DNA of 64,000 nucleotides from Magnetospirillum sp. (GTDB taxonomy: Bacteria; Pseudomonadota; Alphaproteobacteria; Rhodospirillales; Magnetospirillaceae), in NCBI GenBank assembly GCA_024707145.1, contig JANQAI010000005.1:992001-1056000 (forward strand), written 5' to 3'. The notes beneath the pieces were generated by a model that was not told the DNA's origin, did not search any database, and worked only from the letters and a program-made list of their open reading frames with translations. The position numbers and the translations under genes were made by a program. Of the stretch, positions 1 to 64,000 are shown one piece after another. Numbering within the stretch: position 1 is the first letter of the stretch; every line of letters begins with the position of its first letter.

Positions 1-236
1 GCGTTGCGGAAATAGCTGACGATGAAGACACGGATGGAAGCGGTCAAATTCGCTTCCCCGCGCCTTTGATCGATCTGCGTGCAGATGTCGTTCAGCGTCA
101 GCCCTTCACGCTCACAGATTTCCTTCAAGGAGTCCCAAATGTAGGGCTCCATCCGAAGACTGGTGCGTCGACCGGAAACCTTGACATTGCGACAGACCAG
201 GACCGGCCCTTCCTTGTTCCCCTGTCTGCCCGCCAT
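1..236 (-). CDS. RHH_4-type ribbon-helix-helix DNA-binding protein (partial, C-terminus outside window)
   Basis: The frame starts at ATG 236 and runs off the left edge, so about 78 residues are visible. They read as a ribbon-helix-helix protein: a strand plus helix segment (GRRTSLRMEPYIWDSLKEIC), then a hydrophobic helix ending LTASIRVFIVSYFR. This is the pattern of the small alphaproteobacterial RHH_4 family, which are DNA-binding regulators of unknown targets. Three more genes of the same family lie at 56783, 57319 and 61485. The gene is divergent from the envelope gene at 506, so the 237-505 interval should hold both promoters. Family assignment is from motif recognition only. Confidence 0.72.
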   Translation of the reverse strand, partial: MAGRQGNKEGPVLVCRNVKVSGRRTSLRMEPYIWDSLKEICEREGLTLNDICTQIDQRRGEANLTASIRVFIVSYFRN

Positions 237-505
237 ATCGTTGCCCTTGGTCCCCTGCCATTGCGGAAAGGCGCTCGCGTTTCCGGCGAATATACATTCA
301 CTTGTATGATGATATTGCAAGCGGCGTGTGGGCACAAAGCCAATTTCGACCGGGGGTCGCGATCCCGCACGGCGGCTCCCCGTTCCAGCCGTCATGCGCG
401 CCCGGCACGGGCAAAAGCCGCTTCCCTTCGCGGGCGGCTTCGCTGTACCAGTGCCTGGACGGACGGGCACAAGCTGTAGTGGTCATTTCCGGTGGAGAAC
501 GAGCG

Positions 506-1642
506 ATGGTGCGACCGGCGGCGTTGGGGATCGCGGTGACGCTGATGGCCGGGCTGGCGCCCGTCCTGCCGGCCCGCGCGTCCGACCTGCCCATCGACCG
601 CATCCGCGCCGAGGTGTCGCGCCTCGTCCCGCCCCTCTGGACCGTCGAGGAGGTGACGGCAGACCCGATTCCCGCCCCGGCGCCCGACGGGAAGGCCGCC
701 GCGAAATCCACCGAATCGCGCACCGCCGTCCGAATCGGAGCCAGACTGCGGCTCGCCAAGCCGACCTACGCGGTGGACAGCCGTGACGGCGCCGTGACCT
801 TCATCCGCCCCGTCGCCGAGGCCGGGCTGGAAAAGACCCTCACCGCCACCGCGCTCGCCACGCTCGGTCCCAACGGCTGGAGCGCCCGCATCGAACTGCG
901 CAACCCGGAGGTGCTGGAGGGCATCGGCCAACCGCTGGAGGAGCTTCCCGGCCGCCCGGTGCTGGCCGGCTCCGCCGAGGCCAACCGCCTGCGCGACCAG
1001 ATCGCCCGCGACGCCGAGGCCCGCGGCGCCGAGGAGGACGCCCGCCGCCGCCGCGAGGAGGATCTGCTCGCCCGGCAGGCCGCCGCGACCAGGGCCGAGG
1101 AGGAGCGCGCCGCCGCCGAACGGCGGCAGGAGGAGGCCCGCGCGACGCGGATCGCCGATCTGCGCGCCCGGATTCTCGGGGCCGACCGCCCGGCGCGGAT
1201 CGCCGCCTACGAGGCGGCGCTGGGCGGCAACGACCCGGCGCTGCGCCAGATCGCCCTGGAGGCGGCGCTGCAGAGCCGCGACCCGGTGCTGGGGGCTCTG
1301 GCGTTGAAGGATTGGATCGCCCGCCGCAAGGCGGTGCCGGTGCAGCTCTACGCGACGAAGGAGGACCCGCATTCCGAAACGGTGCTGAACAATCTGGGTC
1401 CGCTGACGCTGGAGATCGATTCCGTCAACCCGGTCAACGGCGCGCTCGCCGGACGGCTGGGCGCCCCCGGCTACAGCATCGCCAAGCCTTCCGCCGCCAT
1501 CGGCACACTGGCGCAGACCACCCTGACGGTGAACGCCTACGGCTGCGCCCTGTCGCTGCGCCTGACCGAGCAGCAGACCTTGGATGGGCTGTTCCGCTGC
1601 CAGACCCTGCCCGCGCTCATCGCCCGCGTCATCGTGGACTGA
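506..1642 (+). CDS. Secreted/periplasmic protein with central coiled coil, function unknown
   Basis: 378 residues. I chose ATG 506 because it follows a purine-rich GGTGGAG at 491-497 and opens with a clear signal peptide (MVRPAALGIAVTLMAG..ARA); the frame is open further upstream but the extra residues look non-coding. The mature part has a charged segment around residues 150-215, rich in Arg/Glu/Ala (RDQIARDAEARGAEEDARRR and following), that should form a coiled coil. A compact C-terminal domain of about 130 residues follows. It is 8 bp from, and probably co-transcribed with, the SH3-domain gene downstream, suggesting a joint envelope role. I do not recognise a named family. Confidence 0.72.
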   Translation: MVRPAALGIAVTLMAGLAPVLPARASDLPIDRIRAEVSRLVPPLWTVEEVTADPIPAPAPDGKAAAKSTESRTAVRIGARLRLAKPTYAVDSRDGAVTFIRPVAEAGLEKTLTATALATLGPNGWSARIELRNPEVLEGIGQPLEELPGRPVLAGSAEANRLRDQIARDAEARGAEEDARRRREEDLLARQAAATRAEEERAAAERRQEEARATRIADLRARILGADRPARIAAYEAALGGNDPALRQIALEAALQSRDPVLGALALKDWIARRKAVPVQLYATKEDPHSETVLNNLGPLTLEIDSVNPVNGALAGRLGAPGYSIAKPSAAIGTLAQTTLTVNAYGCALSLRLTEQQTLDGLFRCQTLPALIARVIVD

Positions 1643-1650
1643 GGCGGCGG

Positions 1651-2319
1651 ATGCGCCGGCTTGCCCTTCCCCTCCTTGGCCTGCTGCTGCTGCTCGGCGC
1701 CCCTTCGGCGCAAGCCGACGAGGCCGAACCGACCGTCACGCCGCGCCCGCCGCCGACCGCCGTTCTGCCCCGGCTGACTCCGCTGGGAGCGGCGGGCAAG
1801 GCGGCGCCGCAGGCCGTGGCGCCGTTGCTGCCGCTGCCGGCGCTGGCGGTACCCGCGTCAACGTTGGCAGCGGAGCCGGCCACCGCCGCGACCCCGCGGG
1901 TGGAACCGCCGGTGCCGGCGGCTGCCGATACCGTCCCCGCCCCCTTGCCCGCCCGCAAACCAGCCAGCCCGACGGCCCCCGCGGCGGTCGCGGAAAGCCC
2001 GCCGGCCAACCGCTTCAAGGGCGGCTACGCCAAGGCCCCGAAAGAGGACCGCGGCTGCGCGCTGCCCGGCCACATCACGGAGGAGCGCAGCGCCGAAGCG
2101 CGCCGCCCGGCCATCGCCGTGGGGACGCGGGTGCGCGTCCGCGCCGCCGCGAACCTGCGCGTCGCCCCCTTCTGCGACGCCAAGGTGGCGGACGTCCTGG
2201 AAAAGGGCGAAACCGTCACCGTGATGGCCGCCTTCGGATCCTGGTACGAGGTCGGGCGGAACGGGCGGGCGCTGGGCTTCGTCGGGGCGTCCCTGCTCGC
2301 CGGAGCGAAGGGCCGCTAG
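1651..2319 (+). CDS. Exported protein with C-terminal bacterial SH3 domain
   Basis: 222 residues. The N-terminus is a signal peptide (MRRLALPLLGLLLLLG..AQA). A proline/alanine-rich linker follows to about residue 145. Residues about 150-218 form a bacterial SH3-like domain: GTRVRVRAAANLRVAPFCDA, then a KGETVTVM strand and a W(Y)EV segment ending in GFVGASLL. Such domains usually bind peptidoglycan or cell-wall peptides, so the protein probably sits in the periplasm. It follows the 506-1642 gene by 8 bp on the same strand. Its stop overlaps by a few bases the stop of the convergent penicillin-binding protein gene. The domain call is sound; the exact role is not known. Confidence 0.75.
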   Translation: MRRLALPLLGLLLLLGAPSAQADEAEPTVTPRPPPTAVLPRLTPLGAAGKAAPQAVAPLLPLPALAVPASTLAAEPATAATPRVEPPVPAAADTVPAPLPARKPASPTAPAAVAESPPANRFKGGYAKAPKEDRGCALPGHITEERSAEARRPAIAVGTRVRVRAAANLRVAPFCDAKVADVLEKGETVTVMAAFGSWYEVGRNGRALGFVGASLLAGAKGR

Positions 2320-4156
2320 CCTTTCAGCCGGGACGCCTCGACCATGAAGCGGCGCCAGATTTCCGCCGGGACGGAGCCGCCGGTCACCCCCTTCATCGGC
2401 GTGTTGCCGTCGTTGCCGACCCACACCCCCACCGTCAGGCCGCGCCCGGCCACGCCGTCGGCGAAGCCGATGAACCAGGCGTCCCGGTAATCGTTGGTGG
2501 TGCCGGTCTTGCCGCCCGCGCCCCGCTTGGCGAGCGCCGCCGGCAGACGGGCCGTCCTGCCGGTGCCGTCCCGCATCACCTCGGCCAGCATCGCTTTCAG
2601 GGTGGCGGCGGTCTGCGGGTCGATCACCCGGTCCGCTGTCCGCGGGGTGTAGCTGTAGATCGTCCGTCCGGCGGGATCGCCGATGCGCTGGAACAGATGG
2701 CCGTCGACCTTGCTGCCGCCGTTGGCGACCGCCGCGTAGGCCTGGGTGATCTCCAGCAGCGACACCTCGCTGACCCCGAGCGCGAGGCCGAGATCGGGCT
2801 CCAGCGGCGACTCGACGCCGAGACGGCGGGCGGCGGCGGCGACCTCCTCCGCATGGCCGCGGGTCAGCCGGGCCGAGGCCGTGTTGGTGGAATGGGCGAA
2901 GGCGTCGGCCAGCGTCACCGACGGCGGGTAGCGGTTGTCGAAATTGCGGATGGCCCGCCCGTCGGTGAATTCCATGCGCGAACCGTCGACGCGGGAGTCC
3001 GGGGTCAGCCCGCGCTCCAGCGCCGCCAGGAAGACGAACAGCTTGAAGGCCGAGCCGGGCTGGCGGCGGGCCTGGAGCGCGCGGTTGAAATGGTCGCGCC
3101 GGGCCGCCGCATCGCGCCCGCCGATCATCGCCAGGATCGCCCCGTCGCCGTCCAGCGCGACCAGAGCGACCTCCGCGTCGCCCAGGCTCTTGGCGTGGCG
3201 CTTCAGGGTGGTCTCCACGCTGCGCAGGGCGGCCGCCTGGAGATCGCGGTCGAGCGTGGTGCGCGCGGTGAAGGTCGGTCCCGGACGGTCGCCGCCGTAG
3301 CGGTCGGCGGCGAAGCGGTCGAAGCGGGCCTTGGCCGTCTCGCGGAAATGGCCGGTGGACAGGACCGCCGCCTTGTTGGCCGCGGCCAGCATGGGGCGCT
3401 GGCGCTTGGTCTGCTCCGCCGTGCGCTCGGTGATGAAGCCCGCGTCGGCCATGGCGTCGAGCACCAGGGCGGCCTTGGCCTCCGCCTTCTCCAGGTCGGC
3501 GAAGGGGTTCAGGCGGGAGGGGGCGGGCAGCGAACCGATGAGCATCGCCGACTCCTTCAGCGACAGCTTGCCCGCCGGCTTGCCGAAGAAGACGCGGGCC
3601 GCGGCGTCCACCCCGTATGCGCCGAAGCCGAAGTAGGCGCGGTTGAGGTACAGGTACAGGACGTTCTTCTTGCCGAGCTTTCCTCGAAATCGCTGGCGCT
3701 GTACAGCTCGTACGCCTTGCGGGACCAGCGGTTGTAGCGGTTGAGGAAGATCAGCTTCATCGTCTGCTGGGTCAGCGTGCTGCCGCCCTGGCTGAAGCGG
3801 CCGGAGGTCACCGCCACGGCCAGCGCGCGGGCCAGACCCTGGAAGTCGATGCCGTCATGCTCCAGATAGCGCCGGTCCTCCTTGGCGATCAGCGCCTGGA
3901 TCAGGTGCTTCGGCAGCTTCTCCAAGGTCAGCGTGTCGCCGTACGTCTCGCCGATCGAGCCGATGAAGCGCCCCTGCCGGTCGAGGAAGCGCACGCCATG
4001 GCCGCGGTTGTACGCCAGCACGTCGTCGACGGTGCGGAACTCGTCCCCGAACAGGTCCATCGCCCGGGCCGGGGGCGGGGCGGACAGGCCGGACAGCAGC
4101 GGCAGCGCGAGCGTCAGAGCCAGGGCGGCGCGGCGGAACAGGGATGGTCGGGGCAT
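2316..4156 (-). CDS. Class A penicillin-binding protein (GT51 transglycosylase + transpeptidase), frameshifted as sequenced
   Basis: Peptidoglycan synthase with both activities. The N-terminal piece (from ATG 4156) has an export/anchor segment and the glycosyltransferase motifs (AKEDRRYLEHDG, QGGSTLTQQTMK). The C-terminal piece has the transpeptidase SxxK (QPGSAFKLF), an S-T-N motif and KTGTT. The two pieces are in different frames. The break is at the T-run 3679-3681: adding one base restores FEEKLGKKNVLYLYLNRAYF across the junction, a normal GT51 sequence. Corrected length is about 613 residues, short for PBP1a but normal for smaller class A enzymes. I think the shift is a sequence error. 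It is convergent with the SH3-domain gene. Confidence 0.82.
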
Positions 4157-4297
4157 AGGCCGGATGTTGGAGGCGGAATGAGCCTCACGTCGGCGCACCG
4201 CCCCGCTTCCGCAATGCCGCTACCCCGGAATTGCGGACCGGCGGAACGGCGCCGCTGCTTAACGAAGGCGCCGCGTAACGAAGGCGGCGCCGCGCAA

Positions 4298-4331
4298 CAA
4301 AAAAGCCCGCCGGAACCGGCGGGCCTTTTGG
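4298..4331 (-). terminator. Rho-independent terminator downstream of infC
   Basis: A perfect 9-bp GC stem (GCCCGCCGG) with a two-base loop lies at 4305-4324. On the minus strand it is followed by a run of six T. It stands about 55 bp past the infC stop, so it should end the thrS-infC transcript. The plus-strand side also has a short T run (CCTTTT), so it may act in both directions. Confidence 0.85.
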
Positions 4332-4379
4332 GGGACGCGTGTGCTCTGCGGACGGCGGTCGTGCCGTCACGCCGAAGGA

Positions 4380-4914
4380 TCACCTCGGCGCGAGGACCAT
4401 GACCATCTGGCGGCCTTCGAGCTTGGGCATCTGCTCGACCTTCGCCAGTTCATCCAGCTCGTCGCGCCGCGGACCAGCACGTTCATGCCAAGATCCTGGT
4501 GCGCCATCTCACGCCCGCGGAAGCGCATGGTCACCTTGACCTTGTCGCCTTCCTCAAGGAAGCGGCGGGCCGAGCGCATCTTCACGTCGTAGTCGTTGTC
4601 ATCGATGTTGGGTCGGAGCTTGATCTCCTTCACCTCGATGATCTTCTGCTTCTTGCGCGCTTCGGCGGCCTTCTTCTGCGCCTCGTACTTGTACTTGCCA
4701 TAGTCGAGGATCTTGCAGACAGGCGGTTCGGCTTGCGGGCGATCTCGACGAGGTCGAGGCCTGCATCCTCAGCGGCCAGCAGCGCATCGCGCAGCGAAAC
4801 GACGCCCACCATCTCGCCGTCGGCACCGACGAGACGGATCGAGCGAGCCGTGATCTCCCGGTTCACCCGCGGTCCATCGCGGGTCGGAGCGGCTTCGGAC
4901 GGTATCCTGGCTAT
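4380..4914 (-). CDS. infC: Translation initiation factor IF-3, ATA start, two frameshifts as sequenced
   Basis: IF-3 binds the 30S subunit and proofreads start-codon selection. The N-domain reads [14 protein letters not shown]...EEDAG-like, and the C-domain reads [17 protein letters not shown], both typical. I place the start at ATA 4914, 8 bases after GGAGAAG; it gives [14 protein letters not shown] before the conserved VNREI, and no ATG fits. Rare start codons are a known feature of infC autoregulation. Two single-base losses break the frame. One is in the G-run at 4737-4739 (plus strand); restoring it yields [17 protein letters not shown]. The other is near 4464-4472; restoring it yields [20 protein letters not shown]. 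Corrected length is about 178 residues, as in E. coli. IF-3 is essential, so the shifts are most likely sequence errors. It follows thrS. Confidence 0.9.
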
Positions 4915-6955
4915 GGACGCTTCTCCATGACTGGAAACCCACCGGGGCGCGACCTCCCGGAGGGAAGCCCGCCCAAACGGTGCGGTCGGTTAAAACGGCG
5001 AGATCGAAAGCGGCGGCGCCCGCGGGGGACCTCGCCTCCTCACTCAGTTTATTGAGCGCGGCGTCGAGGGCAAGAACTTCCTGATCCTTACCACCGAGGG
5101 TACGGAGGGCGACCGTCCGCTCCTCCGCCTCGCGCTTGCCCACGACCACCAGGACGGGAACCTTCTGAAGGCTGTGTTCACGGACCTTCAGGTTGATCTT
5201 CTCGTTCCGGGTGTCGAGTTCGGCGCGGATGCCATGGCGCTTGAGCAGGCTGACGACCTCCTGCCCGTAGCCGTCGGCCTCGTTGGTGATGGTGCAGACC
5301 ACCGCCTGGACCGGGGCGAGCCACATCGGGAACTTGCCGGCGTAATGCTCGATCAGCATGCCGATGAAACGTTCCAGCGAGCCCAGGATGGCCCGGTGCA
5401 GCATCACCGGACGGTGGCGGGCGCCGTCCTCGCCGATGTAGGAGGCGTCCAGCCGCTCGGGAAGGTTCGGATCGTACTGGAGCGTGCCGCACTGCCAGGT
5501 GCGCCCGATGGCGTCGGTCAGGTGGAACTCCACCTTGGGGCCGTAGAAGGCGCCCTCGCCCGGCAGGTCCTCATACTCCAGCCCGGCGGCGTCGAGCGCC
5601 TGGCGCAGCGCTCCCTCCGCCCGGTCCCACAGGTCGTCGGAGCCGGTGCGCACGTCGGGACGCAGCGCCAGCTTCACGGCGATCTTGTCGAAGCCCAGAT
5701 CCCGGTAGACGCCGAGCTGCAGCTTGAAATACTCCGCCGCCTCGCTCGCCACCTGGGCTTCCGTGCAGAAGATGTGGGCGTCGTCCTGGGTGAAGGCGCG
5801 CACGCGCAGGATGCCGTGCAGCGCGCCCGACGGCTCGTTGCGGTGGCAGGAGCCGAACTCCGCCATGCGGATCGGCAGGTCGCGGTAGGAACGCAGCCCG
5901 TGCTTGAAGATCTGCACATGGCCCGGACAGTTCATCGGCTTGATGCCGAGCATCTTCTCGCCGTCGTCCGCCGAGACCTTGAACATGTTGTCGCCATACA
6001 TGTCCCAGTGACCCGACGCCTTGAACAGCGAGCTGTCGATCAGCTGCGGCGTCTTGACCTCGACATAGTCCGCCTGGCTCAGCTTGGTGCGGATGTAGGT
6101 CTCCAGCGTGCGGAACAGCGTCCAGCCCTTCGGGTGCCAGAAGACCGAGCCGACGGCCTCCTCCTGCACGTGGAACAGGTCCAGCTCCTTGCCCAGCCGG
6201 CGGTGGTCGCGCTTCTCCGCCTCCTCCAGCTGGTGCAGGTAGGCCTTCAGCTCCTTCTCGTCGCGCCAGGCGGTGCCGTAGATGCGCTGGAGCATCGGGT
6301 TGCGGCTGTCGCCGCGCCAGTAGGCGCCGGCCACCTTCATCAGCTTGAAGCCGTTGCCGACCTTGCCCGTGGTCGGGGCGTGCGGGCCGCGGCACAGGTC
6401 CAGCCAGTCGTCCTGGCGGTAGATGCTGATGTCCTGGTCCGCCGGGATCGCCTCGATCAGCTCGGCCTTGTAATGCTCGCCGAGCTTCTTGAAGTAGGCG
6501 ACCGCATCATCGCGGGTCCAGACCTCGCGCACGATGGGAACGTCCTTGGCGACGATCTCGCGCATCTTCGCCTCGATCTTCTGCAGATCGTCGGGCGTGA
6601 AGGGCTCCTCGCGCGCGAAGTCGTAATAGAAGCCGTTGGCGATCGCCGGACCGATGGTCACCTGCGTGCCCGGATAGAGCTTCTGCACGGCGTCGGCGAG
6701 GACGTGGGCGGCGTCGTGACGGATGACCTCGAGCGCGTCGGGATGACTGCGCGTGACGATCTCGATCTTGGCGTTGGTGGTGACGGTGGTGGTGAGGTCC
6801 TTCACCTCGCCGTCGAGCTTGACGGCAAGCGCATCCTTGGCAAGGCGCGGCCCGATGGACTGGGCAATCTCAAGCCCCGTCACCGGCCGGTCGAACTCCC
6901 GCACGCTGCCATCGGGCAGCGTGATGGCGATGTTGGACGTCACCGAAGTCACCAT
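4769..6955 (-). CDS. thrS: Threonine--tRNA ligase (C-terminal tail extended, probably by an indel)
   Basis: Class II aminoacyl-tRNA synthetase that charges tRNA-Thr. The N-terminal TGS domain ([17 protein letters not shown]), the editing domain ([12 protein letters not shown] with the HxxxH-type site), the catalytic core ([20 protein letters not shown], the motif 2 region, [16 protein letters not shown]) and the anticodon-binding domain are all present in one frame. As sequenced the frame runs on about 86 residues past the usual end (around LSEEAR, residue 642) and overlaps the start of infC. Removing one G from the run at 5024-5028 would end it at 4990, leaving a normal interval before infC. 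I think the tail is an artefact. thrS followed by infC is the common order. Confidence 0.92.
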
Positions 6956-7106
6956 TTGACTGTTTGCATCGCACCCGGCGGATGCCGGGAGGCGAAATCT
7001 CTAATGCGGGCGGGCTTTCTGTCAAGGGCGCCGCAGGCATTTCCGGCCTGAATCCGCCGCCCGAACGGCGAATTTTCTTGCAAAATTATTTCACGGCAAA
7101 ATTATC

Positions 7107-8303
7107 TCATGACGGTTTGCGCGCCGGGCGCGGCTCGCCGAACCGGTAGCCCTGGCCGAAATCGATGCCGCTGCGCAGGATCGCGTCGAGCTGCGCCTCC
7201 GTCTCGATCTTCTCGGCGATGAGATCGATTCCGGTGCCGTCCAGACGGCGGCGCACATCCTCGACGCTCGAGGCCAGGGCGGGGTCGAGCAACAGGCTGC
7301 AATCCAGCTTCAGGTAGCGGATCTCGTGGCGCAGCAGCGCGTCCACGTCGATGTCCAGGTCGGTCACCCGATCCATGGAGAAGCGGAAGCCGATGCGGGC
7401 GAGCTGCGACAGAATGCCCATCGTCACCGCCCCGCCCGCCCGCAGCTCCTGCTGGCTCAACTCGAAGACCAGCTTGGGCACCAGCGACTGGTTCCGGACC
7501 ATCAGGTCGAGGAACTGCCGCATGAACTCCGCGTCGCTGAGCGTGGCGGCGGACATGTTGCAGAAGAAGCCGATGGCGTGCTGGCGCCGCTCCGTCTCGC
7601 GGATCAGCTGGATGCAGCGGACCAGAAGCAGATTGTCGATGGTGGCCATCAGCCCCGCGCGCTCCGCGATCTCCAGATAGCGGTCGGGCAGGATCAGCGA
7701 CCCGTCGGCGGCGCGCACGCGCGAGAACACCTCGAAAAAGCGGTGCTTGCGCTGGGGCAGGCTGACGATGGGCTGGAGGTGGATGTCGATCCGGTCGGCG
7801 GCCAGCGCGTCGCGGACCGCCTCCAGAACGGCGGCCTCGTCCATCGGCGGGGATTCGGCCAAGGCCGCGGGCCGCGGGTCCGGAAAGCGCGGGTCCGGAA
7901 AGCGCGGGGCCTGGGGCGCCGGCATGGCGTCCGGCGGCGGTTCGCGCTCCTCCGGTGACCGGGACTCGGCGAGCCGGGCGACCAGCGTGTGCAGGAGCTT
8001 GACCTCCTGAAGGACGGTCTCGTGGGTGACGGCCTCTTCCGCCGGGGCGATCCGCCGGTCCAGCCGCTCGGCCAGCCCGTCCACGCTCTTCTGAAGGCGG
8101 TCCAGGCGGCGCAGGGTTTCACGCTCCCGACGGGCCTGCCGGCGGTTCCGATCGACGACGACGCCCGCCAGAAGGACCAGCCCGCCGGCGATCCAGCCCA
8201 CCGCCGGGTCGGTGCCGGGCCGCAGCTCCGGCAGGCCGACGGCCACCGCGACCGCGGCCGTGGCGACGGCCAGCCCATGCAGGAGGTCCGCCAGGGCCGC
8301 CAT
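7107..8303 (-). CDS. Membrane-anchored protein with degenerate EAL domain
   Basis: 398 residues from ATG 8303. The first 55 residues hold two hydrophobic membrane segments. Residues about 60-150 are a charged, coiled-coil-like region followed by a proline-rich linker. The C-terminal 240 residues have the EAL fold of c-di-GMP phosphodiesterases, starting IDIHLQPIVSLPQRKHRFFE. The signature Glu-Ala-Leu is replaced by Glu-Val-Phe (FFEVFSRVR), and later metal-ligand motifs are poorly kept. It probably binds or senses rather than hydrolyses c-di-GMP. It starts 9 bp after the pyrD stop, so it is likely the last gene of the DUF952-pyrD operon. EAL-family assignment is confident; inactivity is inference. 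Confidence 0.8.
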   Translation of the reverse strand: MAALADLLHGLAVATAAVAVAVGLPELRPGTDPAVGWIAGGLVLLAGVVVDRNRRQARRERETLRRLDRLQKSVDGLAERLDRRIAPAEEAVTHETVLQEVKLLHTLVARLAESRSPEEREPPPDAMPAPQAPRFPDPRFPDPRPAALAESPPMDEAAVLEAVRDALAADRIDIHLQPIVSLPQRKHRFFEVFSRVRAADGSLILPDRYLEIAERAGLMATIDNLLLVRCIQLIRETERRQHAIGFFCNMSAATLSDAEFMRQFLDLMVRNQSLVPKLVFELSQQELRAGGAVTMGILSQLARIGFRFSMDRVTDLDIDVDALLRHEIRYLKLDCSLLLDPALASSVEDVRRRLDGTGIDLIAEKIETEAQLDAILRSGIDFGQGYRFGEPRPARKPS

Positions 8304-8311
8304 GCGCCCGC

Positions 8312-9387
8312 TCAGCGGTGATCCGCCCCCACGGCGTCGCTCAGCGAGGCGAAGCCGTCGCGGCGCAGCAGGGCGGCGAGGTCGCGGCGGATCGCCAGCA
8401 CCAGCGCCGGCCCGGCATAGACCAGCGCGGAATAGAACTGCACCAGCGAGGCGCCGGCGCGGATCTTGGCGTAGGCGTCGGCGCCCGACGCGATGCCGCC
8501 GACCCCGACCAGCGGCAGTTTGCCGCCGGTCAGCCCGTACATCTCGCGCAGGACCGCGGTCGAGGGCGCGAACAGCGGCTTGCCGGACAGGCCGCCGGTC
8601 TCGCGCGCGCAGCGGCTCCGGGATCTCCGCCGGCCGGGCGATGGTGGTGTTGGACACGATCAGCCCGTCGATGCCCGACTCCAGCGCGACCGCGGCGATG
8701 TCGGACTTGTCCTCGTCCGTCAGGTCGGGGGCGATCTTCAGCAGGACGGGCGGCGCCTTGGCCAGCTTGCAGGCCGACCGGGCGTCGAGAACGCGGCCCA
8801 GAAGGGTGCGCAGCGGATCGCGCGCCCTGGAGCGCGCGCAGGCCCGGCGTGTTGGGGGAGGACACGTTGACGACCAGATAGTCGACCAGCGCCGCCACCC
8901 GGGTCACGCCGAGGACGTAATCGTCCGCGGCCTCCACCGTGTCCTTGTTCTTGCCCAGGTTGGCCCCGACGATTCCCGGCGCCTTGCGGCCGCCGGACAG
9001 GCGCCGCTCCAGCCGCTGCGCGAAAGGCTCCAGCCCCTCGTTGTTGAAGCCCAGGCGGTTGATGACCGCCCCCTGCTCCGGCGCGCGGAACAGGCGCGGC
9101 TTGGGGTTGCCGGGCTGCGGCCGGGGGGTGACGCTGCCCGCCTCGACGAAGCCGAAGCCCAGCCGCAGCATGGCGTCCACCACCTCGGCGTTCTTGTCGA
9201 AGCCGGCGGCGAGGCCGACCGGGTTGGCGAAGTCCAGGCCGAACACCCGGCTGCGCAGGATCGGATCGTCCTTTTCCCGCACCGGCGGCATCAGCCCGCT
9301 CGACAGGGCCTTGATGGTCAGCCCGTGCGCCGTCTCCGGATCGAAGCTGCGCAGGACGGGGCCGACGATGGGAAACAGGTCGATCAC
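8312..9387 (-). CDS. pyrD: Dihydroorotate dehydrogenase (quinone), frameshifted as sequenced
   Basis: Membrane-associated flavoenzyme of pyrimidine synthesis. From a GTG start at 9387 it reads [20 protein letters not shown], then [20 protein letters not shown] and [17 protein letters not shown] (class 2 signatures) and [17 protein letters not shown]. The middle piece around [16 protein letters not shown] and the C-terminal piece ([20 protein letters not shown]) are in other frames. Breaks sit in GC dinucleotide runs near 8822-8835 and 8598-8610; repairing each with a one- or two-base change restores the family sequence (RDPLRTLLG and [14 protein letters not shown]). The gene is needed for growth without pyrimidines, so errors are likelier than decay. 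The GTG overlaps the TGA of the upstream DUF952 gene. Confidence 0.85.
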
Positions 9388-9761
9388 GGTGCGGTGTCCT
9401 TGAAGGCGGCGTCCTTGAAGGTCGCCGGAAAGAGGTGGCGGCCGTCCGGCCCCAGCGGCAGCGGATCGGCGCGCAGCACCGCCGCGGGAGGCAGCGGGCC
9501 GTAAAGATGCGGAAAAAGCTGGCCGCCGCGCGACGGCTCCCATCGGAGCGCGTCGCCCAGCGCGGCGCCGTCCACCGTCAGCAGGACCAGCCCGTCCTGC
9601 CCGGCCCGGTGCTTGGCCGCGCTTTCCTCGACCTGGGCGCCGGTGGAGAAATGGATGAAGCCGTCCGCCGCGTCCTGCGACGAGCCGTGGTAGGCCCCGG
9701 CGGCGAGCGCCTGTTCCCACTCCGCGGCGCGGCACATATGAAAGATGATCCGTTCAGTCAT
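9384..9761 (-). CDS. DUF952 domain-containing protein
   Basis: 125 residues. [39 protein letters not shown] and the [19 protein letters not shown] region are the three conserved blocks of the DUF952 family, a small soluble protein of unknown function. Its stop overlaps the GTG start of pyrD (GTGA), so the two are translationally coupled. It is the first gene of the operon; the 306-bp non-coding interval upstream (9762-10067) should contain the promoter. The family call is confident; no biochemical function is known to me. Confidence 0.85.
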
Positions 9762-10067
9762 GGCGGGGCGACCTTACCGCAAAGCCGACCGCCAAAGCCA
9801 GATTTGGCAAAAGCGGAACGGCCGGCCGGACATTGATAACTTCAGAATGGGACGTTGCGCTGTTTGCTTCGCAATTTGCAAACGCGGCCTTGGGAATCCC
9901 CCGGCATTTTGCAGAAGGAAAATTCGCCACCCTCCCGCGCCCCACCCCGCCGACCACACGGAAAAGCCGCAGAATCAAGGATTCCCCAAGGCATTCGCCC
10001 GGCCGGCGGCAACTTTTCGGAATTGGCATCGGGATTGCTGAGAGAGGGGCAAGCAAGGAGAAGCCCC
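9762..10067. other. Non-coding interval between divergent genes
   Basis: 306 bp between the DUF952 gene (minus) and the 81-residue gene (plus). It contains AT-richer stretches and a short inverted pair (GTTTGC ... GCAAAC near 9870-9892). No convincing coding sequence is seen. It should carry the two divergent promoters. Confidence 0.5.
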
Positions 10068-10313
10068 ATGAACGCGATTGCGATGAATGTTGTGAAGGAA
10101 CGGCACCCGGTGGAACACGCGCTCGATTCGCGCATCCATGGGGTGATCGTGTCCAGCGTGGACAGCGCCCCCCTGGCCGCCGTCGAGCCGAGCAGCACGC
10201 CCGTCCCGCTGAAGCCCTCGGCGGCGATGCTGGCCGCCGGGTCGCGCGCCGGCGGCGTCTCGGTCGAGACGGCCTGGAAGATCTATCTGGCGATGATCAA
10301 GGAAGCCGCCTGA
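10068..10313 (+). CDS. Small conserved-looking protein, function unknown
   Basis: 81 residues from ATG 10068, preceded by a strong AAGGAG at 10055-10060. The sequence is MNAIAMNVVKERHPVEHALD followed by an alanine/proline/serine-rich middle and a C-terminal amphipathic helix (SVETAWKIYLAMIKEAA). There is no signal peptide or membrane segment. It stands alone between the pyrD operon and the prophage remnant. I do not recognise a family. The good ribosome-binding site and codon bias argue that it is a real gene. Confidence 0.55.
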   Translation: MNAIAMNVVKERHPVEHALDSRIHGVIVSSVDSAPLAAVEPSSTPVPLKPSAAMLAAGSRAGGVSVETAWKIYLAMIKEAA

Positions 10314-10420
10314 CCGGTCCGTTCCATGCTCTCCTTCCGCGGCGGCGGCCCGGATCCGGATGTCCGGACCGCCGGAGCGCGGCAGGACGACGTCGTTCGG
10401 CATCGTTGCGGAACGGGCGG

Positions 10421-10903
10421 TCATTCGACGTCGTTGTAGAACTGGAATCCGCCGATCTCGGCACAGACGCTGCGCCCTTGCGCCCATTGCGGGTTCCCGC
10501 CCGCCCGGTGCAGGTGAGTCGCCCCGTCGGTCGGATCGTCGAGCAGACCGGCCACCGCGCGGCGGGCGATCCGTTGGGCGGCGGCGAAGACCGGGTCCGC
10601 GGCGGTCACCGACAGCAGCCCCAGCCGCCCCGGCGCGTCCGGGTCCCAGCAAGGGAACTGTCCCGGCAGACGGCACACGGCGACCACGTCATTTCCCCCA
10701 CCACCACCCTCCCTGGCTGCGCGCCCGGCCGACGCGGTTCATCACGACCGCCGCCACCGCCTCCATGGCCCGCACTGATTCGCCGCGCGCCTCCCCCACA
10801 GGGTGCGGGCGAGCGTGTCGACGGCCTGACCGGAAGCGTCGGCGGACGGACCCTGCGGCGGAACGGCCGGTCCGGGTTCCGGCTTCAGGACACGCGCCCT
10901 CAT
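10421..10903 (-). CDS. SleB-type cell wall hydrolase, phage endolysin candidate, two frameshifts as sequenced
   Basis: Cell wall hydrolase of the SleB/CwlJ (Hydrolase_2) family. After frame repair, residues about 30-155 read LARTLWGEARGESVRAMEAV, NRVGRARSQGGWWWGNDVVA, VCRLPGQFPCWDPDA, then the GATHLHRAGGNPQWAQG and IGGFQFYNDV blocks of the family. The catalytic Glu is in WGEARGE. Breaks are in the C/T run near 10695-10703 and in the C-run near 10791-10795; each needs one base. The start ATG 10903 overlaps the stop of the holin-like gene, giving a lysis-cassette order (holin-like, then hydrolase) next to terminase. Prophage origin is inferred from that context. Confidence 0.75.
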
Positions 10904-11235
10904 CGGCGGCCTCCGTCGCCGTAGGGCGGGGCATAGGGCTGGGCGAACGGCGCGCAGCCGTTTTCCAGCTTGGTCTCGATGCGCAGCAGGTGGTCGGTCA
11001 GCCGCCGCTCCACATCCTTCAGCGTCGCCACCGAGACGTAGGTCTTGGCGACCTCCAGCTTGTAGGCGGCCAGGCTCTCGCGGACCTGCGCCTGGGCGGT
11101 CTCGGCGCGCGCCCGCACCGTCTCCAGCGCGGATTCCGCGTCCCGGCGCAGCCGCGCGATCAGCCAGAACAGCCCGCCCATGACCGGCAGTTCGACCGCC
11201 GTGATCCACCAGGACAGGTCGATGGACTCCTGCAT
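10900..11235 (-). CDS. Holin-like small membrane protein with coiled coil
   Basis: 111 residues. An N-terminal hydrophobic helix (WWITAVELPVMGGLFWLIA, about residues 9-27) is followed by a long charged helix (residues 30-90, ALETVRARAETAQAQVRESL and on) and a proline-rich tail. This single-membrane-helix plus coiled-coil plan is common in phage proteins placed between terminase and endolysin. It overlaps the hydrolase gene by four bases (ATGA). A role as holin or spanin-like factor is inference from position; the sequence alone does not prove it. Confidence 0.6.
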   Translation of the reverse strand: MQESIDLSWWITAVELPVMGGLFWLIARLRRDAESALETVRARAETAQAQVRESLAAYKLEVAKTYVSVATLKDVERRLTDHLLRIETKLENGCAPFAQPYAPPYGDGGRR

Positions 11236-11323
11236 CTCCGTTCTCCAAGGAAAAAGGCAAAGAAAAGGCCGCCGTCCGGTCAGGGAAGGCGGCCCGTCGG
11301 ACCATCGGACTTCGCGGGCATGG

Positions 11324-12030
11324 TCACACGTCCCAGCCCTCCGCCGGGGTTGCGGGCAGGCCCGGCACCGCCGCGGCGCGCCAGTCCGCCTTCCGCCCCG
11401 GCGCCGGCTGGCGGTCGAAGCGGAACGGCTCGCAGGACAGCGCGCCGGCCACCGCGTCCAGCCCGTCGTCGCGGCCGGTGTAGCGTCCGTCCGGCGACCA
11501 TTCGCGCATCTCGCGGATGAAGGGCGTCTCCCACACCGTTGCGTGGGCGAGCAGCCGGCGGTCGGCCAGCAGGGCGTCGAACGCCTCGCGGATGCGCAGC
11601 GCCTTGGCCCGGCGGCTGGCTTCCTCGACCACGGCGGCGCCGACCTTCTCCGCGCGCAGCGCTTTGCGCAACAGGCCGGGGAGGAAGCGGCCGATGCCGT
11701 TGATCTCCACGTGCACCGCCGGCAGATGGTGCCGCTCCAGGAAGCGGGCGACCTGGAGGCATTGCTGCTCCGCCTCGGTGTCCGGATCGCCGGGGTCCAC
11801 CGACAGGTAGAGCACCCGGTGCAGGTAGAAGCGCCCGTCCGCCCCGCCGAACACGGCGGCGACGACGCTGGAATCGCCGGGCTTGCCGCCCTCCGCCGCC
11901 GGCCGCGCGAAGGCCGGGTCCCACCAGCAGGAGGCCGAGGCCATGCGCAGGCCGTTCAGCGTCAGCACCGCCCGCCCCGCCGACTCCCGGTATTCCAGCT
12001 CGCCGTCGTAACGGCTCTGGAGGGAACCAT
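11324..12030 (-). pseudogene. Phage terminase large subunit, C-terminal fragment
   Basis: About 235 residues of a DNA-packaging terminase. The visible part is the RNase H-like nuclease domain: VVAAVFGGADGRFYLHRVLY, a HLPAVHVEINGIGRF block and the C-terminal RDDGLDAVAGAL acidic motif near residue 185. The ATPase half is missing. In frame the homology continues upstream of the first ATG (11968) to SLQSRYDGELEYRESAGRAV and stops at about 12030, where it meets the GGAACCATAAA repeat cluster. An insertion or deletion has therefore removed the 5' half. With the hydrolase and holin-like genes it marks a dead prophage. Confidence 0.75.
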
Positions 12031-12141
12031 AAACTCAAACGAGGGATGTTGGAATCATTGAGAAATTTGGATTATCGGGAACCATAAAGCTCATCGCGGG
12101 AACCACAAATTTGTACCACGGGGCACTCTAGGAACCATAAA
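12022..12141. repeat. Cluster of four GGAACCAYAAA motifs, transposon-end-like
   Basis: The motif (G)GGAACCATAAA occurs at 12022-12033, 12077-12088, 12098-12109 (one C variant) and 12131-12141, all in the same direction. Several short direct repeats within 120 bp are typical of transposase-binding ends of Mu/Tn7/Tn5053- and IS21-type elements. A TGTTGG lies at 12048-12053 between the first and second copies. The cluster marks the exact point where the terminase gene is cut. I found no matching inverted cluster elsewhere in the window, so the partner end is unknown. Confidence 0.6.
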
Positions 12142-12162
12142 GCTGTTCGCACTTGGCCGCGC

Positions 12163-12478
12163 CTTGGCTTGCAGGACATCGCCGACCTGATCGGCCTGTC
12201 CGGCAAAGATCGGCAGCCATGGCAGCGAGTGGCCGATATGATGGCGCGCGGCGAGTTGGAGTAGGTGCGGGCCGACTGCGAGTCGGAAGTGTTGCCCCCT
12301 GACCCGGCTGGGCACAGCGCCAGCGTCGACAGCCTCGAGGAGTGCTTGGCCCGCGAGCGGACAACCCGCCCCCGCCTGGGGGCCTTCCGCGACCGGTGGC
12401 AGGCCTCAAAGCGGCCAGCCCCGATGCATGTCCCATTGCCTCACCCCACGCTGGCTTCGGAGTCGCCGCACCTTGCTA
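12163..12478 (+). pseudogene. Decayed 3' fragment of a PF10108-type 3'-5' exonuclease
   Basis: Translation gives LGLQDIADLIGLSGK, VADMMARGELE, an in-frame TAG at 12261, then VRADCESEV, HSASVDSLEECLARER and PAPMHVPLPHPTL. These blocks match the C-terminal half of the intact exonuclease encoded at 55040-55864 in order. About 17 residues (the LYAAYVRWALLTGRT region) are deleted and the 5' half is absent. The fragment ends where the IS5-type element begins at 12480. It is a degenerate extra copy, not an active gene. Confidence 0.82.
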
Positions 12479-12479
12479 G

Positions 12480-13346
12480 GTTCTGTTCTCAAAGGCTGTG
12501 AGGGTTTGGCTGTGCCCTGTTGAAGGGGGATGGCACGATCTGAACTGAGCGATGAGCAGCTTCAGCATTTGCTGGAGTTGCTTCCGCCGGAACGCCCGTG
12601 GACGGGCCGGCCGGCGCGGGACCTGGAGCGCACCGTGCGGGCGATCCTGTGGGTGAACCGCACCGGCTCGCCCTGGCGCGATCTTCCGGCCGAGTACGGT
12701 CCCTGGCAGACGGCGGCCAACCGCTTCTACCGCTGGCGCAAGGCCGGGGTATGGGAGCGCGTGTTGGAACTGGTTCAGGCCGAGGCGGATGAGGCCGGCA
12801 AGTTGGACTGGAGCCTGCACCAAGTCGACAGCACAGTGGTCCGCGCCCACCAGCACGCCGCCGGCGCAAAGGGGCAGTTGAACCAAGCGCTTGGCCGCTC
12901 GCGCGGCGGCATCTCAACCAAGATCCACCTGCGCGCCGACCGCCACGGCCAACCGCTCGCTTTCGTGCTGAGCCCCGGTCAAGCCGCCGACCAGAGCGCG
13001 TTGACGGTGCTGATGGAGGCGGTCGCAGTGCGCCGAGTGGCAGGTGGACGACCGCGGGAAAGACCCGAGCGCGTGGTCGCTGACCGCGCCTACTCCAGCC
13101 AAGCCATCCGCCGCTACCTGCGTCGGCGCGGGATCGGGGCGGTGATCCCACAGCCCTCCAGCCAGAAGCCCTGTGCTCTGGTGGATTGGGCCGCCTATCG
13201 CTCCCGCAACGCCATCGAGCGCCTGATCAACCGCCTCAAACAGTTCCGTCGCATCGCCACCCGATACGAGAAACTCGCCGCCAACTACCTCGCCATGGTC
13301 CACATCGGGGCTATCCGACTATGGCTCAGGGTTTGAGAACAGGACC
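12480..13346 (+). mobile_element. Intact IS5-family (IS427-group-like) insertion sequence
   Basis: 867 bp bounded by inverted repeats GGTTCTGTTCTCAAA (12480-12494) and its near-perfect complement at 13332-13346 (one mismatch). Both sides are flanked by TA inside a CTAG context (12476-12479 and 13346-13349), consistent with a TA target duplication as in IS427-type elements. It carries one transposase gene. It lies between the exonuclease fragment and the tniQ end and looks recent, since ends and gene are undamaged. Confidence 0.85.
12530..13336 (+). CDS. IS5-family transposase
   Basis: 268 residues in one undamaged frame. The N-terminal DUF4096-like part (MARSELSDEQLQHLLELLPP, then GSPWRDLPAEYGPWQTAANR) is followed by the DDE domain. 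The acidic residues are in QVDSTVVRAHQHAAG (about 103), VVADRAYSS (about 183) and the RNAIERLINRLKQFRRIATR signature. This is typical of single-ORF IS427-group enzymes. Start ATG 12530 is 50 bp from the left end. The element appears capable of transposition. Confidence 0.92.
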   Translation: MARSELSDEQLQHLLELLPPERPWTGRPARDLERTVRAILWVNRTGSPWRDLPAEYGPWQTAANRFYRWRKAGVWERVLELVQAEADEAGKLDWSLHQVDSTVVRAHQHAAGAKGQLNQALGRSRGGISTKIHLRADRHGQPLAFVLSPGQAADQSALTVLMEAVAVRRVAGGRPRERPERVVADRAYSSQAIRRYLRRRGIGAVIPQPSSQKPCALVDWAAYRSRNAIERLINRLKQFRRIATRYEKLAANYLAMVHIGAIRLWLRV

Positions 13347-13391
13347 TAGCGAATACGTTCTCTGATGGACGTGAAGCTTATCCGTGCCGCC

Positions 13392-14246
13392 TTATCCGAG
13401 CATCCCAGCCGAACCGACCATGGGACGCATGCTCACCGAGTGGACTCGCTCGTGCGAAAGCCGAGGGATGCCATTCGTGCTTGCATTGCGGGTTCGACGT
13501 TGTCCCCCCTTCTTCGACAGCCCCCTCGCTCCCGCCAACGTAACCCTCCCGATTCGCAGCATCGCTAAAGCCGCAGTCTGAAAGGGCATGCGATCGAGCA
13601 ACGGATGCCCGACCCGATCGACGCCGCCCAAACGCCCAACCAGATAGCGATCGGCCACGAGGTCCGACGGCTCAAGGGAAACCGATCCTTGATCGGCCAA
13701 GTCACACCCACAACGGCAGAACCGAGGAGAAGCTTGTCTTCGCGCGAGTTGGACGCCACACGCGGGACATGCATCAATCAGCAGTAGGCCGTGTAGCGGG
13801 CATGATGTTACCGCCGTCAAGCCCCACCACGTTCTCCGGTGGGGCCGGCACGCCATCGGTCCGGCGCGTTCCTTGAGATCGACTCTTAGACAGCCGGGAC
13901 AGACACGACCGGCACCGCAAGATATGCGATTGGACACCCTTGCGCTGATCAACTCGCTACCGATGAACATAGCGCCGTTCTCGTCAACACACAGCGTCGA
14001 TGCGCGAATGCGGGTTTCGGGGACTCCACTGAGAAGCGCGAGTTCAACCAAGCGGCGTCCGTTTTCGATCTCATGCACGAAATTGGGGATTCCGATTGCC
14101 ATCTCAGAAATGAACTCACTGGCCGATGTGTGGCCGTGCCGAACCGCCACGCGTCCAAGGAGTCCATACGCAGGCTCAAAGGGTACAGGCCTCACCCTCA
14201 ACGGCAACCTCCCGAGAGCGCTGAAGCCTATGATTGGTTTGTCCAT
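13392..14246 (-). CDS. tniQ: TniQ-family transposition targeting protein
   Basis: TniQ proteins choose targets for Tn7/Tn5053-type transposons, and in CRISPR-associated transposons they bind Cascade. The N-terminal block (LPLRVRPVPFEPAYGLLGRV) and a zinc-ribbon region are visible, with pairs CPGC (about residue 115), SCPLH, DACPACG and CRCGC (about 150-180). 284 residues is short for the family. The last 40 residues look out of frame: the C6 run at 13504-13509 may have one extra base, in which case the protein would end at 13433. The IS5-type element lies 45 bp past the end, so loss of a C-terminal part is possible. It is third in the tniA-tniB-tniQ order. Confidence 0.82.
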   Translation of the reverse strand: MDKPIIGFSALGRLPLRVRPVPFEPAYGLLGRVAVRHGHTSASEFISEMAIGIPNFVHEIENGRRLVELALLSGVPETRIRASTLCVDENGAMFIGSELISARVSNRISCGAGRVCPGCLRVDLKERAGPMACRPHRRTWWGLTAVTSCPLHGLLLIDACPACGVQLARRQASPRFCRCGCDLADQGSVSLEPSDLVADRYLVGRLGGVDRVGHPLLDRMPFQTAALAMLRIGRVTLAGARGLSKKGGQRRTRNASTNGIPRLSHERVHSVSMRPMVGSAGMLG

Positions 14247-14414
14247 CGAAGGTCAATCCCTGCAAGCCTTTCCGACACAGGCCCCTGGGTTTGCGGCGCA
14301 GCATCAGTCAGCGGTTTGCCGCCGAGGAATCGTGCACGCTCGTGCACGCGCTTGACCAGATGCAAACTCACGCCACTCAATCATCCGCTCTTGGACGCGT
14401 GGAGGGGAGCGGCA

Positions 14415-15632
14415 TCAGGATCGGGTAAAGGGGGTGAAGGGCTGGCGCCCCTTCGCCTTGAGTTTGGTCTGGCGCGAGCCGTCTTTGCCGGAGTTCATCA
14501 CTGTCACTCCCGATAAGCCGTCAGCGGCTAGCCGCGACTCGATCCACAATTCCTTCAATCGGGCTTCGTCGCACAGGAAAGGATTGCTGTCGCGCGATGC
14601 CTCGGTAGCCTTCTTCGCTTCTTCGTCCTCATCAAGAATGGTATCGAAGTCCAATATCTCGTCCTGATCGTAGGTCCGGTTCCAACTCGAATGGACGTCG
14701 GCCATCAATTCCAAGCTGAGGGATGGAAGGTTGTGTTCTTTGGCCAGGGAAAGGGCTTCGCTTGCGTACTTCCACATAATGCCAATCTCCCCGCCGGTGG
14801 CGACGTACCATCGTCGAGCGACGTCGTGCCTTACTAAGCCGGATGGTTCGGGTAAATCGAGCATTCTCTCGAGCGTCCCCAGAATGCTGCAAAACACAAT
14901 GCGCCCTTGCTTGGTTGTCCAGTTGTATGGCCTTAACACCATCGCCGGCTGCAATCGCCGGCGAAGCTGTTCATAATGAGTAATTTTTAGGAGTTCCGGA
15001 AGACCCGCGATGACAATTTGCCTTTTTGTTCGATTGAGAAGCGACTTTATGAACTCAGAGACGTCCTCAGTTGCTTCGTCATCCTTTTCATGAACGAAGT
15101 GATGTCCTTCATCGATAAATAGCATTTCCGTGCCCATCTGGTCGGCGTAAAACTCAATTTTATCAATAATATCATTGGCATTCCACTTCTCACGTGCTTT
15201 GTAACCAAAGGCACCCAAAAGAGCGGCCACAAGCGCGCGTTGAGTTGTTTTCTTTGCCGCTTCGACATAAACGATCCGACGAATATCGCCATCTCGCAAT
15301 GTCTTGACCCTTGCTGCATCTACGGTTCCAGAAGTGTTCCCTGAGGAGACACTCTCGAGTGTAAGATCGGGATAATCCCGCATATAACTCTCAAGAGCCG
15401 TCGTTTTGCCTGACCCCGTTGCCCCGATAACGAGCAGCGCTCTGGCTTTGAGCCGTTTGCCTCCCGGCGGTTTGTAACGGGCGTGAAGTCGACCGATGGC
15501 CGCTTTCGCTTGGACATGATTGGGATGTGGCACCACCAGGGATTCGAAATCGAGGATGGGATCCGCCAAGTGCGCCATGGCGCTGGCTGGTTGACCATTG
15601 GCGCCCACGCTCACTTCATCTCGTTCGCCCAT
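14415..15632 (-). CDS. tniB: TniB/TnsC-type AAA+ ATPase, transposition regulator
   Basis: 405 residues in one intact frame. Walker A is GATGSGKTT at residues 70-78. Walker B is EMLFIDEGHH with Asp174/Glu175. A sensor-1-like VIAGLPELL follows and then an Arg-rich segment (QLRRRLQPAMVLRPY). This is the TniB/TnsC plan: an ATPase that polymerises on target DNA and links the targeting protein to the transposase. Length is somewhat above plain TniB (about 300), with an acidic C-terminal extension from about residue 325. Its start overlaps the tniA stop by 22 bp, so the two are one operon. Confidence 0.88.
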   Translation of the reverse strand: MGERDEVSVGANGQPASAMAHLADPILDFESLVVPHPNHVQAKAAIGRLHARYKPPGGKRLKARALLVIGATGSGKTTALESYMRDYPDLTLESVSSGNTSGTVDAARVKTLRDGDIRRIVYVEAAKKTTQRALVAALLGAFGYKAREKWNANDIIDKIEFYADQMGTEMLFIDEGHHFVHEKDDEATEDVSEFIKSLLNRTKRQIVIAGLPELLKITHYEQLRRRLQPAMVLRPYNWTTKQGRIVFCSILGTLERMLDLPEPSGLVRHDVARRWYVATGGEIGIMWKYASEALSLAKEHNLPSLSLELMADVHSSWNRTYDQDEILDFDTILDEDEEAKKATEASRDSNPFLCDEARLKELWIESRLAADGLSGVTVMNSGKDGSRQTKLKAKGRQPFTPFTRS

Positions 15633-17814
15633 TGCTCCACCATCCTTTCGATGTCGTCGTCAATATTTTGCCTTTCCGGATATCCGAGAGACGGTGCCGG
15701 TGTGGATGTGGTGCCAGCAGACGGCAAGGCGTCGGCCAGGGCCGATGTCTTCAGGTCGGGTGTCGACGGCTGAGACGAAGCAGTCTCCGGCGGCGGCGGT
15801 TTCGGGTCAGCCGTCATTGCCCCATTGAGCAGAGGGGTGAACGGCTGACCGTTTGCCTCGTAACGGGCAGCCTTGGCAGCGGTTGCCGTTGTCGCACCGT
15901 TTTCAAAAACAGTCCGCACGGTTTCCTCTGCCAGAGCCTTCGCCATTTCAAGATGATTGACAGTAATAGGCGTTCCTGTCGGGAGATTGTGCTTTGCGAT
16001 CAGCTTATGAACTTTATGCTGGTACTTGGAAACATTTCGCGAAATTGTCGGGTCCGTGCAGGGCAACACGTACCACCGGCCCAGATCGTCGTCGAGAATC
16101 CAGATTTCTCCACGATCATAAGGATCAACGCGGATGATCCAGTCTTTCGCGAGACCTCCTCGGCGTGCCTTGAGTTCCTCAAGCACCTTCTTATCGGAGT
16201 AGAGCAGGCCATCGTAATGGACACCGACGTTTGATATTGGTCTCCGAATAACTTCTCCGGTCATACGGATGATGTGATCGAAGTCAGGAACTGGCCGAAC
16301 CGGATAGAGTTCCGTAAGCTGCCGCCATTTCTCTACAGGACGGCACTTGATCGTGGGGTGGACTGCCTCATGATAATCATCTACAATCCATTTTAATATC
16401 TTATAATTGACTTCGGCTAGAGTAAGTCGCGCACGAACAACAGGATCATAAAAGTCCTGGGTTCGCGAGAGGACCGCCCCTCTTCATGACTGAACACCTG
16501 AACGCCAATACTTCCAAACAGTCGCTCTATTGCCCCTTTCAGCCACGGCGTCTTTCTTGGCAAGTTGATGACAGCGAAATTCAACATGGTTTCTGTCAAG
16601 TGCAGACTTTTCGACCGAAGTTCCTTGCCATTGTCGCAGAAGACCCTCTCGGGGATACCATGGCAGGGCCAGTCGTGTTCGAGACCTTCGATTCCAGAAA
16701 GATCCTTTTTCCAGAACGCATGCGCCAACGCACGCTGTAGGGATGCGTAGGATGGCACCTCAAAGCTCAAATGGGCTCCAAGGATGACGCGTGTCGCACG
16801 ATCAAGGATGACCGTGAGCCATGGCCGCCCAAGAGGACGCCCAGTGAGCGGATGAATGACAACGAGATCGATCAAACAATGATCAATTTCAACCTCTTCA
16901 AGTGGTCGTTCTGGTGGCGTTGTGCGCTCGAAAATGCCGTATTTCAAGTAGGCAGCGCGCCGACCATAACGCCTCTCAAATTCCGCCCGCTCTGTATAGT
17001 TCCTGTCGATAAAAACACGAAAGGAACGAAAGCTCACGCACGGAACATTTTTTTCTTCACAAATTTCCTTATATTTATTGTAAGCAAAATTTTTCCGCTT
17101 GCGCGGCATGCGCATGTAATAGTCTTCGACTGCACTAGCCATAGCTTTATAGGTGTCGGGCCCGTCATCCCATCGACGAGGGTAACGTGCTCGGCGGTTT
17201 CCCCGCAGGTGACGATGCGGGATCAGCAGACGTATGTCGCGCCCGTATTGGCTCCAAAGAATGTACCACGCTCGGATAGTGTAGGGGCTCGGCTTCCGGA
17301 AGGGCGGCGTGCGGACCGATTGAGTATCGGAAAGCTGCGGTTTTCTTCTGCGTCGTAGGACCGCGTCCTCGGCGGCACGCCTAATTGCAAGTTTAATGTC
17401 TTCCGCTTTCCACTCCTCACAATGCTCGGTGTAAATGGCCTCAGCAGCTGCAGCGTAGGCTTCCATTTTGTCTGGATATGCGTCGATAATGGCATCGACC
17501 TTGACCATGTAGACGGCTCGCCGCTCCGCATGTCGCCTTACCTCTTCGGGCCAGTATTCCCAAGTTTTCTCGAGAACATCCGCTATGCTTTTCGGCAACC
17601 CTTGAACGTTGCAGGGGTAATGGATAAGCCGGCGTGCTCCGTAAGCACTATCGATCTCGTCATCGCTCCAGGTCCTCTGGTCAGAACCATTGAAGGACCT
17701 GAGCAAATAGCCACCGCGCTTGCGCTCTACGACACCCCATAGCTCTGTAGCGCCGGTGGCGTTGCGGAATACAAGCGCATCCCCAGACTGGAACTTGAGC
17801 GGTATGGCGGTCAT
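15611..17814 (-). CDS. tniA: TniA/TnsB-type DDE transposase, one frameshift as sequenced
   Basis: Catalyses strand breakage and joining at the transposon ends. From ATG 17814 there is a long N-terminal DNA-binding region (about 300 residues), then the retroviral-integrase-like core with Asp311 (EVEIDHCLID), Asp394 (RVFCDNGKE) and Glu430 (LKGAIERLFGS), then a Mu-type C-terminal barrel and a proline-rich tail ending NIDDDIERMVEQWANEMK. The frame breaks in the C-run near 16469-16473. Restoring one base gives GAVLSRTQDFYDPVVRARLT and continues cleanly to 15611, about 734 residues in all. No TnsA endonuclease domain is fused or adjacent, so transposition may be replicative. The first gene of the tni operon. 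Confidence 0.88.
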
Positions 17815-17960
17815 GAGTTTTCTCCAGTACACGAGCCAATCAACGCGACCCCGCACCTTTTAATTTTTGCCATTGATGCGCATAAACTTAGAGCGCTTGT
17901 TTCTATGATATCTCCATTTGGGCAATACGCCGGTGATTGGATTGACCGACTTGAAGAGCT
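17815..17960 (-). promoter_or_regulatory. Interval between CRISPR array and tniA
   Basis: 146 bp separating the leader-distal end of the array from the tniA start. It is AT-rich around 17850-17915 and should hold the tniA promoter. The stretch directly after the degenerate repeat (17927-17960) could be a vestigial spacer, since it is about spacer length, but no repeat bounds it on the far side. Confidence 0.4.
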
Positions 17961-18322
17961 GTTTCGATCCACGCTCCTGCGAAGCCCTGACGACAAGTTC
18001 ATCAGCCATATGCTGCTGCATCCCGTGTTTCGATCCACGCTCCCGTGTAAGGAGCAACATCTCATGTGCCGCTTTCCGGACGTGCTGCATCAATTTCGAT
18101 CCACGCTCCCGGGTAAGGAACAACCGACGACATCGCCGCGACCATCCAGGCGTGCATATTTCGATCCACGCTCCCGCACAAGGAGCAACGTTTCTGAGTG
18201 AGCGAGGGGCATGGCCTGGACATGATTTCGATCCACGCTCCCACGCAAGGAGCAACGGTTGGCCGATGGACCGGCCCTTGTACTGGGTCATTTTCGATCC
18301 ACGCTCCCGCGCAAGGAGCAAC
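17961..18322 (-). CRISPR. Type I-C CRISPR array, six repeats and five spacers
   Basis: 32-bp repeats at 17961-17992 (degenerate), 18027-18058, 18093-18124, 18158-18189, 18225-18256 and 18291-18322. The plus-strand form is NTTTCGATCCACGCTCC followed by a variable part and AAGGAGCAAC; on the minus strand it ends GCGTGGATCGAAAT/C, like known I-C repeats with a GCTCC/GGAGC hairpin. Spacers are 33-35 bp. The cas genes are on the minus strand to the right, so the leader is at 18323-18539 and the degenerate repeat is leader-distal, as expected. The four middle repeats vary at two to four positions, unusual for an actively growing array and fitting the absence of cas1/cas2. I see no spacer target in this window. 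Confidence 0.95.
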
Positions 18323-18539
18323 TGTCTTCTCTTAAGGAGCTGGTAGGTAAGGCAAAACACCGTCACTTACGCGAACCGCTTGCGACCGACACGAAGATTT
18401 TGGAATTGTCCGCAACCCGCAAGGATAATCCAGTGACAAACAACGCTTATACCTACCCACAAACCCATCCACCTTGCGTGAGCGCTTCGGGTTCGCGCAG
18501 TTGTACACGGCGACAACTCTGCATCGCCAGACAGCCCAA
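18323..18539 (-). promoter_or_regulatory. Probable CRISPR leader
   Basis: 217 bp between the cas7 stop and the first (leader-proximal) repeat, with no coding sequence I would accept. By position it is the leader and holds the pre-crRNA promoter unless the array is read through from the cas operon. Confidence 0.5.
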
Positions 18540-19547
18540 TCAGAACTTTTCGATGATCGTAATTCCGGCCGGCAGGGCCGTATGGTCCACGCTGATTGCA
18601 TAGTCTTCAAAACGACGGGCTGGTGCCAGCCGGCGCAAGTCAGCGCTCGTCAGGTCATAGGAAGCTCCTTCAAAATAACGTTTGACGGTGACGCGCCGGA
18701 ACAATGCCGAGGCCGGCGCATTGCCGAGTGCGCTGTCGTGGCGGAACAAAACCAATCGACGGCTGGCCATTTCGCCGCGACTTGCGGAGCGGTCATGGTC
18801 GAACATGTGTTCGAGCGCCGTCCACAGCACCTCCAAATCATCGTCGTCAAACCCACTCCCTTCGGCTTTCCGTGGCTTGTTTCCCGGAGCGGTTCGCTCG
18901 GCCAGTTTGGCCGAAATGTAGCCATGGACGCGATACAAGGCGTATGGGACGATGTGCTTCCGCCCCATGGTCCGGTTTTCGCGACGATCGTCTCCATCCG
19001 CCGTGCCTTCGCCCGCCGCAGTATCCTTCGCCTCCTTTTCCGTCGTGGCGGCCATGCGCGTCAGCGTGATCTCCAGAGGCAGGATCGGCTCCAGCGATTG
19101 GGCAAAGGACAGCTGCACAGGCCCACGGACCTGACCGCAGTTGACACCGGTGCTCATCACCGCGCCGAACGTCCGCACATCGAAAAAGTTGTCGCACATG
19201 AAACGACGGATTGCGGCTTCCTCGTCTTCATCCTTGGGGGACAATTTGGATACCGTGGTCACCGCGTTGTTGCCGGGACGCACCGCTTTGTAGGCCGTGC
19301 GGTGCTTCTGGTTGAGAATGGCACCGTCCTGCACGTAAATGCCAAAACGCGGGTCGCCGTCATGAACGAGATTGACATAGTTGCGGACTTTGCGTTTGAG
19401 GCAGACGTCGGTGACGAGCCCTTGATTGGTTTCCGGGTCTTGACGCGGCAGGTTGCCGGCGTCCGGATCCCCGTTGGGATTGCCATTCGTCACATCGAAC
19501 AGAAAGACAAACTCGTAGCGGTTGGTGATGGGAGGCATGGGTTTCAC
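18540..19547 (-). CDS. cas7: Cas7 (Csd2), subtype I-C Cascade backbone
   Basis: 335 residues. The N-terminus RYEFVFLFDVTNGNPNGDPD is the hallmark of Csd2/Cas7 of subtype I-C, followed by VTDVCLKRKVRNYV and the KHIVPYALYRVHGYISA block. It binds the crRNA spacer as a six- or seven-copy filament. The start can be GTG 19547, which overlaps the cas8c stop (GTGA), or ATG 19538. The 18-residue acidic insertion around DTAAGEGTADGDDRRE (about 165-185) makes it longer than usual. The frame is intact. It is the last cas gene before the array; cas4, cas1 and cas2, normally found next, are missing. Confidence 0.93.
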   Translation of the reverse strand: MKPMPPITNRYEFVFLFDVTNGNPNGDPDAGNLPRQDPETNQGLVTDVCLKRKVRNYVNLVHDGDPRFGIYVQDGAILNQKHRTAYKAVRPGNNAVTTVSKLSPKDEDEEAAIRRFMCDNFFDVRTFGAVMSTGVNCGQVRGPVQLSFAQSLEPILPLEITLTRMAATTEKEAKDTAAGEGTADGDDRRENRTMGRKHIVPYALYRVHGYISAKLAERTAPGNKPRKAEGSGFDDDDLEVLWTALEHMFDHDRSASRGEMASRRLVLFRHDSALGNAPASALFRRVTVKRYFEGASYDLTSADLRRLAPARRFEDYAISVDHTALPAGITIIEKF

Positions 19548-21408
19548 CCTTCGTCCGTGGGCAGATCGGGTGCAGCGGTCTCCGCTTCAGCGGCATCCGG
19601 CGCGGGCTTTCGCGCGCAACGCTGGTGATAGTAGCCAACGACGAAACGGCCCTGGCTTTCCGGGTGCAGATGGCACGGCAAGGTCATGTCCAAGCCGTCC
19701 ATAACCTCGTTCATTTCGCGTTCGAACCAAACAGCCAGCCCCCTGTGCCGCTCTTCCGGCGCAGCACGGCCAAATGGTGGGAGGTGTTGCGCAGCAGCAG
19801 CGGGAAGACGCTGGCCGGCGTTGCCGAGGCAGCTCCGAAATAGCGGTCGCGGATGCTGGCGTTCACACGTCCGAGCGCGGCGCGTTGAACATTTTCCAAA
19901 AGAGCGAACAGCCGCCCCAACCGGTAGGCGGGGTCTGCTTCCTGGCGGTCGAGGCTCACCGGAACCTCCATTGCTGTGGTGAACGAGGGGCCAGCCTGCT
20001 TCCCGCGTCCGCGGTGGCGGACATCGCGCTGGAGCACGGCTCGGATGAGAGCGGCGCGCGGACCGGTGACCGGATCACCCGCTCGCAGGCGCTGAAGCGC
20101 CGCGGTCAGCAGGACGCGCGGATAGCGGCCGCCGGTGAGAATCGCGCGCATCACTTCGCCACCCAGCACCGGCGGGACGGTTTCAGGATCGCCCCGACGG
20201 GCCACGGGCTGAAGCAGAGCCAAGGGAGAGGGAGGCCGATGCCAAGCGCGCGGCTCAATCCTCAGATCCTCCCAATGCTCCGCCAAGCGGGCGAGCAGCA
20301 AGTCCAATGTTGTCTCGTGCCACAGGCGCACCGACAGACGGGGGCCATTCGGTGAAAGGCCCAGAATGTGGATCCGGGTGCCGGGGTCGAGCACAGCGTC
20401 GATCCGCTCCAGCGTACGGCGGATATCGATCAATTCGGGAAACGTGCCCCCTCCTCCCCAGCCGCTCTTAAACGCTGCGGCATAAGCCGAAGAGGCCCGC
20501 GAAACTCCCAGCGCATAGGCAACTACCGCCTCAGCCTTGCGGGCAGACGTTTCGCCGCCCGCGGAAGCACTGGCCCAGAATACGGTCGTGGTGTCTCCGA
20601 ACCGCATCTTGGTGCCGCTGTTGCGCGCCAGCAGCGCGTTCAGAGCGGCGCCATAATTCGACGCGGCAGCCTCCGAAACGGGGGCGTTGTCGCCCTGCTT
20701 CTTGCCATACGAGGCAAAGGCGTTGCGGTTGAACGAGACCAGCGAGCCCCCGGACAGCCGTGCTCCCGCAACGCCCTTAATCAGGGGGTGCAGGCGCGCC
20801 ACTGGCGCGATGCGCCCAGTGACAAGACACACCGCCGATGGCCCACCGCTTTTGATCACCTGCCGTTCCCACACGGCGCGAGCCGCCGGACGATCGTGCA
20901 CGAACCGGTCTTGACCGTCAGCGTCCACGTCTCCGTCGAGCTGAAAGACGAGGTTTCGGTCCAGGAGAGCCGACGCAAGCCGGTGCCGTCGAACCGACTC
21001 GGTGTCCAGGTGCGCAGAAAGCGAAGCACGGCCAGCAGACCGGGATCGGTCGCATCATCCAGCAGCCGTTCATGCGTCTCGCGAAAAGCGGCGGCATGGG
21101 CGGAGTAGGTCGTGATCCCGGGCTGACCCGTTCCATTGCCAAGCCCCAGCACAAACTTGCTGTTGTCCCAGAGAAAGAAAGCCCGCGGAGTCGTGCCTGA
21201 CCGTTTGGACGTTCGCGGCACGGTCACTGGACGGCCGACCGGCTGGCGTCCGGTGTGGTCACGTAGATCGCGGCAGGAATTCAGCCCCTCCGTCCGGAGA
21301 GAGCACGAGGGCGAAGGCGATGCTCTCCGTCGAAAAGCCGAAGGGGGCGACCCTACCGCAGCGTTCAAGGCGGCCGTAATGGGTGTTGAGCGCCGACAGG
21401 ATCGTCAT
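19544..21408 (-). CDS. cas8c: Cas8c (Csd1), subtype I-C Cascade large subunit, frameshifted as sequenced
   Basis: Large subunit that recognises the PAM; in I-C systems an internal start also yields Cas11. From ATG 21408 it reads MTILSALNTHYGRLERCGRV and IAFALVLSPDGG, then after a shift at the C-run near 21290 DLRDHTGRQPVGR and FLWDNSKFVLGLG, then after a shift near 20965-20975 NLVFQLDGDVDADGQDRFVH, RPAARAVWERQV and VSRASSAYAAAF. After a third shift in the C-run near 19738-19742 it ends EMNEVMDGLDMTLP and GRFVVGYYHQR. All are Csd1 blocks in order. Corrected length is about 621 residues. The start overlaps the cas5c stop (ATGA) if one G is removed near 21409. Confidence 0.9.
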
Positions 21409-22077
21409 GCCCCGCACCTCCGGCAACGAGCGCGGCGGCACCGCCAGAACGCCTTCGCGCAGAACGGCATGGAATATTAGCGAAGAGCGGCCGTTGCTGT
21501 GATCGATGTCCAGCAGCATCGGGCCGAGGTCCAAATTGCGCTGCTCGCCCGGCAGGGCGTGCACGGGCACTGGACCTTCCCAGAGTTCGAACTCGGCGGG
21601 GAACTCGCGGGTTCCGAGGCAGGGCTGGTGAAAGCACTGACCACGCTGTGCACGGCGGTTGAATATCTTCAGATGAGTGGCAATGGTGTCGTTTTCGCCA
21701 GCCTCTTCGGTCAGAGAGACGTGCGCCTCGATTATGTAATCGACATCGACGAGGATGACGGCGGCACGTTGCTGCCGGTCATGGTCGGCGATTTGACGCA
21801 ACTCTGCGATGTCATTGCCGCGCATTGCATGACGAACGGTGGCGACGGGCACCTTGTGGCCGACCTCGTTGCGGCGAAGCGATTGGAAGCGGATGGGTTT
21901 CAGCACGTGAATACGGTCAATTGTCCAAACAATTGCCGGTTTCCAGTGAATCGCTTCGAGAATACCGCGTGCAGCGGACGGTGTGATCACGTCATACGAT
22001 ACTCGTTCAACTTTGGTTTCAGGACGAGTGAAGCAGGCTCTTGGGCCTGACACCCGTAATTTTATTCCGTACGACAT
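21405..22077 (-). CDS. cas5c: Cas5c (Cas5d), crRNA-processing Cascade subunit
   Basis: In subtype I-C, which has no Cas6, Cas5 cuts the pre-crRNA and caps the 5' handle. The sequence MSYGIKLRVSGPRACFTRPE, VERVSYDVITPSAARGILEA and IHWKPAIVWTIDRIHVLKPI is typical, and the C-terminus FHAVLREGVLAVPP is normal. As sequenced the frame runs on into cas8c (to 21259). Removing one base from the CCCC at 21410-21413 (plus strand) gives a TGA at 21405 overlapping the cas8c ATG, with about 223 residues, the usual size. A Cas5-Cas8 fusion is less likely because cas8c is broken again just downstream. A GGAGG lies 6 bases before the ATG. First gene of the cas operon; no cas3 upstream. Confidence 0.92.
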
Positions 22078-22339
22078 GGAAAACCTCCAACCATGAACGC
22101 ACAGGAAAGAAAGCCGGAAAACTATTGTCCTGTAAAGCGTTCATAAGAAATCACCTCAAGGCACATAATCCACCCGATCTTTAAAAGCTCACAATTAGCG
22201 GAAAAAATTTAGCCCGCTCACATTGTTCAAATGACTTGTTACCGCCCTATATTACCAAAGAAATGATGCAACCGAATCGGTGCAATATCCAGATTAAACC
22301 TCATTTCTACTCAATACATTATAAAATCGCCTAACCACA
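22078..22339. promoter_or_regulatory. AT-rich cas operon upstream region with long inverted repeat
   Basis: 262 bp of AT-rich sequence upstream of cas5c. Two arms, ATGAACGCACAGGA (22093-22106) and TCCTGTAAAGCGTTCAT (22128-22144), are complementary apart from a three-base insertion, and are separated by 21 bp. The position, directly before the cas5c ribosome-binding site, suggests an operator or a regulatory hairpin for the cas operon. It could instead be part of the transposon's right end. Nothing else coding is seen here. Confidence 0.5.
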
Positions 22340-22612
22340 ATGGGAGCAACTCAGAGGCCCAAAGATCAAGGTTATGATTACTCATTGGCACGCCGGCAGG
22401 AGAAAGCCCGCAAACACTTTGTGCCGGCGCTGCGCTACGGTTCCGAGATTGTCGACTCGCTCTGCTCCTCCAAGTCGCTGGCGAGGAATGTGCACTGCTG
22501 AGTGTTGCTCATCCTTGACGGTAACAAGCGTGCCGCCTTCGTGGTCCTCGGTCTGCGCCTCGAGCCCCAACGGCTTCGAGTCGAACGCGACGGAGCGTGA
22601 GGTGGCGGATGG
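22340..22612 (+). pseudogene. Remnant of a Doc/Fic-type toxin gene
   Basis: A frame from ATG 22340 (MGATQRPKDQGYDYSLARR) stops at 22501, and a second frame overlapping it reads VLLILDGNKRAAFVVLGLRL to a stop at about 22612. The DGNKRAAF string matches the catalytic-loop region of death-on-curing (Doc) toxins (HPFxDGNKRAA), but the His is gone and the frames are broken. I read it as a decayed toxin at the edge of the CRISPR/tni region. Homology is short, so confidence is low. Confidence 0.35.
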
Positions 22613-22638
22613 TATCCCGATGCTCGCCATCGGTTGAC

Positions 22639-22775
22639 CCAGATACTGTTGGCGAATTTCGGAGCGGCAATCCGGAGGTCCCTCATGGGCGGGAAAACCC
22701 GCCGCAGGCTGGGTCCCTTGGCCAGGTTCTGAGAGACTTCAAACCCACCCGCCGATTTCGCCAACAGTATCCTGG
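22639..22775. repeat. MITE-like 137-bp inverted-repeat element
   Basis: The arms GATACTGTTGGCGAA (22642-22656) and TTCGCCAACAGTATC (22758-22772) are a perfect 15-bp inverted repeat. With one base of slack the match extends outward to CCAG/CTGG and inward by about four bases. The interior has no reading frame and contains a GC hairpin (GCGGG AAAA CCCGC near 22690-22704). It looks like a miniature inverted-repeat element or a pair of transposon ends. A copy of another dispersed repeat starts at 22775. Confidence 0.6.
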
Positions 22776-22828
22776 CGCAAAGCGGTCCATCAGCGGCTTT
22801 GGACTTGGTGTCCCCTTTCACCACACCT
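22775..22828. repeat. Dispersed 54-bp repeat, copy A
   Basis: The sequence beginning GGCGCAAAGCGGTCCATCAG and ending CCCCTTTCACCACACC recurs at 43069-43122 with 46 of 54 bases identical by my count. Its last 16 bases alone recur with small changes near 32428 and 46519. No coding role is evident. It may be the conserved end of an unrecognised element. Confidence 0.55.
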
Positions 22829-22898
22829 CTCCAGCCCGCTGATCACCCGGACTGACGCATACATGTTGCGCAGACTTCTTCATATGGGAAGGCTTCGG

Positions 22899-23186
22899 CT
22901 ACTCCTTGTCGCTGCAGGTCAGAATGAACGGCAGCAGGTCCTCATGCGGACGGGCGTCCCCTTGGCTGGCCGCTGACAGGTTGTCGAGCGCCTTGGCGAG
23001 CGGGACGGAATCGAGCAGGCCGACGGCGGCGCCGAGCGTGCCAACCACCTGATAGGCCTCGGCGCAGTCCTGCCGGAGGCGCTGAAGCTCGCGCATCAGC
23101 GCGTCTCGGTCATCACCGCGAACAGCGAACGGGTCCGGGTCCGGGTCTTCGGGACCTTCGTTCACACCTTCTACCTGTGCCAACAT
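22899..23186 (-). CDS. Hypothetical protein, acidic N-terminus and helical C-terminus
   Basis: 95 residues from ATG 23186; the frame is open further upstream. It reads MLAQVEGVNEGPEDPDPDPF, then a helical part (RDALMRELQRLRQDCAEAYQ) and SVPLAKALDNLSAASQGDA. There is no signal peptide and no motif I recognise. Neighbouring sequence at 23200-23440 contains scraps of other frames but nothing I would call a gene. It could be a real small cytoplasmic protein or the end of a decayed longer one. Confidence 0.4.
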   Translation of the reverse strand: MLAQVEGVNEGPEDPDPDPFAVRGDDRDALMRELQRLRQDCAEAYQVVGTLGAAVGLLDSVPLAKALDNLSAASQGDARPHEDLLPFILTCSDKE

Positions 23187-23441
23187 ATCGAGAAGACTGC
23201 CACGCTCACTTGACGGCGTGGGCTGGTCGCGAACCGGGAACGCGATGCCGGGAGAGGCGAAAAAATTCCGTCCAGCGATCAGGCTCCGCCGCGGCCCGAT
23301 CTGTGGGGGCGTCGAGCGGCGGGCCGACCTCCACCGGGCGCATTCCCCGCGGATGCCCAAGGATCTCGTACCGGCCGTCCCCCAAATCGCGGCCGGGCTC
23401 CCATTCAGCCGTAGGAGACAGTCAGATCCATCGCATTGTGC

Positions 23442-23580
23442 TCATACCAGATGCTCCTTCACTTGACGGTAGAGCACCAGCGCCTGTTCCAACTGCGTGA
23501 CCGCCGCATCCAACTCCTCCGGCGGCACGATCGTCAAGCCGATTTCCGACCCGGCCACAACCAGCCGGGAAAATTCATGA
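23442..23580 (-). pseudogene. 3' part of a gene split by the IS1380-type element
   Basis: About 45 residues ending AGSEIGLTIVPPEELDAAVTQ, then a short helical tail and stop. The part immediately upstream is replaced by the IS1380-type element, and a matching 5' piece in the same direction lies at 25112-25262. Function is unknown. Confidence 0.45.
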
Positions 23581-25111
23581 GGGTTGGCGGGTGTAGCGGC
23601 ATCCGTTGAGCGGCCGTAGGAGTTGGGTGCTGAAGCCAATCCCCGCCTTTTCCGGAGCGCCCACCCGCCATGGTTGATCCTACGCTGCCACTGCCCGGCC
23701 TGTCACCCGTTGCCGGAAAACCGGTGATCGGACGCTTCGATGGAGGGCGCCTGTCCTCCGATGGCGGGCTGCTGGTGCTGCGCGAGGTCGAAAAACGGCT
23801 GCGCATGGCCGAACGGCTGGCCGCCTGCATTGAGGACCCGCGCGATCCCACGCGCACCGTGCACCCGTTGGCCGACATCATCGGCTTCCGCCTGCTGGCG
23901 ATCGCCGCGGGCTACGAGGACGGCAACGACGCCAACAGCCTGCGCTGCGATCCGCTGTTCAAGATGGCCCTGGAGCGCCTGCCGTCCGAGCGTGACCTGT
24001 GCTCGCAAGCCACCATCTCGCGCCTGGAGAACCTGCCGGATACCCGTGCCTTGCTGCGCATGGGCCGGGCCATGGTCGATCTCTACTGCGCCTCGTTTCG
24101 CCAGGTGCCCAAGCGCATCGTGCTCGATGTGGACGACACCTTCGATGCGGTGCACGGCGGTCAGCAGTTGCGCCTGTTCAACGCGCATTACGACGAGTAC
24201 GGCTTTCAGCCCATCGTCGTCTTCGACGGCGACGGCCGCTTCGTCACCGCCGTGCTGCGCCCGGCCAAACGTCCCAAAGGCACCGAGATCCGGGCCTTCC
24301 TGCGCCGCCTGCTGCGCGCCATCCGGGCGAACTGGCCGCACACCCGGATTCTGCTGCGTGGTGACGGCCATTACGCCTGTCCGGAGGTGCTGGACTGGTG
24401 CGAGGGCGAGCGAATCGACTACGTGCTGGGCCTGCCGACCAGCCGCACGCTGCGCCGTCATGTGACCACGCTGGAGGCCAGCACCGCCGCCCGCTTCCAG
24501 GCCATGCCCGGAGCCGACAAGGTGCGCCGCTTCAAGGAGTTCTACGACGGCGCCAGCACCTGGAGCCGGGTGAGGCGCATCGTCGCGCGGGTCGAGGCCG
24601 GAGCCCAGGGCACCGACACCCGCTTCATCGTCACCAACCTGCGCCACGGCACCGGACGCTGGCTCTACGAGGTTTTGTACTGCGCGAGGGGACAGGCCGA
24701 GAACCACATCAAGGCGTGGAAAGCGCACCTTGCCGCCGACCGCACCTCCTGCTCCAAGGCGAGCGCCAATCAGTTCCGCCTGTTCCTGCACGCCGGGGCG
24801 TACTGGCTGCTGTGGAGCCTGCGCTCCGTGATGCCGAAACGCTCACGCTGGCGCACGGTCCAGTTCGACACCTTGCGGCTGCGTCTGGTGAAGATCGCCG
24901 CGCGCATCGTCGAAATGAAGACGCAGATCAAGGTTCACCTGCCGACCAGCGCGCCCGATCAGGCGATCATCCATCTCGCCCTCGGTCGCTTGCCACGGCT
25001 GATCTCCTGAGAAGCGGGGCAGCGTGCCCCAGCCGTCACCCGCTCCCGTCCACCATCAACTCCGCCCGCTTCACCCCGCCATCCACATGGCGGCTGACGG
25101 CGTGCGCCCAT
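23578..25111 (+). mobile_element. IS1380-family insertion sequence (ends approximate)
   Basis: Contains one intact transposase gene. Candidate imperfect ends are GAGGGTTGGCGGGTG near 23580 and, inverted, the segment CGCCCATGCAACCCC near 25104-25118. I could not confirm a target duplication. The element splits a minus-strand gene whose halves are at 23442-23580 and 25112-25262. Confidence 0.7.
23670..25010 (+). CDS. IS1380-family transposase
   Basis: 446 residues, one intact frame. It opens LPGLSPVAGKPVIGRFDGGR, SSDGGLLVLREVEKRL, as IS1380 enzymes do. Acidic catalytic residues are likely in IVLDVDDTFDAVHG (about 150), LLRGDGHYACPE (about 230) and CARGQAENHIKAWKAHLAAD (about 345). The C-terminus is the usual SLRSVMPKRSRWRTVQFDTL and helical end. 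It should be an active enzyme. Its insertion disrupted a small gene on the other strand. Confidence 0.93.
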   Translation: MVDPTLPLPGLSPVAGKPVIGRFDGGRLSSDGGLLVLREVEKRLRMAERLAACIEDPRDPTRTVHPLADIIGFRLLAIAAGYEDGNDANSLRCDPLFKMALERLPSERDLCSQATISRLENLPDTRALLRMGRAMVDLYCASFRQVPKRIVLDVDDTFDAVHGGQQLRLFNAHYDEYGFQPIVVFDGDGRFVTAVLRPAKRPKGTEIRAFLRRLLRAIRANWPHTRILLRGDGHYACPEVLDWCEGERIDYVLGLPTSRTLRRHVTTLEASTAARFQAMPGADKVRRFKEFYDGASTWSRVRRIVARVEAGAQGTDTRFIVTNLRHGTGRWLYEVLYCARGQAENHIKAWKAHLAADRTSCSKASANQFRLFLHAGAYWLLWSLRSVMPKRSRWRTVQFDTLRLRLVKIAARIVEMKTQIKVHLPTSAPDQAIIHLALGRLPRLIS

Positions 25112-25262
25112 GCAACCCCACGCTGAACATCTCCACCCGGTGGCCAGCCCGCGCCTCACCCCGGTGCATAAAGGCGGCCAGCACACGCGCCCGGTGGCGA
25201 ATAGCCGCGATGTATTTGTCAATGCCATAGCCCGGGCTCAGAGCCGGAGCAAGCGTCAGCAC
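25112..25262 (-). pseudogene. 5' part of the gene split by the IS1380-type element
   Basis: About 49 residues: MLTLAPALSPGYGIDKYIAA, then RHRARVLAAFMHRGEARAGH and VEMFSVG before the insertion point. It partly overlaps the downstream end of the antitoxin-like frame at 25256. If joined to 23442-23580 the product would be about 95 residues. It is placed like a toxin or partner gene of the antitoxin locus upstream, but the sequence is not recognised. Confidence 0.45.
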
Positions 25263-25611
25263 TTCAATCTCCTGTGCCGCGTGTCAGCGCGTCGGCGATT
25301 CCTGCTATTTCCAGGTCGGTAAGCTGGAGAACCCAGCCTTGCCTGCTGGCCGTTATTGGACATGACCAGAAGCCCCCGCCCAACATCCGCCCTCCAATCA
25401 ACCAAGTCGGGCCGGTTGTCCGGCGTGATGCCGGCCAATAACTCCTCCAGGGTGTAGCGGTGCTGCGGCTTCTGGGGTCCGCGACCCTTTTCCGCACAGG
25501 CGGCCAAGTACTCGTCTATGCTGTCGCGGAACGCTTGCCACAGGTCAGCGGCCGTATGCCCCTCGGCGTGCACCACGTCAGAGATTCCCGACGCGACCGA
25601 CTTAAAAAATA
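25256..25611 (-). pseudogene. HicB-like / MazE-like antitoxin chimera, remnant
   Basis: The frame is open from about 25611. Its first part (SDVVHAEGHTAADLWQAF, DSIDEYLAACAEKGRGPQKP) is the conserved core of HicB antitoxins, without the family's N-terminus. It then switches to RYTLEELLAGITPDNRPDLV and DWRADVGRGLL, which is the C-terminal toxin-binding tail of MazE/PemI-type antitoxins. The rest looks non-coding. I know no natural family with this order, so a recombination between two toxin-antitoxin loci is the simplest reading. No intact toxin is adjacent. Confidence 0.55.
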
Positions 25612-26031
25612 CCGATTACAGCATCACCACTCAAAATCCAAGTTCACTTTAATCACACCCTAGCCCCCAACAGCGCCCCACCATGTTACTCGCCACAACG
25701 CCGCACGGCGCAGCATACTATTGTATGTTCATGCATGTGAGATATAGCGTTACCACCTCATGCTGTATTCATTTTCTCCGACGCACCGCTCTATTATCAC
25801 ACCACTTACTTCAGCACTCGGCAGTTCCTGGCAAAAGCAGAACGGCTGCAGACGCTTATTTTTGGCATAAATCGCTTTGCTGACTGGCCCAATACTGGCT
25901 GGATTATCACCGCTCGTTCTTATGTGGAGCCGATCGTCCTGAGACGCGGTAAGCGGTGCCGGCGAGGAGGATGTCCTTGCCGTTTGTTGCCGCCATCCGT
26001 CCTTTGTCGGAAACGCCGTCAGGAGGTAGCG
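25612..26031. other. AT-rich non-coding interval
   Basis: 420 bp, clearly AT-richer than the surroundings, between the antitoxin remnant and the lipoprotein gene. No supported gene. It should contain the promoter of the 26032-30809 cluster; an AGGAGG at 26021-26026 serves the first gene. Confidence 0.5.
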
Positions 26032-26763
26032 ATGTGGCGAGTGTGCCATGCTCTGTCCTGCCTTGCGCTCGGTCTGTTCTTGTCTGCATGCGAACATCCG
26101 TTGCAGCTGGGCGAATACCGGTTCCAGGCCCTTTTTGAGCGCGATCCCACGGCATACCGGAATGGTGGTGGCGCTTATGCGGAACCTCTGGCGATTGCTG
26201 TCAAGCTCCAAAACCTCAGCGGCCGCTCGATCTATCTGGCCGATCCTCCTCAGGACCACGCGTCGGGGCAGGCCAGTGAGGGATTGTATGTTCGGGCATC
26301 CCTGGTAACACCCGTTCACGGCATCGGAGCCCCGGTTGTCGATCCCGGGACGCGTTCGGGGCGCAACATTCTCGCCGAGAGTGATGCTAGCCGCACCCCG
26401 TGGTTCGATCCGCATACGCGCACCGTCGAGAATCTGGCCACGGCCGGTGGCGAGTTGCTCAAGTTGAACCCCGATTCCATCCGGAGCTCACTCGGGCTCA
26501 TGGGAAACGAGGCGCTGGTCACGCTGCTCTTCCCGGTGGACTGGTCCATGGTTTCAGCATCGCATCCGTTTGTCCGGACCTCCGTGCCGGTTCGTCTCGA
26601 ACTCGGATACCGTGACCCTGACGGAACCTTTTACGCATTCCCCGGCAGGCTCGAGAGAAATGTCGAAGCCGTTCTGAGCAACGGGCGCCGTTACGCAAGC
26701 GGCATGCTGGCAGCGCCCAACGGCCCTGTCAGCGGTGAATTCCGCAGGACGGAGGCTCCATGA
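26032..26763 (+). CDS. Lipoprotein, function unknown, first gene of a secreted-protein cluster
   Basis: 243 residues from ATG 26032, 5 bases after AGGAGG. The N-terminus is a lipoprotein signal with lipobox LFLSAC (Cys at about residue 21). The mature part starts EHPLQLGEYRFQALFERDP and is mostly beta-strand-like, with a segment IAVKLQNLSGRSIYLADPP that resembles the strand pattern seen in the BsuPI-like protein at 29714. Its stop overlaps the next gene (ATGA), implying coupled translation. I do not recognise a family. Base composition is lower in GC than the core genes, suggesting an acquired cluster. Confidence 0.7.
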   Translation: MWRVCHALSCLALGLFLSACEHPLQLGEYRFQALFERDPTAYRNGGGAYAEPLAIAVKLQNLSGRSIYLADPPQDHASGQASEGLYVRASLVTPVHGIGAPVVDPGTRSGRNILAESDASRTPWFDPHTRTVENLATAGGELLKLNPDSIRSSLGLMGNEALVTLLFPVDWSMVSASHPFVRTSVPVRLELGYRDPDGTFYAFPGRLERNVEAVLSNGRRYASGMLAAPNGPVSGEFRRTEAP

Positions 26764-28307
26764 TACCGGCCCAGAATCGCCCGCTTCTCGTCTTCGACGC
26801 GCCGTTCGAGCGGTTGCAGGACCTCGTTGAAGCGATGCGGGACGCCAACATCGTTCCGCGGCGCATCCCCGCTGATGGGAGCTTCGCCGAGCACAGGCAG
26901 CCAATCGAGCGATTCGACCTTGAGATTCGGATTCGCTATCGGGTCGAAATCGACCCAGCCAGGATCGACGGCTCTCGAGATGGTCAAAACGGCGCGCAGC
27001 AGATACGCGCTGGCGCGGGCATCAAGATCGCCGAGTTCGAGTTGGCGCTGCACGAGATCTCGACCGGGATCCTGCTCGACAGCATCCACTTCGCGCTGTC
27101 TGGGCGGATCGGTATTTCGGGCAGCCTGCGTGTCGATCACGCCGAACAAGGTGTGTTCTTCGTCTATCGGCAGTTTCTCGTGTCCTTGGATGATGCCTCC
27201 TTGGGCCTGCCGCCACCCTTTCCGACACTGGATCTGGAGCGCCTGCTGGAGCGCGTCGCCGACCGCGGATTGCGCGCCAAGCTCAACACGCCTTCCGGGC
27301 TGCCGGAAAGCCGCCTCCCCATCGCGCCCCGGATTGAAAACCTCGGCGTGTCCGGCGGGGTGTACGGCCTGGATGTCGTGCTGCGGGATCCAAGACCGGA
27401 GCCCGACTGGCTGTCCTGCAAGATCTGTCTGCCGCCCGGCATGGGTGATCCTCGGTGTATTCCGGGCACGCCGCCGGTCAAGGACTTCTTCTCTCACTTC
27501 GACATCTTCATGGGGCGCACGCCGCTTCCCGTGCCGGCGGCGATCAACAGGCTCGGCCGCCATTTCCAGGTAGACATCGGCATGGATCTGCTGCGCGAGC
27601 AGATCGCCACCCTCAATGCCAATCCAGATTGGCGTGGTGATAACCGCCACCTTTGGCTGTTCAGGGTCACCCACAATTTCTGGATTGACATCGAACCCTT
27701 TGATGATAGCGGCCAGTACTCCTTCTCGCTGAACTTCAGTGGCGACCAATACATCCTCTATCCTCAAGTGAAGATGTGCGAGGAGCGCATCGGCACGCCT
27801 TGGGGGGACATCGTCATCGACGTGCCCTGCGGAGTCGAGGAGGGGTGGATGCGTGCCCGCTATGTCCGGGCAAAGATCAAGCTCTGCCCCTCCGCCTCAG
27901 AGACAAGCGTCTGCTTCGATCGCTCGGATTTGAATGTGGAGCAGGGCCTGGATTGGGGTTTCCTACTGGAACTCCTGTACGCAGCCCTCGCCTCCGCCGG
28001 CCTGGGAGCCGTGTCAAGCCTGATCCAGATCATCTTCAATTCCGCCGTCGTCCTGACCGAGTTCCTGATCATCCTGATCGCACTTTTTGCGAAGCTCCTG
28101 GTCTGGCTGTTCAATCAGATCGCCCCGAACCAAATCTGTCTGTCCCTGCAGGACAAAATCACCCGCATTCCCCTCGTCGATGACAAGATCGAGGTGAGTC
28201 TCGACGATCTGGCCATAGACTTCACGCAAAACGGCATGTCCTTGGCCTTCAACGGCGATTTCGAGCGCAGGACGGGTTTTCCGGTGGGGAGGGGGGCGCT
28301 GTCATGA
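26760..28307 (+). CDS. Large protein of unknown function with C-terminal membrane segment
   Basis: 515 residues, intact. There is no signal peptide (MIPAQNRPLLVFDAPFERLQ). The first 380 residues alternate strands and amphipathic helices, with paired cysteines in LSCKICLPPGMGDPRCIPG. A strongly hydrophobic segment lies at about 425-455 (VVLTEFLIILIALFAKLLVW). The tail reads VDDKIEVSLDDLAIDFTQNG. The repeating amphipathic strands resemble lipid-binding TULIP-type proteins such as P47/OrfX, but I cannot verify that. Four-base overlaps with both neighbours place it in one operon. The protein may work at a membrane surface. Confidence 0.65.
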   Translation: MIPAQNRPLLVFDAPFERLQDLVEAMRDANIVPRRIPADGSFAEHRQPIERFDLEIRIRYRVEIDPARIDGSRDGQNGAQQIRAGAGIKIAEFELALHEISTGILLDSIHFALSGRIGISGSLRVDHAEQGVFFVYRQFLVSLDDASLGLPPPFPTLDLERLLERVADRGLRAKLNTPSGLPESRLPIAPRIENLGVSGGVYGLDVVLRDPRPEPDWLSCKICLPPGMGDPRCIPGTPPVKDFFSHFDIFMGRTPLPVPAAINRLGRHFQVDIGMDLLREQIATLNANPDWRGDNRHLWLFRVTHNFWIDIEPFDDSGQYSFSLNFSGDQYILYPQVKMCEERIGTPWGDIVIDVPCGVEEGWMRARYVRAKIKLCPSASETSVCFDRSDLNVEQGLDWGFLLELLYAALASAGLGAVSSLIQIIFNSAVVLTEFLIILIALFAKLLVWLFNQIAPNQICLSLQDKITRIPLVDDKIEVSLDDLAIDFTQNGMSLAFNGDFERRTGFPVGRGALS

Positions 28308-29698
28308 CGGAACCGCTTTCCGGTTACGACTTCATCATCCAGATTTCAGAGAGCTTCGCGAACCGTCTAATTACGGCCTTGATGGCCTCAGGCACGGTCA
28401 AGACCTCGTTCCATCACGCAGAGGGAGCGAACCCAGGCCTGTTGCGTTCGCGCACGACCGCCACCGGGCGTATCATGTATCAGAACCTGCTTGTCGAATT
28501 GGACTTCGGCTATGAGATCGCGATCTCGCAGCCAAGAATTCGTTTCATCACCGGAGCCGACGAGCACACCGAGTTGTCGCTCGACTTTGCGCTCGAGTTT
28601 CCTCGTGAACTGACCCTGCGGCGGTTCGCGCCGGTCGGCGATTCACCTTTAGCCGACGACCCGAAGGACGTCAAAGTATCCGTGGATTATGAGGTCGTGC
28701 ACGGATCCAGCCCCTACCCGCCGCAGGGCTCTTCCCCGGTGCGGGGCAGTCTGGTCATCGCACTTCCCATCGAAACCGCGCCGTTCGAGTCGGGCGTGCG
28801 CGTATCAGTTGCGACTGGACGAGCGAGCCGTCAGGCCGTTGCCACGGTGATTATTGATGTGCAGGGAATGGATCCGCGCCTCGAGCGCTTCCTGGGCAGT
28901 GTGGCAAGCAAAATCATCAGCGAGATCCTTCGCCGCGAGATCGACGGCATCGATTTGACGGCCATGGTGGGAGCGCTCGACGTGTTTGGACTCGCCACCC
29001 GGCCTCCGATGCATCTGCGCATTGCGCAGGCGCGGGCCCAACGAGCGTTGGGGATCGGCTTCCACGAGCGGGGACGTATCGGGGACGGCAATCCGGCAGC
29101 CATGCCGTTCATACTGGACGGGCAGGACTTCTCGCTGCAGATGGCCGAGGGGTTCTTCGTCAACACAATGACGGCGCTGTATGACGATGGGGTGCTGCCG
29201 CGGAAATTCGGCTATGACGGCAAGCCCGATCCAGAGGGAGATATTCTGATCGAGGTTCCGCGCTTCCGGTTTCGGGACGGAACCCTGGGCATCGTGACTC
29301 GCATTGATCTGGTGGGGCGACCGACGGGACCGACGGTCGTTCTGGATGCCGACATCCGTCTGGTGCGGAAGGCGGACCAGCTGCTGGTTGAGGTGGTCAG
29401 GCTGGACATCAACGTGGGCATCCCGGCGCTCGATCCCCTGACGCTCCTTATGTCCGTCCTCTTCAACGTTCTCGACGTTCTGATCGACCACCTCTTCGCC
29501 TCGCTGCTTCGCGATCTGGTCGATAGTTCGCTCAAGCAGGGGCTGGACGAGTTCCTACGCTCGGGAGCCTTAGCTTTCGGGTTCCGGTCGCCTGTGCGGG
29601 GCGGTCTGCTTTCGGTCGAGCTGGCGCCTTTCTCCTTCGTGTTCCTCCCCGGGGCGGCCGTTCTCACGGGCGCCCTTTCCGTCGTTCCCAAACTTTGA
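28304..29698 (+). CDS. Large protein of unknown function, TULIP-like pattern suspected
   Basis: 464 residues, intact, no signal peptide. It begins LSGYDFIIQISESFANRLIT, a pattern reminiscent of the start of P47-type TULIP domains (an amphipathic helix packed on a long curved sheet). A second occurrence of the same pattern appears at about residue 260 (GQDFSLQMAEGFFVNTMTAL), so the protein may be a tandem of two such domains. A hydrophobic stretch at about 375-400 (LTLLMSVLFNVLDVLIDHLF) is amphipathic rather than clearly membrane-spanning. It overlaps the 26760 gene by four bases. Fold assignment is a hypothesis. Confidence 0.62.
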   Translation: MTEPLSGYDFIIQISESFANRLITALMASGTVKTSFHHAEGANPGLLRSRTTATGRIMYQNLLVELDFGYEIAISQPRIRFITGADEHTELSLDFALEFPRELTLRRFAPVGDSPLADDPKDVKVSVDYEVVHGSSPYPPQGSSPVRGSLVIALPIETAPFESGVRVSVATGRASRQAVATVIIDVQGMDPRLERFLGSVASKIISEILRREIDGIDLTAMVGALDVFGLATRPPMHLRIAQARAQRALGIGFHERGRIGDGNPAAMPFILDGQDFSLQMAEGFFVNTMTALYDDGVLPRKFGYDGKPDPEGDILIEVPRFRFRDGTLGIVTRIDLVGRPTGPTVVLDADIRLVRKADQLLVEVVRLDINVGIPALDPLTLLMSVLFNVLDVLIDHLFASLLRDLVDSSLKQGLDEFLRSGALAFGFRSPVRGGLLSVELAPFSFVFLPGAAVLTGALSVVPKL

Positions 29699-29713
29699 GG
29701 GAGTGCCTGCACC

Positions 29714-30154
29714 GTGGCCATGAACTACGTCGGCATCAGCACGAACCTGACTGTGCTGGCATTCATGAAAGATGGAACGCCCGCGCCAAACGCACGCAAT
29801 GCGGACCAGCTCATCGTCAACTGGAACATACTCAACATGACTTCGGGGCCGCTCAAGCTGACCTTTCCGGACGATGCGCTGTTCCGCCTTACCCTTTCGA
29901 AGGGGAACGGCACGGTGGTGTGGCAGCAGCCCGAACCGAAATCCGCCAAAACGCTGGGGGTCACGATCCCGCCGGGCGACCGCTACACCTTGCCGCCCAA
30001 GAACCCGCCGCCGGGTCAGGACGGGCTTGTCGATCTCGCCGCGATCCTCGCGGCCCTTGATCCGCCCATCGCCGCCGAGGAGGAGTTGGAGTTGCTCTTT
30101 CAGCCGCAGGCCGCCGAACTGCGGAGTATGACTGGGTTGGGGTTGTGGCGCTGA
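29714..30154 (+). CDS. BsuPI-like (intracellular proteinase inhibitor-type) domain protein
   Basis: 146 residues, GTG 29714 or ATG 29720. The core QLIVNWNILNMTSGPLKLTF, FRLTLSKGNGTVVWQQPEP and TLGVTIPPGDRYTLP has the strand order of the BsuPI-like immunoglobulin-type domain, named after a Bacillus intracellular protease inhibitor. No signal peptide. It sits 16 bp after the 28304 gene, and a secreted metalloprotease is encoded 1 kb downstream, so an inhibitor-protease link is possible but unproved. BsuPI-like domains also occur in proteins with no inhibitor role. Confidence 0.6.
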   Translation: MAMNYVGISTNLTVLAFMKDGTPAPNARNADQLIVNWNILNMTSGPLKLTFPDDALFRLTLSKGNGTVVWQQPEPKSAKTLGVTIPPGDRYTLPPKNPPPGQDGLVDLAAILAALDPPIAAEEELELLFQPQAAELRSMTGLGLWR

Positions 30155-30254
30155 TGCTTGGCTCGCGCCTCTGCTATCGCGGAAGGCGGTGGCGGCCTCA
30201 GCGGCCATGCCTCTTCGTCCGGACAACAATCCCTAGCCAACGCTGGAGGGTGTG

Positions 30255-30809
30255 ATGCGCTGTGCCGTTCTGGCGTCCGTGATCGTGCTTGCTGCGGCCG
30301 GTTGCGCGCCGATTCCCGATCCGATCCGTGAAACGTGCTGGAATTTCTCAAAGCTCAGTAATGGGAAGTACACGACCCCTGTCACGCTCTCTGGAGCTTT
30401 GGTTCACAGCCTGGACGACAGCATGGTTCGGGTGATCACCGAGGACCTCTTGGATCAGAACAACAACGTGGTTGGGTCGATCACCGGACTGGCCACGGAT
30501 GGGGATGGTTTTTACGTTCAGTTTCCTGCCGCCTACGACCGTTTGCGCTTGGACTTTGCCCTCTACATCGACAGTCCGCACGCGACGCTGCCCGTCGATT
30601 TGCATGATTTGAACGGCATGTATCTCCGCACCGAGATGATCCAGGGAACACCGCAGGCGCAGAGGCGGACACAGCTGATCGAACAGCAGGGCGTGGCCCT
30701 GGTCGGCGTATACCGTCACCCAGAGGGCATCATCGAGCGCATCTGCGGGTTGGGTGCGAGCCGTCCGCGCGCCTCGACCTCCGCGACGTTCGTGGAACCG
30801 AAGCGCTGA
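30255..30809 (+). CDS. Lipoprotein, function unknown
   Basis: 184 residues from ATG 30255. The signal ends in lipobox AAAGC (Cys at about 17), followed by APIPDPIRETCWNFSKLSNG. The body is strand-rich (GALVHSLDDSMVRVITEDLL, DGFYVQFPAAYDRLRLDFAL) and the tail is basic and serine-rich. Intact frame, same strand as the preceding four genes. It may be a periplasmic or outer-membrane partner of the cluster. Not recognised. Confidence 0.65.
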   Translation: MRCAVLASVIVLAAAGCAPIPDPIRETCWNFSKLSNGKYTTPVTLSGALVHSLDDSMVRVITEDLLDQNNNVVGSITGLATDGDGFYVQFPAAYDRLRLDFALYIDSPHATLPVDLHDLNGMYLRTEMIQGTPQAQRRTQLIEQQGVALVGVYRHPEGIIERICGLGASRPRASTSATFVEPKR

Positions 30810-31145
30810 ACGCGTCCCTCGGCACAGACGATCCTGCGAACCGCCCAGTGGCGTCACCCCGATCGAGGATGCGACGTGATCGGCACCCAACCAAGACTCG
30901 GCTTTCCCACGGCCCTGCGCGCCGTACCCGTGCCCCTCGGTGCCGCGCATATCATTCCACGTGCCATCACCACACAGATGATGCGTGCGGTCTTGTTGGC
31001 CGAGTCACGGCGGCCAGACCAGTGCACCGAAACCGCAAAATTGGGAACCAACGCTGCAGCGGCCAGTCATGACTCGATTCTTCAAATTTGGCGACGAATG
31101 CCGCTCATTGCGATACTCATGGCGGAAATAGAAGGGGCGCGCAAT

Positions 31146-32378
31146 ATGTTGCGGTTGCTGCTTGTCCTTGGAACATCGCTTCTCATGGCTGGCTGTGTCA
31201 CAGCGCCAGAGGCGGAACTGTTTTCTGAAGTGTCTGCTGGACAAGCAGCGTCGGCCGGCGCTGGTGACATTGACCAACACTTTGTCCGGCGTCAACGCAT
31301 GGTGATGCTCAGTGCGCTGCCACAAGTTCCCATCAGTCTCGTTCTCAATCTGTTTGACGATGTCCGGCCGCAGGTACGGCTTGAACCGACTGCCCATGGC
31401 CGGGGCTGGATTGCAGAAGGCGACGACGTGAGAGTCATGCTGACCAAGGTCGGCGGTGGCACTGCCGTCGTCGGGTCAGTGACCGTGGGGACGGCAAAAT
31501 ACCGCATTCATCCAACGGGGTCGGACGGCCTTCACGTCGTCATCGAATTCGACAGGGACAGATTTGACGCGCTGGAAGTCGAACCTGATTACGAAGTGCC
31601 TTCTGGGCGGAAGATGACGCGCCAAGAGGAGAAACTGCTCCAGTGCGACGTCGCGCTACCGGCACCACCACCCGGCAAGGGCAGCATCATCGACATCCTA
31701 GTCGTGTATACGGGCACAGCGCGAGCTGCGTCCGCCAATATCGCTGCCGACCTACAGCACATGATGGTAGAGCTTGCAAATGTCTGGCAGACGCAAAACT
31801 TCAACGCCATTCCACGTTTGGCTGGGACGGCGGAAGTCCAATACGCTGAGTCCGGATCAAGTGCGACGGATCTTACCCGGCTTGCCACGGCAGGGGACGG
31901 ATTCCTTGACCAAGTGCTGGCACTAAGGAATAGCTCTGCCGCCGATATCGTCGTGCTGATCGTGGAGGCTTTCACCGACAGCTGCGGCCGCGCCTATATG
32001 CTAGAAAACATACAGTCCAGTGATCGAGAGCGTGCGTACGCCGTCGTGCAGCGCTCGTGTGGTCTGGGAAACCTCACGTTTGCTCACGAAATCGGCCATA
32101 ACCTTGGAATGAATCACGACCGCTTTGCCGCTGGGGGAGGAGATCCTATGAAATACAATTACGGATACTCTCTTCCAGCGCGGAAGCGAAGAAGCGTGAT
32201 GGCCTACCCAGACTACTGCCGTAGCATCGGAGTGGTCTGTGAACGTATCGGAATTTATTCGTCACCAAACGTCATGTTCAAGACGGATGCTTTTGGTGTC
32301 CCAATCGGACAGCCTGGCTCAGCGTATAACAACGAGGTTCTGTGCAAGGCCGCGCCTGTCGTATCGCAGTTTCGATAG
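31146..32378 (+). CDS. Lipoprotein metzincin zinc metalloprotease (M12-like)
   Basis: 410 residues from ATG 31146 (an earlier in-frame ATG at 31098 is less likely because the signal peptide starts here). Lipobox LMAGC, Cys17. A pro-region precedes a catalytic domain starting at about GSIIDILVVYTGTARAAS (residue 180). The zinc site is AHEIGHNLGMNHD with His at 314, and the Met-turn is RRSVMAYPDY about 40 residues later. This is the metzincin arrangement, closest to reprolysin-type (M12B) enzymes. The protein should be tethered outside the inner membrane or on the outer membrane. The 336-bp gap upstream (30810-31145) has no supported gene and should hold its own promoter. Confidence 0.85.
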   Translation: MLRLLLVLGTSLLMAGCVTAPEAELFSEVSAGQAASAGAGDIDQHFVRRQRMVMLSALPQVPISLVLNLFDDVRPQVRLEPTAHGRGWIAEGDDVRVMLTKVGGGTAVVGSVTVGTAKYRIHPTGSDGLHVVIEFDRDRFDALEVEPDYEVPSGRKMTRQEEKLLQCDVALPAPPPGKGSIIDILVVYTGTARAASANIAADLQHMMVELANVWQTQNFNAIPRLAGTAEVQYAESGSSATDLTRLATAGDGFLDQVLALRNSSAADIVVLIVEAFTDSCGRAYMLENIQSSDRERAYAVVQRSCGLGNLTFAHEIGHNLGMNHDRFAAGGGDPMKYNYGYSLPARKRRSVMAYPDYCRSIGVVCERIGIYSSPNVMFKTDAFGVPIGQPGSAYNNEVLCKAAPVVSQFR

Positions 32379-32801
32379 GGAGTCGATCTGAGCCAGCCAG
32401 CAATGACGGCGGTCCGAAGGCCGCCGTCCCCTTTCACCACACCAACGCCAGCGGCTTTTGACCCGATGCCGACCGTCGCTTACGACCGTATTGCGCCAGG
32501 AGCTGAAGTTGGTTGGCTGCTATAAAGCGGAGCGAACGGGCCGCCGACCGCGGAAGGAATCCCGCTCCCAGCAGTACGGAACCACCACCGAGAGCTTGGC
32601 GCCTAACCCACAACACTGAACCGAGCCCGAGGGTCTAAACTTCCTTGAGTCGACAATCACGAAGGATTGCTGTCGCGGGTATTGACCTGAGCGAGAGGCG
32701 GTTTTCCGAGTATGATGCGGTGCTGGTGGCATGGGGGCCCACCGTCCTGGAAACGGAGCGCGACAGCGGCCGGTCCATCCGCGGGCGTCTGACGGAGGTG
32801 A
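32379..32801. other. Non-coding interval with terminator-like hairpin
   Basis: 423 bp between the metalloprotease and the convergent MFS gene. A GC hairpin (GGCGGTCC ... GGCCGCC, 32408-32425) about 30 bp past the protease stop, followed by GTCCCCTTTC, may end transcription. The bases after it (CCCCTTTCACCACACC) match the end of the dispersed repeat at 22775. No gene is supported. Confidence 0.45.
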
Positions 32802-33998
32802 TCAGGAGGCGACAGCGACTGCCCGCGCGCGCATGCCTCCCAGCACGACCAGGGCGGCCAGCAGCAGCACGATTCCGCTGGCGCCGAAGACCCCCCCGGC
32901 GCCGCTGACGCCGAAGATGGCGCCGCCCACTGCCGCACCGGTGGCGATGGCGAGTTGCACCGCCGCGACGAAGAGACCGCCGGCGCTTTCCGCCTCGTCC
33001 GGCACGGTGCGGGTGATCCAGGTGGACCAGGCCACCGGCACGGCGCCGAAGGCGACGCCCCACAGCGCGATCAGCACCGAGGCCACGGTCGGCGACCCGC
33101 CCAGCGCGGCCAGCCCGAGCCCGAGCAGCCCCATGGTCAGCGGCATGACCGTCAGGGTCAGCCGCATGCTGCGCGCCAGCAGCACGCCGCCGAGATAGGT
33201 GCCGGCGAAGTTCGCCACGCCGAAGCCCAGCAGGATGCCCGACACGCCGCTGACGCCGACGCCGGTCACCGTCTCCAGGAACGGCCGGACATAGGTGAAC
33301 AGCGCGAAATGCCCGGTGAAGACCAGGATGATCGACACCATGCCGAGCCCGACGCCCGGCCGCGCCATCACCTCGCCCAGGGTACGGAGGCTGGTGTGGC
33401 CGTTCGGTGCCATGCGCGGCAGCGTCAGAACCTGAGCCACCAAGGCCGCCAGCCCGAGCCCGCCGGCCATCAGGAACACCGCGCGCCAGCCGAGCAGGTC
33501 GCCCAGATAGCTTCCCACCGGGGCCGCGAAGACGGTGGCGGCGGACACGCCGCTGAAGATCATCGACAAGGCCCGCGGAATCATCGGCTCCGGCACCAGC
33601 CGCATGGCGATCGCGGCCGACATGGCCCAGAAGCCGCCGAGCGCCACCCCCAGCAGCACCCGCCCGACCAGCAGCGACAGCAGGTCGGGGGCGAAGGCGA
33701 CCGCCAGGTTGGACACCAGCAGCAGCGCCGAAAAGGCGAGCAGCACATGGCGCCGGTCGATCCGGCGGGTCGCGGCGGAGATCAGCAGGCTGGCGACCAG
33801 CGCCACCGCGGCGGTCGCGGTGACGGCCTGGCCGGCCATCGCCTCGGTCACATGCAGGTCGGCCGCCATCGGCGTCAGCAGGCTGGCCGGCAGAAATTCC
33901 GCCGTCACCAGTCCGAACACGCCGAGCGTCAGGGAGAAGACGGCACCCCAGGCGGGCTCCGCCGGCGCGGCGCCGGCCTGCCTCACAGGTTCCATCAT
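32802..33998 (-). CDS. MFS drug/sugar/nucleoside efflux transporter
   Basis: 398 residues from ATG 33998. Twelve hydrophobic segments are visible. The loop 2-3 signature region (TRRIDRRHVLLAFSALLLVS) and motif GRVLLGVALGGFWAMSAAIA place it with the AraJ/NepI-type DHA1 efflux group. An N-terminal segment VFSLTLGVFGLVTAEFLPAS is typical of that group. It is divergent from the AraC-type regulator at 34100, with a 101-bp promoter interval, which suggests local control by that regulator. Substrate unknown. Confidence 0.85.
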   Translation of the reverse strand: MMEPVRQAGAAPAEPAWGAVFSLTLGVFGLVTAEFLPASLLTPMAADLHVTEAMAGQAVTATAAVALVASLLISAATRRIDRRHVLLAFSALLLVSNLAVAFAPDLLSLLVGRVLLGVALGGFWAMSAAIAMRLVPEPMIPRALSMIFSGVSAATVFAAPVGSYLGDLLGWRAVFLMAGGLGLAALVAQVLTLPRMAPNGHTSLRTLGEVMARPGVGLGMVSIILVFTGHFALFTYVRPFLETVTGVGVSGVSGILLGFGVANFAGTYLGGVLLARSMRLTLTVMPLTMGLLGLGLAALGGSPTVASVLIALWGVAFGAVPVAWSTWITRTVPDEAESAGGLFVAAVQLAIATGAAVGGAIFGVSGAGGVFGASGIVLLLAALVVLGGMRARAVAVAS

Positions 33999-34099
33999 GG
34001 TCTGTCCTCGCAGGAAGATTATGCTGCGACGCAGAATAGATTGGAGGTGCTGGACGATCCATGCCATAACGTCCGCATCTTTTGATCGATAGTCCGGAT

Positions 34100-35062
34100 A
34101 TGCCCGACTCATCCCGTCTCCCTCCCGCCACCGACCTCGTCAGCGAGCTTCTGCTCGGCATGCGGCTGACTGGCGTGCAGTACCGCCGCATGCAGGTCGC
34201 CCCTCCCTTCGGCATCGGTTTCGGGACGGTGGAGGGGCGGGCGCAATTCCATTTCATCGCCCGCGGGCCGGTCGTGCTGAGGCTGCTCGCCGGCGGCACC
34301 TTCACGCTGAACACCGGCGATGCGGTGCTGCTGCCGCGCGGCGGCGCGCACGAACTGCTGTCGGCGCCGGAACTGCCGGCCCGCGACGTCGCCAGCTTCG
34401 CGACGGCGCCGCTGTGCGGCAATGTCGGTGCGATCGAATCCTGCCCGCCGGAAAGCTGCCGAACGAAGGATGCGGTGATCTTCAGCGGCTGCATGGAGTT
34501 CGACCTCGGCGCCATGCAGCCGCTGGTCGGCCTGATGCCCGAGGTGATGCAGGTCGGCACCCTGCTCGACCGCTACCCTGAAATCCTGCCGATGCTGGAG
34601 GCAATGGAGCGGGAGGCACGGGCGGAGCGCGCCGGCTATGCCGGCATCCTGGCGCGGCTGGCCGACGTAGTGTCCGCCTCCATCGTGCGGGGCTGGGTCG
34701 AATGCGGTTGCGGCGATGCGCGCGGCTGGATCGACGCCTTGCGCGACCCGCGGCTCGGCCGCGTCATCACCGCGTTGCATCGCGATCCCGGCCGCAACTG
34801 GACCGTGGCGGAACTGGCCGCGGAGATGGGCGCCTCGCGTTCGGTCTTCGCGGAGCGCTTCCTGGAGGTGACCGGCGTGACCCCGGTCCGCTACGTGACG
34901 GAGCTGCGGATGCGGCTTGCCGCCCAGTGGATCGGCCGGGAGCGTCTGCCGATCGAAACCGCCGCGCATCGGCTCGGCTACGGCTCGCAGGCCGCCTTCA
35001 GCCGTGCCTTCAAGCGCATCATGGGCTATTCGCCCGGCGCCTCACGCAGTGCGGAAGCATAG
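34100..35062 (+). CDS. AraC-family transcriptional regulator with N-terminal cupin
   Basis: 320 residues from ATG 34100 (a TTG at 34082 is possible). The N-terminal 190 residues form a cupin-like sensor (AraC-type DUF6597/cupin_6 pattern: HFIARGPVVLRLLAGGTFTL, then GDAVLLPRGGAHEL). The C-terminal 100 residues carry the two helix-turn-helix motifs, WTVAELAAEMGASRSVFAER and PIETAAHRLGYGSQAAFSRA followed by FKRIMGYSPG. It faces the MFS gene and probably controls it in response to that transporter's substrate. Confidence 0.87.
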   Translation: MPDSSRLPPATDLVSELLLGMRLTGVQYRRMQVAPPFGIGFGTVEGRAQFHFIARGPVVLRLLAGGTFTLNTGDAVLLPRGGAHELLSAPELPARDVASFATAPLCGNVGAIESCPPESCRTKDAVIFSGCMEFDLGAMQPLVGLMPEVMQVGTLLDRYPEILPMLEAMEREARAERAGYAGILARLADVVSASIVRGWVECGCGDARGWIDALRDPRLGRVITALHRDPGRNWTVAELAAEMGASRSVFAERFLEVTGVTPVRYVTELRMRLAAQWIGRERLPIETAAHRLGYGSQAAFSRAFKRIMGYSPGASRSAEA

Positions 35063-35329
35063 CACCGGCACGATCAGGACCAAGTGGGGGGCAGGTCCTT
35101 TCACAAGCCGGTCCCGCCCGTCCTCGCGGGTGACCTGACCAACTGTCAGCGCGTAAAGTTCGGCGACACCTTGCCCGACAGCGCGAGATCGGTTTGCCAG
35201 GCGCCGGACTGTCGACTCTGCGCCATGAGCAGCCAGCACCGTTCAGCGCAAGCTGCCCCGATACGCGGCCTTGACGCCTTCCGCCCGTCAGGGCGCGCGG
35301 CACGATATCCGGATGCCCGGCGCCGTGCC

Positions 35330-35981
35330 TCACTCATACACGGCGTCGCGCGGGCCGGTATCTCCCAACGCCATTTTGACGAAGGCATCAGCCGTCAGGT
35401 CTGCGTCGAGCAGCGCGCCATGGTGGGCGAAGCGATCACTCCGGTCGAGCCACAGCCGATCACACAGCGCATCGAGCGAGCCGGAAGCACCGGGGAAGAC
35501 CGCGTGCGACATCTCCTTGGTACAGATGAACCGGTCCGCCGAGAACGTATCGGCACTCCATGCGGCGCGTCCGCAGCGCGCGAACTCGTAGTTCAGGAAG
35601 TCCATCTCGTTCTCATAGGCATGCGCCACCAGAAGGTCCTCGCCCAGAAAGGCGAGAAGCGCGTCGGCCACCTCGGGAAAGCGGGGCGCCACCTTCAGGT
35701 CGGCGGGCTTGATGCCGTGCACCTTGATGGCGTCGGGATGGAGAGGGGGCGTCGGGGTTGACCCGCGACTCCCAGCTGCGCGCTTTCCTCCAGCCATCGC
35801 CCTCACGGATGATCTCAAGACACCCGATTTCGATGATGATGCCGGGCTGACGCAGGCCCTTGGGCGCCTTACTGATGTCCTGGAGGCTCGGCAGGCGCCG
35901 TCCGGTCGTCTCGATGTCGATCGCGACCAGCCGGTCACGGCCTTCCCACGGCTGCATGCTCATTGATATCCAATCTTTCAT
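35330..35981 (-). CDS. DnaQ-like DEDDh 3'-5' exonuclease, one frameshift as sequenced
   Basis: Exonuclease-domain protein. The first acidic pair is in LVAIDIETTGRRL (Asp/Glu), and later motifs are AHAYENEMDFLNYEF and the HHGALLDADLTADAFV stretch with the general-base His and last Asp. The frame breaks in the C/G run near 35742-35747. Removing one base gives NPDAPLHPDAIKVHGIKPAD, a normal DnaQ sequence. Corrected length is about 216 residues, the size of polymerase III epsilon or an epsilon paralogue. ATG 35981 is chosen; ATG 35963 is an alternative. Single gene. Confidence 0.8.
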
Positions 35982-36211
35982 CGGTGGAGCCACCTGTGGC
36001 ACGGATGTGAAACAAGGACAACGCTCCGTCACGCCGCCCAGAGTAGCATGGCGAAAACGCCGGCCGCCGATCAGCGACACCACGGTCACAAGCGGCCGGC
36101 CCATGCCGTCGAGGCTCTTGATCCCGATGGGTCAGGATAAAGAGTCGCTGGTATAAGGCATGACGGCCGCGCCATGACCGGCGCGACTACCGGTGAGCAA
36201 GGAGTATCGCT

Positions 36212-36580
36212 GTGAAAATTCCCGGCCCCGAGCATCCCATCACGATCATCCCCAACCCGAATCGGATTCGTGTCGTCTTCGCCAGCCGGGTCGTCGCCGA
36301 CACGGCACGCGCCCTGACGCTGACGGAGGCGAAGTTGCCCGTGGTCCAATATATTCCCCGCGCGGATGTCGACATGACGGCCTTCGAGCGCACGGCGCAC
36401 ACGACGCATTGCCCTTACAAGGGCGATGCCACTTACTACAACCTGCGCGTGGGTGATCGCATTGCGATCAACGCTGTCTGGACCTACGAGACCCCCTATC
36501 CCGCCGTGGCTGCCATCCGCGAACATTTGGCGTTTTATCCGGAACGCGTCGATTGCATCGAAGAGCACGCGGCCACATAG
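36212..36580 (+). CDS. DUF427 domain-containing protein
   Basis: 122 residues from GTG 36212, 8 bases after AAGGAG. Blocks GPEHPITIIPNPNRIRVVFA, LPVVQYIPRADVDMTAFERT, HCPYKGDATYYNL and AVWTYETPYPAVAAIREHLA are the standard DUF427 pattern, a small beta-rich soluble protein seen singly or in tandem in many bacteria. Function is not established. Intact, stands alone before the RTX gene. Confidence 0.88.
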   Translation: MKIPGPEHPITIIPNPNRIRVVFASRVVADTARALTLTEAKLPVVQYIPRADVDMTAFERTAHTTHCPYKGDATYYNLRVGDRIAINAVWTYETPYPAVAAIREHLAFYPERVDCIEEHAAT

Positions 36581-36743
36581 CGGCAGCCGGCGGAAGGCTC
36601 CGCATGCGGTGTTGCTCTCATCGCAATGCCAGCTCCGTCTGCTCCTGACCCAAAGCGGACATTCGATACCGGTCTACGGCGTGTCCGTTAAACCTCCCTT
36701 TTGCGGACACGCACCCTAAAAACAGGGGAAGAAGGCACCGGCG

Positions 36744-39700
36744 TCAAGCCGACGCTATTACCCAGATGTCGCTCGCAGACAGGACGCCAACGTTGAGGGT
36801 GACGATCGGGATCGCAGCACCTGCCCCGCTGCCATCCGGGTCGTACGATAGGAGGCTGGTTTCCGTGTTGAATACGAAACGGTCGTCGGCGTTGCTAGGC
36901 GCGTTCAAGGCGAAACGATCCGCGTCGAGCTGGCCTATTGGCAAAACACTAAAAGCGGAGTGAACAAACTCTATCCGATCGGTTCCCGACTGGAAGTCGG
37001 CAACTGTGTCCAGTCCATCGGCAAGAGATAAGTACCGGAAGGAATCAGAGCCGGCTCCACCAGTAAGAGTATCCTGGCCGCCACCGCCAATCAGTGTATC
37101 GTTCCCGATGCCTCCGACAAGAACATCGCTATCGATACCTCCATGAATGGAGCCATGGATTGTCGAACTTTTGAACACTCGGAGGCTGATCTCGGAGTCG
37201 GTGGTGCCGCGCTGTTCCCATATGGCGGTGAAGCCGCCATCGGCCCGGCTGACCAGGGTCGGCCAGATCTGGCTGTCCGCGGTCGTCTCGGCGACCTGGA
37301 ACTCGGAGCCCACCCGCTGTCCGGACTGGTTGTAACGCTGCGCATAAACACCATAACCGCTGCCGTCCTGACCGCCAGAGTGCCAGGCGATCAGGAACCC
37401 CCCATCCTCAAGAGCGGTTACGTAGGAACCAGCCTGATCATTGAGAGTGTAGGTATTGACCTGAATTTCACCTGTGAGGGCTTGACCATTCGCCCCGTAA
37501 CGCCGGGCATAGACACCTGCACTGCTGCCATCCTGGCCGAAGGACGTCCAGGTGATCACGTAGGTTCCGTCCTCCAGCGCCGCGGCACGGGAGAAGCGCT
37601 GGATGTTCGGCGTGAAGACGTTGACCTGGAACTCGCCGGTCAGCGGCGTGCAGGAGGCGTCGTAGAGCCGGGCGGCCACACCCTCCTGGGCACCGCCGCC
37701 GTCGCGGCCGTAGGTCGTCCAGGTCACCAGGAAGCGGCCGTCGGGCCGCATCGCCAGATGAGGCAGCCCCTGGCTCGGCGACCCGATCACGCCGACCTGG
37801 AACTCGGCCCCCATCGGCCGGCCCTGGGCGTCGAAACGCCGCCCCATCACCGTGTTGTTGGCGTGGCTCCAGACGGCGACCAGGCTGCCGTCCGGCAACT
37901 CGCCCAGCGCCAGGTCGTGGTGGCCGTAGGCCGCCGGCAGGCTCGGCTGGATGATGAACTCCGCCCCGACCTTCTGGCCGGCGGCATCGTAACGCTGGCC
38001 ATAGGCGTTGCCGGTCGTGCCGCCCGTCTGGCCCTCGCTGATCCAGCCCACGAGGAAACCACCGTCGGCCAGAGCGGTCACCGCCGGTCCGTACTGGTTG
38101 GACGCGGTGTAGCTGTTGACCCGGAACTCGCCGCCGACGGTTGCTCCGGCGGCGTTGTAACGCTGGCCGTAGACACCCCAACCGCTGCCGTCCTGGTTCT
38201 GAGACCGCCAGATGACCACGCAGCCGCCATCGGCCAGGCGGGCGGCCTCGGGGTTCTGCTGAAGCGACGACGTGTGGCTGTTGACCCGAACCTCCGAGCC
38301 TACGGTGATCGTGTTTCCAACGAACAGGCTTGCGACGGTGGCGTCTTCCCACTCGCTCCAGCGCAGGCCGTCGAATCCGCGCACCTTGATCGTGTCGGTC
38401 CCGGCCCCGCTGCCGGCGTGGAAGCTGACATGGGAGAGTTCGGCCGATCCGACGAGGAAGCTGTGGCCGGCCGCTTGCCTGACCCCATCGACGCTGAAAT
38501 AGCCGCTGCCGGGAGCGGTTGTGTCGTCCACGAACTCATACTGAACGATGGAACCGAAACGGTTGCGCACCGCCTCACCCCCTTGTGGGTGCCCCACGGC
38601 GGTCAGAATCTGCGCTTGGATCGACGTTCCGACCATGACCGTTGCGTCGTTCGTCATGACGACCGGAGCCATGAGATGGTCGTAGGTGAAGGTTCTGAGG
38701 CTGATCTCGGAGTCAGTGGTGCCGCGCTGTTCCCATATGGCGGTGAAGCCGCCATCGGCCCGGCTGACCAGGGTCGGCCAGATCTGGCTGTCCGCGGTCG
38801 TCTCGGCGACCTGGAACTCGGAGCCCATCCGCTGTCCGGACTGGTTGTAACGCTGCGCATAAACACCATAACCGCTGCCGTCCTGCCCCCGCGAATGCCA
38901 GGCGATCAGGAACCCCCCATCCTCAAGAGCGGTTACGTAGGAACCACCCTGATCATCGAGAACGTGGCTGTTGACCAGAATTTCACTCGTCAGAGCTTGG
39001 CCGTTCACCCCGTAACGCCGGGCATAGACCCCCCCGTTCACGGCATCGCCCTCCTGAGTGAAGGACGTCCAGGTGATCACGTAGGTTCCGTCCTCCAGCG
39101 CCGCGGCACGGGAGAAGCGCTGGATGTTCGGCGTGAAGACGTTGACCTGGAACTCGCCGGTCAGCGGCGTGCAGGAGGCGTCGTAGAGCCGGGCGGCCAC
39201 ACCCTCCTGGGCACCGCCGCCGTCGCGGCCGTAGGTCGTCCAGGTCACCAGGAAGCGGCCGTCGGGCCGCATCGCCAGATGAGGCAGCCCCTGGCTCGGC
39301 GACCCGATCACGCCGACCTGGAACTCGGCCCCCATCGGCCGGCCCTGGGCGTCGAAACGCCGCCCCATCACCGTGTTGTTGGCGTGGCTCCAGACGGCGA
39401 CCAGGCTGCCGTCCGGCAACTCGCCCAGCGCCAGGTCGTGGTGGCCGTAGGCCGCCGGCAGGCTCGGCTGGATGATGAACTCCGCCCCGACCTTCTGGCC
39501 GGCGGCATCGTAACGCTGGCCATAGGCGTTGCCGGTCGTGCCGCCCGTCTGGCCCTCGCTGATCCAGCCCACGAGGAAACCACCGTCGGCCAGAGCGGTC
39601 ACCGCCGGTCCGTACTGGTTGGACGCGGTGTAGCTGTTGACCCGGAACTCGCCGCCGACGGTTGCTCCGGCGGCGTTGTAACGCTGGCCGTAGACACCCC

Positions 39701-42700
39701 AACCGCTGCCGTCCTGGTTCTGAGACCGCCAGATGACCACGCAGCCGCCATCGGCCAGGCGGGCGGCCTCGGGGTTCTGCTGAAGCGACGACGTGTGGCT
39801 GTTGACCCGAACCTCCGAGCCCGCAATTAGGGTATTGGAATGCAACTCCCTATGAACATAAACCTTGGATTGGTCGCGCAAGAAAACCTGATAAACGATG
39901 CTACCCACCGCCTCATCTTCGACACGCTCCCAGCCAGGTTCGGCGAAGTTCACTGTGTCGGTACTGCCGGCGGTGACGAACAAATTATCTACACCGCCAG
40001 TAATGGACGCCACCGTCACAGTGTCCAACTTGAGGGTTTGGTAATTGCCGGCCGTGAGATCGATATGCTCGATGTTGTGCAGTCGGTTCAACGTCGTTCC
40101 GGTGACTACAGCATTCTGATCGGCAAGACGCAGCGTATCCCATCCGTCGCCACCGTCGAAGTATCCAACCGAGACTTTGGACGTTTCCAGCACATCGTCG
40201 CCGGCTCCACCCCATAAGGTGTCACCCCCTCCGTTCCCGACGAGCGTGTCGCTTCCGTTCCCGCCTTCGAGCAACTCCGCGACGCCGCTTCCGATCAACG
40301 CATCGTCGAAGACCGAGCCGATAATGTGCTCGATGCCCGAGAACACGTCGCCGTCCGCATGTCCACCCTTTGCGGTACCGGTCGACAAGAGAACGGTTAC
40401 CCCCGCGGTCGACGTCGCATAGCTCAACAGATCGAAGCCGTCACCGCCCACCAGAGTGTCAGCACCAGCGCCGCCGATCAGCGTGTCGTTGCCGGCTCCG
40501 CCAGATAGACTGTCGTTACCCGCTCCTCCGTCCAAGAGATTGGCTCCCGCGTCACCGCTCAGGGTGTCGGTGTAGGCAGAACCGATCAGATTCTCGATCC
40601 CTATCAAAACGTCTCCCAAGGCCTCTCCGGCCGTGCCGGTGCCGCTGGTCAAGCTTGCTGTCACCCCGGCCGCAGCGGCGACATAGCTCACTGTGTCGAT
40701 GCCGTCGCCGCCATCCAGCCTGTCAGCCCCGAGCCCGCCGATCAGAGTGTCGTTGCCTGCTCCACCGGACAGGCTGTCGTTGCCACTCCCGCCGACCAAG
40801 CGGTTGTCCAGCGAGTTGCCAGTTCCGCTGAACGGCCCACTGCCGGTGTAGGTCAGCACCTCCACGTTGGCGCCCAGAGCGTAGGCGGCGAGGCTCGTGC
40901 GCACCTCGTCGGTGCCCTGACTGGCCAGTTCGGTCACCACGTCGACGGCGCTGTCCACAATGTAGACGTCATTCCCCGATCCACCGGACAGGCTGTCGTC
41001 GCCCGTGCCGCCATCCAGCGTGTCGTTGCCATTGCCGCCGACCAGGGTGTCGTTGCCATTGCCGCCGTCCAGGAGGTTGGAACCGCCATTGCCGGTCAGG
41101 ACATTGTCCAGCGCGTTGCCGGTGCCGTTGAGCGCGGCCGAGCCGGTCAGGGTCAGGTTTTCGATGTTGGCGCCGAGCACCCAGGAGACCGAGGCGTTGA
41201 CCGTGTCGGTGCCTTCGGCGGCCAGTTCGATCACCACGTCGCCGGCGTTGTCGACGATGTAGAGGTCGTCGCCGAGGCCACCGGCCAGCAGGTCGGCCCC
41301 GGCCCCGCCGTCCAGCCGGTTGGCCCCATCGTCGCCGACCAACGTGTCGGCACGGGACGAGCCGGTCAGGTTCTCGATCCCGATCAGCACGTCCCCGGCG
41401 GCATCGCCGGCCGTCCCGATGCCCGCCGAAAGGTCCACCGCCACGCCGACCGCGGACCCGGCGTAGCTGGCGGTGTCACTACCCGCCCCGCCGTCCAGCG
41501 TGTCGGCTCCGGCGCCACCGATCAGCGTGTCGTTGCCATCCAGACCGCACAGCACATTGGCCGCTGCCGTGCCGGTCAGGCTGTTGTTCAGCGCGTTGCC
41601 GGTCCCAACCAGCGCGGCCCCGCTCAGCACCAGCGCCTCGACGTTGTGGCCAAGCGTGTAATCGATGGCGCTGCGCACCGTGTCGCTGCCTTCGCCGGCC
41701 AACTCGGTCACCACGTCGCCGGTGTCGTCGACGTAGTAAGTGTCGTTGCCGGCACCACCGGCCATGAGGTCGGCGCCCAGCCCGCCATTCAGCGCGTCAT
41801 TGCCCGTCCCACCGTCCAGCGCGTCGTCCCCGGCGCCACCGTCAAGGAATCGTTGCCGGCACCACCCGCCAGTATGTCATTGCCATTGCCGCCGCGCAGG
41901 GTGTCATTGCCGGTACTGCCGGTGCCGGCGAAGTCCCCCGCACCGGTGTAGGTCAGCACCTCGACGTTGGCAGCCAGCGTGAAGGCGGCGAGGCTGGTCC
42001 GCACCTCGTCGGTGCCCTCGCCGGCGGTCTCGATCACAACATCGTCCGCGTCGTCGATCAGATACAGGTCGTTGCCGGCCCCGCCGACCAGCGTGTCGAG
42101 GCCGAGGCCGCCGGCCAGCGTATCGTTGCCGCTGCCGCCGCGGATCAGGTTGTCCAGGGCGTTGCCGGCCCCGGCAAAGGTGCCGCTGCCGGTGTAGGTC
42201 AGGGTTTCCAGGTTGTCGCCGAGCACATAGGCGGCAAGGCCGGTACGCACCTCGTCGGTGCCCTCGCCGAGTTGTTCCACAATGACGTCGGCGACGCTGT
42301 CCACGAGATAGGTGTCGTCGCCGAGGCCGCCCACCAGCGTGTCGTTGCCCGCCGCGCCGTCGAGGCTGTCCGCACCGGCTCCGCCGGTGATCAGGTTGTC
42401 GAGAGCATTGCCGGTGCCGGAGAAGGCGGCGGTGCCGGTGTAGGTCAGTGCCTCGACGTTGGCGGCCAGCGTGAAGGCGGCAAGGTCGGTGCGGACCTCG
42501 TCGAAGCCCTCCCCAGGGTCTTCGACGATGAGGTCGAGAGGGTTGCCGATCACGTACAGGTCATCGCCACCACCACCCAGCAGCGTGTCGCCCACGAGTG
42601 AACCGGCCTCGCTGCCGATCAGCGTGTCGTTGCCAGCCCCGCCCAGTAGGCTGTCCGCTCCAAAGGAGCCGTCGAGACGATCGTCGCCGTCCATCCCCTC

Positions 42701-42766
42701 GAGGGTGTCCGCGTCGCAGCTTCCCAGAAGCGTGTCGTTTCCTGCGGTTCCAGCAACGATGCCCAT
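36744..42766 (-). CDS. Giant RTX calcium-binding protein, type I secreted, one frameshift as sequenced
   Basis: About 2007 residues after repair of one lost base at 41847-41850 (plus strand GG run), which restores DSLDGGAGDDALDGGTGNDA. From ATG 42766 the first 900 residues are RTX nonapeptide repeats (GGxGxDxLx) interleaved with segments such as LAANVEALTYTGTAAFSGTG that recur in such adhesins. The middle 1000 residues hold two near-identical copies of a blade-repeat region (each blade about 50 residues around ALADGGFLVGWISEGQTG) separated by a cadherin-like stretch. The C-terminus has more RTX repeats and the serralysin-type secretion domain (SFRYLSLADGLDTVADFQSG). Expected to be exported by a type I system not present here. 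Confidence 0.85.
37182..38300. repeat. Internal RTX-gene duplication, copy 1
   Basis: 1119 bp encoding the C-terminal blade-repeat region of the RTX protein. It matches 38697-39821 base for base except in about the first 360 bp. From about 37540 to 38300 I saw no difference from 39061-39821, roughly 760 identical bases. Confidence 0.9.
38697..39821. repeat. Internal RTX-gene duplication, copy 2
   Basis: 1125 bp, direct repeat of 37182-38300 at an offset of 1515-1521 bp. A 6-bp difference in the first third accounts for the change in offset. The spacer between the copies (38301-38696) is unique and encodes a cadherin-like segment. Confidence 0.9.
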
Positions 42767-43352
42767 GTTTCCCTGTTCCCCTGCGATATGGACTGCCCGA
42801 CACACCCGCTCTCAAGCTGGGCGCCGTTAGAGTGCATAGATACTCAAAAGGGTGGCAGCCTTCACAGATTTTCTATCTTATAGGGAATAGGGGTGAGACA
42901 TAACGCCGCTGGCGGGAATGGGCTCTGTCCGCCTACCGGCCGTTTGACGGCAAAACAGAAAGCTGTCCGCCAACCCACGGAAACGATGGGTTGGCGGACA
43001 CTTAGTTTGTCGGACGGGTTTCCGGACAAACTCCTCGGTCGTTAAGAACGCAATCTTAGTCCGCTTCTGGCGCAAAGCGGACCATCAGGGGCTTCGAACT
43101 TGGTGCCCTCTTTAACCACACGGTGAACGGCTGGATGAAGCTGCTGGTCCGAAGACCTACGGCTGTCGCCGCGGCGTGCCCCGTTACAGCGCTGTCGGGA
43201 CTTCGACCGGGACGGGGGCAAGCCCCTCTACCCGCACAGCCCCAGCACGCAAGATGATGACCCTGAACATACGTGTTGGCAAGGGAGTGGCTTCTCGGGG
43301 CAGGCTCCCCTTCTACCACACCTACAGCAGTTCCGTTTTGGTATCGTTCTTC
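42767..43352. other. Non-coding interval with strong palindromes and a dispersed repeat copy
   Basis: 586 bp between the RTX start and the TrlF-like gene end. A perfect 13-bp stem (GTCCGCCAACCCA, 42964-42976, with its complement 42987-42999) is followed by an imperfect GTTTGTC/GACAAAC hairpin (43005-43032). Copy B of the dispersed 54-bp repeat lies at 43069-43122. The RTX promoter should be in 42800-42900. No gene is supported. Confidence 0.55.
43069..43122. repeat. Dispersed 54-bp repeat, copy B
   Basis: Matches 22775-22828 at about 46 of 54 positions (shared GGCGCAAAGCGG, CCATCAG, ACTTGGTG, ACCACAC). It lies between the palindromes upstream of the RTX gene and the end of the defence island. 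Confidence 0.55.
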
Positions 43353-46300
43353 TCATCGCTCCAACCTGACACGGAGTCTCCGTGCGCGCTCCTGAAACGC
43401 GCTTTCACCACCTTCCAAGATGTCGCAGACAGTTTTTCTGATTTCAGCGTTTTCCAATCCTCCCGAGCGATATGATATCGGCGGCAGAGAGCCGTGCGGA
43501 TAAGGACCAGACTCGGCAATGATGATCTGGTCGGCGTCGGTGTTGATCACGAGGTTTGCATTGTGAGTAACCATGATCACCTGACGCCGCGATTTCGCTT
43601 CGATAAAGAGGCTTACCAGCTCATCGAACACTGATTTTGGGTCAAGATTTTCCTCTGGCTGATCAATCACCAGCGGACGATTATCGTTATCATCCAAAGC
43701 GAGGTAGAGGAGCAGAAGAACGATACCCCGTGTACCCGGAGATAGCTTGCGGATTTCGATGCCATCATATTCGATGCCATAGCTGATTGAGATATGATCG
43801 ATGCTGTAAAGCCATTGGGCAAAGCGCTTCGACCAAGCGCGAAATTCAGCTTGGTCCGTATGAGCAACCGGTGAATGATCCAAGAGGTCCTTCTGATAAA
43901 GCTGCCGGAACTCCGCCATCGCAGAGACGACTTCAGCCGCGCCACCTGTTTCCCATGCCCGCTTGAGTATCTCACTAGCTTTCTGAAACAGCGTACCCTT
44001 TCCGCGGAACGCGCCGGCCTTCCTGAGGTCGATTAGTTTTTCTTCAGCCTCCGATGCCCATTGCTCCACGTTTGCCACGCGCGCGACCGAGAAGGAAAGC
44101 TTCTTTAGCGTTCCGGAAGTCGCTGCGAGCCGTGCCATGAGCGGCTCATATAGCTCCGCCAACACCGCTTGCTCCGCTACCAGCGCATCGAAAGCCCCTG
44201 CCGTAGGCTTCCTCGCGCTGCGTCTGCAGCTCGTGTGCTCGTTGTTTCGCACCTTTACTGTCGTTCAGCTTTTCGGTCAGCGTTTGCAGCGCTGCGGTCT
44301 CGGTCGCGATCCTACCTGAAAGCGCTGTGTACTGGCGTTGCGTTTCCTTGTCTGCGCTGACAAGCTTTTCCAGACGCGCCATTTCCGTCTCAAGTAAAGC
44401 CAGAGACAGTGTGCTGAGGTCTGTATTGCCAGAAAAGTAAGGCTTATTTGGATCGCCTGGAGGTGGCGCCGTCCCCTTCAACTCTGCGATCTTGCCGTCT
44501 ACCCATTTTACGTAGCCGACGAGTTCGTTATCGACTGCCCCCTTGTAGTCGAGCAGAAAAAGAAGCCCACTGTTCCGTCGACATCCCGCTATGTATATGT
44601 CGCGCCTGAGTCTGCCTAAGCGCTTCCGGGGCTTGGTTGCGTCGGAGATCTTTTACTTCATCCTGGAGCGCGAGAAAAGTCTGCCGCTGGTTGATAAACT
44701 GCCTTAGCTTGCCTCTGATTTGGTTGGCGGCGCTGGCAAGCTCCGTATGGCGCTGGACTCTCTTCTCGCTGCCGGCGGATACGAGCTTTGCGCGGTCGGC
44801 CGTATAGGCGTCGACGAGCTTCTTTTTCTGCGCGACTTGCGCCTCGTAACTAGTGACCAGCTTTTCTTTCTCAAGCTCCATGCTGATACGCTCGGAGATA
44901 AGAGCGACGGCCTCGGCTTCGCGGTCACGTGCCAGACGATGCCGCGATGCGCGATGCTCTAGCAATTCCGCAAAGTCCAGCGCGCCATCCCGCGCGTGCT
45001 CCGGGTGCGCCTCGAAGATCACCCGCTCAACTTCTCGAAGCAAACTGTCCGTCAGGCCGCTTGATGAGCAAAGCTCCTCAACGAACTGCTGCGAAAGATA
45101 GCGCACACGCGCATAGCTGAACGCTCCGTTCGCATCCGAGCCGTCGAGGGCGCGTGTGATGGGCTCTCCAGCCGCCCAGCTCACCTTGACCTTCCCTTGG
45201 CCGATTAATGGACGGGCCCGCACAAGAAAGGACGGGGTCGCCCATTCACTGGCGTTCCACGTATCGTCCGAAATAGAGTCGCATCCAGCCGCGATCATAT
45301 CGGCCAGCGCAGTTTTTCCAGATCCTCGGGCACCAATAATGGCGACAAGACCAGGATTGAGGGGAATGATGGGCGTCTGTATCCAGGGTGCGTTCAAGAT
45401 GCGTACTTCGGAGATCACCTGCGAAGGCGTCGCGGAGGCCGGAGCCTCGGCGCCGACATATGCGCGACCAACAGGATCGATGCACGCCTGCCGCAAGGAG
45501 TCGAACTCCAACCCACCCTTAATCCAGGAAAAGCGGTCTCCAAACGGCGAAGCAACGTCGTCGAGCTTATGAGCATCGCTTCCGTGCAAGCAGGGCTTCA
45601 GCCCTCCGTAGCGGTCGCAGATCTCGTAGGGGGGAGAGAGACTTTTGACCCAGCCAGAACTCTCGTTGCGCCGAGCTGCTGGCGAAGATTATATCTGCGA
45701 AACCTTCAATTTCGCGCCGGATCGTTTGATCCGCAGCCTCCCGCACGCCGGACGTGCCATCGGTGGCACCACCCGCCACTGCGATCAAGATGTTCTTTTT
45801 CGCCCAGCCGCTCTCGGCGAACACCTCACGAAGTTTCTGGAAGTTGACCTTGAATTGGTTGGCCCCATAGCTTAGCGCAGCGATTTCGTCCTTAATGCTC
45901 GGATCGGCCTTATTTCCCAATCGTATCAGGTCCGCCCGCGTACAGTCGAAACGATCCTGCATAACGTTGAATTGTAAGCGCGATAGCAAGCGCCGCAACT
46001 CATCGATATGTTGAGGGTCTTCTGGACTGACAAACAGGTGCAGATTGACGAAGCCGCCCTTAGCTGTCGCGACGTCGAGCCTCAATTCTACATTCGGGAA
46101 GATCAGCTTGACCGCCGGCAACCGCCCTTCAGCTTTATGCTGCAAGATTTCTTGATATGTGTCGGTGACGTAGTAGTCAGTGACCGCGATGGCCTCAATG
46201 ATCGGCGTGGACTGCTCAAGGGCTGTTAAGTAATCGCCCCACGCATTGGGGCCACTGAACTGATTGTTCATCACGGTGCCCGGCGCGTGTATGTGTGGCT

Positions 46301-46409
46301 CCCATCTCCGCCATTCGGCACCTCGGCTTAGGATATTCTCCTTGCCTATATGTATTTTCGGTTGACGCTCAAGCACCGCAACGCCGAGATCCGACCAAAG
46401 CCCTGGCAT
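43353..46409 (-). CDS. TrlF-like PHP domain + SMC-like ATPase, frameshifted as sequenced
   Basis: About 1018 residues. The N-terminal 270 residues are a PHP-type metal-dependent hydrolase domain (WRRWEPHIHAPGTV with HxH). An ATPase follows with Walker A VAIIGARGSGKTALADM, a long coiled-coil insertion (ELEKEKLVTSYEAQVAQKKK and others), and near the C-terminus the Walker B/D-loop PLVIDQPEENLDPK and H-loop IMVTHNANLV. Three single-base breaks (C-run near 45639-45644, near 44570-44575, C-run near 44196-44199) are each repairable. Start ATG 46409 follows GGGAAGAA. PHP-ATPase proteins of this plan occur in defence islands and one is tied to plasmid conjugation as TrlF, so nucleic-acid or tRNA-directed immunity is plausible. 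Confidence 0.75.
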
Positions 46410-46678
46410 CTTCTTCCCTTTTGTGTGCATGATCGGTTGCAACTCAACCGTCACGACGCTGAAGGATGCCATTCATACGGTCCCGGCGCCAACAGCTATA
46501 ATGCTCGATGGGCACCGCGGCCCCTTTCGCCACACCTGTGTTGAGGCTCCAGACTGCACAGTTCGTGGGATTCGACTTGCTACGGCCGATCGTCGGTCGC
46601 ATCAAGAGCCATCTCTGATGCTCTGCGTAATGGGGCGCTCTCCTCCAGTCTCGCTATGAATTTCGTTCGCGTCGAGCG

Positions 46679-47716
46679 CTACGCCGTCAGGGCTTCCGCA
46701 TTTTGGCTCAGGTACTCTGCCGCTACGGACTTAGGAAGGAGCCCCTCGGACACTGCCCTGTGGCAAAGGCGCCGGAAACGGGTCGGCAACTCGGCCTGAG
46801 ATCCGCCCCGAATTGGATCAGGCTCCTCGCTTCGCCAGCGCCGTCCTACGGTTTGGAACACGTATGCCAGCGTTTCCTGTCGGATAATGCCGAGATCGCG
46901 GAAGCGGACGAGAAGCGCGGCGGCGCTGACACGGTACAGCCGTTTAGTCTCCATCAACTCGTCCACACCGAGGGCGCTGCGGTGCTTACCGACCTCTCGT
47001 CGCACATGGGAGGCGGGCATGAGGAAGGCGCTGGCGAACCGGGTTGCGGCCTTTTCCTCATCAATTGTCTCATTGCTAGACATGCAGCGATGCGCCAACT
47101 CGTGAGCCAGCGTCATGCGGCGCCGCTCGAGCCCGTGGCGGCGGTTCACCACGATGACAGGTACTGCGTCCGCGTTACGCCCGTGCACTAAGCAAGTGAG
47201 ACCTGAAACGGTGTCCGGAAGATGAAGAACGAGGACCTTGAGACCTTTCTCCTCGAGCAAATGGGTGAGATCCGGGATGGGATCCTCGCCAAGCCGCCAT
47301 GCGTCACGGAGCCGCTCGGCGGCCTCCTCGGTTTCGTCCATCGTGGCGACGAGGCATCGTTGGTACGGTGGTTGCCAGACGGCGCTTCCTAGTTCGAGAA
47401 GTCTCTCAATGTGCAGGTATCGTTCGACGTGCTCAATGACGGCAGCCTCGACCACCGCGCGATCCTGGGCGGTGGTCCGGCTCAGCTTCCGGAAATCGAT
47501 CTGCCCGAGTCGAACCCCCGAGTCGGCGTTTAGGAACGCCGCGTCCACGTCCAGCGCGCCCGCTAAAGCCGCAACGACAGAGGGCGAGGCGGCCATCTCG
47601 TTGCGCTCGTATTTGCCGATGGCCTGCGGTGTCACCACGTTTCCGGCCTTGTCGGCCAGAGCGCGTAAGGAAAGCCCTGCCTTCTTGCGGGCCACCAGGA
47701 GCCGTTCGCCCTTCAC
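46679..47716 (-). CDS. XRE-type HTH + ImmA/IrrE metallopeptidase domain protein
   Basis: 345 residues from GTG 47716, preceded by GGAG at 7 bases. The N-terminal helix-turn-helix reads LLVARKKAGLSLRALADKAG then QAIGKYERNE. The C-terminal half has the zinc motif MTLAHELAHRCM (HExxH) and ATRFASAFLMPASHV, as in ImmA/IrrE peptidases that cleave repressors. Such fusions often switch mobile elements, toxins or defence genes on after DNA damage. It lies between the TrlF-like and CBASS genes, and may control one of them; the direction matches the TrlF-like gene, 270 bp downstream. Confidence 0.85.
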   Translation of the reverse strand: MKGERLLVARKKAGLSLRALADKAGNVVTPQAIGKYERNEMAASPSVVAALAGALDVDAAFLNADSGVRLGQIDFRKLSRTTAQDRAVVEAAVIEHVERYLHIERLLELGSAVWQPPYQRCLVATMDETEEAAERLRDAWRLGEDPIPDLTHLLEEKGLKVLVLHLPDTVSGLTCLVHGRNADAVPVIVVNRRHGLERRRMTLAHELAHRCMSSNETIDEEKAATRFASAFLMPASHVRREVGKHRSALGVDELMETKRLYRVSAAALLVRFRDLGIIRQETLAYVFQTVGRRWRSEEPDPIRGGSQAELPTRFRRLCHRAVSEGLLPKSVAAEYLSQNAEALTA

Positions 47717-47990
47717 TGCTTGACTCCAGAGACTTTCTTTCCGATCATCTGCTTGCGTTTTGTAAACCGAAGAGGGGGTAACTCGCAAGAGAGGCCGAAT
47801 CGGTGGCAGAAACGAAATCGGCAGAATGGGGGTCGAGCCCATCCTGCCGGTGAAAGATTGGCGACCGACCGGTCCGGCGGCGCCACATGGGTCGTGGTTG
47901 GTTGCTTCTCATTAGGCACGTAGAGAATAACCAATTTCGAGTCCCATGCAAGCCCGGACCTCCAACGGCCTGACCTAATGGAGGTTTTCC

Positions 47991-48164
47991 ATGGCCACCA
48001 ACCCGCCGAAAGGCGATGGACACCGCAACGGTGCCGTCCGCGACCGCTCGCAGTTCCAGCACCCCAACGGGCACTGGGTGAAGCGCGATGCGGACACTGG
48101 ACGCATCATGGACGTCAAGAGCGACAACGCCCCGTTCAAGGGCGTGCGTCGGGAGAAGGACTGA
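47991..48164 (+). CDS. Small basic protein, function unknown, defence-island context
   Basis: 57 residues from ATG 47991, 6 bases after GGAGG (47980-47984). The sequence MATNPPKGDGHRNGAVRDRS is followed by FQHPNGHWVKRDADTGRIMD and a basic end (FKGVRREKD). It is soluble, glycine/charge-rich and has the look of a compact conserved domain. It is upstream of the CBASS pair on the same strand, 248 bp away. Small proteins of this appearance recur beside phage-defence genes, but I cannot assign a role. Confidence 0.6.
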   Translation: MATNPPKGDGHRNGAVRDRSQFQHPNGHWVKRDADTGRIMDVKSDNAPFKGVRREKD

Positions 48165-48412
48165 TGCGATTCTCGGGGCTGCCGTAACCGGCGGCCCCGA
48201 TCCGCAGATGATCCGCCTATCGGCACTGCGCGCCGTCCATGGCGAACCGCGTTCGCACGCGTCGTGGTCGCGGCAAACCCAAAGGCTCTTGGCAATCAAT
48301 CCGGGCAGAACGGACCTTAGTCGAGTGTCCGCACGCAACCGCGCCGCCATCGGGCGGTGCATCACGTATGGTAATCGATGATGGGCCGAAATGCTGAGGA
48401 AGCATCTCGATT

Positions 48413-49057
48413 ATGGTTGCACGAATGATTTTGGAACATGAATACGCCCTTTTAGGCGGACTGAACCGTGCCCGCATCGGGCAGGTACTCGGTGCAGCGG
48501 CGGCAGCTGTTTCGTCGATCCTTGTGTGGGTCTTGCTCGCCCTCGTTGGTCTGGCGCAGTGGCTGGGCTACGGCGAGGCCGTTCCCGCACTCATTCTGTG
48601 GCCAATTGGCGCCGGCGCCATCTATGTCGGCCTCTACTGGGCCTTTGACCGGTGGATCTGGCGCTGGAAGAATCTACGGGGAGTGCTCCGCGTCCCTGAC
48701 CTCGCGGGCACTTGGCACTGTGCGGGGCAGACCATCAATGCTGACAAAACTCCCGGCTACGTATGGGAAGGAGAGGTCACCATTGTGCAAACGTGGGACC
48801 GCATCCGCGTTCGATTGAAGACGAAGCAATCTGGATCGAACAGCATCACTGCGAGCTTAGTCCACGATGAGGCGGACGGGTTCCGCCTGCACTACACCTA
48901 CAAGAACGACCCGAACATTGACGAGCCGGAGTTGGAAGCCCATCGGGGCTCGGCCGAACTGGTCTTCGACCGGGACCTGCGCACAGCGAGGGGCGAGTAC
49001 TTCAACGGCCACGGCCGCTACACCTTCGGCACGATGCGGCTCACAAGAAAGAATTGA
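48413..49057 (+). CDS. cap15: CBASS effector, Cap15-type (two membrane helices + beta-barrel)
   Basis: 214 residues. Two membrane helices (about residues 20-45 and 52-75, ending YVGLYWAFDRWIWRW) are followed by an all-beta domain: VPDLAGTWHCAGQTI, EGEVTIVQTWDRIRVRLKTK, HYTYKNDPNIDEPELEAHRG and GRYTFGTMRLTRK. This is the S-2TMbeta/Cap15 plan, in which a cyclic nucleotide binds the barrel and the protein oligomerises in the inner membrane, causing its loss of function and cell death. The stop is two bases before the ATG of the CD-NTase gene, so the two are one operon. Assignment rests on domain pattern plus neighbour. Confidence 0.85.
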   Translation: MVARMILEHEYALLGGLNRARIGQVLGAAAAAVSSILVWVLLALVGLAQWLGYGEAVPALILWPIGAGAIYVGLYWAFDRWIWRWKNLRGVLRVPDLAGTWHCAGQTINADKTPGYVWEGEVTIVQTWDRIRVRLKTKQSGSNSITASLVHDEADGFRLHYTYKNDPNIDEPELEAHRGSAELVFDRDLRTARGEYFNGHGRYTFGTMRLTRKN

Positions 49058-49059
49058 GC

Positions 49060-50199
49060 ATGGCAAGGAACATCAACCAGCGTCTGAGCCAGCTCGACGC
49101 TCGCCGCCGCGGTCTCGACCGGATCAGCCGCATCGCTGCCACAGAACAGCTTGAGGTGCTCGCCAAGCGCTCACTTCAGGAGAACTATCAAAAGCGCTCC
49201 AACGCGCCGTACACGACCTATGCACTCGGGTCGATGCAGGAGGTTGGTCCCGATTACACGCGCGTCAGCATTGAGCAGGCGGAAAAGAGTCGGGATCAGC
49301 TCGAAATGGCCCTCAAGCCTCACGACCGCCCCGTCGCCTTCCGCCTTCAGGGCTCCGTGCCTTGCAACATCCACATCCGCGGGGTGAGCGACGTCGATCT
49401 CCTGGTCCTCGACGACCGCTTCTTCACCTACGACGAGGAAGGGGAGCGTAGCAAGGCCGGGCACTTCCGCAGCCCCGTTTCTTACACCCCGCTCTCCGCG
49501 CTTCGGTCGCTGCGAACCCATGTCGAAACGATCCTACCGGAGAAATTCCCGGCGGCGGACGTCGATACCTCGGGCGGTAAGGCGGTGAAGATCTCGGGCG
49601 GCTCGCTCCGGCGTCCCGTCGACGTGGTCGTTTCCCACTGGCATGACACAACCGAGTACCAAGCTTGGGGGCGGCCGCACGACCGCGGCGTCAAGGTGCT
49701 GGACAAGAACGCGGGTGAGCTTTTGCTGAACATGCCATTCCTGCACATCAAGCGGATCGGCGATCACGACGGAGTGGCTCTCAGGGGTCTGAAGAAAGCG
49801 ATCCGTCTGTGCAAGCACGTCAAGGCCGACGCGGAGACGGAGGGTAAGGCCATCAATCTGCCCAGCTTTGACATCGCGGCGGCGATGTGGCACGCCGACA
49901 TGTCCGCGCTGCGGGTGGGGGCGATGGACGAACTGGCAATCCTTGCCGAGACGCAGAGACACCTGGACAAGCTGGCACGGAACCACGATGCCAGCTCGCG
50001 GCTGATGGTGCCGGATGGCTCGCGTCGGATCTTCAACACCGCTGAAAAGTGGAACAGCCTCATTGCATTGTCGAACGAGATCGACGACTTGGCGATGGAG
50101 GTGGCGAAGGAGCAAAGCCAAGCACTGCGGCTGTACTCGCCGTCTTGGGATGATGTGACCGACACGCTCAAGCGGGCACGGATCCCGGTCTACGGCTGA
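49060..50199 (+). CDS. CBASS CD-NTase, cyclic (oligo)nucleotide synthase
   Basis: 379 residues from ATG 49060. The nucleotidyltransferase site is FRLQGSVPCN with GS at 98-99 and SDVDLLVLD with Asp111 and Asp113; the third acidic residue is in RRPVDVVVSHW at about 195. The rest fits the SMODS-type CD-NTase fold (KAIRLCKHVKADAE and the helical end). On phage infection it would make a cyclic di- or trinucleotide that switches on the Cap15 effector. No Cap2/Cap3 or HORMA/TRIP13 genes are adjacent, so this is a minimal two-gene (type I) CBASS. Intact. Confidence 0.88.
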   Translation: MARNINQRLSQLDARRRGLDRISRIAATEQLEVLAKRSLQENYQKRSNAPYTTYALGSMQEVGPDYTRVSIEQAEKSRDQLEMALKPHDRPVAFRLQGSVPCNIHIRGVSDVDLLVLDDRFFTYDEEGERSKAGHFRSPVSYTPLSALRSLRTHVETILPEKFPAADVDTSGGKAVKISGGSLRRPVDVVVSHWHDTTEYQAWGRPHDRGVKVLDKNAGELLLNMPFLHIKRIGDHDGVALRGLKKAIRLCKHVKADAETEGKAINLPSFDIAAAMWHADMSALRVGAMDELAILAETQRHLDKLARNHDASSRLMVPDGSRRIFNTAEKWNSLIALSNEIDDLAMEVAKEQSQALRLYSPSWDDVTDTLKRARIPVYG

Positions 50200-50262
50200 T
50201 TGTGTTTCGGCGCGCAACGCTCGGCTCTTCCAAATTATTCTGCAACCAAGCGGAGGTTGATC

Positions 50263-50520
50263 GTAAGCGTCGTCTGGAGGCTGCCTTGTGGGAACAGGGG
50301 GCGGTGTGCTGAAAGCTGGAGGTCGGCGCCGCCGCTGTGCGTGGCCGGCTTGGCAGCGTGGTTTGCATCGTGGCGGTCCAGCGCATCGAGGTCATCACCG
50401 GCGCCGGTGGGCGGCGCACCTACTCGGCCGAGGAGAAGATCCGCTTGGTCGGCGAAGCCCGTGGCGGGCGCGGCGCGGTGGCCGCGGTGGCGCGCCGTAT
50501 CAACCGGCATCGGAATGGGA
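50263..50520 (+). mobile_element. IS66-family fragment (left end and start of tnpA)
   Basis: The segment starts GTAAGCGTCGTCTGGAGGC, the usual IS66 terminus. From GTG 50370 it encodes VQRIEVITGAGGRRTYSAEE and KIRLVGEARGGRG, the start of IS66 TnpA. It stops at about 50520 where another element begins. Non-functional. Confidence 0.7.
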
Positions 50521-50537
50521 GCTCTTCCAAGTTTTGT

Positions 50538-50912
50538 GGGGACTGTAGGGAATTTCGTGTACGGGCCATAACCGAGGGACCGAAGGAGGCCCCGTATGGC
50601 ACGACGCAAACCGCCCAGCATCCCGGACCAGCTTCTTGATTAACTGCTCGCCGGGGCCGACCCGAAGAGCGCGTTCGCCAAGGACGGCCTGTTCGACGAG
50701 CTGAAAAAAGCGCTCGCCGAGCGGGCGCTGAACGCCGAGATCGACCACCACCTGGACAACGGCGAGTCGGATGGCCGGTCGAACAGCCGCAACGGGTATG
50801 GCCGCAAGACGGTGCTCACCGACACCGGCAAGATCGCCCTCGCCGTGCCGCGTGACCGGCTCGGCACCTTCGACCCGCAGTTGACCGCCAAGTACCAGCG
50901 CCGCTTCCCCCA
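50538..50912 (+). mobile_element. IS256-family fragment with truncated transposase
   Basis: A left end resembling IS256 relatives (GGGACTGTAGGGAATTTC) precedes ATG 50596. The reading frame MARRKPPSIPDQLLD, an in-frame TAA at 50641, then LLAGADPKSAFAKDGLFDEL, SNSRNGYGRKTVLTDTGKIA and AKYQRRFP is the N-terminal quarter of an IS256-type transposase. Homology ends abruptly near 50912. Dead remnant. Confidence 0.78.
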
Positions 50913-50940
50913 TTTTGCAACAGAGCATCTCGCGTAGAGC

Positions 50941-51417
50941 TTATGCAGATGGTTCGAGAGGTGGTGCGGCAATTGCCACTGGAGGCGGCCAACTCCAGCC
51001 AAGAGCAGCATACACTGAGGAGAGGCCGCGAAAGAGGTCTGCTTGGAGCGAAGGCCACATTCGTTCTGAGTTTTTTCCAAATACTGATACGCGCACTGCA
51101 ATTCTCAGTGCGTCATTGTCGCGGCCAAAACTGAACGGCTGCAATGTTGCTAGTCGCTCACCCGCCACAGTTAATACGGATTGCGCGGACTGCCCTTTCG
51201 GTTCGCGCATGCGCTCAGTGCTGAGCACGACGCTGGTCCCCTTGCTCCCGCTATCGCCAGCTTGGTTTATTACCACAAGCGGAAGCAAGCCGTCGGGGCC
51301 AAGGGCTGTTGCCCACAGGGACCGGTCCATGTGAGGGAGGCGCCCGCCCAAGAACAGCGGGTGAGAACGGATCGGATCCCACAGGTCACGGGTATAGTCG
51401 GCATCAGCCATGGCCAA
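50941..51417 (-). CDS. Hypothetical protein, possibly shortened by the IS256 fragment
   Basis: 158 residues, intact frame: MADADYTRDLWDPIRSHPLF (from 51411), DRSLWATALGPDGLLPLVVI and LQPFSFGRDNDALRIAVRVS. The C-terminus is a proline/alanine tail that ends 30 bp from the IS256 fragment, so the original end may be lost. Strand- and turn-rich, soluble, no signal peptide. I do not recognise the family. It is 38 bp downstream of the recombinase gene on the same strand. Confidence 0.55.
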   Translation of the reverse strand: MAMADADYTRDLWDPIRSHPLFLGGRLPHMDRSLWATALGPDGLLPLVVINQAGDSGSKGTSVVLSTERMREPKGQSAQSVLTVAGERLATLQPFSFGRDNDALRIAVRVSVFGKNSERMWPSLQADLFRGLSSVYAALGWSWPPPVAIAAPPLEPSA

Positions 51418-51455
51418 ATCCTCTTCGTTGCAATACCACGACCGCCTTTTCCACT

Positions 51456-52061
51456 TTACTCATGTTCCGCTGGCGGAGTGTGACGTGGTCCGAGTATGCG
51501 AAACAGTGTGCGGCGAGAAACCTTATACTGGGCGGCGATATCCTCTACGGAGATCGAAGGATCCGCCCAGAGCGTCCGAGCAGTGTCCAGCCGAACGCCG
51601 GTCAGCACCGGCTTGCGTCCTCCTGGCCGGCCACGGGCGCGAGCCGCTGCGAGGCCGGCACGCGTGCGCTCCCGGATCAGATCGAGCTCGAACTCGGCAA
51701 TCCCGGCCACGATGGTGAACATGAGCCGTCCCACTGGAGTCCCGGTGTCGATGCCGAGGTTCAGGACGCGCAGCGCGACCCGGCGCCGCTCCAACTCCAG
51801 TCCCAACTCGACCAAATGCGCGACCGACCGCGCCAAGCGGTCCAGCTTGACAACCACCAGGACGTTGCCGGGCTGGAGCGCGCGCAAGCAGGCTGCCAGC
51901 CCAGGCCGGTCCGCCTTCGCGCCGCTTGCGACGTCGGAGTAGATCCGATCCGAGTCGACACCGGCCCGCGCAAGCTCGTCGAGCTGGGGATTCACCGTCT
52001 GATCGGAAGTCGATACCCGCGCATACCCGATCAGGATAGGCTCGGGAGTGTCAGAACCCAT
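51456..52061 (-). CDS. Serine recombinase (resolvase/invertase family)
   Basis: 201 residues from ATG 52061. The catalytic serine is in ILIGYARVSTSDQTVNPQLD (about residue 17). LVVVKLDRLARSVAHLVEL and RLMFTIVAGIAEFELDLIRE are the other family blocks. The C-terminal Hin/TnpR-type helix-turn-helix is SISVEDIAAQYKVSRRTLF. It could resolve cointegrates of a Tn3- or Tni-type transposon or act as an invertase. No matching res site or transposon was found beside it. The TnsA-less tni module 34 kb away would need such an activity, but a link is speculation. Confidence 0.88.
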   Translation of the reverse strand: MGSDTPEPILIGYARVSTSDQTVNPQLDELARAGVDSDRIYSDVASGAKADRPGLAACLRALQPGNVLVVVKLDRLARSVAHLVELGLELERRRVALRVLNLGIDTGTPVGRLMFTIVAGIAEFELDLIRERTRAGLAAARARGRPGGRKPVLTGVRLDTARTLWADPSISVEDIAAQYKVSRRTLFRILGPRHTPPAEHE

Positions 52062-52214
52062 GATCCGCGTCCGCACGTGGCACGCCGGTTTTGTCACTGA
52101 TTTTGGCACAGTCGGCACCTATCTCGCCACTGTCACGGACGGCCGCGATTCCCTGGTGCCACATACGGGCCTTTCTGCCGTGGCGGCAGTACCGTCCAAT
52201 CGACGGCGCCGTCG

Positions 52215-52583
52215 TCACGTCTCCGCGGTGTTCTCCCGCAGCCAACGTTCGATCGCCGCGACCACATGCACGCGTTCCTCCTCGTTGAGGGCCTGTCCGC
52301 GGCGAATGCCGTGCCACTTCTCCAGGCAGCTCCGGCAGCATGTTGCCGTGGCGTGCTGCGCGATGAACACCGGATGCCCACGGAACGGCGTCTGTTTGCC
52401 GTCGTTGACGGGAGCCGCTGGCGCAAGCCGCTTGTCGATGAAGTCCCGTGCGTGAGCCAGCACCGTCGGAAATCCCTTGTTCCGCAGATAGGTCTGCTCG
52501 CGGGCCCCCAGGCGGAACCGTTGCCGGAAGGACGAGCGGGCCAGCCCCGAAAACACCTGATCCAGATCCCTGATCGTGCCCAT
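52215..52583 (-). CDS. DUF4186 family protein
   Basis: 122 residues from ATG 52583. Blocks SSFRQRFRLGAREQTYLRNK, NDGKQTPFRGHPVFIAQHAT, TCCRSCLEKWHGI and EERVHVVAAIERWL match the DUF4186 family closely. The HPVFIAQHATATCCRSCLEKWH stretch (Cys/His-rich) suggests a metal site; function is unknown. Intact single gene. Confidence 0.88.
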   Translation of the reverse strand: MGTIRDLDQVFSGLARSSFRQRFRLGAREQTYLRNKGFPTVLAHARDFIDKRLAPAAPVNDGKQTPFRGHPVFIAQHATATCCRSCLEKWHGIRRGQALNEEERVHVVAAIERWLRENTAET

Positions 52584-52636
52584 CGCCGCTCCGTGGGACT
52601 GCCATGCCATCCCCTCACAACCCGCCGGTCGGGAAC

Positions 52637-53320
52637 TCAGTCCGCACGCGTCAACCCCATCTGCCAGAAATCCGCTTCCAGGCGGCAAGCCTGCCGGAAC
52701 GTCGTCAACAGCTGCGGGAAACGCTGCTCGGTCATGCCACGTGCGGCCAAGCGGTCCAACGTAGCACGCGCGCCGGCCGCCACCGCCTGGTAGGCGTCGC
52801 CCGAGTACTCGGCGATCCAGGAACGATACGGATTGCCGGCCGCTAAACCCGATGGGCTGGCGGCGAGGCGCGTGCCGATCTCGGCGTAGCCCACGACGCA
52901 GGGAGCAAGGGCAACTTGCAGATCGAGCAGGTCACCGCGCAGCCCCGTCTCGAGCACATACCGCGTGTAGGCCAGCGTCGCCTTGGCCTCCGGCGCCCGT
53001 TCCAGCTCCGCGGCGGACAGGCCCCAGCCGGCACAGAGCCGAACGTGCAGGTCCATCTCCACGTCGAGAATGGCCTTCAGTCCGCCGAAGGCGGCGTGCA
53101 TGTCGTCGAGCGACTGGCCCTTGTAGACGGCCAGGGCATAGGCGCGGGCAAAGTGGATGAGGAACATGTAGTCCTGCACCAGGTAGTGGCGAAAGGAGGC
53201 CACCGGCAGCGTCCCCCGTCCCATCTGCTGGACGAACGTGTGGTCGACGTAAGCCGCCCAATCGTCGGCGGCCTCCGTGGCCAAACGGTCGAACAGGTCC
53301 ACGGCGCTGCTCACCGTCAT
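52637..53320 (-). CDS. tenA: TenA-family protein (aminopyrimidine aminohydrolase / thiaminase II-like)
   Basis: 227 residues from ATG 53320. TenA salvages the pyrimidine half of degraded thiamine. The helical fold is recognisable: HTFVQQMGRGTLPVASFRHY, LVQDYMFLIHFARAYALAVY, LAPCVVGYAEIGTRLA (the conserved Cys) and YRSWIAEYSGDAYQ. Glu in the last helix region (LEADFWQMGL) is also kept. No TPP riboswitch was recognised upstream and no thiamine genes are adjacent. Intact. Confidence 0.9.
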   Translation of the reverse strand: MTVSSAVDLFDRLATEAADDWAAYVDHTFVQQMGRGTLPVASFRHYLVQDYMFLIHFARAYALAVYKGQSLDDMHAAFGGLKAILDVEMDLHVRLCAGWGLSAAELERAPEAKATLAYTRYVLETGLRGDLLDLQVALAPCVVGYAEIGTRLAASPSGLAAGNPYRSWIAEYSGDAYQAVAAGARATLDRLAARGMTEQRFPQLLTTFRQACRLEADFWQMGLTRAD

Positions 53321-53412
53321 CGATCGGGTCCTCCGGGTTCTGATGTGTGGACTTGGCAATGCCGCCAGTGGCGCATTGTGGAGCGCGACGTCAGCAGGGG
53401 CAACGAAACGCG

Positions 53413-54057
53413 CTACTCCCGGATCTCCTGCTCGTCTTGATCAAGCGCACGGATCCGCCGCTTTCGATTGCTCTGAAGACGGGGCGCGGCCCGGACGCCA
53501 ACCGGACTGGCCACCCGGCTCCAAGTGTCCCGGACAGCCGCAAAGCGCGGCGCCGCGGCGGCCAACGCCGCGTCCAAGGCGCCGTAACGCCAGAGCTGAT
53601 CGTCGGCCTGCCGCACCGCCAGGGGATTGGGCGCCATGATCCCATCGCGGTCCAGCCGGAGCAGCCGCTGCACCGCCTCGGCTTCGCGGCCGGCGCCGAG
53701 CTCGTCGGCGAGAACCGCCAGGGCCAACGCCGGGGACAGGCTTCGCCCGTGTTCACACTGGATGGCCAGCGTGGCGTCGGGCTGGCCGGCGCGGATCGCC
53801 CGCGCGAAATCGATCACGGTGGCGATCTGCTCGTCCGTTGGCCCGCGCTGCGCCCCCAGCCGCGGCACGCCGATGTCGTCGGAGCGCAGGACCAGCATGG
53901 CGTCCACATCGCCCAGGACAGCCTGCGCCATCGCGGTGTCGAGGGTTTCGAACGATCCGCGATCGGCATGCATCCGCACCGAGATCACGGCATCGGCGCC
54001 TTCCGCGGCCCCGTCCTCGATTTCGGCACGCGACCACACGAACACCTTCATCGCCAT
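53413..54057 (-). CDS. Tyrosine phosphatase-like protein with atypical P-loop
   Basis: 214 residues, ATG 54057 or 54051. It begins MKVFVWSRAEIEDGAAEGAD, runs through VIDFARAIRAGQPDATLAIQ and then CEHGRSLSPALALAVLADEL. The pattern resembles small bacterial tyrosine-phosphatase-like proteins (COG5350 type), where HCxxGxSRS is expected. Here the loop is CEHGRSL, so the usual C-x5-R spacing is not met. It may be inactive or a divergent family. The last 40 residues are basic. It lies convergently close to the dioxygenase gene's upstream region. Confidence 0.6.
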   Translation of the reverse strand: MAMKVFVWSRAEIEDGAAEGADAVISVRMHADRGSFETLDTAMAQAVLGDVDAMLVLRSDDIGVPRLGAQRGPTDEQIATVIDFARAIRAGQPDATLAIQCEHGRSLSPALALAVLADELGAGREAEAVQRLLRLDRDGIMAPNPLAVRQADDQLWRYGALDAALAAAAPRFAAVRDTWSRVASPVGVRAAPRLQSNRKRRIRALDQDEQEIRE

Positions 54058-54318
54058 ATTCCGCTCCACTCCGCACGCGCACGCGGTTCCCATTCTCCAG
54101 CTGTCGGCCGACCCCTTCGAGAACCGAGCGGAGGCAGCGCACCGGGAAAGCGACGATACGGCACTTGCCGGATGTTCTCAATGCGTTCGCATTCCCGCCC
54201 ATCGCCGCTGGAATTCGCCTTGGATCCCCTCTCACCGGCAGCGCGTCCGCGCCCCATATGACGTGGGCAGGATTGCCCGCCGTCGGCGTGCATCCGGAAC
54301 GCAGAACGGGAGGCGGCC

Positions 54319-54970
54319 ATGCCGGAACACCGCAGCGTCAGCCGCCGCACCCTGATGGCGGGCATGGCCACGCTGAGCACCAGCGTCCTGCTCTCCAGAC
54401 CGGCCCGCGCCACGACCCTCGTCCCGACGCCCGGCCAGACCGAAGGCCCGTTCTACCCGACCAGCCCGCCCGCGGACATCGACCACGACCTCGTCCGGGT
54501 TCACGGGGCCGCCGCCCAGGCACTGGGCACCGTCGCCCACATCGGAGGGCGGATCCTCGACCGCGCCGGGCGGCCGGTCTCCGGCGCGGTGGTCGAAATC
54601 TGGCAGTGCGACGCCCAGGGGATCTACCGGCATCCGCGGGCACCCGGTCACGACCGGTTCGACGGAAACTTCCAGGGCTACGGGCGGGCGGCGGTCGCCC
54701 TGGACGGAGTTCTATCGGTTCCGGACGATCAAGCCGGTGCCCTACCCCGGCCGCACGCCGCGTATCCATTACGCGGTGATCGTGCCCGGCACCGGGCGGT
54801 TCGTGACGCAGATGTACGTCGCGGGAGAACCGCTGAACGCCCGCGACGGCCTGCTGAACGCCATCCGCGACCCGCAGGCGCGCCGCAGCGTGATCATCCC
54901 GTTGACCGCGGCGGACGGCCCCGAGGCGGGCGCCGTCCAGGGGACCTTCGACATCGTCCTCGACCTCTGA
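54319..54970 (+). CDS. Intradiol ring-cleavage dioxygenase-like protein, exported, frameshifted as sequenced
   Basis: The N-terminus has a twin-arginine-type signal (SRRTLMAGMATLSTSVLLS). The catalytic-domain start PTPGQTEGPFYPTSPPADID and VVEIWQCDAQGIYRHPRAPG carries the first iron-ligand Tyr region. After a frame break near 54700-54712 the second part reads YRFRTIKPVPYPGRTPRIHY, then FVTQMYVAGEP and ends GTFDIVLDL. The HxH iron ligands appear partly changed (PRIHYAV). Family: protocatechuate/catechol 3,4-dioxygenase-like secreted proteins. Corrected size is about 217 residues. Substrate unknown. Confidence 0.78.
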
Positions 54971-55039
54971 CACTCCGTTGGGGATCGGTCTCCGCTCTCC
55001 ACACCGGCGAGCGGTCCGATCCACCAAGCCGGCACCGCC

Positions 55040-55864
55040 TCAGAGGACGTGTTCGCTCGGCAGATGCGGCGGTTCGGCAACCAGCGCAGGACGCGGTATG
55101 GGCACATGCATCGGGGCGGGCCGTGTCGAGGCCTGCCACAGGTCGAGGAATGTCCCGAGGTGTGGTCGGTCGGCGCGCTCGCGCACGAGGCATTCAACCA
55201 AGCTGTCGACGCTGGCGTTGTGCCCGGCCGGGTCGGTGCGCCCGGTCAGCAGCGCCCAGCGGACATAGGCGGCGTAGAGGGTCAGCACGTCCGACTCGCA
55301 ATAGGCCCGCACCTTCTCCAGCTCGCCGCGCGCCATCATGTCGGCCACCTCGCTGCCGTGGCCGCCGATCTTGCCGGGCAGGCCGATCAGGTCGGCGATG
55401 TCCTGCAGGCCGATGCGCTGTGAGGCGCCGTAGTCGGCGACCTGCTCCATGAGGTCGCAGTTGAAGTCGGGCTGGTAGCGCTGGGTGTAGCCGTTCCATT
55501 TGTCGCCGGTTTGGAACCACGCCGGCACCGGCACGCCGTAGACCATGGCGCGCAGGCGCAGCACCGGCAGGTCGAAGCCGCGCCCGTTCCAGGTGACCAC
55601 GCGCGGCAGCGTCCGGGCGAAGTGCTTCCAGAAGCCGCGGATCAGCCGCTCCTCGTCGTAATCGAGGTCGCCGCCAGAGCGGCATTCGGTGACGCGGTAG
55701 CGTTCCACGCCGGAGGACCGGTCGATGGCCGCCTCGACGAAGCTGATCGCCACGATCTGATGGCAGTGCGGCGGCGGGAACTTCTCCGCCGGCCAGTCCG
55801 CCGGAAGGATCTGGCGGTCCGGCATCGTCTCGATGTCGAGGCAGAGCAGCGTGTCGTGGTGCAT
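55040..55864 (-). CDS. Predicted 3'-5' exonuclease related to PolB exonuclease domain (PF10108-type)
   Basis: 274 residues from ATG 55864, four bases after GGAGG. Exo I motif LLCLDIETMPDRQ (Asp/Glu), Exo II VVTWNGRGFDLPVLRLRAM (Asp), and the late acidic motif RAYCESDVLTLYAAYVRWAL are all in place, with the family's PPPHCHQIVAISFVEA. Such proteins are common in alpha- and betaproteobacteria; role in DNA repair is presumed. A decayed partial copy lies at 12163-12478. Intact. Confidence 0.88.
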   Translation of the reverse strand: MHHDTLLCLDIETMPDRQILPADWPAEKFPPPHCHQIVAISFVEAAIDRSSGVERYRVTECRSGGDLDYDEERLIRGFWKHFARTLPRVVTWNGRGFDLPVLRLRAMVYGVPVPAWFQTGDKWNGYTQRYQPDFNCDLMEQVADYGASQRIGLQDIADLIGLPGKIGGHGSEVADMMARGELEKVRAYCESDVLTLYAAYVRWALLTGRTDPAGHNASVDSLVECLVRERADRPHLGTFLDLWQASTRPAPMHVPIPRPALVAEPPHLPSEHVL

Positions 55865-56153
55865 GGGACCTCCGGGGGCGGCGGCCCCATGCTCCCCAAA
55901 CGATCGGAGAAGCACAACGGACAAATGACTGCTCCGCGGCTCTGCGCGCATGACGCAGCATGGACGGCACACCGCGACGTTCACCAGCGGAGCGGATCGC
56001 CCGATTGTGCCGCCGCCGAAGGCCCCGATGCGACGCTGCGTCGGTTGGAGCCGGGCCCGCGGTGCGGCCATTGCGGAATGAAGGGCCGGGCTCTCATCGA
56101 ACTCGACTGGATGGAGCCGCGTCAGCCGGCTCCGGATGCACAACGCTGCCGTG

Positions 56154-56589
56154 TCAACGGGCACACCAATCGCGTCGTGGCGTGCCGTCCACGGGCTGGG
56201 TCAACGCCGCATCGGCCAGAATGCGTTGCAGGTCGACGCCATCGACGAGCACGGCGGCCTCCACGTCGTCGGGGCCCACATCTCGTGGGGCGCAGAAGGC
56301 CACCAGCCGGGCGTTCCGCAGGGTGAGCACGATCGTGGTCTGAGCCAGGCGGGCAAGAAACTGTTCGGTGGAACACTGGCCATCGGGCCGGGGCCCCCTC
56401 GACACCGCGCGGCTGAACGCTCACCCAACCCCGGTCCGGAGCGAAGGCGGGGATCCGGCTGTCGCTCGTGACGTCGATGGGCTGGTGCCGCCAGGACTGG
56501 CACGTGATGACCTCCCGGCCCACCGCGGGAGCGGCCGTCGTGAGCCCCAGAACGGCAAGGCACAAAAGGCGGCGGTTCATCAGCGGCAC
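56154..56589 (-). CDS. Small exported protein, function unknown, one frameshift as sequenced
   Basis: ATG 56589 or 56580 opens a signal peptide (MNRRLLCLAVLGLTTAAPAV) followed by GREVITCQSWRHQPIDVTSD and RIPAFAPDRGWVSVQPRG. The frame breaks in the G/C run near 56392-56399. With one base changed it continues PRPDGQCSTEQFLARLAQTT, IVLTLRNARLVAFCAPRDVG and DGVDLQRILADAAL to a stop at 56154. Corrected size is about 144 residues with four cysteines, probably periplasmic with disulfides. Not recognised. Confidence 0.55.
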
Positions 56590-56782
56590 CGATCACCATC
56601 AACGATGCGGAGCGGCATCCGCACGATGGGGCTGGATGCATCCCCTTCTTCCCAATGTATGCCATACGGGGAAAAGCGTCCCCGACAAATCCACCTATGG
56701 GCGCATGGCGTGAAATGCTTCACCCGTCACGGTCCTGATGCATGTGTATGTCTCACGCCCGCACACCCGTGAGAGGGTCGAA

Positions 56783-57232
56783 ATGTCTTTCACCCTACAG
56801 CGCATCTGCCGCAACGTCGTCGTCGATGGATGCCGCAACCAGCCTGCGACTGGAGCGTCTTTACCGGGACGCCTTGGATAAGGTGGCCGGCGCGAAGGGG
56901 TTTCGCTCAGCCATCTGGTGACCCGGACCAAACGGCAGCAAGGTGCGCCGGGCGTGGCGACGCAAAGCCTCTGCGTGAACTCCGCGGTACGGGTTTTCGC
57001 CATGACCTATTTCCGTTCCGCCGCGACCGAGGAAGGGCATGTCCGCGCCGGGCACAACGCCGGCGGCCCGCTATCCGGCACGGCGGACAGGCCGGAGCCC
57101 GTGGCCGGGACATCCGAACGATCCGGCGCACGGGGAAACGGCGGTCCCCGCGGCGACGTTACCGTGAAGATCGCAGGGCGGTCGATGAGGGGACTGATGG
57201 AGGGGCGTCCGTCGCCCTCCGAGAAAGTTTGA
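56783..57232 (+). CDS. RHH_4-type ribbon-helix-helix protein, two frameshifts as sequenced
   Basis: As it stands the frame from ATG 56783 stops after 32 residues. With one base removed near 56837 (CAACC to CACC) it reads RTSLRLERLYRDALDKVAGA, and with one base added near 56907 it continues LSHLVTRTKRQQGAPGVATQ, then LCVNSAVRVFAMTYFRSAAT. That is the same family pattern as the proteins at 1-236, 57319 and 61485. A GAGAGGG precedes the ATG. The C-terminal 50 residues are glycine/arginine-rich and variable. About 149 residues after repair. Probably a DNA-binding regulator. Confidence 0.68.
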
Positions 57233-57318
57233 CCCCGCCACCCGCCGTCCAGAACCGAGTCCAGCGTGAGTGCCGACGGAACGGGTCTCGACACCGCGAC
57301 CGGCACCCCATCGGTCCA

Positions 57319-57768
57319 TCACCCGTTCCAATCCTTGCCCGCCCTCGTCCTGTCGAACGGGACGTCCGTCGCCGGCGCTTCGGAGTCGAGGGGATCATCG
57401 TTGGCGGCCTCACGGAAATACTGCGCGATGAACAGCCGAATCGCAGCGCTGACCGACAAACCCGCCGGACGTTTCCGGGCGGCCTCGGTGCACAGACTGT
57501 CGACGCCTTGGCGCTCCCGTTTGGAGATTTCCCGCAGCGCATCCCAGAGCGCATCCTGAAGACGGATGGTGGTTCGCCGGCCGCCGATCTTGATGCTGCG
57601 GCCCGGCGTAATCGCAACGCCCCGGTTCACCTGCCCGAGCGCCGCCTTCATCATCGGCGACTGCGTCTTGCCGACCCGCTGGGACTGCTCGCTCCTCCGG
57701 CGGTTTGCTTTCTTCCCGGTCCCGTCCTGGTCGTCGTTTCCGGGTGCGGTCAACATCTCATCGTTCAT
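57319..57768 (-). CDS. RHH_4-type ribbon-helix-helix protein
   Basis: 149 residues, intact. A variable, charged N-terminal 60 residues precedes IKIGGRRTTIRLQDALWDAL, REISKRERQGVDSLCTEAAR and LSVSAAIRLFIAQYFREAAN, the family's strand-helix-helix. The C-terminal tail is acidic. It is convergent with the RHH gene at 56783, leaving an 86-bp interval. Target unknown. Confidence 0.8.
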   Translation of the reverse strand: MNDEMLTAPGNDDQDGTGKKANRRRSEQSQRVGKTQSPMMKAALGQVNRGVAITPGRSIKIGGRRTTIRLQDALWDALREISKRERQGVDSLCTEAARKRPAGLSVSAAIRLFIAQYFREAANDDPLDSEAPATDVPFDRTRAGKDWNG

Positions 57769-57850
57769 GGCTCGGCCCTTGGTAGGCGAAGACGCAACAG
57801 GTCGGCACCGTGGCGGCTTGCGGCCGCTGCGGTGCTTTTCCCCGTGTGGG

Positions 57851-59157
57851 TCAGGGACCGGTCGACGCGTCGGCGCCGGCCGTCCGGGATGGACGGAAGA
57901 TCCTTTTCGCGAGATAGGGGACGCTGAACACGATCACCGCGTAGACGAGCCCCACCCGTAGGCCTTGGCGAACAGCAGGCATCCTACGACCGCCAAGCCA
58001 CCGAAAATCCGGCTTGCGGCGGAGCGCCCCAGGGCCACGTAGACCGCACCGCTGGCGAGATAGAGCAGGAAGAAGTTCTGCCCCGCCGTCATCAGCAGCG
58101 TTTCGAGCGAGACGATCCCCGCGGCCTGCGCGACCAGCACGGACCCGAAGATCAGCGCCATTCCACCGACGGCGGCGCGCGGCGTCCCGCTTCCATTCAC
58201 CGTGCCCAGGCGGAACGAGGCCGGCGCCCATCCGCGGCGGCCGATGTCGAACAGCAGACGCGACGCCGCCCAGCAGGCCCCGTTCAGGTTCACCACGATG
58301 ATGCCGGTCACCAGAACCGCGACCGCCACGCCCGGGACACGCCCGCCCGCCAGGTTCTCCACCACCGCAAGGAACGGCGCCCCGGCGAGTTGTGGGCTGT
58401 CGAGCGGAACGAGGGCCTGCACCGCCGCCGAGATGCCGAGGTAGAGCCCGGTCACCACCACGAAGCTGAGGACCACGGCGATGGGGAAGTCGCGCTTGGG
58501 GTTCTTGAACTCCTCCGCGGTGAAGGCGAGCATCTCCCACCCCGTGAAGGCGAAGAAGGCCAGGGCCGCCCCGCCCCATAGGCCGGACAGCGACGGCGAG
58601 CCCGCGCGGAAGTCGATGGCGCTCCAATGCGGGACCGCGCCCAAGGCCACCGCGATCAGGCAGGCGGCCAGCACCATGACCACAATGTCCTGAAGGCGGC
58701 CGGCGAACTTCGCGCCGGCCCAGGTGGCGAAGAGACCGGTGCCGAGCAGGACCGCTCCCACCGCGGCGGTCAGCGCCGGCGCGGTGGCGGAGTCGGTCCC
58801 GAGGCCCTGGACGATGTAGGTGGCGCCGGTCAGCGCGATGGCCGGGATGCCCAGCGCGAAGGTGCCCAGCAGCAAGTAGGACGTGCCGATGGCCGCCCAG
58901 GGAAAGGCCTCCGCGACGAAACCCGACACGCCGCCGGCGGACGGGAAGCGTCGGCCCAGGCTGGCGAAGACCACCAGGAGCGGGGCGACCACCACCGCGT
59001 CCAGGCACCACGACCAGAGGGCCCACCCTCCGGCCTGCTGATAGACCAGGCCGGGGAGCGCCAGCATGCCGGCGCCCACCACGATGCCGATCGCCAGCGT
59101 CACTGCACCGAAGAGGCTGATGGTCGGCCGCAAGGCGTTGGCGTCAGGAGCGCTCAT
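57851..59157 (-). CDS. APC-superfamily amino acid permease, one frameshift as sequenced
   Basis: 435 residues from ATG 59157. The first helix has the APC substrate-binding Gly-rich motif (AIGIVVGAGMLALPGLV). Eleven or twelve hydrophobic helices follow, with GWEMLAFTAEEFKNPKRDFP as the family's conserved loop. Near the end, restoring one G in the C-run at 57951-57954 (plus strand) gives YGVGLVYAVIVFSVPYLAKR and a stop at 57851 instead of an early stop at 57934. The start overlaps the Rieske gene by 14 bp. Likely imports or exports the substrate or product of the neighbouring oxidase. Confidence 0.85.
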
Positions 59158-59479
59158 TGGCGATGATCCTCTCGTGGTGGAAGGGGGCCAGACCGGCATC
59201 CTCGGGAACGTCGAAGACGGCGGTCACCCGGTTGCCCACGATCACGGTCGGGACGCTCTGCCGTTCCAGGATCGCCCGGGGAAAGGTCGTCTCGTGCCAG
59301 GGGCACTTGATCGAGCCGGTCTTGTGGTTGCCGGTGCCCAGGAAAAGCGGGCCGCCGCGGTGGGGGCACTTGCCGCTGCACAGCAACGGCTTGTGCCCTT
59401 CGTGAGCGAGCAGGAAGTAGTGGGCCTCGTCCACGAGCACGCCGTTGTGTTGCGTGCGGTCGAATTCGACGACTCTCAT
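59144..59479 (-). CDS. Rieske [2Fe-2S] ferredoxin-type protein
   Basis: 111 residues. The Rieske cluster ligands are in CSGKCPHRGGPLFLG (Cys-x-His at about 38-40) and SIKCPWHETTF (Cys-x-x-His at about 58-61). It is the short soluble form used as electron donor to oxygenases. Four-base overlap with the upstream oxidase gene and 14-base overlap with the permease gene show tight coupling. It most likely feeds electrons to the haem-oxygenase-like diiron protein. Confidence 0.88.
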   Translation of the reverse strand: MRVVEFDRTQHNGVLVDEAHYFLLAHEGHKPLLCSGKCPHRGGPLFLGTGNHKTGSIKCPWHETTFPRAILERQSVPTVIVGNRVTAVFDVPEDAGLAPFHHERIIANERS

Positions 59480-60890
59480 GCGGCCAGCCCCAGGCCGGCG
59501 GCCTTGCGGATGCGGTAGGAGCAGGTGTCGGAAAGCACCTTGGTGCCGTGCAGGCGGCCACCGGGAATGACGATGGACTGCCCCGCCGCTAGTTCGATCG
59601 AGTGCAGCGGGCCGACGGTGAACTCAACCGCACCTTCGGTGACCTGGAAAAGCTCGGCTTGGTCGTGGATGTGCAGCACCGAAACCTCGCCCTTCGGCTC
59701 GGTGAACGTCAGCACGTCGGGGCCGGACCACATGTCGGGATGCGAGGAGCAGAAGTCGCCGGCCATGGGCGCCTTGAACAGCCGATCGCCGAACGCGAGC
59801 TGGTCCATCAGATCCTTGTCCGCGAGCGTCTGGAGCAGCTTGAACTCCTCGAAGCCCCGCACGACGTCCGCCAGGATCCAGTCGCCGACCCGCTCGACCA
59901 ACGGGGCGATCACACGTTCCATCGCCATGCGGCCGTGGTGGACGTCGATCTCGTGGTGTTCGTCGAAATAGCGGGTGTCCACCTCGGCGCCGAAGATCCG
60001 GCGCAGCATCTCGGACTGCTGGCGGTTCGCTTCGGCAAGCGTCGCCTCCGTGTAGAGGAGCGCACCGACATAGCGGCCGAAATGCTTGTGGTTGCGCGAC
60101 ACGAGGTGGAAGTAGTTCACCAGCGCCAGCGACGACGGCAGGAAGAACTGCCAGTAGGCGTGGGGCCGGTGATCCAGCCCACGGCTCTTCAGCGTGGTCT
60201 CGAAGATGGTGGAGTGCTTCGACGCCGGCACCCCGTAGCCGTACTCGTCGATCAGGATCGTGAAGAGCCCCGACTGCGCCGGCCCGTAATTCCCCAGGAC
60301 ATTGCGGGCCATGGCCGAGGCCTCGGTGACGAAGTCGGACGAGAGCTGCACCAGGAATTCGTCGGCGGCCGTGGCCGGATTGCGCGCCTCGAGGATGGCG
60401 CGCACGACCGCGCTTTCGCCGGTGTTGGCCTGCGCCAGAGCATGCTCCGCGTAGGCGCGGAACGACGGCATGGTCCAATGGCCGGAGGTTTCGATCTCGT
60501 CGTCCAGAAAGCCGAAGAGCTGGTGCTCCAGCCCGGGCCGAAGCCGTTCGCCAAGGCACTTCAGATCGTCGTCATAGAAGGCGGCGAACGCCTCGCGGCG
60601 AGGCCGGTCCATGGTTTCCGGCAGGAACAGAAGCTCGGCCTCGTAGATCGTGGTGAGCAGGCGCTGCCCGAACAGCGCGGCGTTGGTGGCGATCTGCGAC
60701 GGGGCGAGCTTGACGGTCAGGTCGATGGTCGCGGCGTCCTGCCGGCGGAGCGGACGGAGGAACGGGTTGTCCTCGTTCAGGAAGGACGTCGGCTGGCCGA
60801 ACAGGGATGGGACGAAAACAGCGTGGCGAGACCGTTCAGATCAGCGCGCGAAACCTCGTGGCGCCGGCAGGCGACAGCATTACCAGACAT
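59476..60890 (-). CDS. Haem-oxygenase-like diiron oxidase fused to a C-terminal cupin, one frameshift as sequenced
   Basis: From ATG 60890 the N-terminus reads MSGNAVACRRHEVSRADLNG; restoring one C near 60806-60809 joins it to PLFGQPTSFLNEDNPFLRPL and the main frame. Residues about 130-370 are an all-helical 'iron-containing redox enzyme' (TenA/haem-oxygenase-like) domain with candidate metal ligands in YEAELLFLPETM, LIDEYGYGVPASKHSTIFE, YTEATLAEANRQQ and FDEHHEIDVHHGRMAME. The last 100 residues form a cupin (VSVLHIHDQAELFQVTEGAV, IVIPGGRLHGTKVL). About 471 residues. Such oxidases do desaturation, C-C cleavage or N-oxygenation on amino-acid-like substrates. First gene of the oxidase-Rieske-permease operon. 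Confidence 0.78.
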
Positions 60891-60937
60891 TGCGGACTAC
60901 CCTTCGTCATGGTCGCGATGACGAAGAGGCTACAAAT

Positions 60938-61007
60938 CGGAATGTCCAGTTTGACCCATCAATACGTCCAGCGGTAACGTCAATTTGCCGAAATATGTCC
61001 AGTGGTG
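60938..61007. promoter_or_regulatory. Three TGTCCAG boxes between oxidase operon and Lrp-type regulator
   Basis: AATGTCCAGTTTG (60941-60953), AATACGTCCAGCGGT (60961-60975) and AATATGTCCAGTGGT (60992-61006) share AATNYGTCCAGYGGT. The cores TGTCCAG start at 60943, 60965 and 60996, spaced 22 and 31 bp, about two and three helical turns. Repeated same-face sites in a divergent promoter fit Lrp-type binding. The third box lies just before or inside the start of the regulator gene, fitting autoregulation. Confidence 0.6.
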
Positions 61008-61015
61008 CGGAGTTG

Positions 61016-61474
61016 ATGGTGGGGCAACAGCCTGGAGATGTGGATATGGTGGACGAGCTGATTCTGTGCCACCTGGAAGCGGACGGTCGTCAATCCGTCC
61101 AGGAACTGGCGCGCAAGGTCAACCTCTCGCGCAGCGCCGTCTACGCCCGCATCCAGCGCCTGGTCAAAGCCGGCGTGATCGCCGGCTTTACGATCATGCG
61201 CGGCGTCCCCGTGCCCAAGCCGGTCGTATCGGCCTATATGATCCTGTATCTGACGGGCCCCATCTGCGAGAAGGTCGCGAAGGAGATCGAGAAAATCCCG
61301 CAGGTCAAGCTCAGCCAGTCCATCGGCGGAGAAATCGACATGATCCTGACCGTGGAAACCGGCAGCCTCGAGGATCTCAACGACGTACGGGGCCGGATCG
61401 AGGCGATCAAGGGCGTGGTGCGGGTGAACACGTGCGTCATTCTGAAGGAACGCTTCAACCGTCTCCGACGCTGA
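61016..61474 (+). CDS. Lrp/AsnC-family transcriptional regulator
   Basis: 152 residues from ATG 61016 (other in-frame starts: ATG 60995 and 61046). Helix-turn-helix VDELILCHLEADGRQSVQEL, ARKVNLSRSAVYARIQRLVK, then the RAM effector-binding domain (SAYMILYLTGPICEKVAKEI, GGEIDMILTVETGSLEDLND). Members bind amino acids or derivatives. It is divergent from the oxidase-Rieske-APC operon, which it very likely controls through the boxes at 60938-61007. Confidence 0.88.
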   Translation: MVGQQPGDVDMVDELILCHLEADGRQSVQELARKVNLSRSAVYARIQRLVKAGVIAGFTIMRGVPVPKPVVSAYMILYLTGPICEKVAKEIEKIPQVKLSQSIGGEIDMILTVETGSLEDLNDVRGRIEAIKGVVRVNTCVILKERFNRLRR

Positions 61475-61484
61475 CCCCGGCCCG

Positions 61485-61841
61485 TCAGTTTACACGCGGT
61501 ATGGTGATTACGAACTTCGGCTTGATCCGCTCTCGATCGTTATTCTCACGTTGGAGCGGCGCGACGGCCTGCCGATTGTAGGCGACGGCGAACACCTCAG
61601 CGGCCCTGCCCAGGGTCTTGGCGCGGGTGGATCGGCAGCGATCCGCAAGTATTTCAAATGTCTCGTGCAGGCTTAGGCCCTCCAATCGGCAGATTTCCTC
61701 CAAGATCACCCATATCGTTCGGTTCAACTCCACACTTCGAACGGTTTTACCGATACGGATTGGGCGAATTTCATTACCCATCAGCCAAGAAGCATCATCC
61801 GTTAACTCAAACTCTGAATCTTGGGCGGGTTTCACTGCCAT
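61485..61841 (-). CDS. RHH_4-type ribbon-helix-helix protein, divergent member
   Basis: 118 residues from ATG 61841 (ATG 61892 would add 17). The family pattern appears as IGKTVRSVELNRTIWVILEE, ICRLEGLSLHETFEILADRC and LGRAAEVFAVAYNRQAVAPL. It is less GC-rich and more divergent than the other three copies. Its 3' end is 11 bp from the Lrp-type gene (convergent). Confidence 0.68.
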   Translation of the reverse strand: MAVKPAQDSEFELTDDASWLMGNEIRPIRIGKTVRSVELNRTIWVILEEICRLEGLSLHETFEILADRCRSTRAKTLGRAAEVFAVAYNRQAVAPLQRENNDRERIKPKFVITIPRVN

Positions 61842-62588
61842 ATAGGAACTATTCCCTTTATAAACTGCGCCCGCACCATAGCGCGACAGCATATGGGCAA
61901 TCTACCATAACGCGATGAAATGGCAACAGCACGTAAATGAGTTGTTTTTATAAAAATCGAAAGACCTTGAGGTTGATGATATCCCTGATTTCGCCCACAT
62001 AACGTTCTCTTTGCTGCTCAATTCAGCAGAGCCGACCGCTGCAAGATGGTCCCGATTATCCCGCTGGAACGTGAGCGGTCGCTCCGGACCGCTTTCATTG
62101 GACGGTCAAAGCCTCCGAGCTGCCGGCCGAACCAAGTCCCGACGAATGGAACGACAGCGGAATTCACAACGGCAGGCATGCGTGAACCAAATCCTTTTTT
62201 CGACAGTCACTTATTCCATATAGGCGCGGCAGCTTCAGGCTTGGTATTGGAAGCCCCCACCGCTTCAGATCGGATGACGGAGGCGGCCGTTCCGCATGGT
62301 GCCGCAGGAGCATGGGCACGAAGCGGGATGCAGGCGTCGATTGCCTCCTGAACGAGGCGCTCCCGGACTCCGAAGTCCGTCGGCGCGGCGACGCGCGCCA
62401 AGGCGGAGGCCGCTCCGACGATCGGCAGGTGTCCCAGCCATGGAAGGAGGATCGGCCGTATTCGTCAACTCGGTTCGCCGACGAAAGCCCCGGCATTCCG
62501 CGGTATTGGTCTCGACGGGGTGTTTGCAGCCGACCGCGGCGACGCGACATACTGCCGCTCCGTTCACGCCTCGCCAGAAAGTCGCCCG
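61842..62588. other. Long interval without a supported intact gene
   Basis: 747 bp. The first 150 bp are AT-rich and hold the promoter of the RHH gene. On the minus strand, 62224-62440 reads ARVAAPTDFGVRERLVQEAI and AAASVIRSEAVG-like residues that could be the end of a small or broken gene, but the 5' part is not clear. Nothing else is supported. Confidence 0.4.
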
Positions 62589-63377
62589 ATGTCCCCCCGC
62601 ACCGCAGCCGTCCTGGTTCTCGGCGTTCTTGCCTTTGCCGGCGTTGTTTCGCCGGCCGCGGCGGCTCCCACCGCGTGCCCACAGCACTTCGTCGCCGGGC
62701 AGGCGCCGGATTCGACGCGGCAAAGCCTGGCCGCCAAGACGCGCCCGCTTTGCTACGATGGCTACGCCCTGCTGCATTCCGGGATCAGCCGCACGCCGCT
62801 GTGGACGGCCGAGCACCTGACCACGGAACGACTCGCCGCGGCGCGGGGGCTGAAGCGCAGGAACCGGTTTCATGCCGATCCCAACCTGCCGGCGGACGAG
62901 CGGGCCGAACTGGACGACTACAAGGGATCGGGGTTTGATCGTGGGCACATGGCTCCCTCCGGTGACATGCCGACACCGGCAGCGCAGGAGGAGAGCTTCA
63001 GCCTCGCCAACATGATCCCGCAAAGCTCCAAGATGAACCAGCTCATCTGGGAATGGATCGAGAGCGGCATCCGTGACCTCGCGGAACGGCAGGGCGAGCT
63101 GTACGTTGTCACCGGACCGGTCTTCCAGGGGCAGAGCCTGCAGCGGATCAACGGCCGCGTCCTCGTGCCCAGCCACGCCTTCAAGGCAGTCTATGATCCG
63201 CAGCGGCGCCAGGCGGCCGCCTACCTCGTGGAGAACGTCACCACGAAGGCCCATCGGGTGTTGTCGATCGCCGAGTTGGAACAGCTGACCGGGGTTGCGG
63301 TGTTTCCTGGACTCCCAGAGGCGGTCAGAGCGATCGCGATGCCGTTGCCCGAACCCAAACCGCGTCGGCGGTCGTGA
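62589..63377 (+). CDS. Secreted DNA/RNA non-specific endonuclease (NUC1 family)
   Basis: 262 residues from ATG 62589. A signal peptide (MSPRTAAVLVLGVLAFAGVV..AAA) is followed by the nuclease domain. The active site is SGFDRGHMAPSGDM with the catalytic His at about 121, and the metal-binding Asn is in MIPQSSKMNQLIWEWIE. Cys at about residues 30 and 55 may form a disulfide. Enzymes of this Serratia-nuclease family degrade any DNA or RNA outside the cell. Intact. Confidence 0.9.
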   Translation: MSPRTAAVLVLGVLAFAGVVSPAAAAPTACPQHFVAGQAPDSTRQSLAAKTRPLCYDGYALLHSGISRTPLWTAEHLTTERLAAARGLKRRNRFHADPNLPADERAELDDYKGSGFDRGHMAPSGDMPTPAAQEESFSLANMIPQSSKMNQLIWEWIESGIRDLAERQGELYVVTGPVFQGQSLQRINGRVLVPSHAFKAVYDPQRRQAAAYLVENVTTKAHRVLSIAELEQLTGVAVFPGLPEAVRAIAMPLPEPKPRRRS

Positions 63378-63421
63378 CCATGACCGGCGCCCCCACACAC
63401 CGCTCACCTGACGAGGCTCCG

Positions 63422-63676
63422 ATGCCGTCGCCGATAACGCCCTTCGCCGATGAGGCCGACTCGCTGCAAATCGACGATCTGACGGTCGAGAACCGCACCG
63501 ACCGCGTATCCCTCTACGGCAGTGTCGCGCTCACCAAGGACCGCGCAGGCCTGGAGCACGCCCGCGCGCTGAAGGCCATCCTAGACGCGGTGGTTGCCGC
63601 CTTGGAAGACGAGGAGAACCTGCCCGAGGCGGTCGCGACGAAGCCGCCGGACCAAGTGCCGAACCCGTTCGGCTGA
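63422..63676 (+). CDS. Small conserved-looking protein, function unknown
   Basis: 84 residues from ATG 63422, with GAGG five bases upstream (an in-frame ATG at 63380 is possible). It reads MPSPITPFADEADSLQIDDL, NRTDRVSLYGSVALTKDRAG and a helix LEHARALKAILDAVVAALED, ending in a proline tail. Soluble and acidic. It follows the nuclease gene by 45 bp and may be co-transcribed. Not recognised, though the compact fold and codon bias look real. Confidence 0.6.
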   Translation: MPSPITPFADEADSLQIDDLTVENRTDRVSLYGSVALTKDRAGLEHARALKAILDAVVAALEDEENLPEAVATKPPDQVPNPFG

Positions 63677-63811
63677 GCGCCGTACGGCTGGTTGAGGACC
63701 GACGTCACCGCGTTTCGTCCGAAGGCCGACCCGCGGCCCCAACGGCTTCCGGGGTCCCGCTGGAGCCGGTTCTCGCACGCAGCGAGGCGACCAACCGAGC
63801 CCTCGCCCGAG

Positions 63812-64000
63812 CACCGTCAGCACAAGGGCATCAACAACCGGGCCGAGAACTCGCACCAACCGACCCGGCGACGCGAGCGGCAGATGAAGCGCTTCAAATC
63901 GCCCCGACAGGTGCAGCGCTTTCTGTCTATCCATGACCCGATCGCCAACCTCTTCCACCTCCACCGCGACCACCGCCCCGCCTCCGACTACCGCGCCGCC
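63812..64000 (+). mobile_element. IS6-type transposase, C-terminal part, 5'-truncated and cut by window end
   Basis: The frame HKGINNRAENSHQPTRRRER, QMKRFKSPRQVQRFLSIHDP, IANLFHLHRDHRPASDYRAA is the conserved C-terminal end of IS6-family transposases, including the catalytic Glu in NRAENSH. The part before about 63812 does not match, so the 5' portion is missing. It continues off the right edge. Confidence 0.8.

Follow-up and report, generated by a model that had tools for sequence, protein, structure and literature searches.

CRISPR-associated transposons (CASTs) of types I-B and V-K insert on the PAM-distal side of their target. The type V-K element ShCAST encodes TnsB, TnsC and TniQ without TnsA and uses Cas12k in place of Cascade. 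Transposons of the Tn5053 family carry tniA-tniB-tniQ together with the resolvase TniR and a res site, and have no TnsA. The type I-C Cascade works without Cas6. Type I-C CASTs were reportedly proposed from metagenomes by Rybarski et al. in 2021, and a limited literature search returned no report on their insertion geometry. In 2025, their transposition was called proposed and not validated (PMC12452197). For the I-F3 CASTs, two reports locate TniQ, TnsC and the inserted element on the PAM-distal side (PMC12774636 and the preprint PMC13228271).

Here, we analysed a window of 64,000 nucleotides from an Azospirillum genome, in which a type I-C CAST of a cultured genus had been predicted. We found the block of genes, the two kinds of transposon end, empty sites, and spacers that match within a narrow distance range and in one orientation; together with the relatives, these bear out this identification. 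Judged from the sequences, the window most probably (at about 0.9) contains a predicted-immobile relic of a type I-C CRISPR-associated Tn7-like transposon. Its Azospirillum family adjoins DNA matched by some of its own spacers, and a crRNA-Cascade likely guided the insertion to a site predicted on the PAM side of the target, at a distance of about 35-45 bp.

Gene content of the locus

The window contains one block of cas5c-cas8c-cas7, a six-repeat array, tniA, tniB and tniQ. TniQ, TniB, Cas7/Csd2, Cas8c/Csd1 and Cas5c were identified with Pfam and NCBIfam profiles at the places where the original prediction had put them, and all genes lie together on the minus strand. The tniQ gene (13392..14246, Pfam TniQ 3.5e-11) encodes 284 aa here, with its tail shifted in frame, and 270 aa in the orthologous locus L004. 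The neighbouring tniB gene (14415..15632, Pfam TniB 3e-19) encodes a TnsC-like AAA+ ATPase of 405 aa. The tniA gene for a TnsB-like DDE transposase (15611..17856) was located by tblastn with the intact L004 TniA and has one frameshift near 16480 in the window assembly. The array (17961..18322, minus strand) has six type I-C repeats at a spacing of 65-67, the last of them degenerate; spacer w5 is found at 17993..18026 and the last spacer, w6, behind the degenerate repeat at 17927..17960, both on the minus strand. The gap to tniA is about 70 bp and that to cas7 about 215 bp. The cas7 gene (csd2, 18540..19547, 335 aa, NCBIfam TIGR02589 2.2e-99) is intact, whereas cas8c (csd1, 19547..21408) is in pieces, with TIGR01863 matching in two frames (3e-103 and 5.5e-9), and encodes 621 aa intact in L004. 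It is followed by cas5c (21409..22077, TIGR01876 4.5e-45).

The TniA of the window gave only a weak Pfam rve match, whereas its intact L004 orthologue matched solved TnsB proteins strongly (1.3e-44 against the TnsB of Tn6677). The TniB family profile matched VchTnsC with 1.2e-22. The match of TniQ to I-F3 CAST TniQ was weak (1.3e-4), yet TniQ scored above the Pfam TniQ cut-off. The core set of a CAST, a TnsB-like DDE transposase, a TnsC-like ATPase and TniQ, is present.

The absence of cas3, cas1 and cas4, part of the original prediction, was confirmed by tblastn, which found no match to them within the window; neither did it find one in the CAST loci examined. In contrast, cas3 was found in 14 of 14 non-CAST type I-C loci, and cas1 and cas4 in 13 of 14, the exception L079 being cut by a contig end. 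With cas3, cas1 and cas4 as queries, the CAST locus lacks the gene set of canonical type I-C immunity, a cas3 nuclease-helicase and adaptation genes. No match to TnsA was found within the window, nor in the genomes G000 and G297 in a search run without a positive control.

Transposon ends and insertion sites

Comparison with related genomes that have an empty site had been suggested for defining the ends. In 18 such loci the homology to the window stops exactly at 12015, which fixes 12016, within a gene for a phage terminase, as the end on the tniQ side. The element cuts this gene and leaves the C-terminal part of the terminase large subunit at 11324..12015 (minus strand); in G332 the gene is uninterrupted across the site (phrog_38 terminase, E 2e-73). 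The predicted extent of 13392..22340 is therefore too short on the left, and no cas-side end was found within the window. One further open reading frame of more than 100 aa between the IS5 copy described below and the end had no Pfam match.

The tniQ-side end (12016..12151) consists of the terminus TCTGGAGGGAACC and four TniA-site-like repeats at 12022, 12077, 12098 and 12130, detected by a repeat search. The same terminal motif was present in 24 of 45 Azospirillum genomes, and the reversed-pattern control in none of the 45. In the window alone, the loose GGGAACCATAAA pattern is not rarer than in shuffled sequences, 27 of 100 of which attain it. That the GGGAACCATAAA repeats arose by chance was rejected with the longer terminus, for which the 45 genomes gave no reversed-pattern control. 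The assignment of CTGGA to the target DNA was also rejected, since it recurs before unrelated flanks and is part of the terminus.

The conserved end is located outside cas5c/cas8c in L016, L034, L030, L069, L071 and L080, whereas the window shows the other end, outside tniQ. A position matrix found no tniQ-side end near tniQ in L016, L029 and L030. Only in G330 do ends flank one element on both sides; this pairing is unproven, with the tniQ-side end 22 kb away and no target duplication shared between the two end motifs. When 5-bp target duplications were tested, abutting cas-end/R-end junctions showed AAAGA in G317 and AAAAGA in G316, and the LysR insertion of G316 showed TCTTT. The end pairs of G330 and G331 showed no duplication. 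At the ends of pabB-like genes and of tlyA, the terminus provides the last codons and the stop. In many remnants an end persists with scraps of cas genes, the cas genes and the array being lost. Some ends, for example on contig C30 of G308, where the stretch examined has no cas genes, were classed by eye.

Relatives and phylogeny

Four relatives within Azospirillum have the block, with an identity of about 60%; it is complete in G330 and partial in G316, G308 and A. argentinense Az39. In three of these four, TnsA is encoded between the array and tniA. The block might alternatively be a stand-alone, degraded I-C defence locus adjoining a Tn5053-like tni operon by chance. The host indeed has a canonical I-C system elsewhere (L087), and a Cas8c match was found in 20 of the 45 Azospirillum genomes. 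A chance association is excluded by the four relatives, which have all or part of the block at differing sites and the end motif beyond the cas genes. The CAST Cas8c proteins, moreover, form one clade, and we regard this explanation as extremely improbable.

The CAST Cas8c clade (100/100) and the CAST Cas7 clade (95/96) are both nested among canonical I-C proteins. The Cas8c tree left out the truncated L030, L079, L080, L086 and the window's own copy, which L004 replaced. The Cas7 tree left out L069 and L087 (two frames), L016 (deleted) and L079, L080 and L086 (no cas7). L070 was included with an X in place of one internal stop.

Trees of TniQ and TniB with 7 rows took in L177, a TnsA-bearing Pseudomonas plasmid element, and L178, a Pantoea plasmid element with genes for TniB, TniQ and a recombinase; L178 was assigned to the Tn5053 type from its gene content alone. 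The CAST clade of the small TniQ tree, with its one Tn5053-type row, had a support of 40/41. In the 7-row TniB tree, the Tn5053-type row fell outside a group (92/97) of the CASTs and the TnsA-bearing Sphingobium element L017, which were not separated from each other (25/0). A TniB tree with 45 rows separates the CASTs from L017 (98/97), and 10 of the 15 rows in this clade are without known context. The original prediction had named independent movement or loss of the Tni module and the cas/array part as one of two results that would refute it. The genes were found together in the relatives, and the Cas8c and the 45-row TniB trees are compatible in shape, though many remnants keep only an end and cas scraps.

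In a wider search of 385 sampled genomes of the class, with up to 4 candidates scored per genome, one matched at 1e-50, which was G297 itself. Viral contigs gave no match.

Decay of the window copy

The copy in the window would have lost the ability to move as one unit, since its cas-side end and TnsA are gone, and we conclude that it is a predicted-immobile relic of a type I-C CAST. The original prediction of an element without TnsA was right for the window, where TnsA has no match; since three relatives encode TnsA between the array and tniA, its absence here is a loss. A working compact system without TnsA, as had been envisaged, is not supported, given the loss of the cas-side end and its flank, the frameshifts that split cas8c and tniA and shift the tniQ tail in the window assembly, and an IS that interrupts tniB in L004. 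L004 has both cas8c and tniA whole. Some of the breaks may be assembly errors because the dihydroorotate dehydrogenase gene adjoining the element is also split in the window and whole in L004 (PF01180), and on contig C3 the cas3 and cas7 genes of the host itself are likewise read in pieces.

An IS5-family insertion lies within the element at 12475..13350 (plus strand; NCBIfam IS5 transposase 2.5e-86) with inverted repeats at 12475-12498 and 13327-13350. It is a later arrival, as L004 is continuous across the site. The lost half of the terminase gene was sought in G000 and G297, where the known flank, a 73% paralogue on contig C7 of G000 and short scraps were the only matches.

Spacer matches beside the insertion sites

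Twenty spacers were compared with 15 flanks of element ends; g299_3, which runs into apparent IS sequence, was dropped. Seven spacers matched DNA at 36-49 bp from an element end with 24-31 of 34 bases, always on one strand, and 13 had no flank match at 24/34. The other strand gave no matches, nor did either strand in 12 further distance windows or any of 500 shuffled sets; the distance window and the threshold had been chosen once the first matches were known. When the 20 spacers were compared with 44 flanks on both strands, repeated sites included, 16 of 17 matches of at least 24/34 were on the plus strand at 36-49 bp from the end. The targets include the terminase, a phage capsid gene, trbG, a LysR gene and a pabB-like gene, so that the narrow distance range and the single orientation hold at five unrelated sites.

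For spacer w5, the match lies in the interrupted terminase gene at a distance of 38 bp from where the element inserted, with 29/34 against L088 and 30/34 against L096 and others. Spacer w6 matches the capsid gene (PF19821, 1.7e-32) beside another element end in G297 with 27/34, the PAM TTC and an offset of 49. The window case rests on relatives because its cas-side flank, where the protospacer lay, is deleted. Matches to the own flank were found in four elements only: window/L004 (via the empty site), G330, G318 and, weakly with 23/34, G316. All other matches lie in the flanks of related ends. No own match was found for the G299 element at L116; this site was weakly matched by g308_2 (24/34, offset 46, counted among the seven) and g330_4 (22/34, not counted).

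The mismatches were often on third positions for w6 (7/9), w5 (4/5) and g330_2 (3/4), with no such excess at LysR (4/10 and 6/12) or pabB (3/6 and 2/9). The former resemble the att guides of I-F3 CASTs, for which PMC11406308 reports that wobble mismatches are tolerated.

The transposon might also carry its minimal I-C effector as mere cargo or for defence, with TniQ alone picking the sites and the spacers aiming at the same genes for immunity or silencing. No guide was seen for the recurrent tlyA site: the stretches of its seven insertions contain no array with cas7 or tni genes, except that of Az39, where the array is deleted. In addition, the end persists in many remnants after the loss of the cas genes and the array. 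The clustering of spacer matches at 36-49 bp from the ends of unrelated sites in a single orientation speaks against it, as does the lack of a cas3 match in any CAST locus examined, and we consider it very unlikely.

PAM side and proposed mechanism

All 16 matches found at 30-50 bp with 24/34 or more are directed away from the element, and therefore the PAM side faces the element. At 5 of 6 sites, the match has TTC, TTT or TTG directly at its 5' end or one base away, facing the insertion; the pabB site has TTG/TTC one base off and the weak site L116 none in register. The 18 empty-site terminase loci have TTG in 13, TTC in 4 and TTT in 1. TTC and TTT, 5' of the spacer, are I-C PAMs according to PMC10865793, and TTG is not a listed one.

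PAM-distal insertion, a trait of the described CASTs that does not define them, was not observed here. If the array were read in the other direction, the assumed PAM side would be the distal one, and a type I-C CAST could insert like other CASTs. The geometry in the two I-F3 reports (PMC12774636, PMC13228271) and the predominance of TTG at the terminase would agree with this. It is made improbable by the repeat ends ATTGAAAC/ATCGAAAC, whose orientation towards the cas genes is that of the canonical I-C locus L072, and by the trinucleotides at the 5' ends of the matches.

Since the I-C Cascade is without Cas6, TniQ would dock at its Cas5c-Cas8c (PAM) end. We consider it likely that type I-C CASTs are RNA-guided and insert PAM-proximally, about 32-46 bp from the PAM, because of this docking, and that a CAST transpososome can be built on either end of Cascade.

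In the proposed mechanism, Cas5c would cut the array transcript, and Cas5c-Cas7-Cas8c with the crRNA would bind the target and leave it uncut since Cas3 is not present. The short TniQ would join the Cascade complex to TniB (TnsC), which would recruit TniA (TnsB) as well as TnsA where a relative is intact. Some guides may serve chromosomal sites, the start of the LysR gene and the end of the pabB-like gene, and others phage and conjugation genes (terminase, capsid and trbG).

With the Azospirillum set, evidence of guided insertion comes from nature, in a genus that is cultured and plant-associated. Since the ends, sites, guides and PAM are worked out, a direct bench test is feasible. If the PAM-proximal insertion is true, recruitment of TniQ and TnsC can also start from the other end of Cascade, with implications for CAST evolution, and a small system of three Cas proteins with a different insertion window would be at hand for genome engineering.

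Comparison with known systems

Like the metagenomic I-C CASTs, the Azospirillum elements have a type I-C effector taken up by a Tn7-like transposon. They differ in that their genus is cultured and that their ends, insertion sites and guide matches are available.

The window copy shares the tniA-tniB-tniQ gene names and the lack of TnsA with the Tn5053 family. Membership is disfavoured because three relatives have TnsA; moreover, a CRISPR effector is present and the single Tn5053-type row compared is far off in TniB. The non-CRISPR Tn7-like element L017 on pTB1 of Sphingobium yanoikuyae is similar in TniA (58% identical), TniB (51%) and the TniQ domain (41%), and has a TnsA-like gene at the same place as the CAST relatives. 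It differs by a TniQ of 635 aa, the lack of cas genes and an AEP-TOTE helicase after tniQ. With ShCAST, the window copy shares TnsB, TnsC and TniQ without TnsA, but it has Cascade, and three relatives keep TnsA.

The I-F3 CASTs (Tn6677/VchCAST and PseCAST) likewise combine TnsB, TnsC and TniQ with a Cascade without Cas3, and they also have chromosomal att guides and mobile-element guides with tolerated wobble mismatches (PMC11406308). Among solved structures, I-F3 TnsB and TnsC are the best matches of TniA and TniB, the TniQ match being weak (1.3e-4). The Azospirillum TniQ has about 270 aa, compared to 410-432 aa in the solved TniQ chains matched. Unlike the I-F3 CASTs, the Azospirillum elements have an I-C and not an I-F Cascade, are without Cas6 and, as predicted here, insert on the PAM-proximal side.

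Type I-C cas and tni genes in the window and in relatives

Profile searches placed tniQ (13392-14246), tniB (14415-15632), cas7 (18540-19547), cas8c (19547-21408, in pieces) and cas5c (21409-22077) on the minus strand of the window, and a type I-C array of six repeats lies between cas7 and tniA. A single frameshift splits tniA (15611-17856); the unbroken TniA of L004, the orthologous locus in Azospirillum brasilense ATCC 49958, matched TnsB of Tn6677 at 1.3e-44. The window and L004 are 98% identical in tniB and 93-98% in the aligned DNA. The cas and tni block of the original prediction was confirmed by these searches and by its recurrence in relatives. A search for cas3, cas1 and cas4 found no match in the 64-kb window. 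TnsA gave no match in the window nor, in a search run without a positive control, in the host assembly G000 or the A. brasilense genome G297.

The cas-tni association is kept across relatives. When 45 Azospirillum genomes were searched with a TniB profile at a cut-off of 1e-30, eight had matches, including A. brasilense; three more are close relatives. The block is complete in G330 (L029, L034; about 60% identity), and in G316 it has no cas5c and a truncated cas8c (L030). In G308, cas5c, cas8c, cas7, tnsA and tniA are on a single contig and tniB is on another (L070, L031), with no tniQ match within the stretch examined. Since a TnsA-like protein is encoded between the array and tniA in all three (NCBIfam 1.5e-20 in G316 and 6.7e-19 in G308, under that family's curated cut-off), the A. 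brasilense lineage has probably lost TnsA. A. argentinense Az39 (L016), found through a plasmid collection, carries an internal deletion that joins cas8c to the tniA end; on p1 (L016, 13076-14998) the front of cas8c is fused in frame, giving an open frame of 640 aa. Downstream of the Az39 tniQ, three large adjoining genes (L016, 17405-26598) resemble, by eye, tyrosine recombinases and an SMC/PHP-like ATPase; Pfam gave no match for the two recombinase-like proteins scanned. In G299 (L069, 12200-13400) an array adjoins a cas block whose cas7 is split; IS-like sequence follows the array, and no tni match was found within the stretch examined.

Ends and insertion sites

Twenty Azospirillum loci were aligned to the window's left flank. 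In 18 of them, from 18 genomes, the alignment stopped exactly at 12015, past which these empty sites run on in terminase sequence; L107 stopped at 12010 and the last was the occupied site of G297. In G332 the terminase gene is whole across the insertion site. The window continues past 12015 with TCTGGAGGGAACCATAAA, followed by three further such repeats. The terminus motif CTGGANGGAACCATAAA was found, with at most one mismatch, in 24 of the 45 genomes and its reversed pattern, used as a control, in 0 of 45. The same terminus lies directly outside cas5c, or its remnant, in relatives.

Judged by their flanks, these cas-side ends fall repeatedly at two places, the tlyA 3' end (G298, G300, G301, G302, G324, G335 and Az39, where the gene was named by Pfam) and immediately upstream of a LysR gene (G309, G316, G318, G327 and G329, named in G318). 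Where the element sits at the 3' end of tlyA or of a pabB-like gene, the last codons and the stop come from its terminus (WMEP-stop in Az39 and G308). Many of these sites keep no more than an end, in some cases with fragments of cas5c or cas8c, and the family is therefore old and decayed. A cas-side and a tniQ-side end abut at G317:C2:1423509-1423549, with AAAGA between them, and at G316:C21:106546-106587, with AAAAGA; both junctions look as if they arose by tandem insertions at one site.

Some spacers match flanks of the elements

Twenty spacers from the window and L004, G330, G316, G318, G308 and G299 were compared on both strands with 44 flanks of up to 600 bp each, from both end types. With 24 of 34 bases as the minimum there were 17 matches, a count that takes homologous sites more than once; 16 read away from the element and lay 36-49 bp from its end, and the 17th was at 185. 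When the flanks were reduced to 15, a set that retains two LysR and two pabB-like flanks, 7 of the 20 spacers passed in a distance window and at a threshold chosen after the first matches were known, and 13 had no flank match at 24/34. No spacer passed the same test on the opposite strand or, on either strand, in any of 12 other distance windows, and each of 500 shuffled sets gave 0.

Several cases were strong. Window spacer w5 matched the interrupted terminase, read via the empty site, at 29/34 (offset 38), and w6 matched a phage capsid gene adjoining a further end in the A. brasilense genome at 27/34 (offset 49). Spacer 2 of G330 matched trbG (CagX family, conjugation) beside its own end at 31/34 (offset 40). 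The LysR gene was matched by guides of G318 (25/34, offset 39) and G316 (23/34, offset 40), and the pabB-like genes beside the ends in G308 (28/34, offset 36) and G299 (25/34, offset 39) by spacer 1 of G308. Mismatches fell mainly at third positions for w5, w6 and the G330 spacer; the LysR and pabB guides had no such excess. These matches are strong natural evidence for RNA guidance within the element family.

Descent of the cas and tni modules

In the Cas8c tree, six CAST loci formed one clade (100/100), with a canonical I-C system from within the genus (G313) as its sister, and in the Cas7 tree five CAST loci formed one clade (95/96). A TniB tree of 45 rows placed all five rows with seen CAST context inside one clade of 15 (98/97), the context being unknown for 10 rows of this clade and for 39 of 45 overall; the first split within this clade separates the window's group, as in the Cas8c tree. 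These tree shapes fit a single capture of a local I-C effector, followed by joint descent. The TniQ tree, a small one that included one Tn5053-type row, did not resolve its branches, and a TniB tree of 7 rows did not separate the CASTs from a Sphingobium element.

This Sphingobium element (pTB1, L017 12183-20452), the nearest non-CRISPR element seen, encodes a TnsA-like protein, TniA, TniB, TniQ and an AEP-TOTE primase-helicase consecutively on one strand, near arsenic genes. The primase-helicase is possibly a non-CRISPR target selector or a defence partner. TniQ has 635 aa here and 270 aa in the L004 CAST, and is thus shorter in the CAST line.

State of the window copy and its host

No cas-side end was found in the window, nor the other terminase half in G000 or G297; this end was therefore probably lost before the window strain and the A. 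brasilense strain split. In L004 an IS interrupts tniB. The window assembly shows frameshifts in tniA, cas8c and the tniQ tail. Since the dihydroorotate dehydrogenase gene is shifted as well, and cas3 and cas7 of the host's separate I-C system (L087) read in pieces, some of these frameshifts may be assembly errors. The element is real and of type I-C, the kind of system originally proposed; the working compact version was not borne out. With TnsA and the cas-side end missing, this copy is predicted not to move as a unit.

The host also has a canonical type I-C system (G000:C3:100000-119900, L087) with cas3, cas5, cas8c, cas7, cas4, cas1 and a long array, partly in pieces; a CAST might be able to use its crRNAs. 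G000, in which the window lies on contig C2, has 5.1 Mb, is 91.6% complete and shows 6.3% contamination; the 12 other genomes listed in its genus have 3.5-4.4 Mb, with TniB matches distant or none. Given these figures and the window's 93-98% identity to A. brasilense where aligned, a misplaced or mixed assembly is possible.

PAM and side of insertion

Of the 18 terminase loci, 13 have TTG directly 5' of the match, 4 have TTC and one has TTT; the trinucleotide is TTT at trbG and TTC at LysR and capsid. The pabB sites have TTG or TTC one base further out, and the weakly matched G299 site L116 has no such trinucleotide in register. At five of the seven tlyA sites, which are without a known guide, TTC stands in the corresponding position. 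TTC and TTT, 5' of the spacer, are described as type I-C PAMs (PMC10865793), and TTG lies outside the consensus stated there.

The PAM side faces the element each time. Since I-C Cascade is without Cas6, TniQ is predicted to dock at its PAM end. In I-B and V-K CASTs, TniQ, TnsC and the insertion are PAM-distal. The same is described for I-F3 CASTs (PMC12774636, PMC13228271). The predicted side of insertion sets these I-C CASTs apart as a variant among CASTs.
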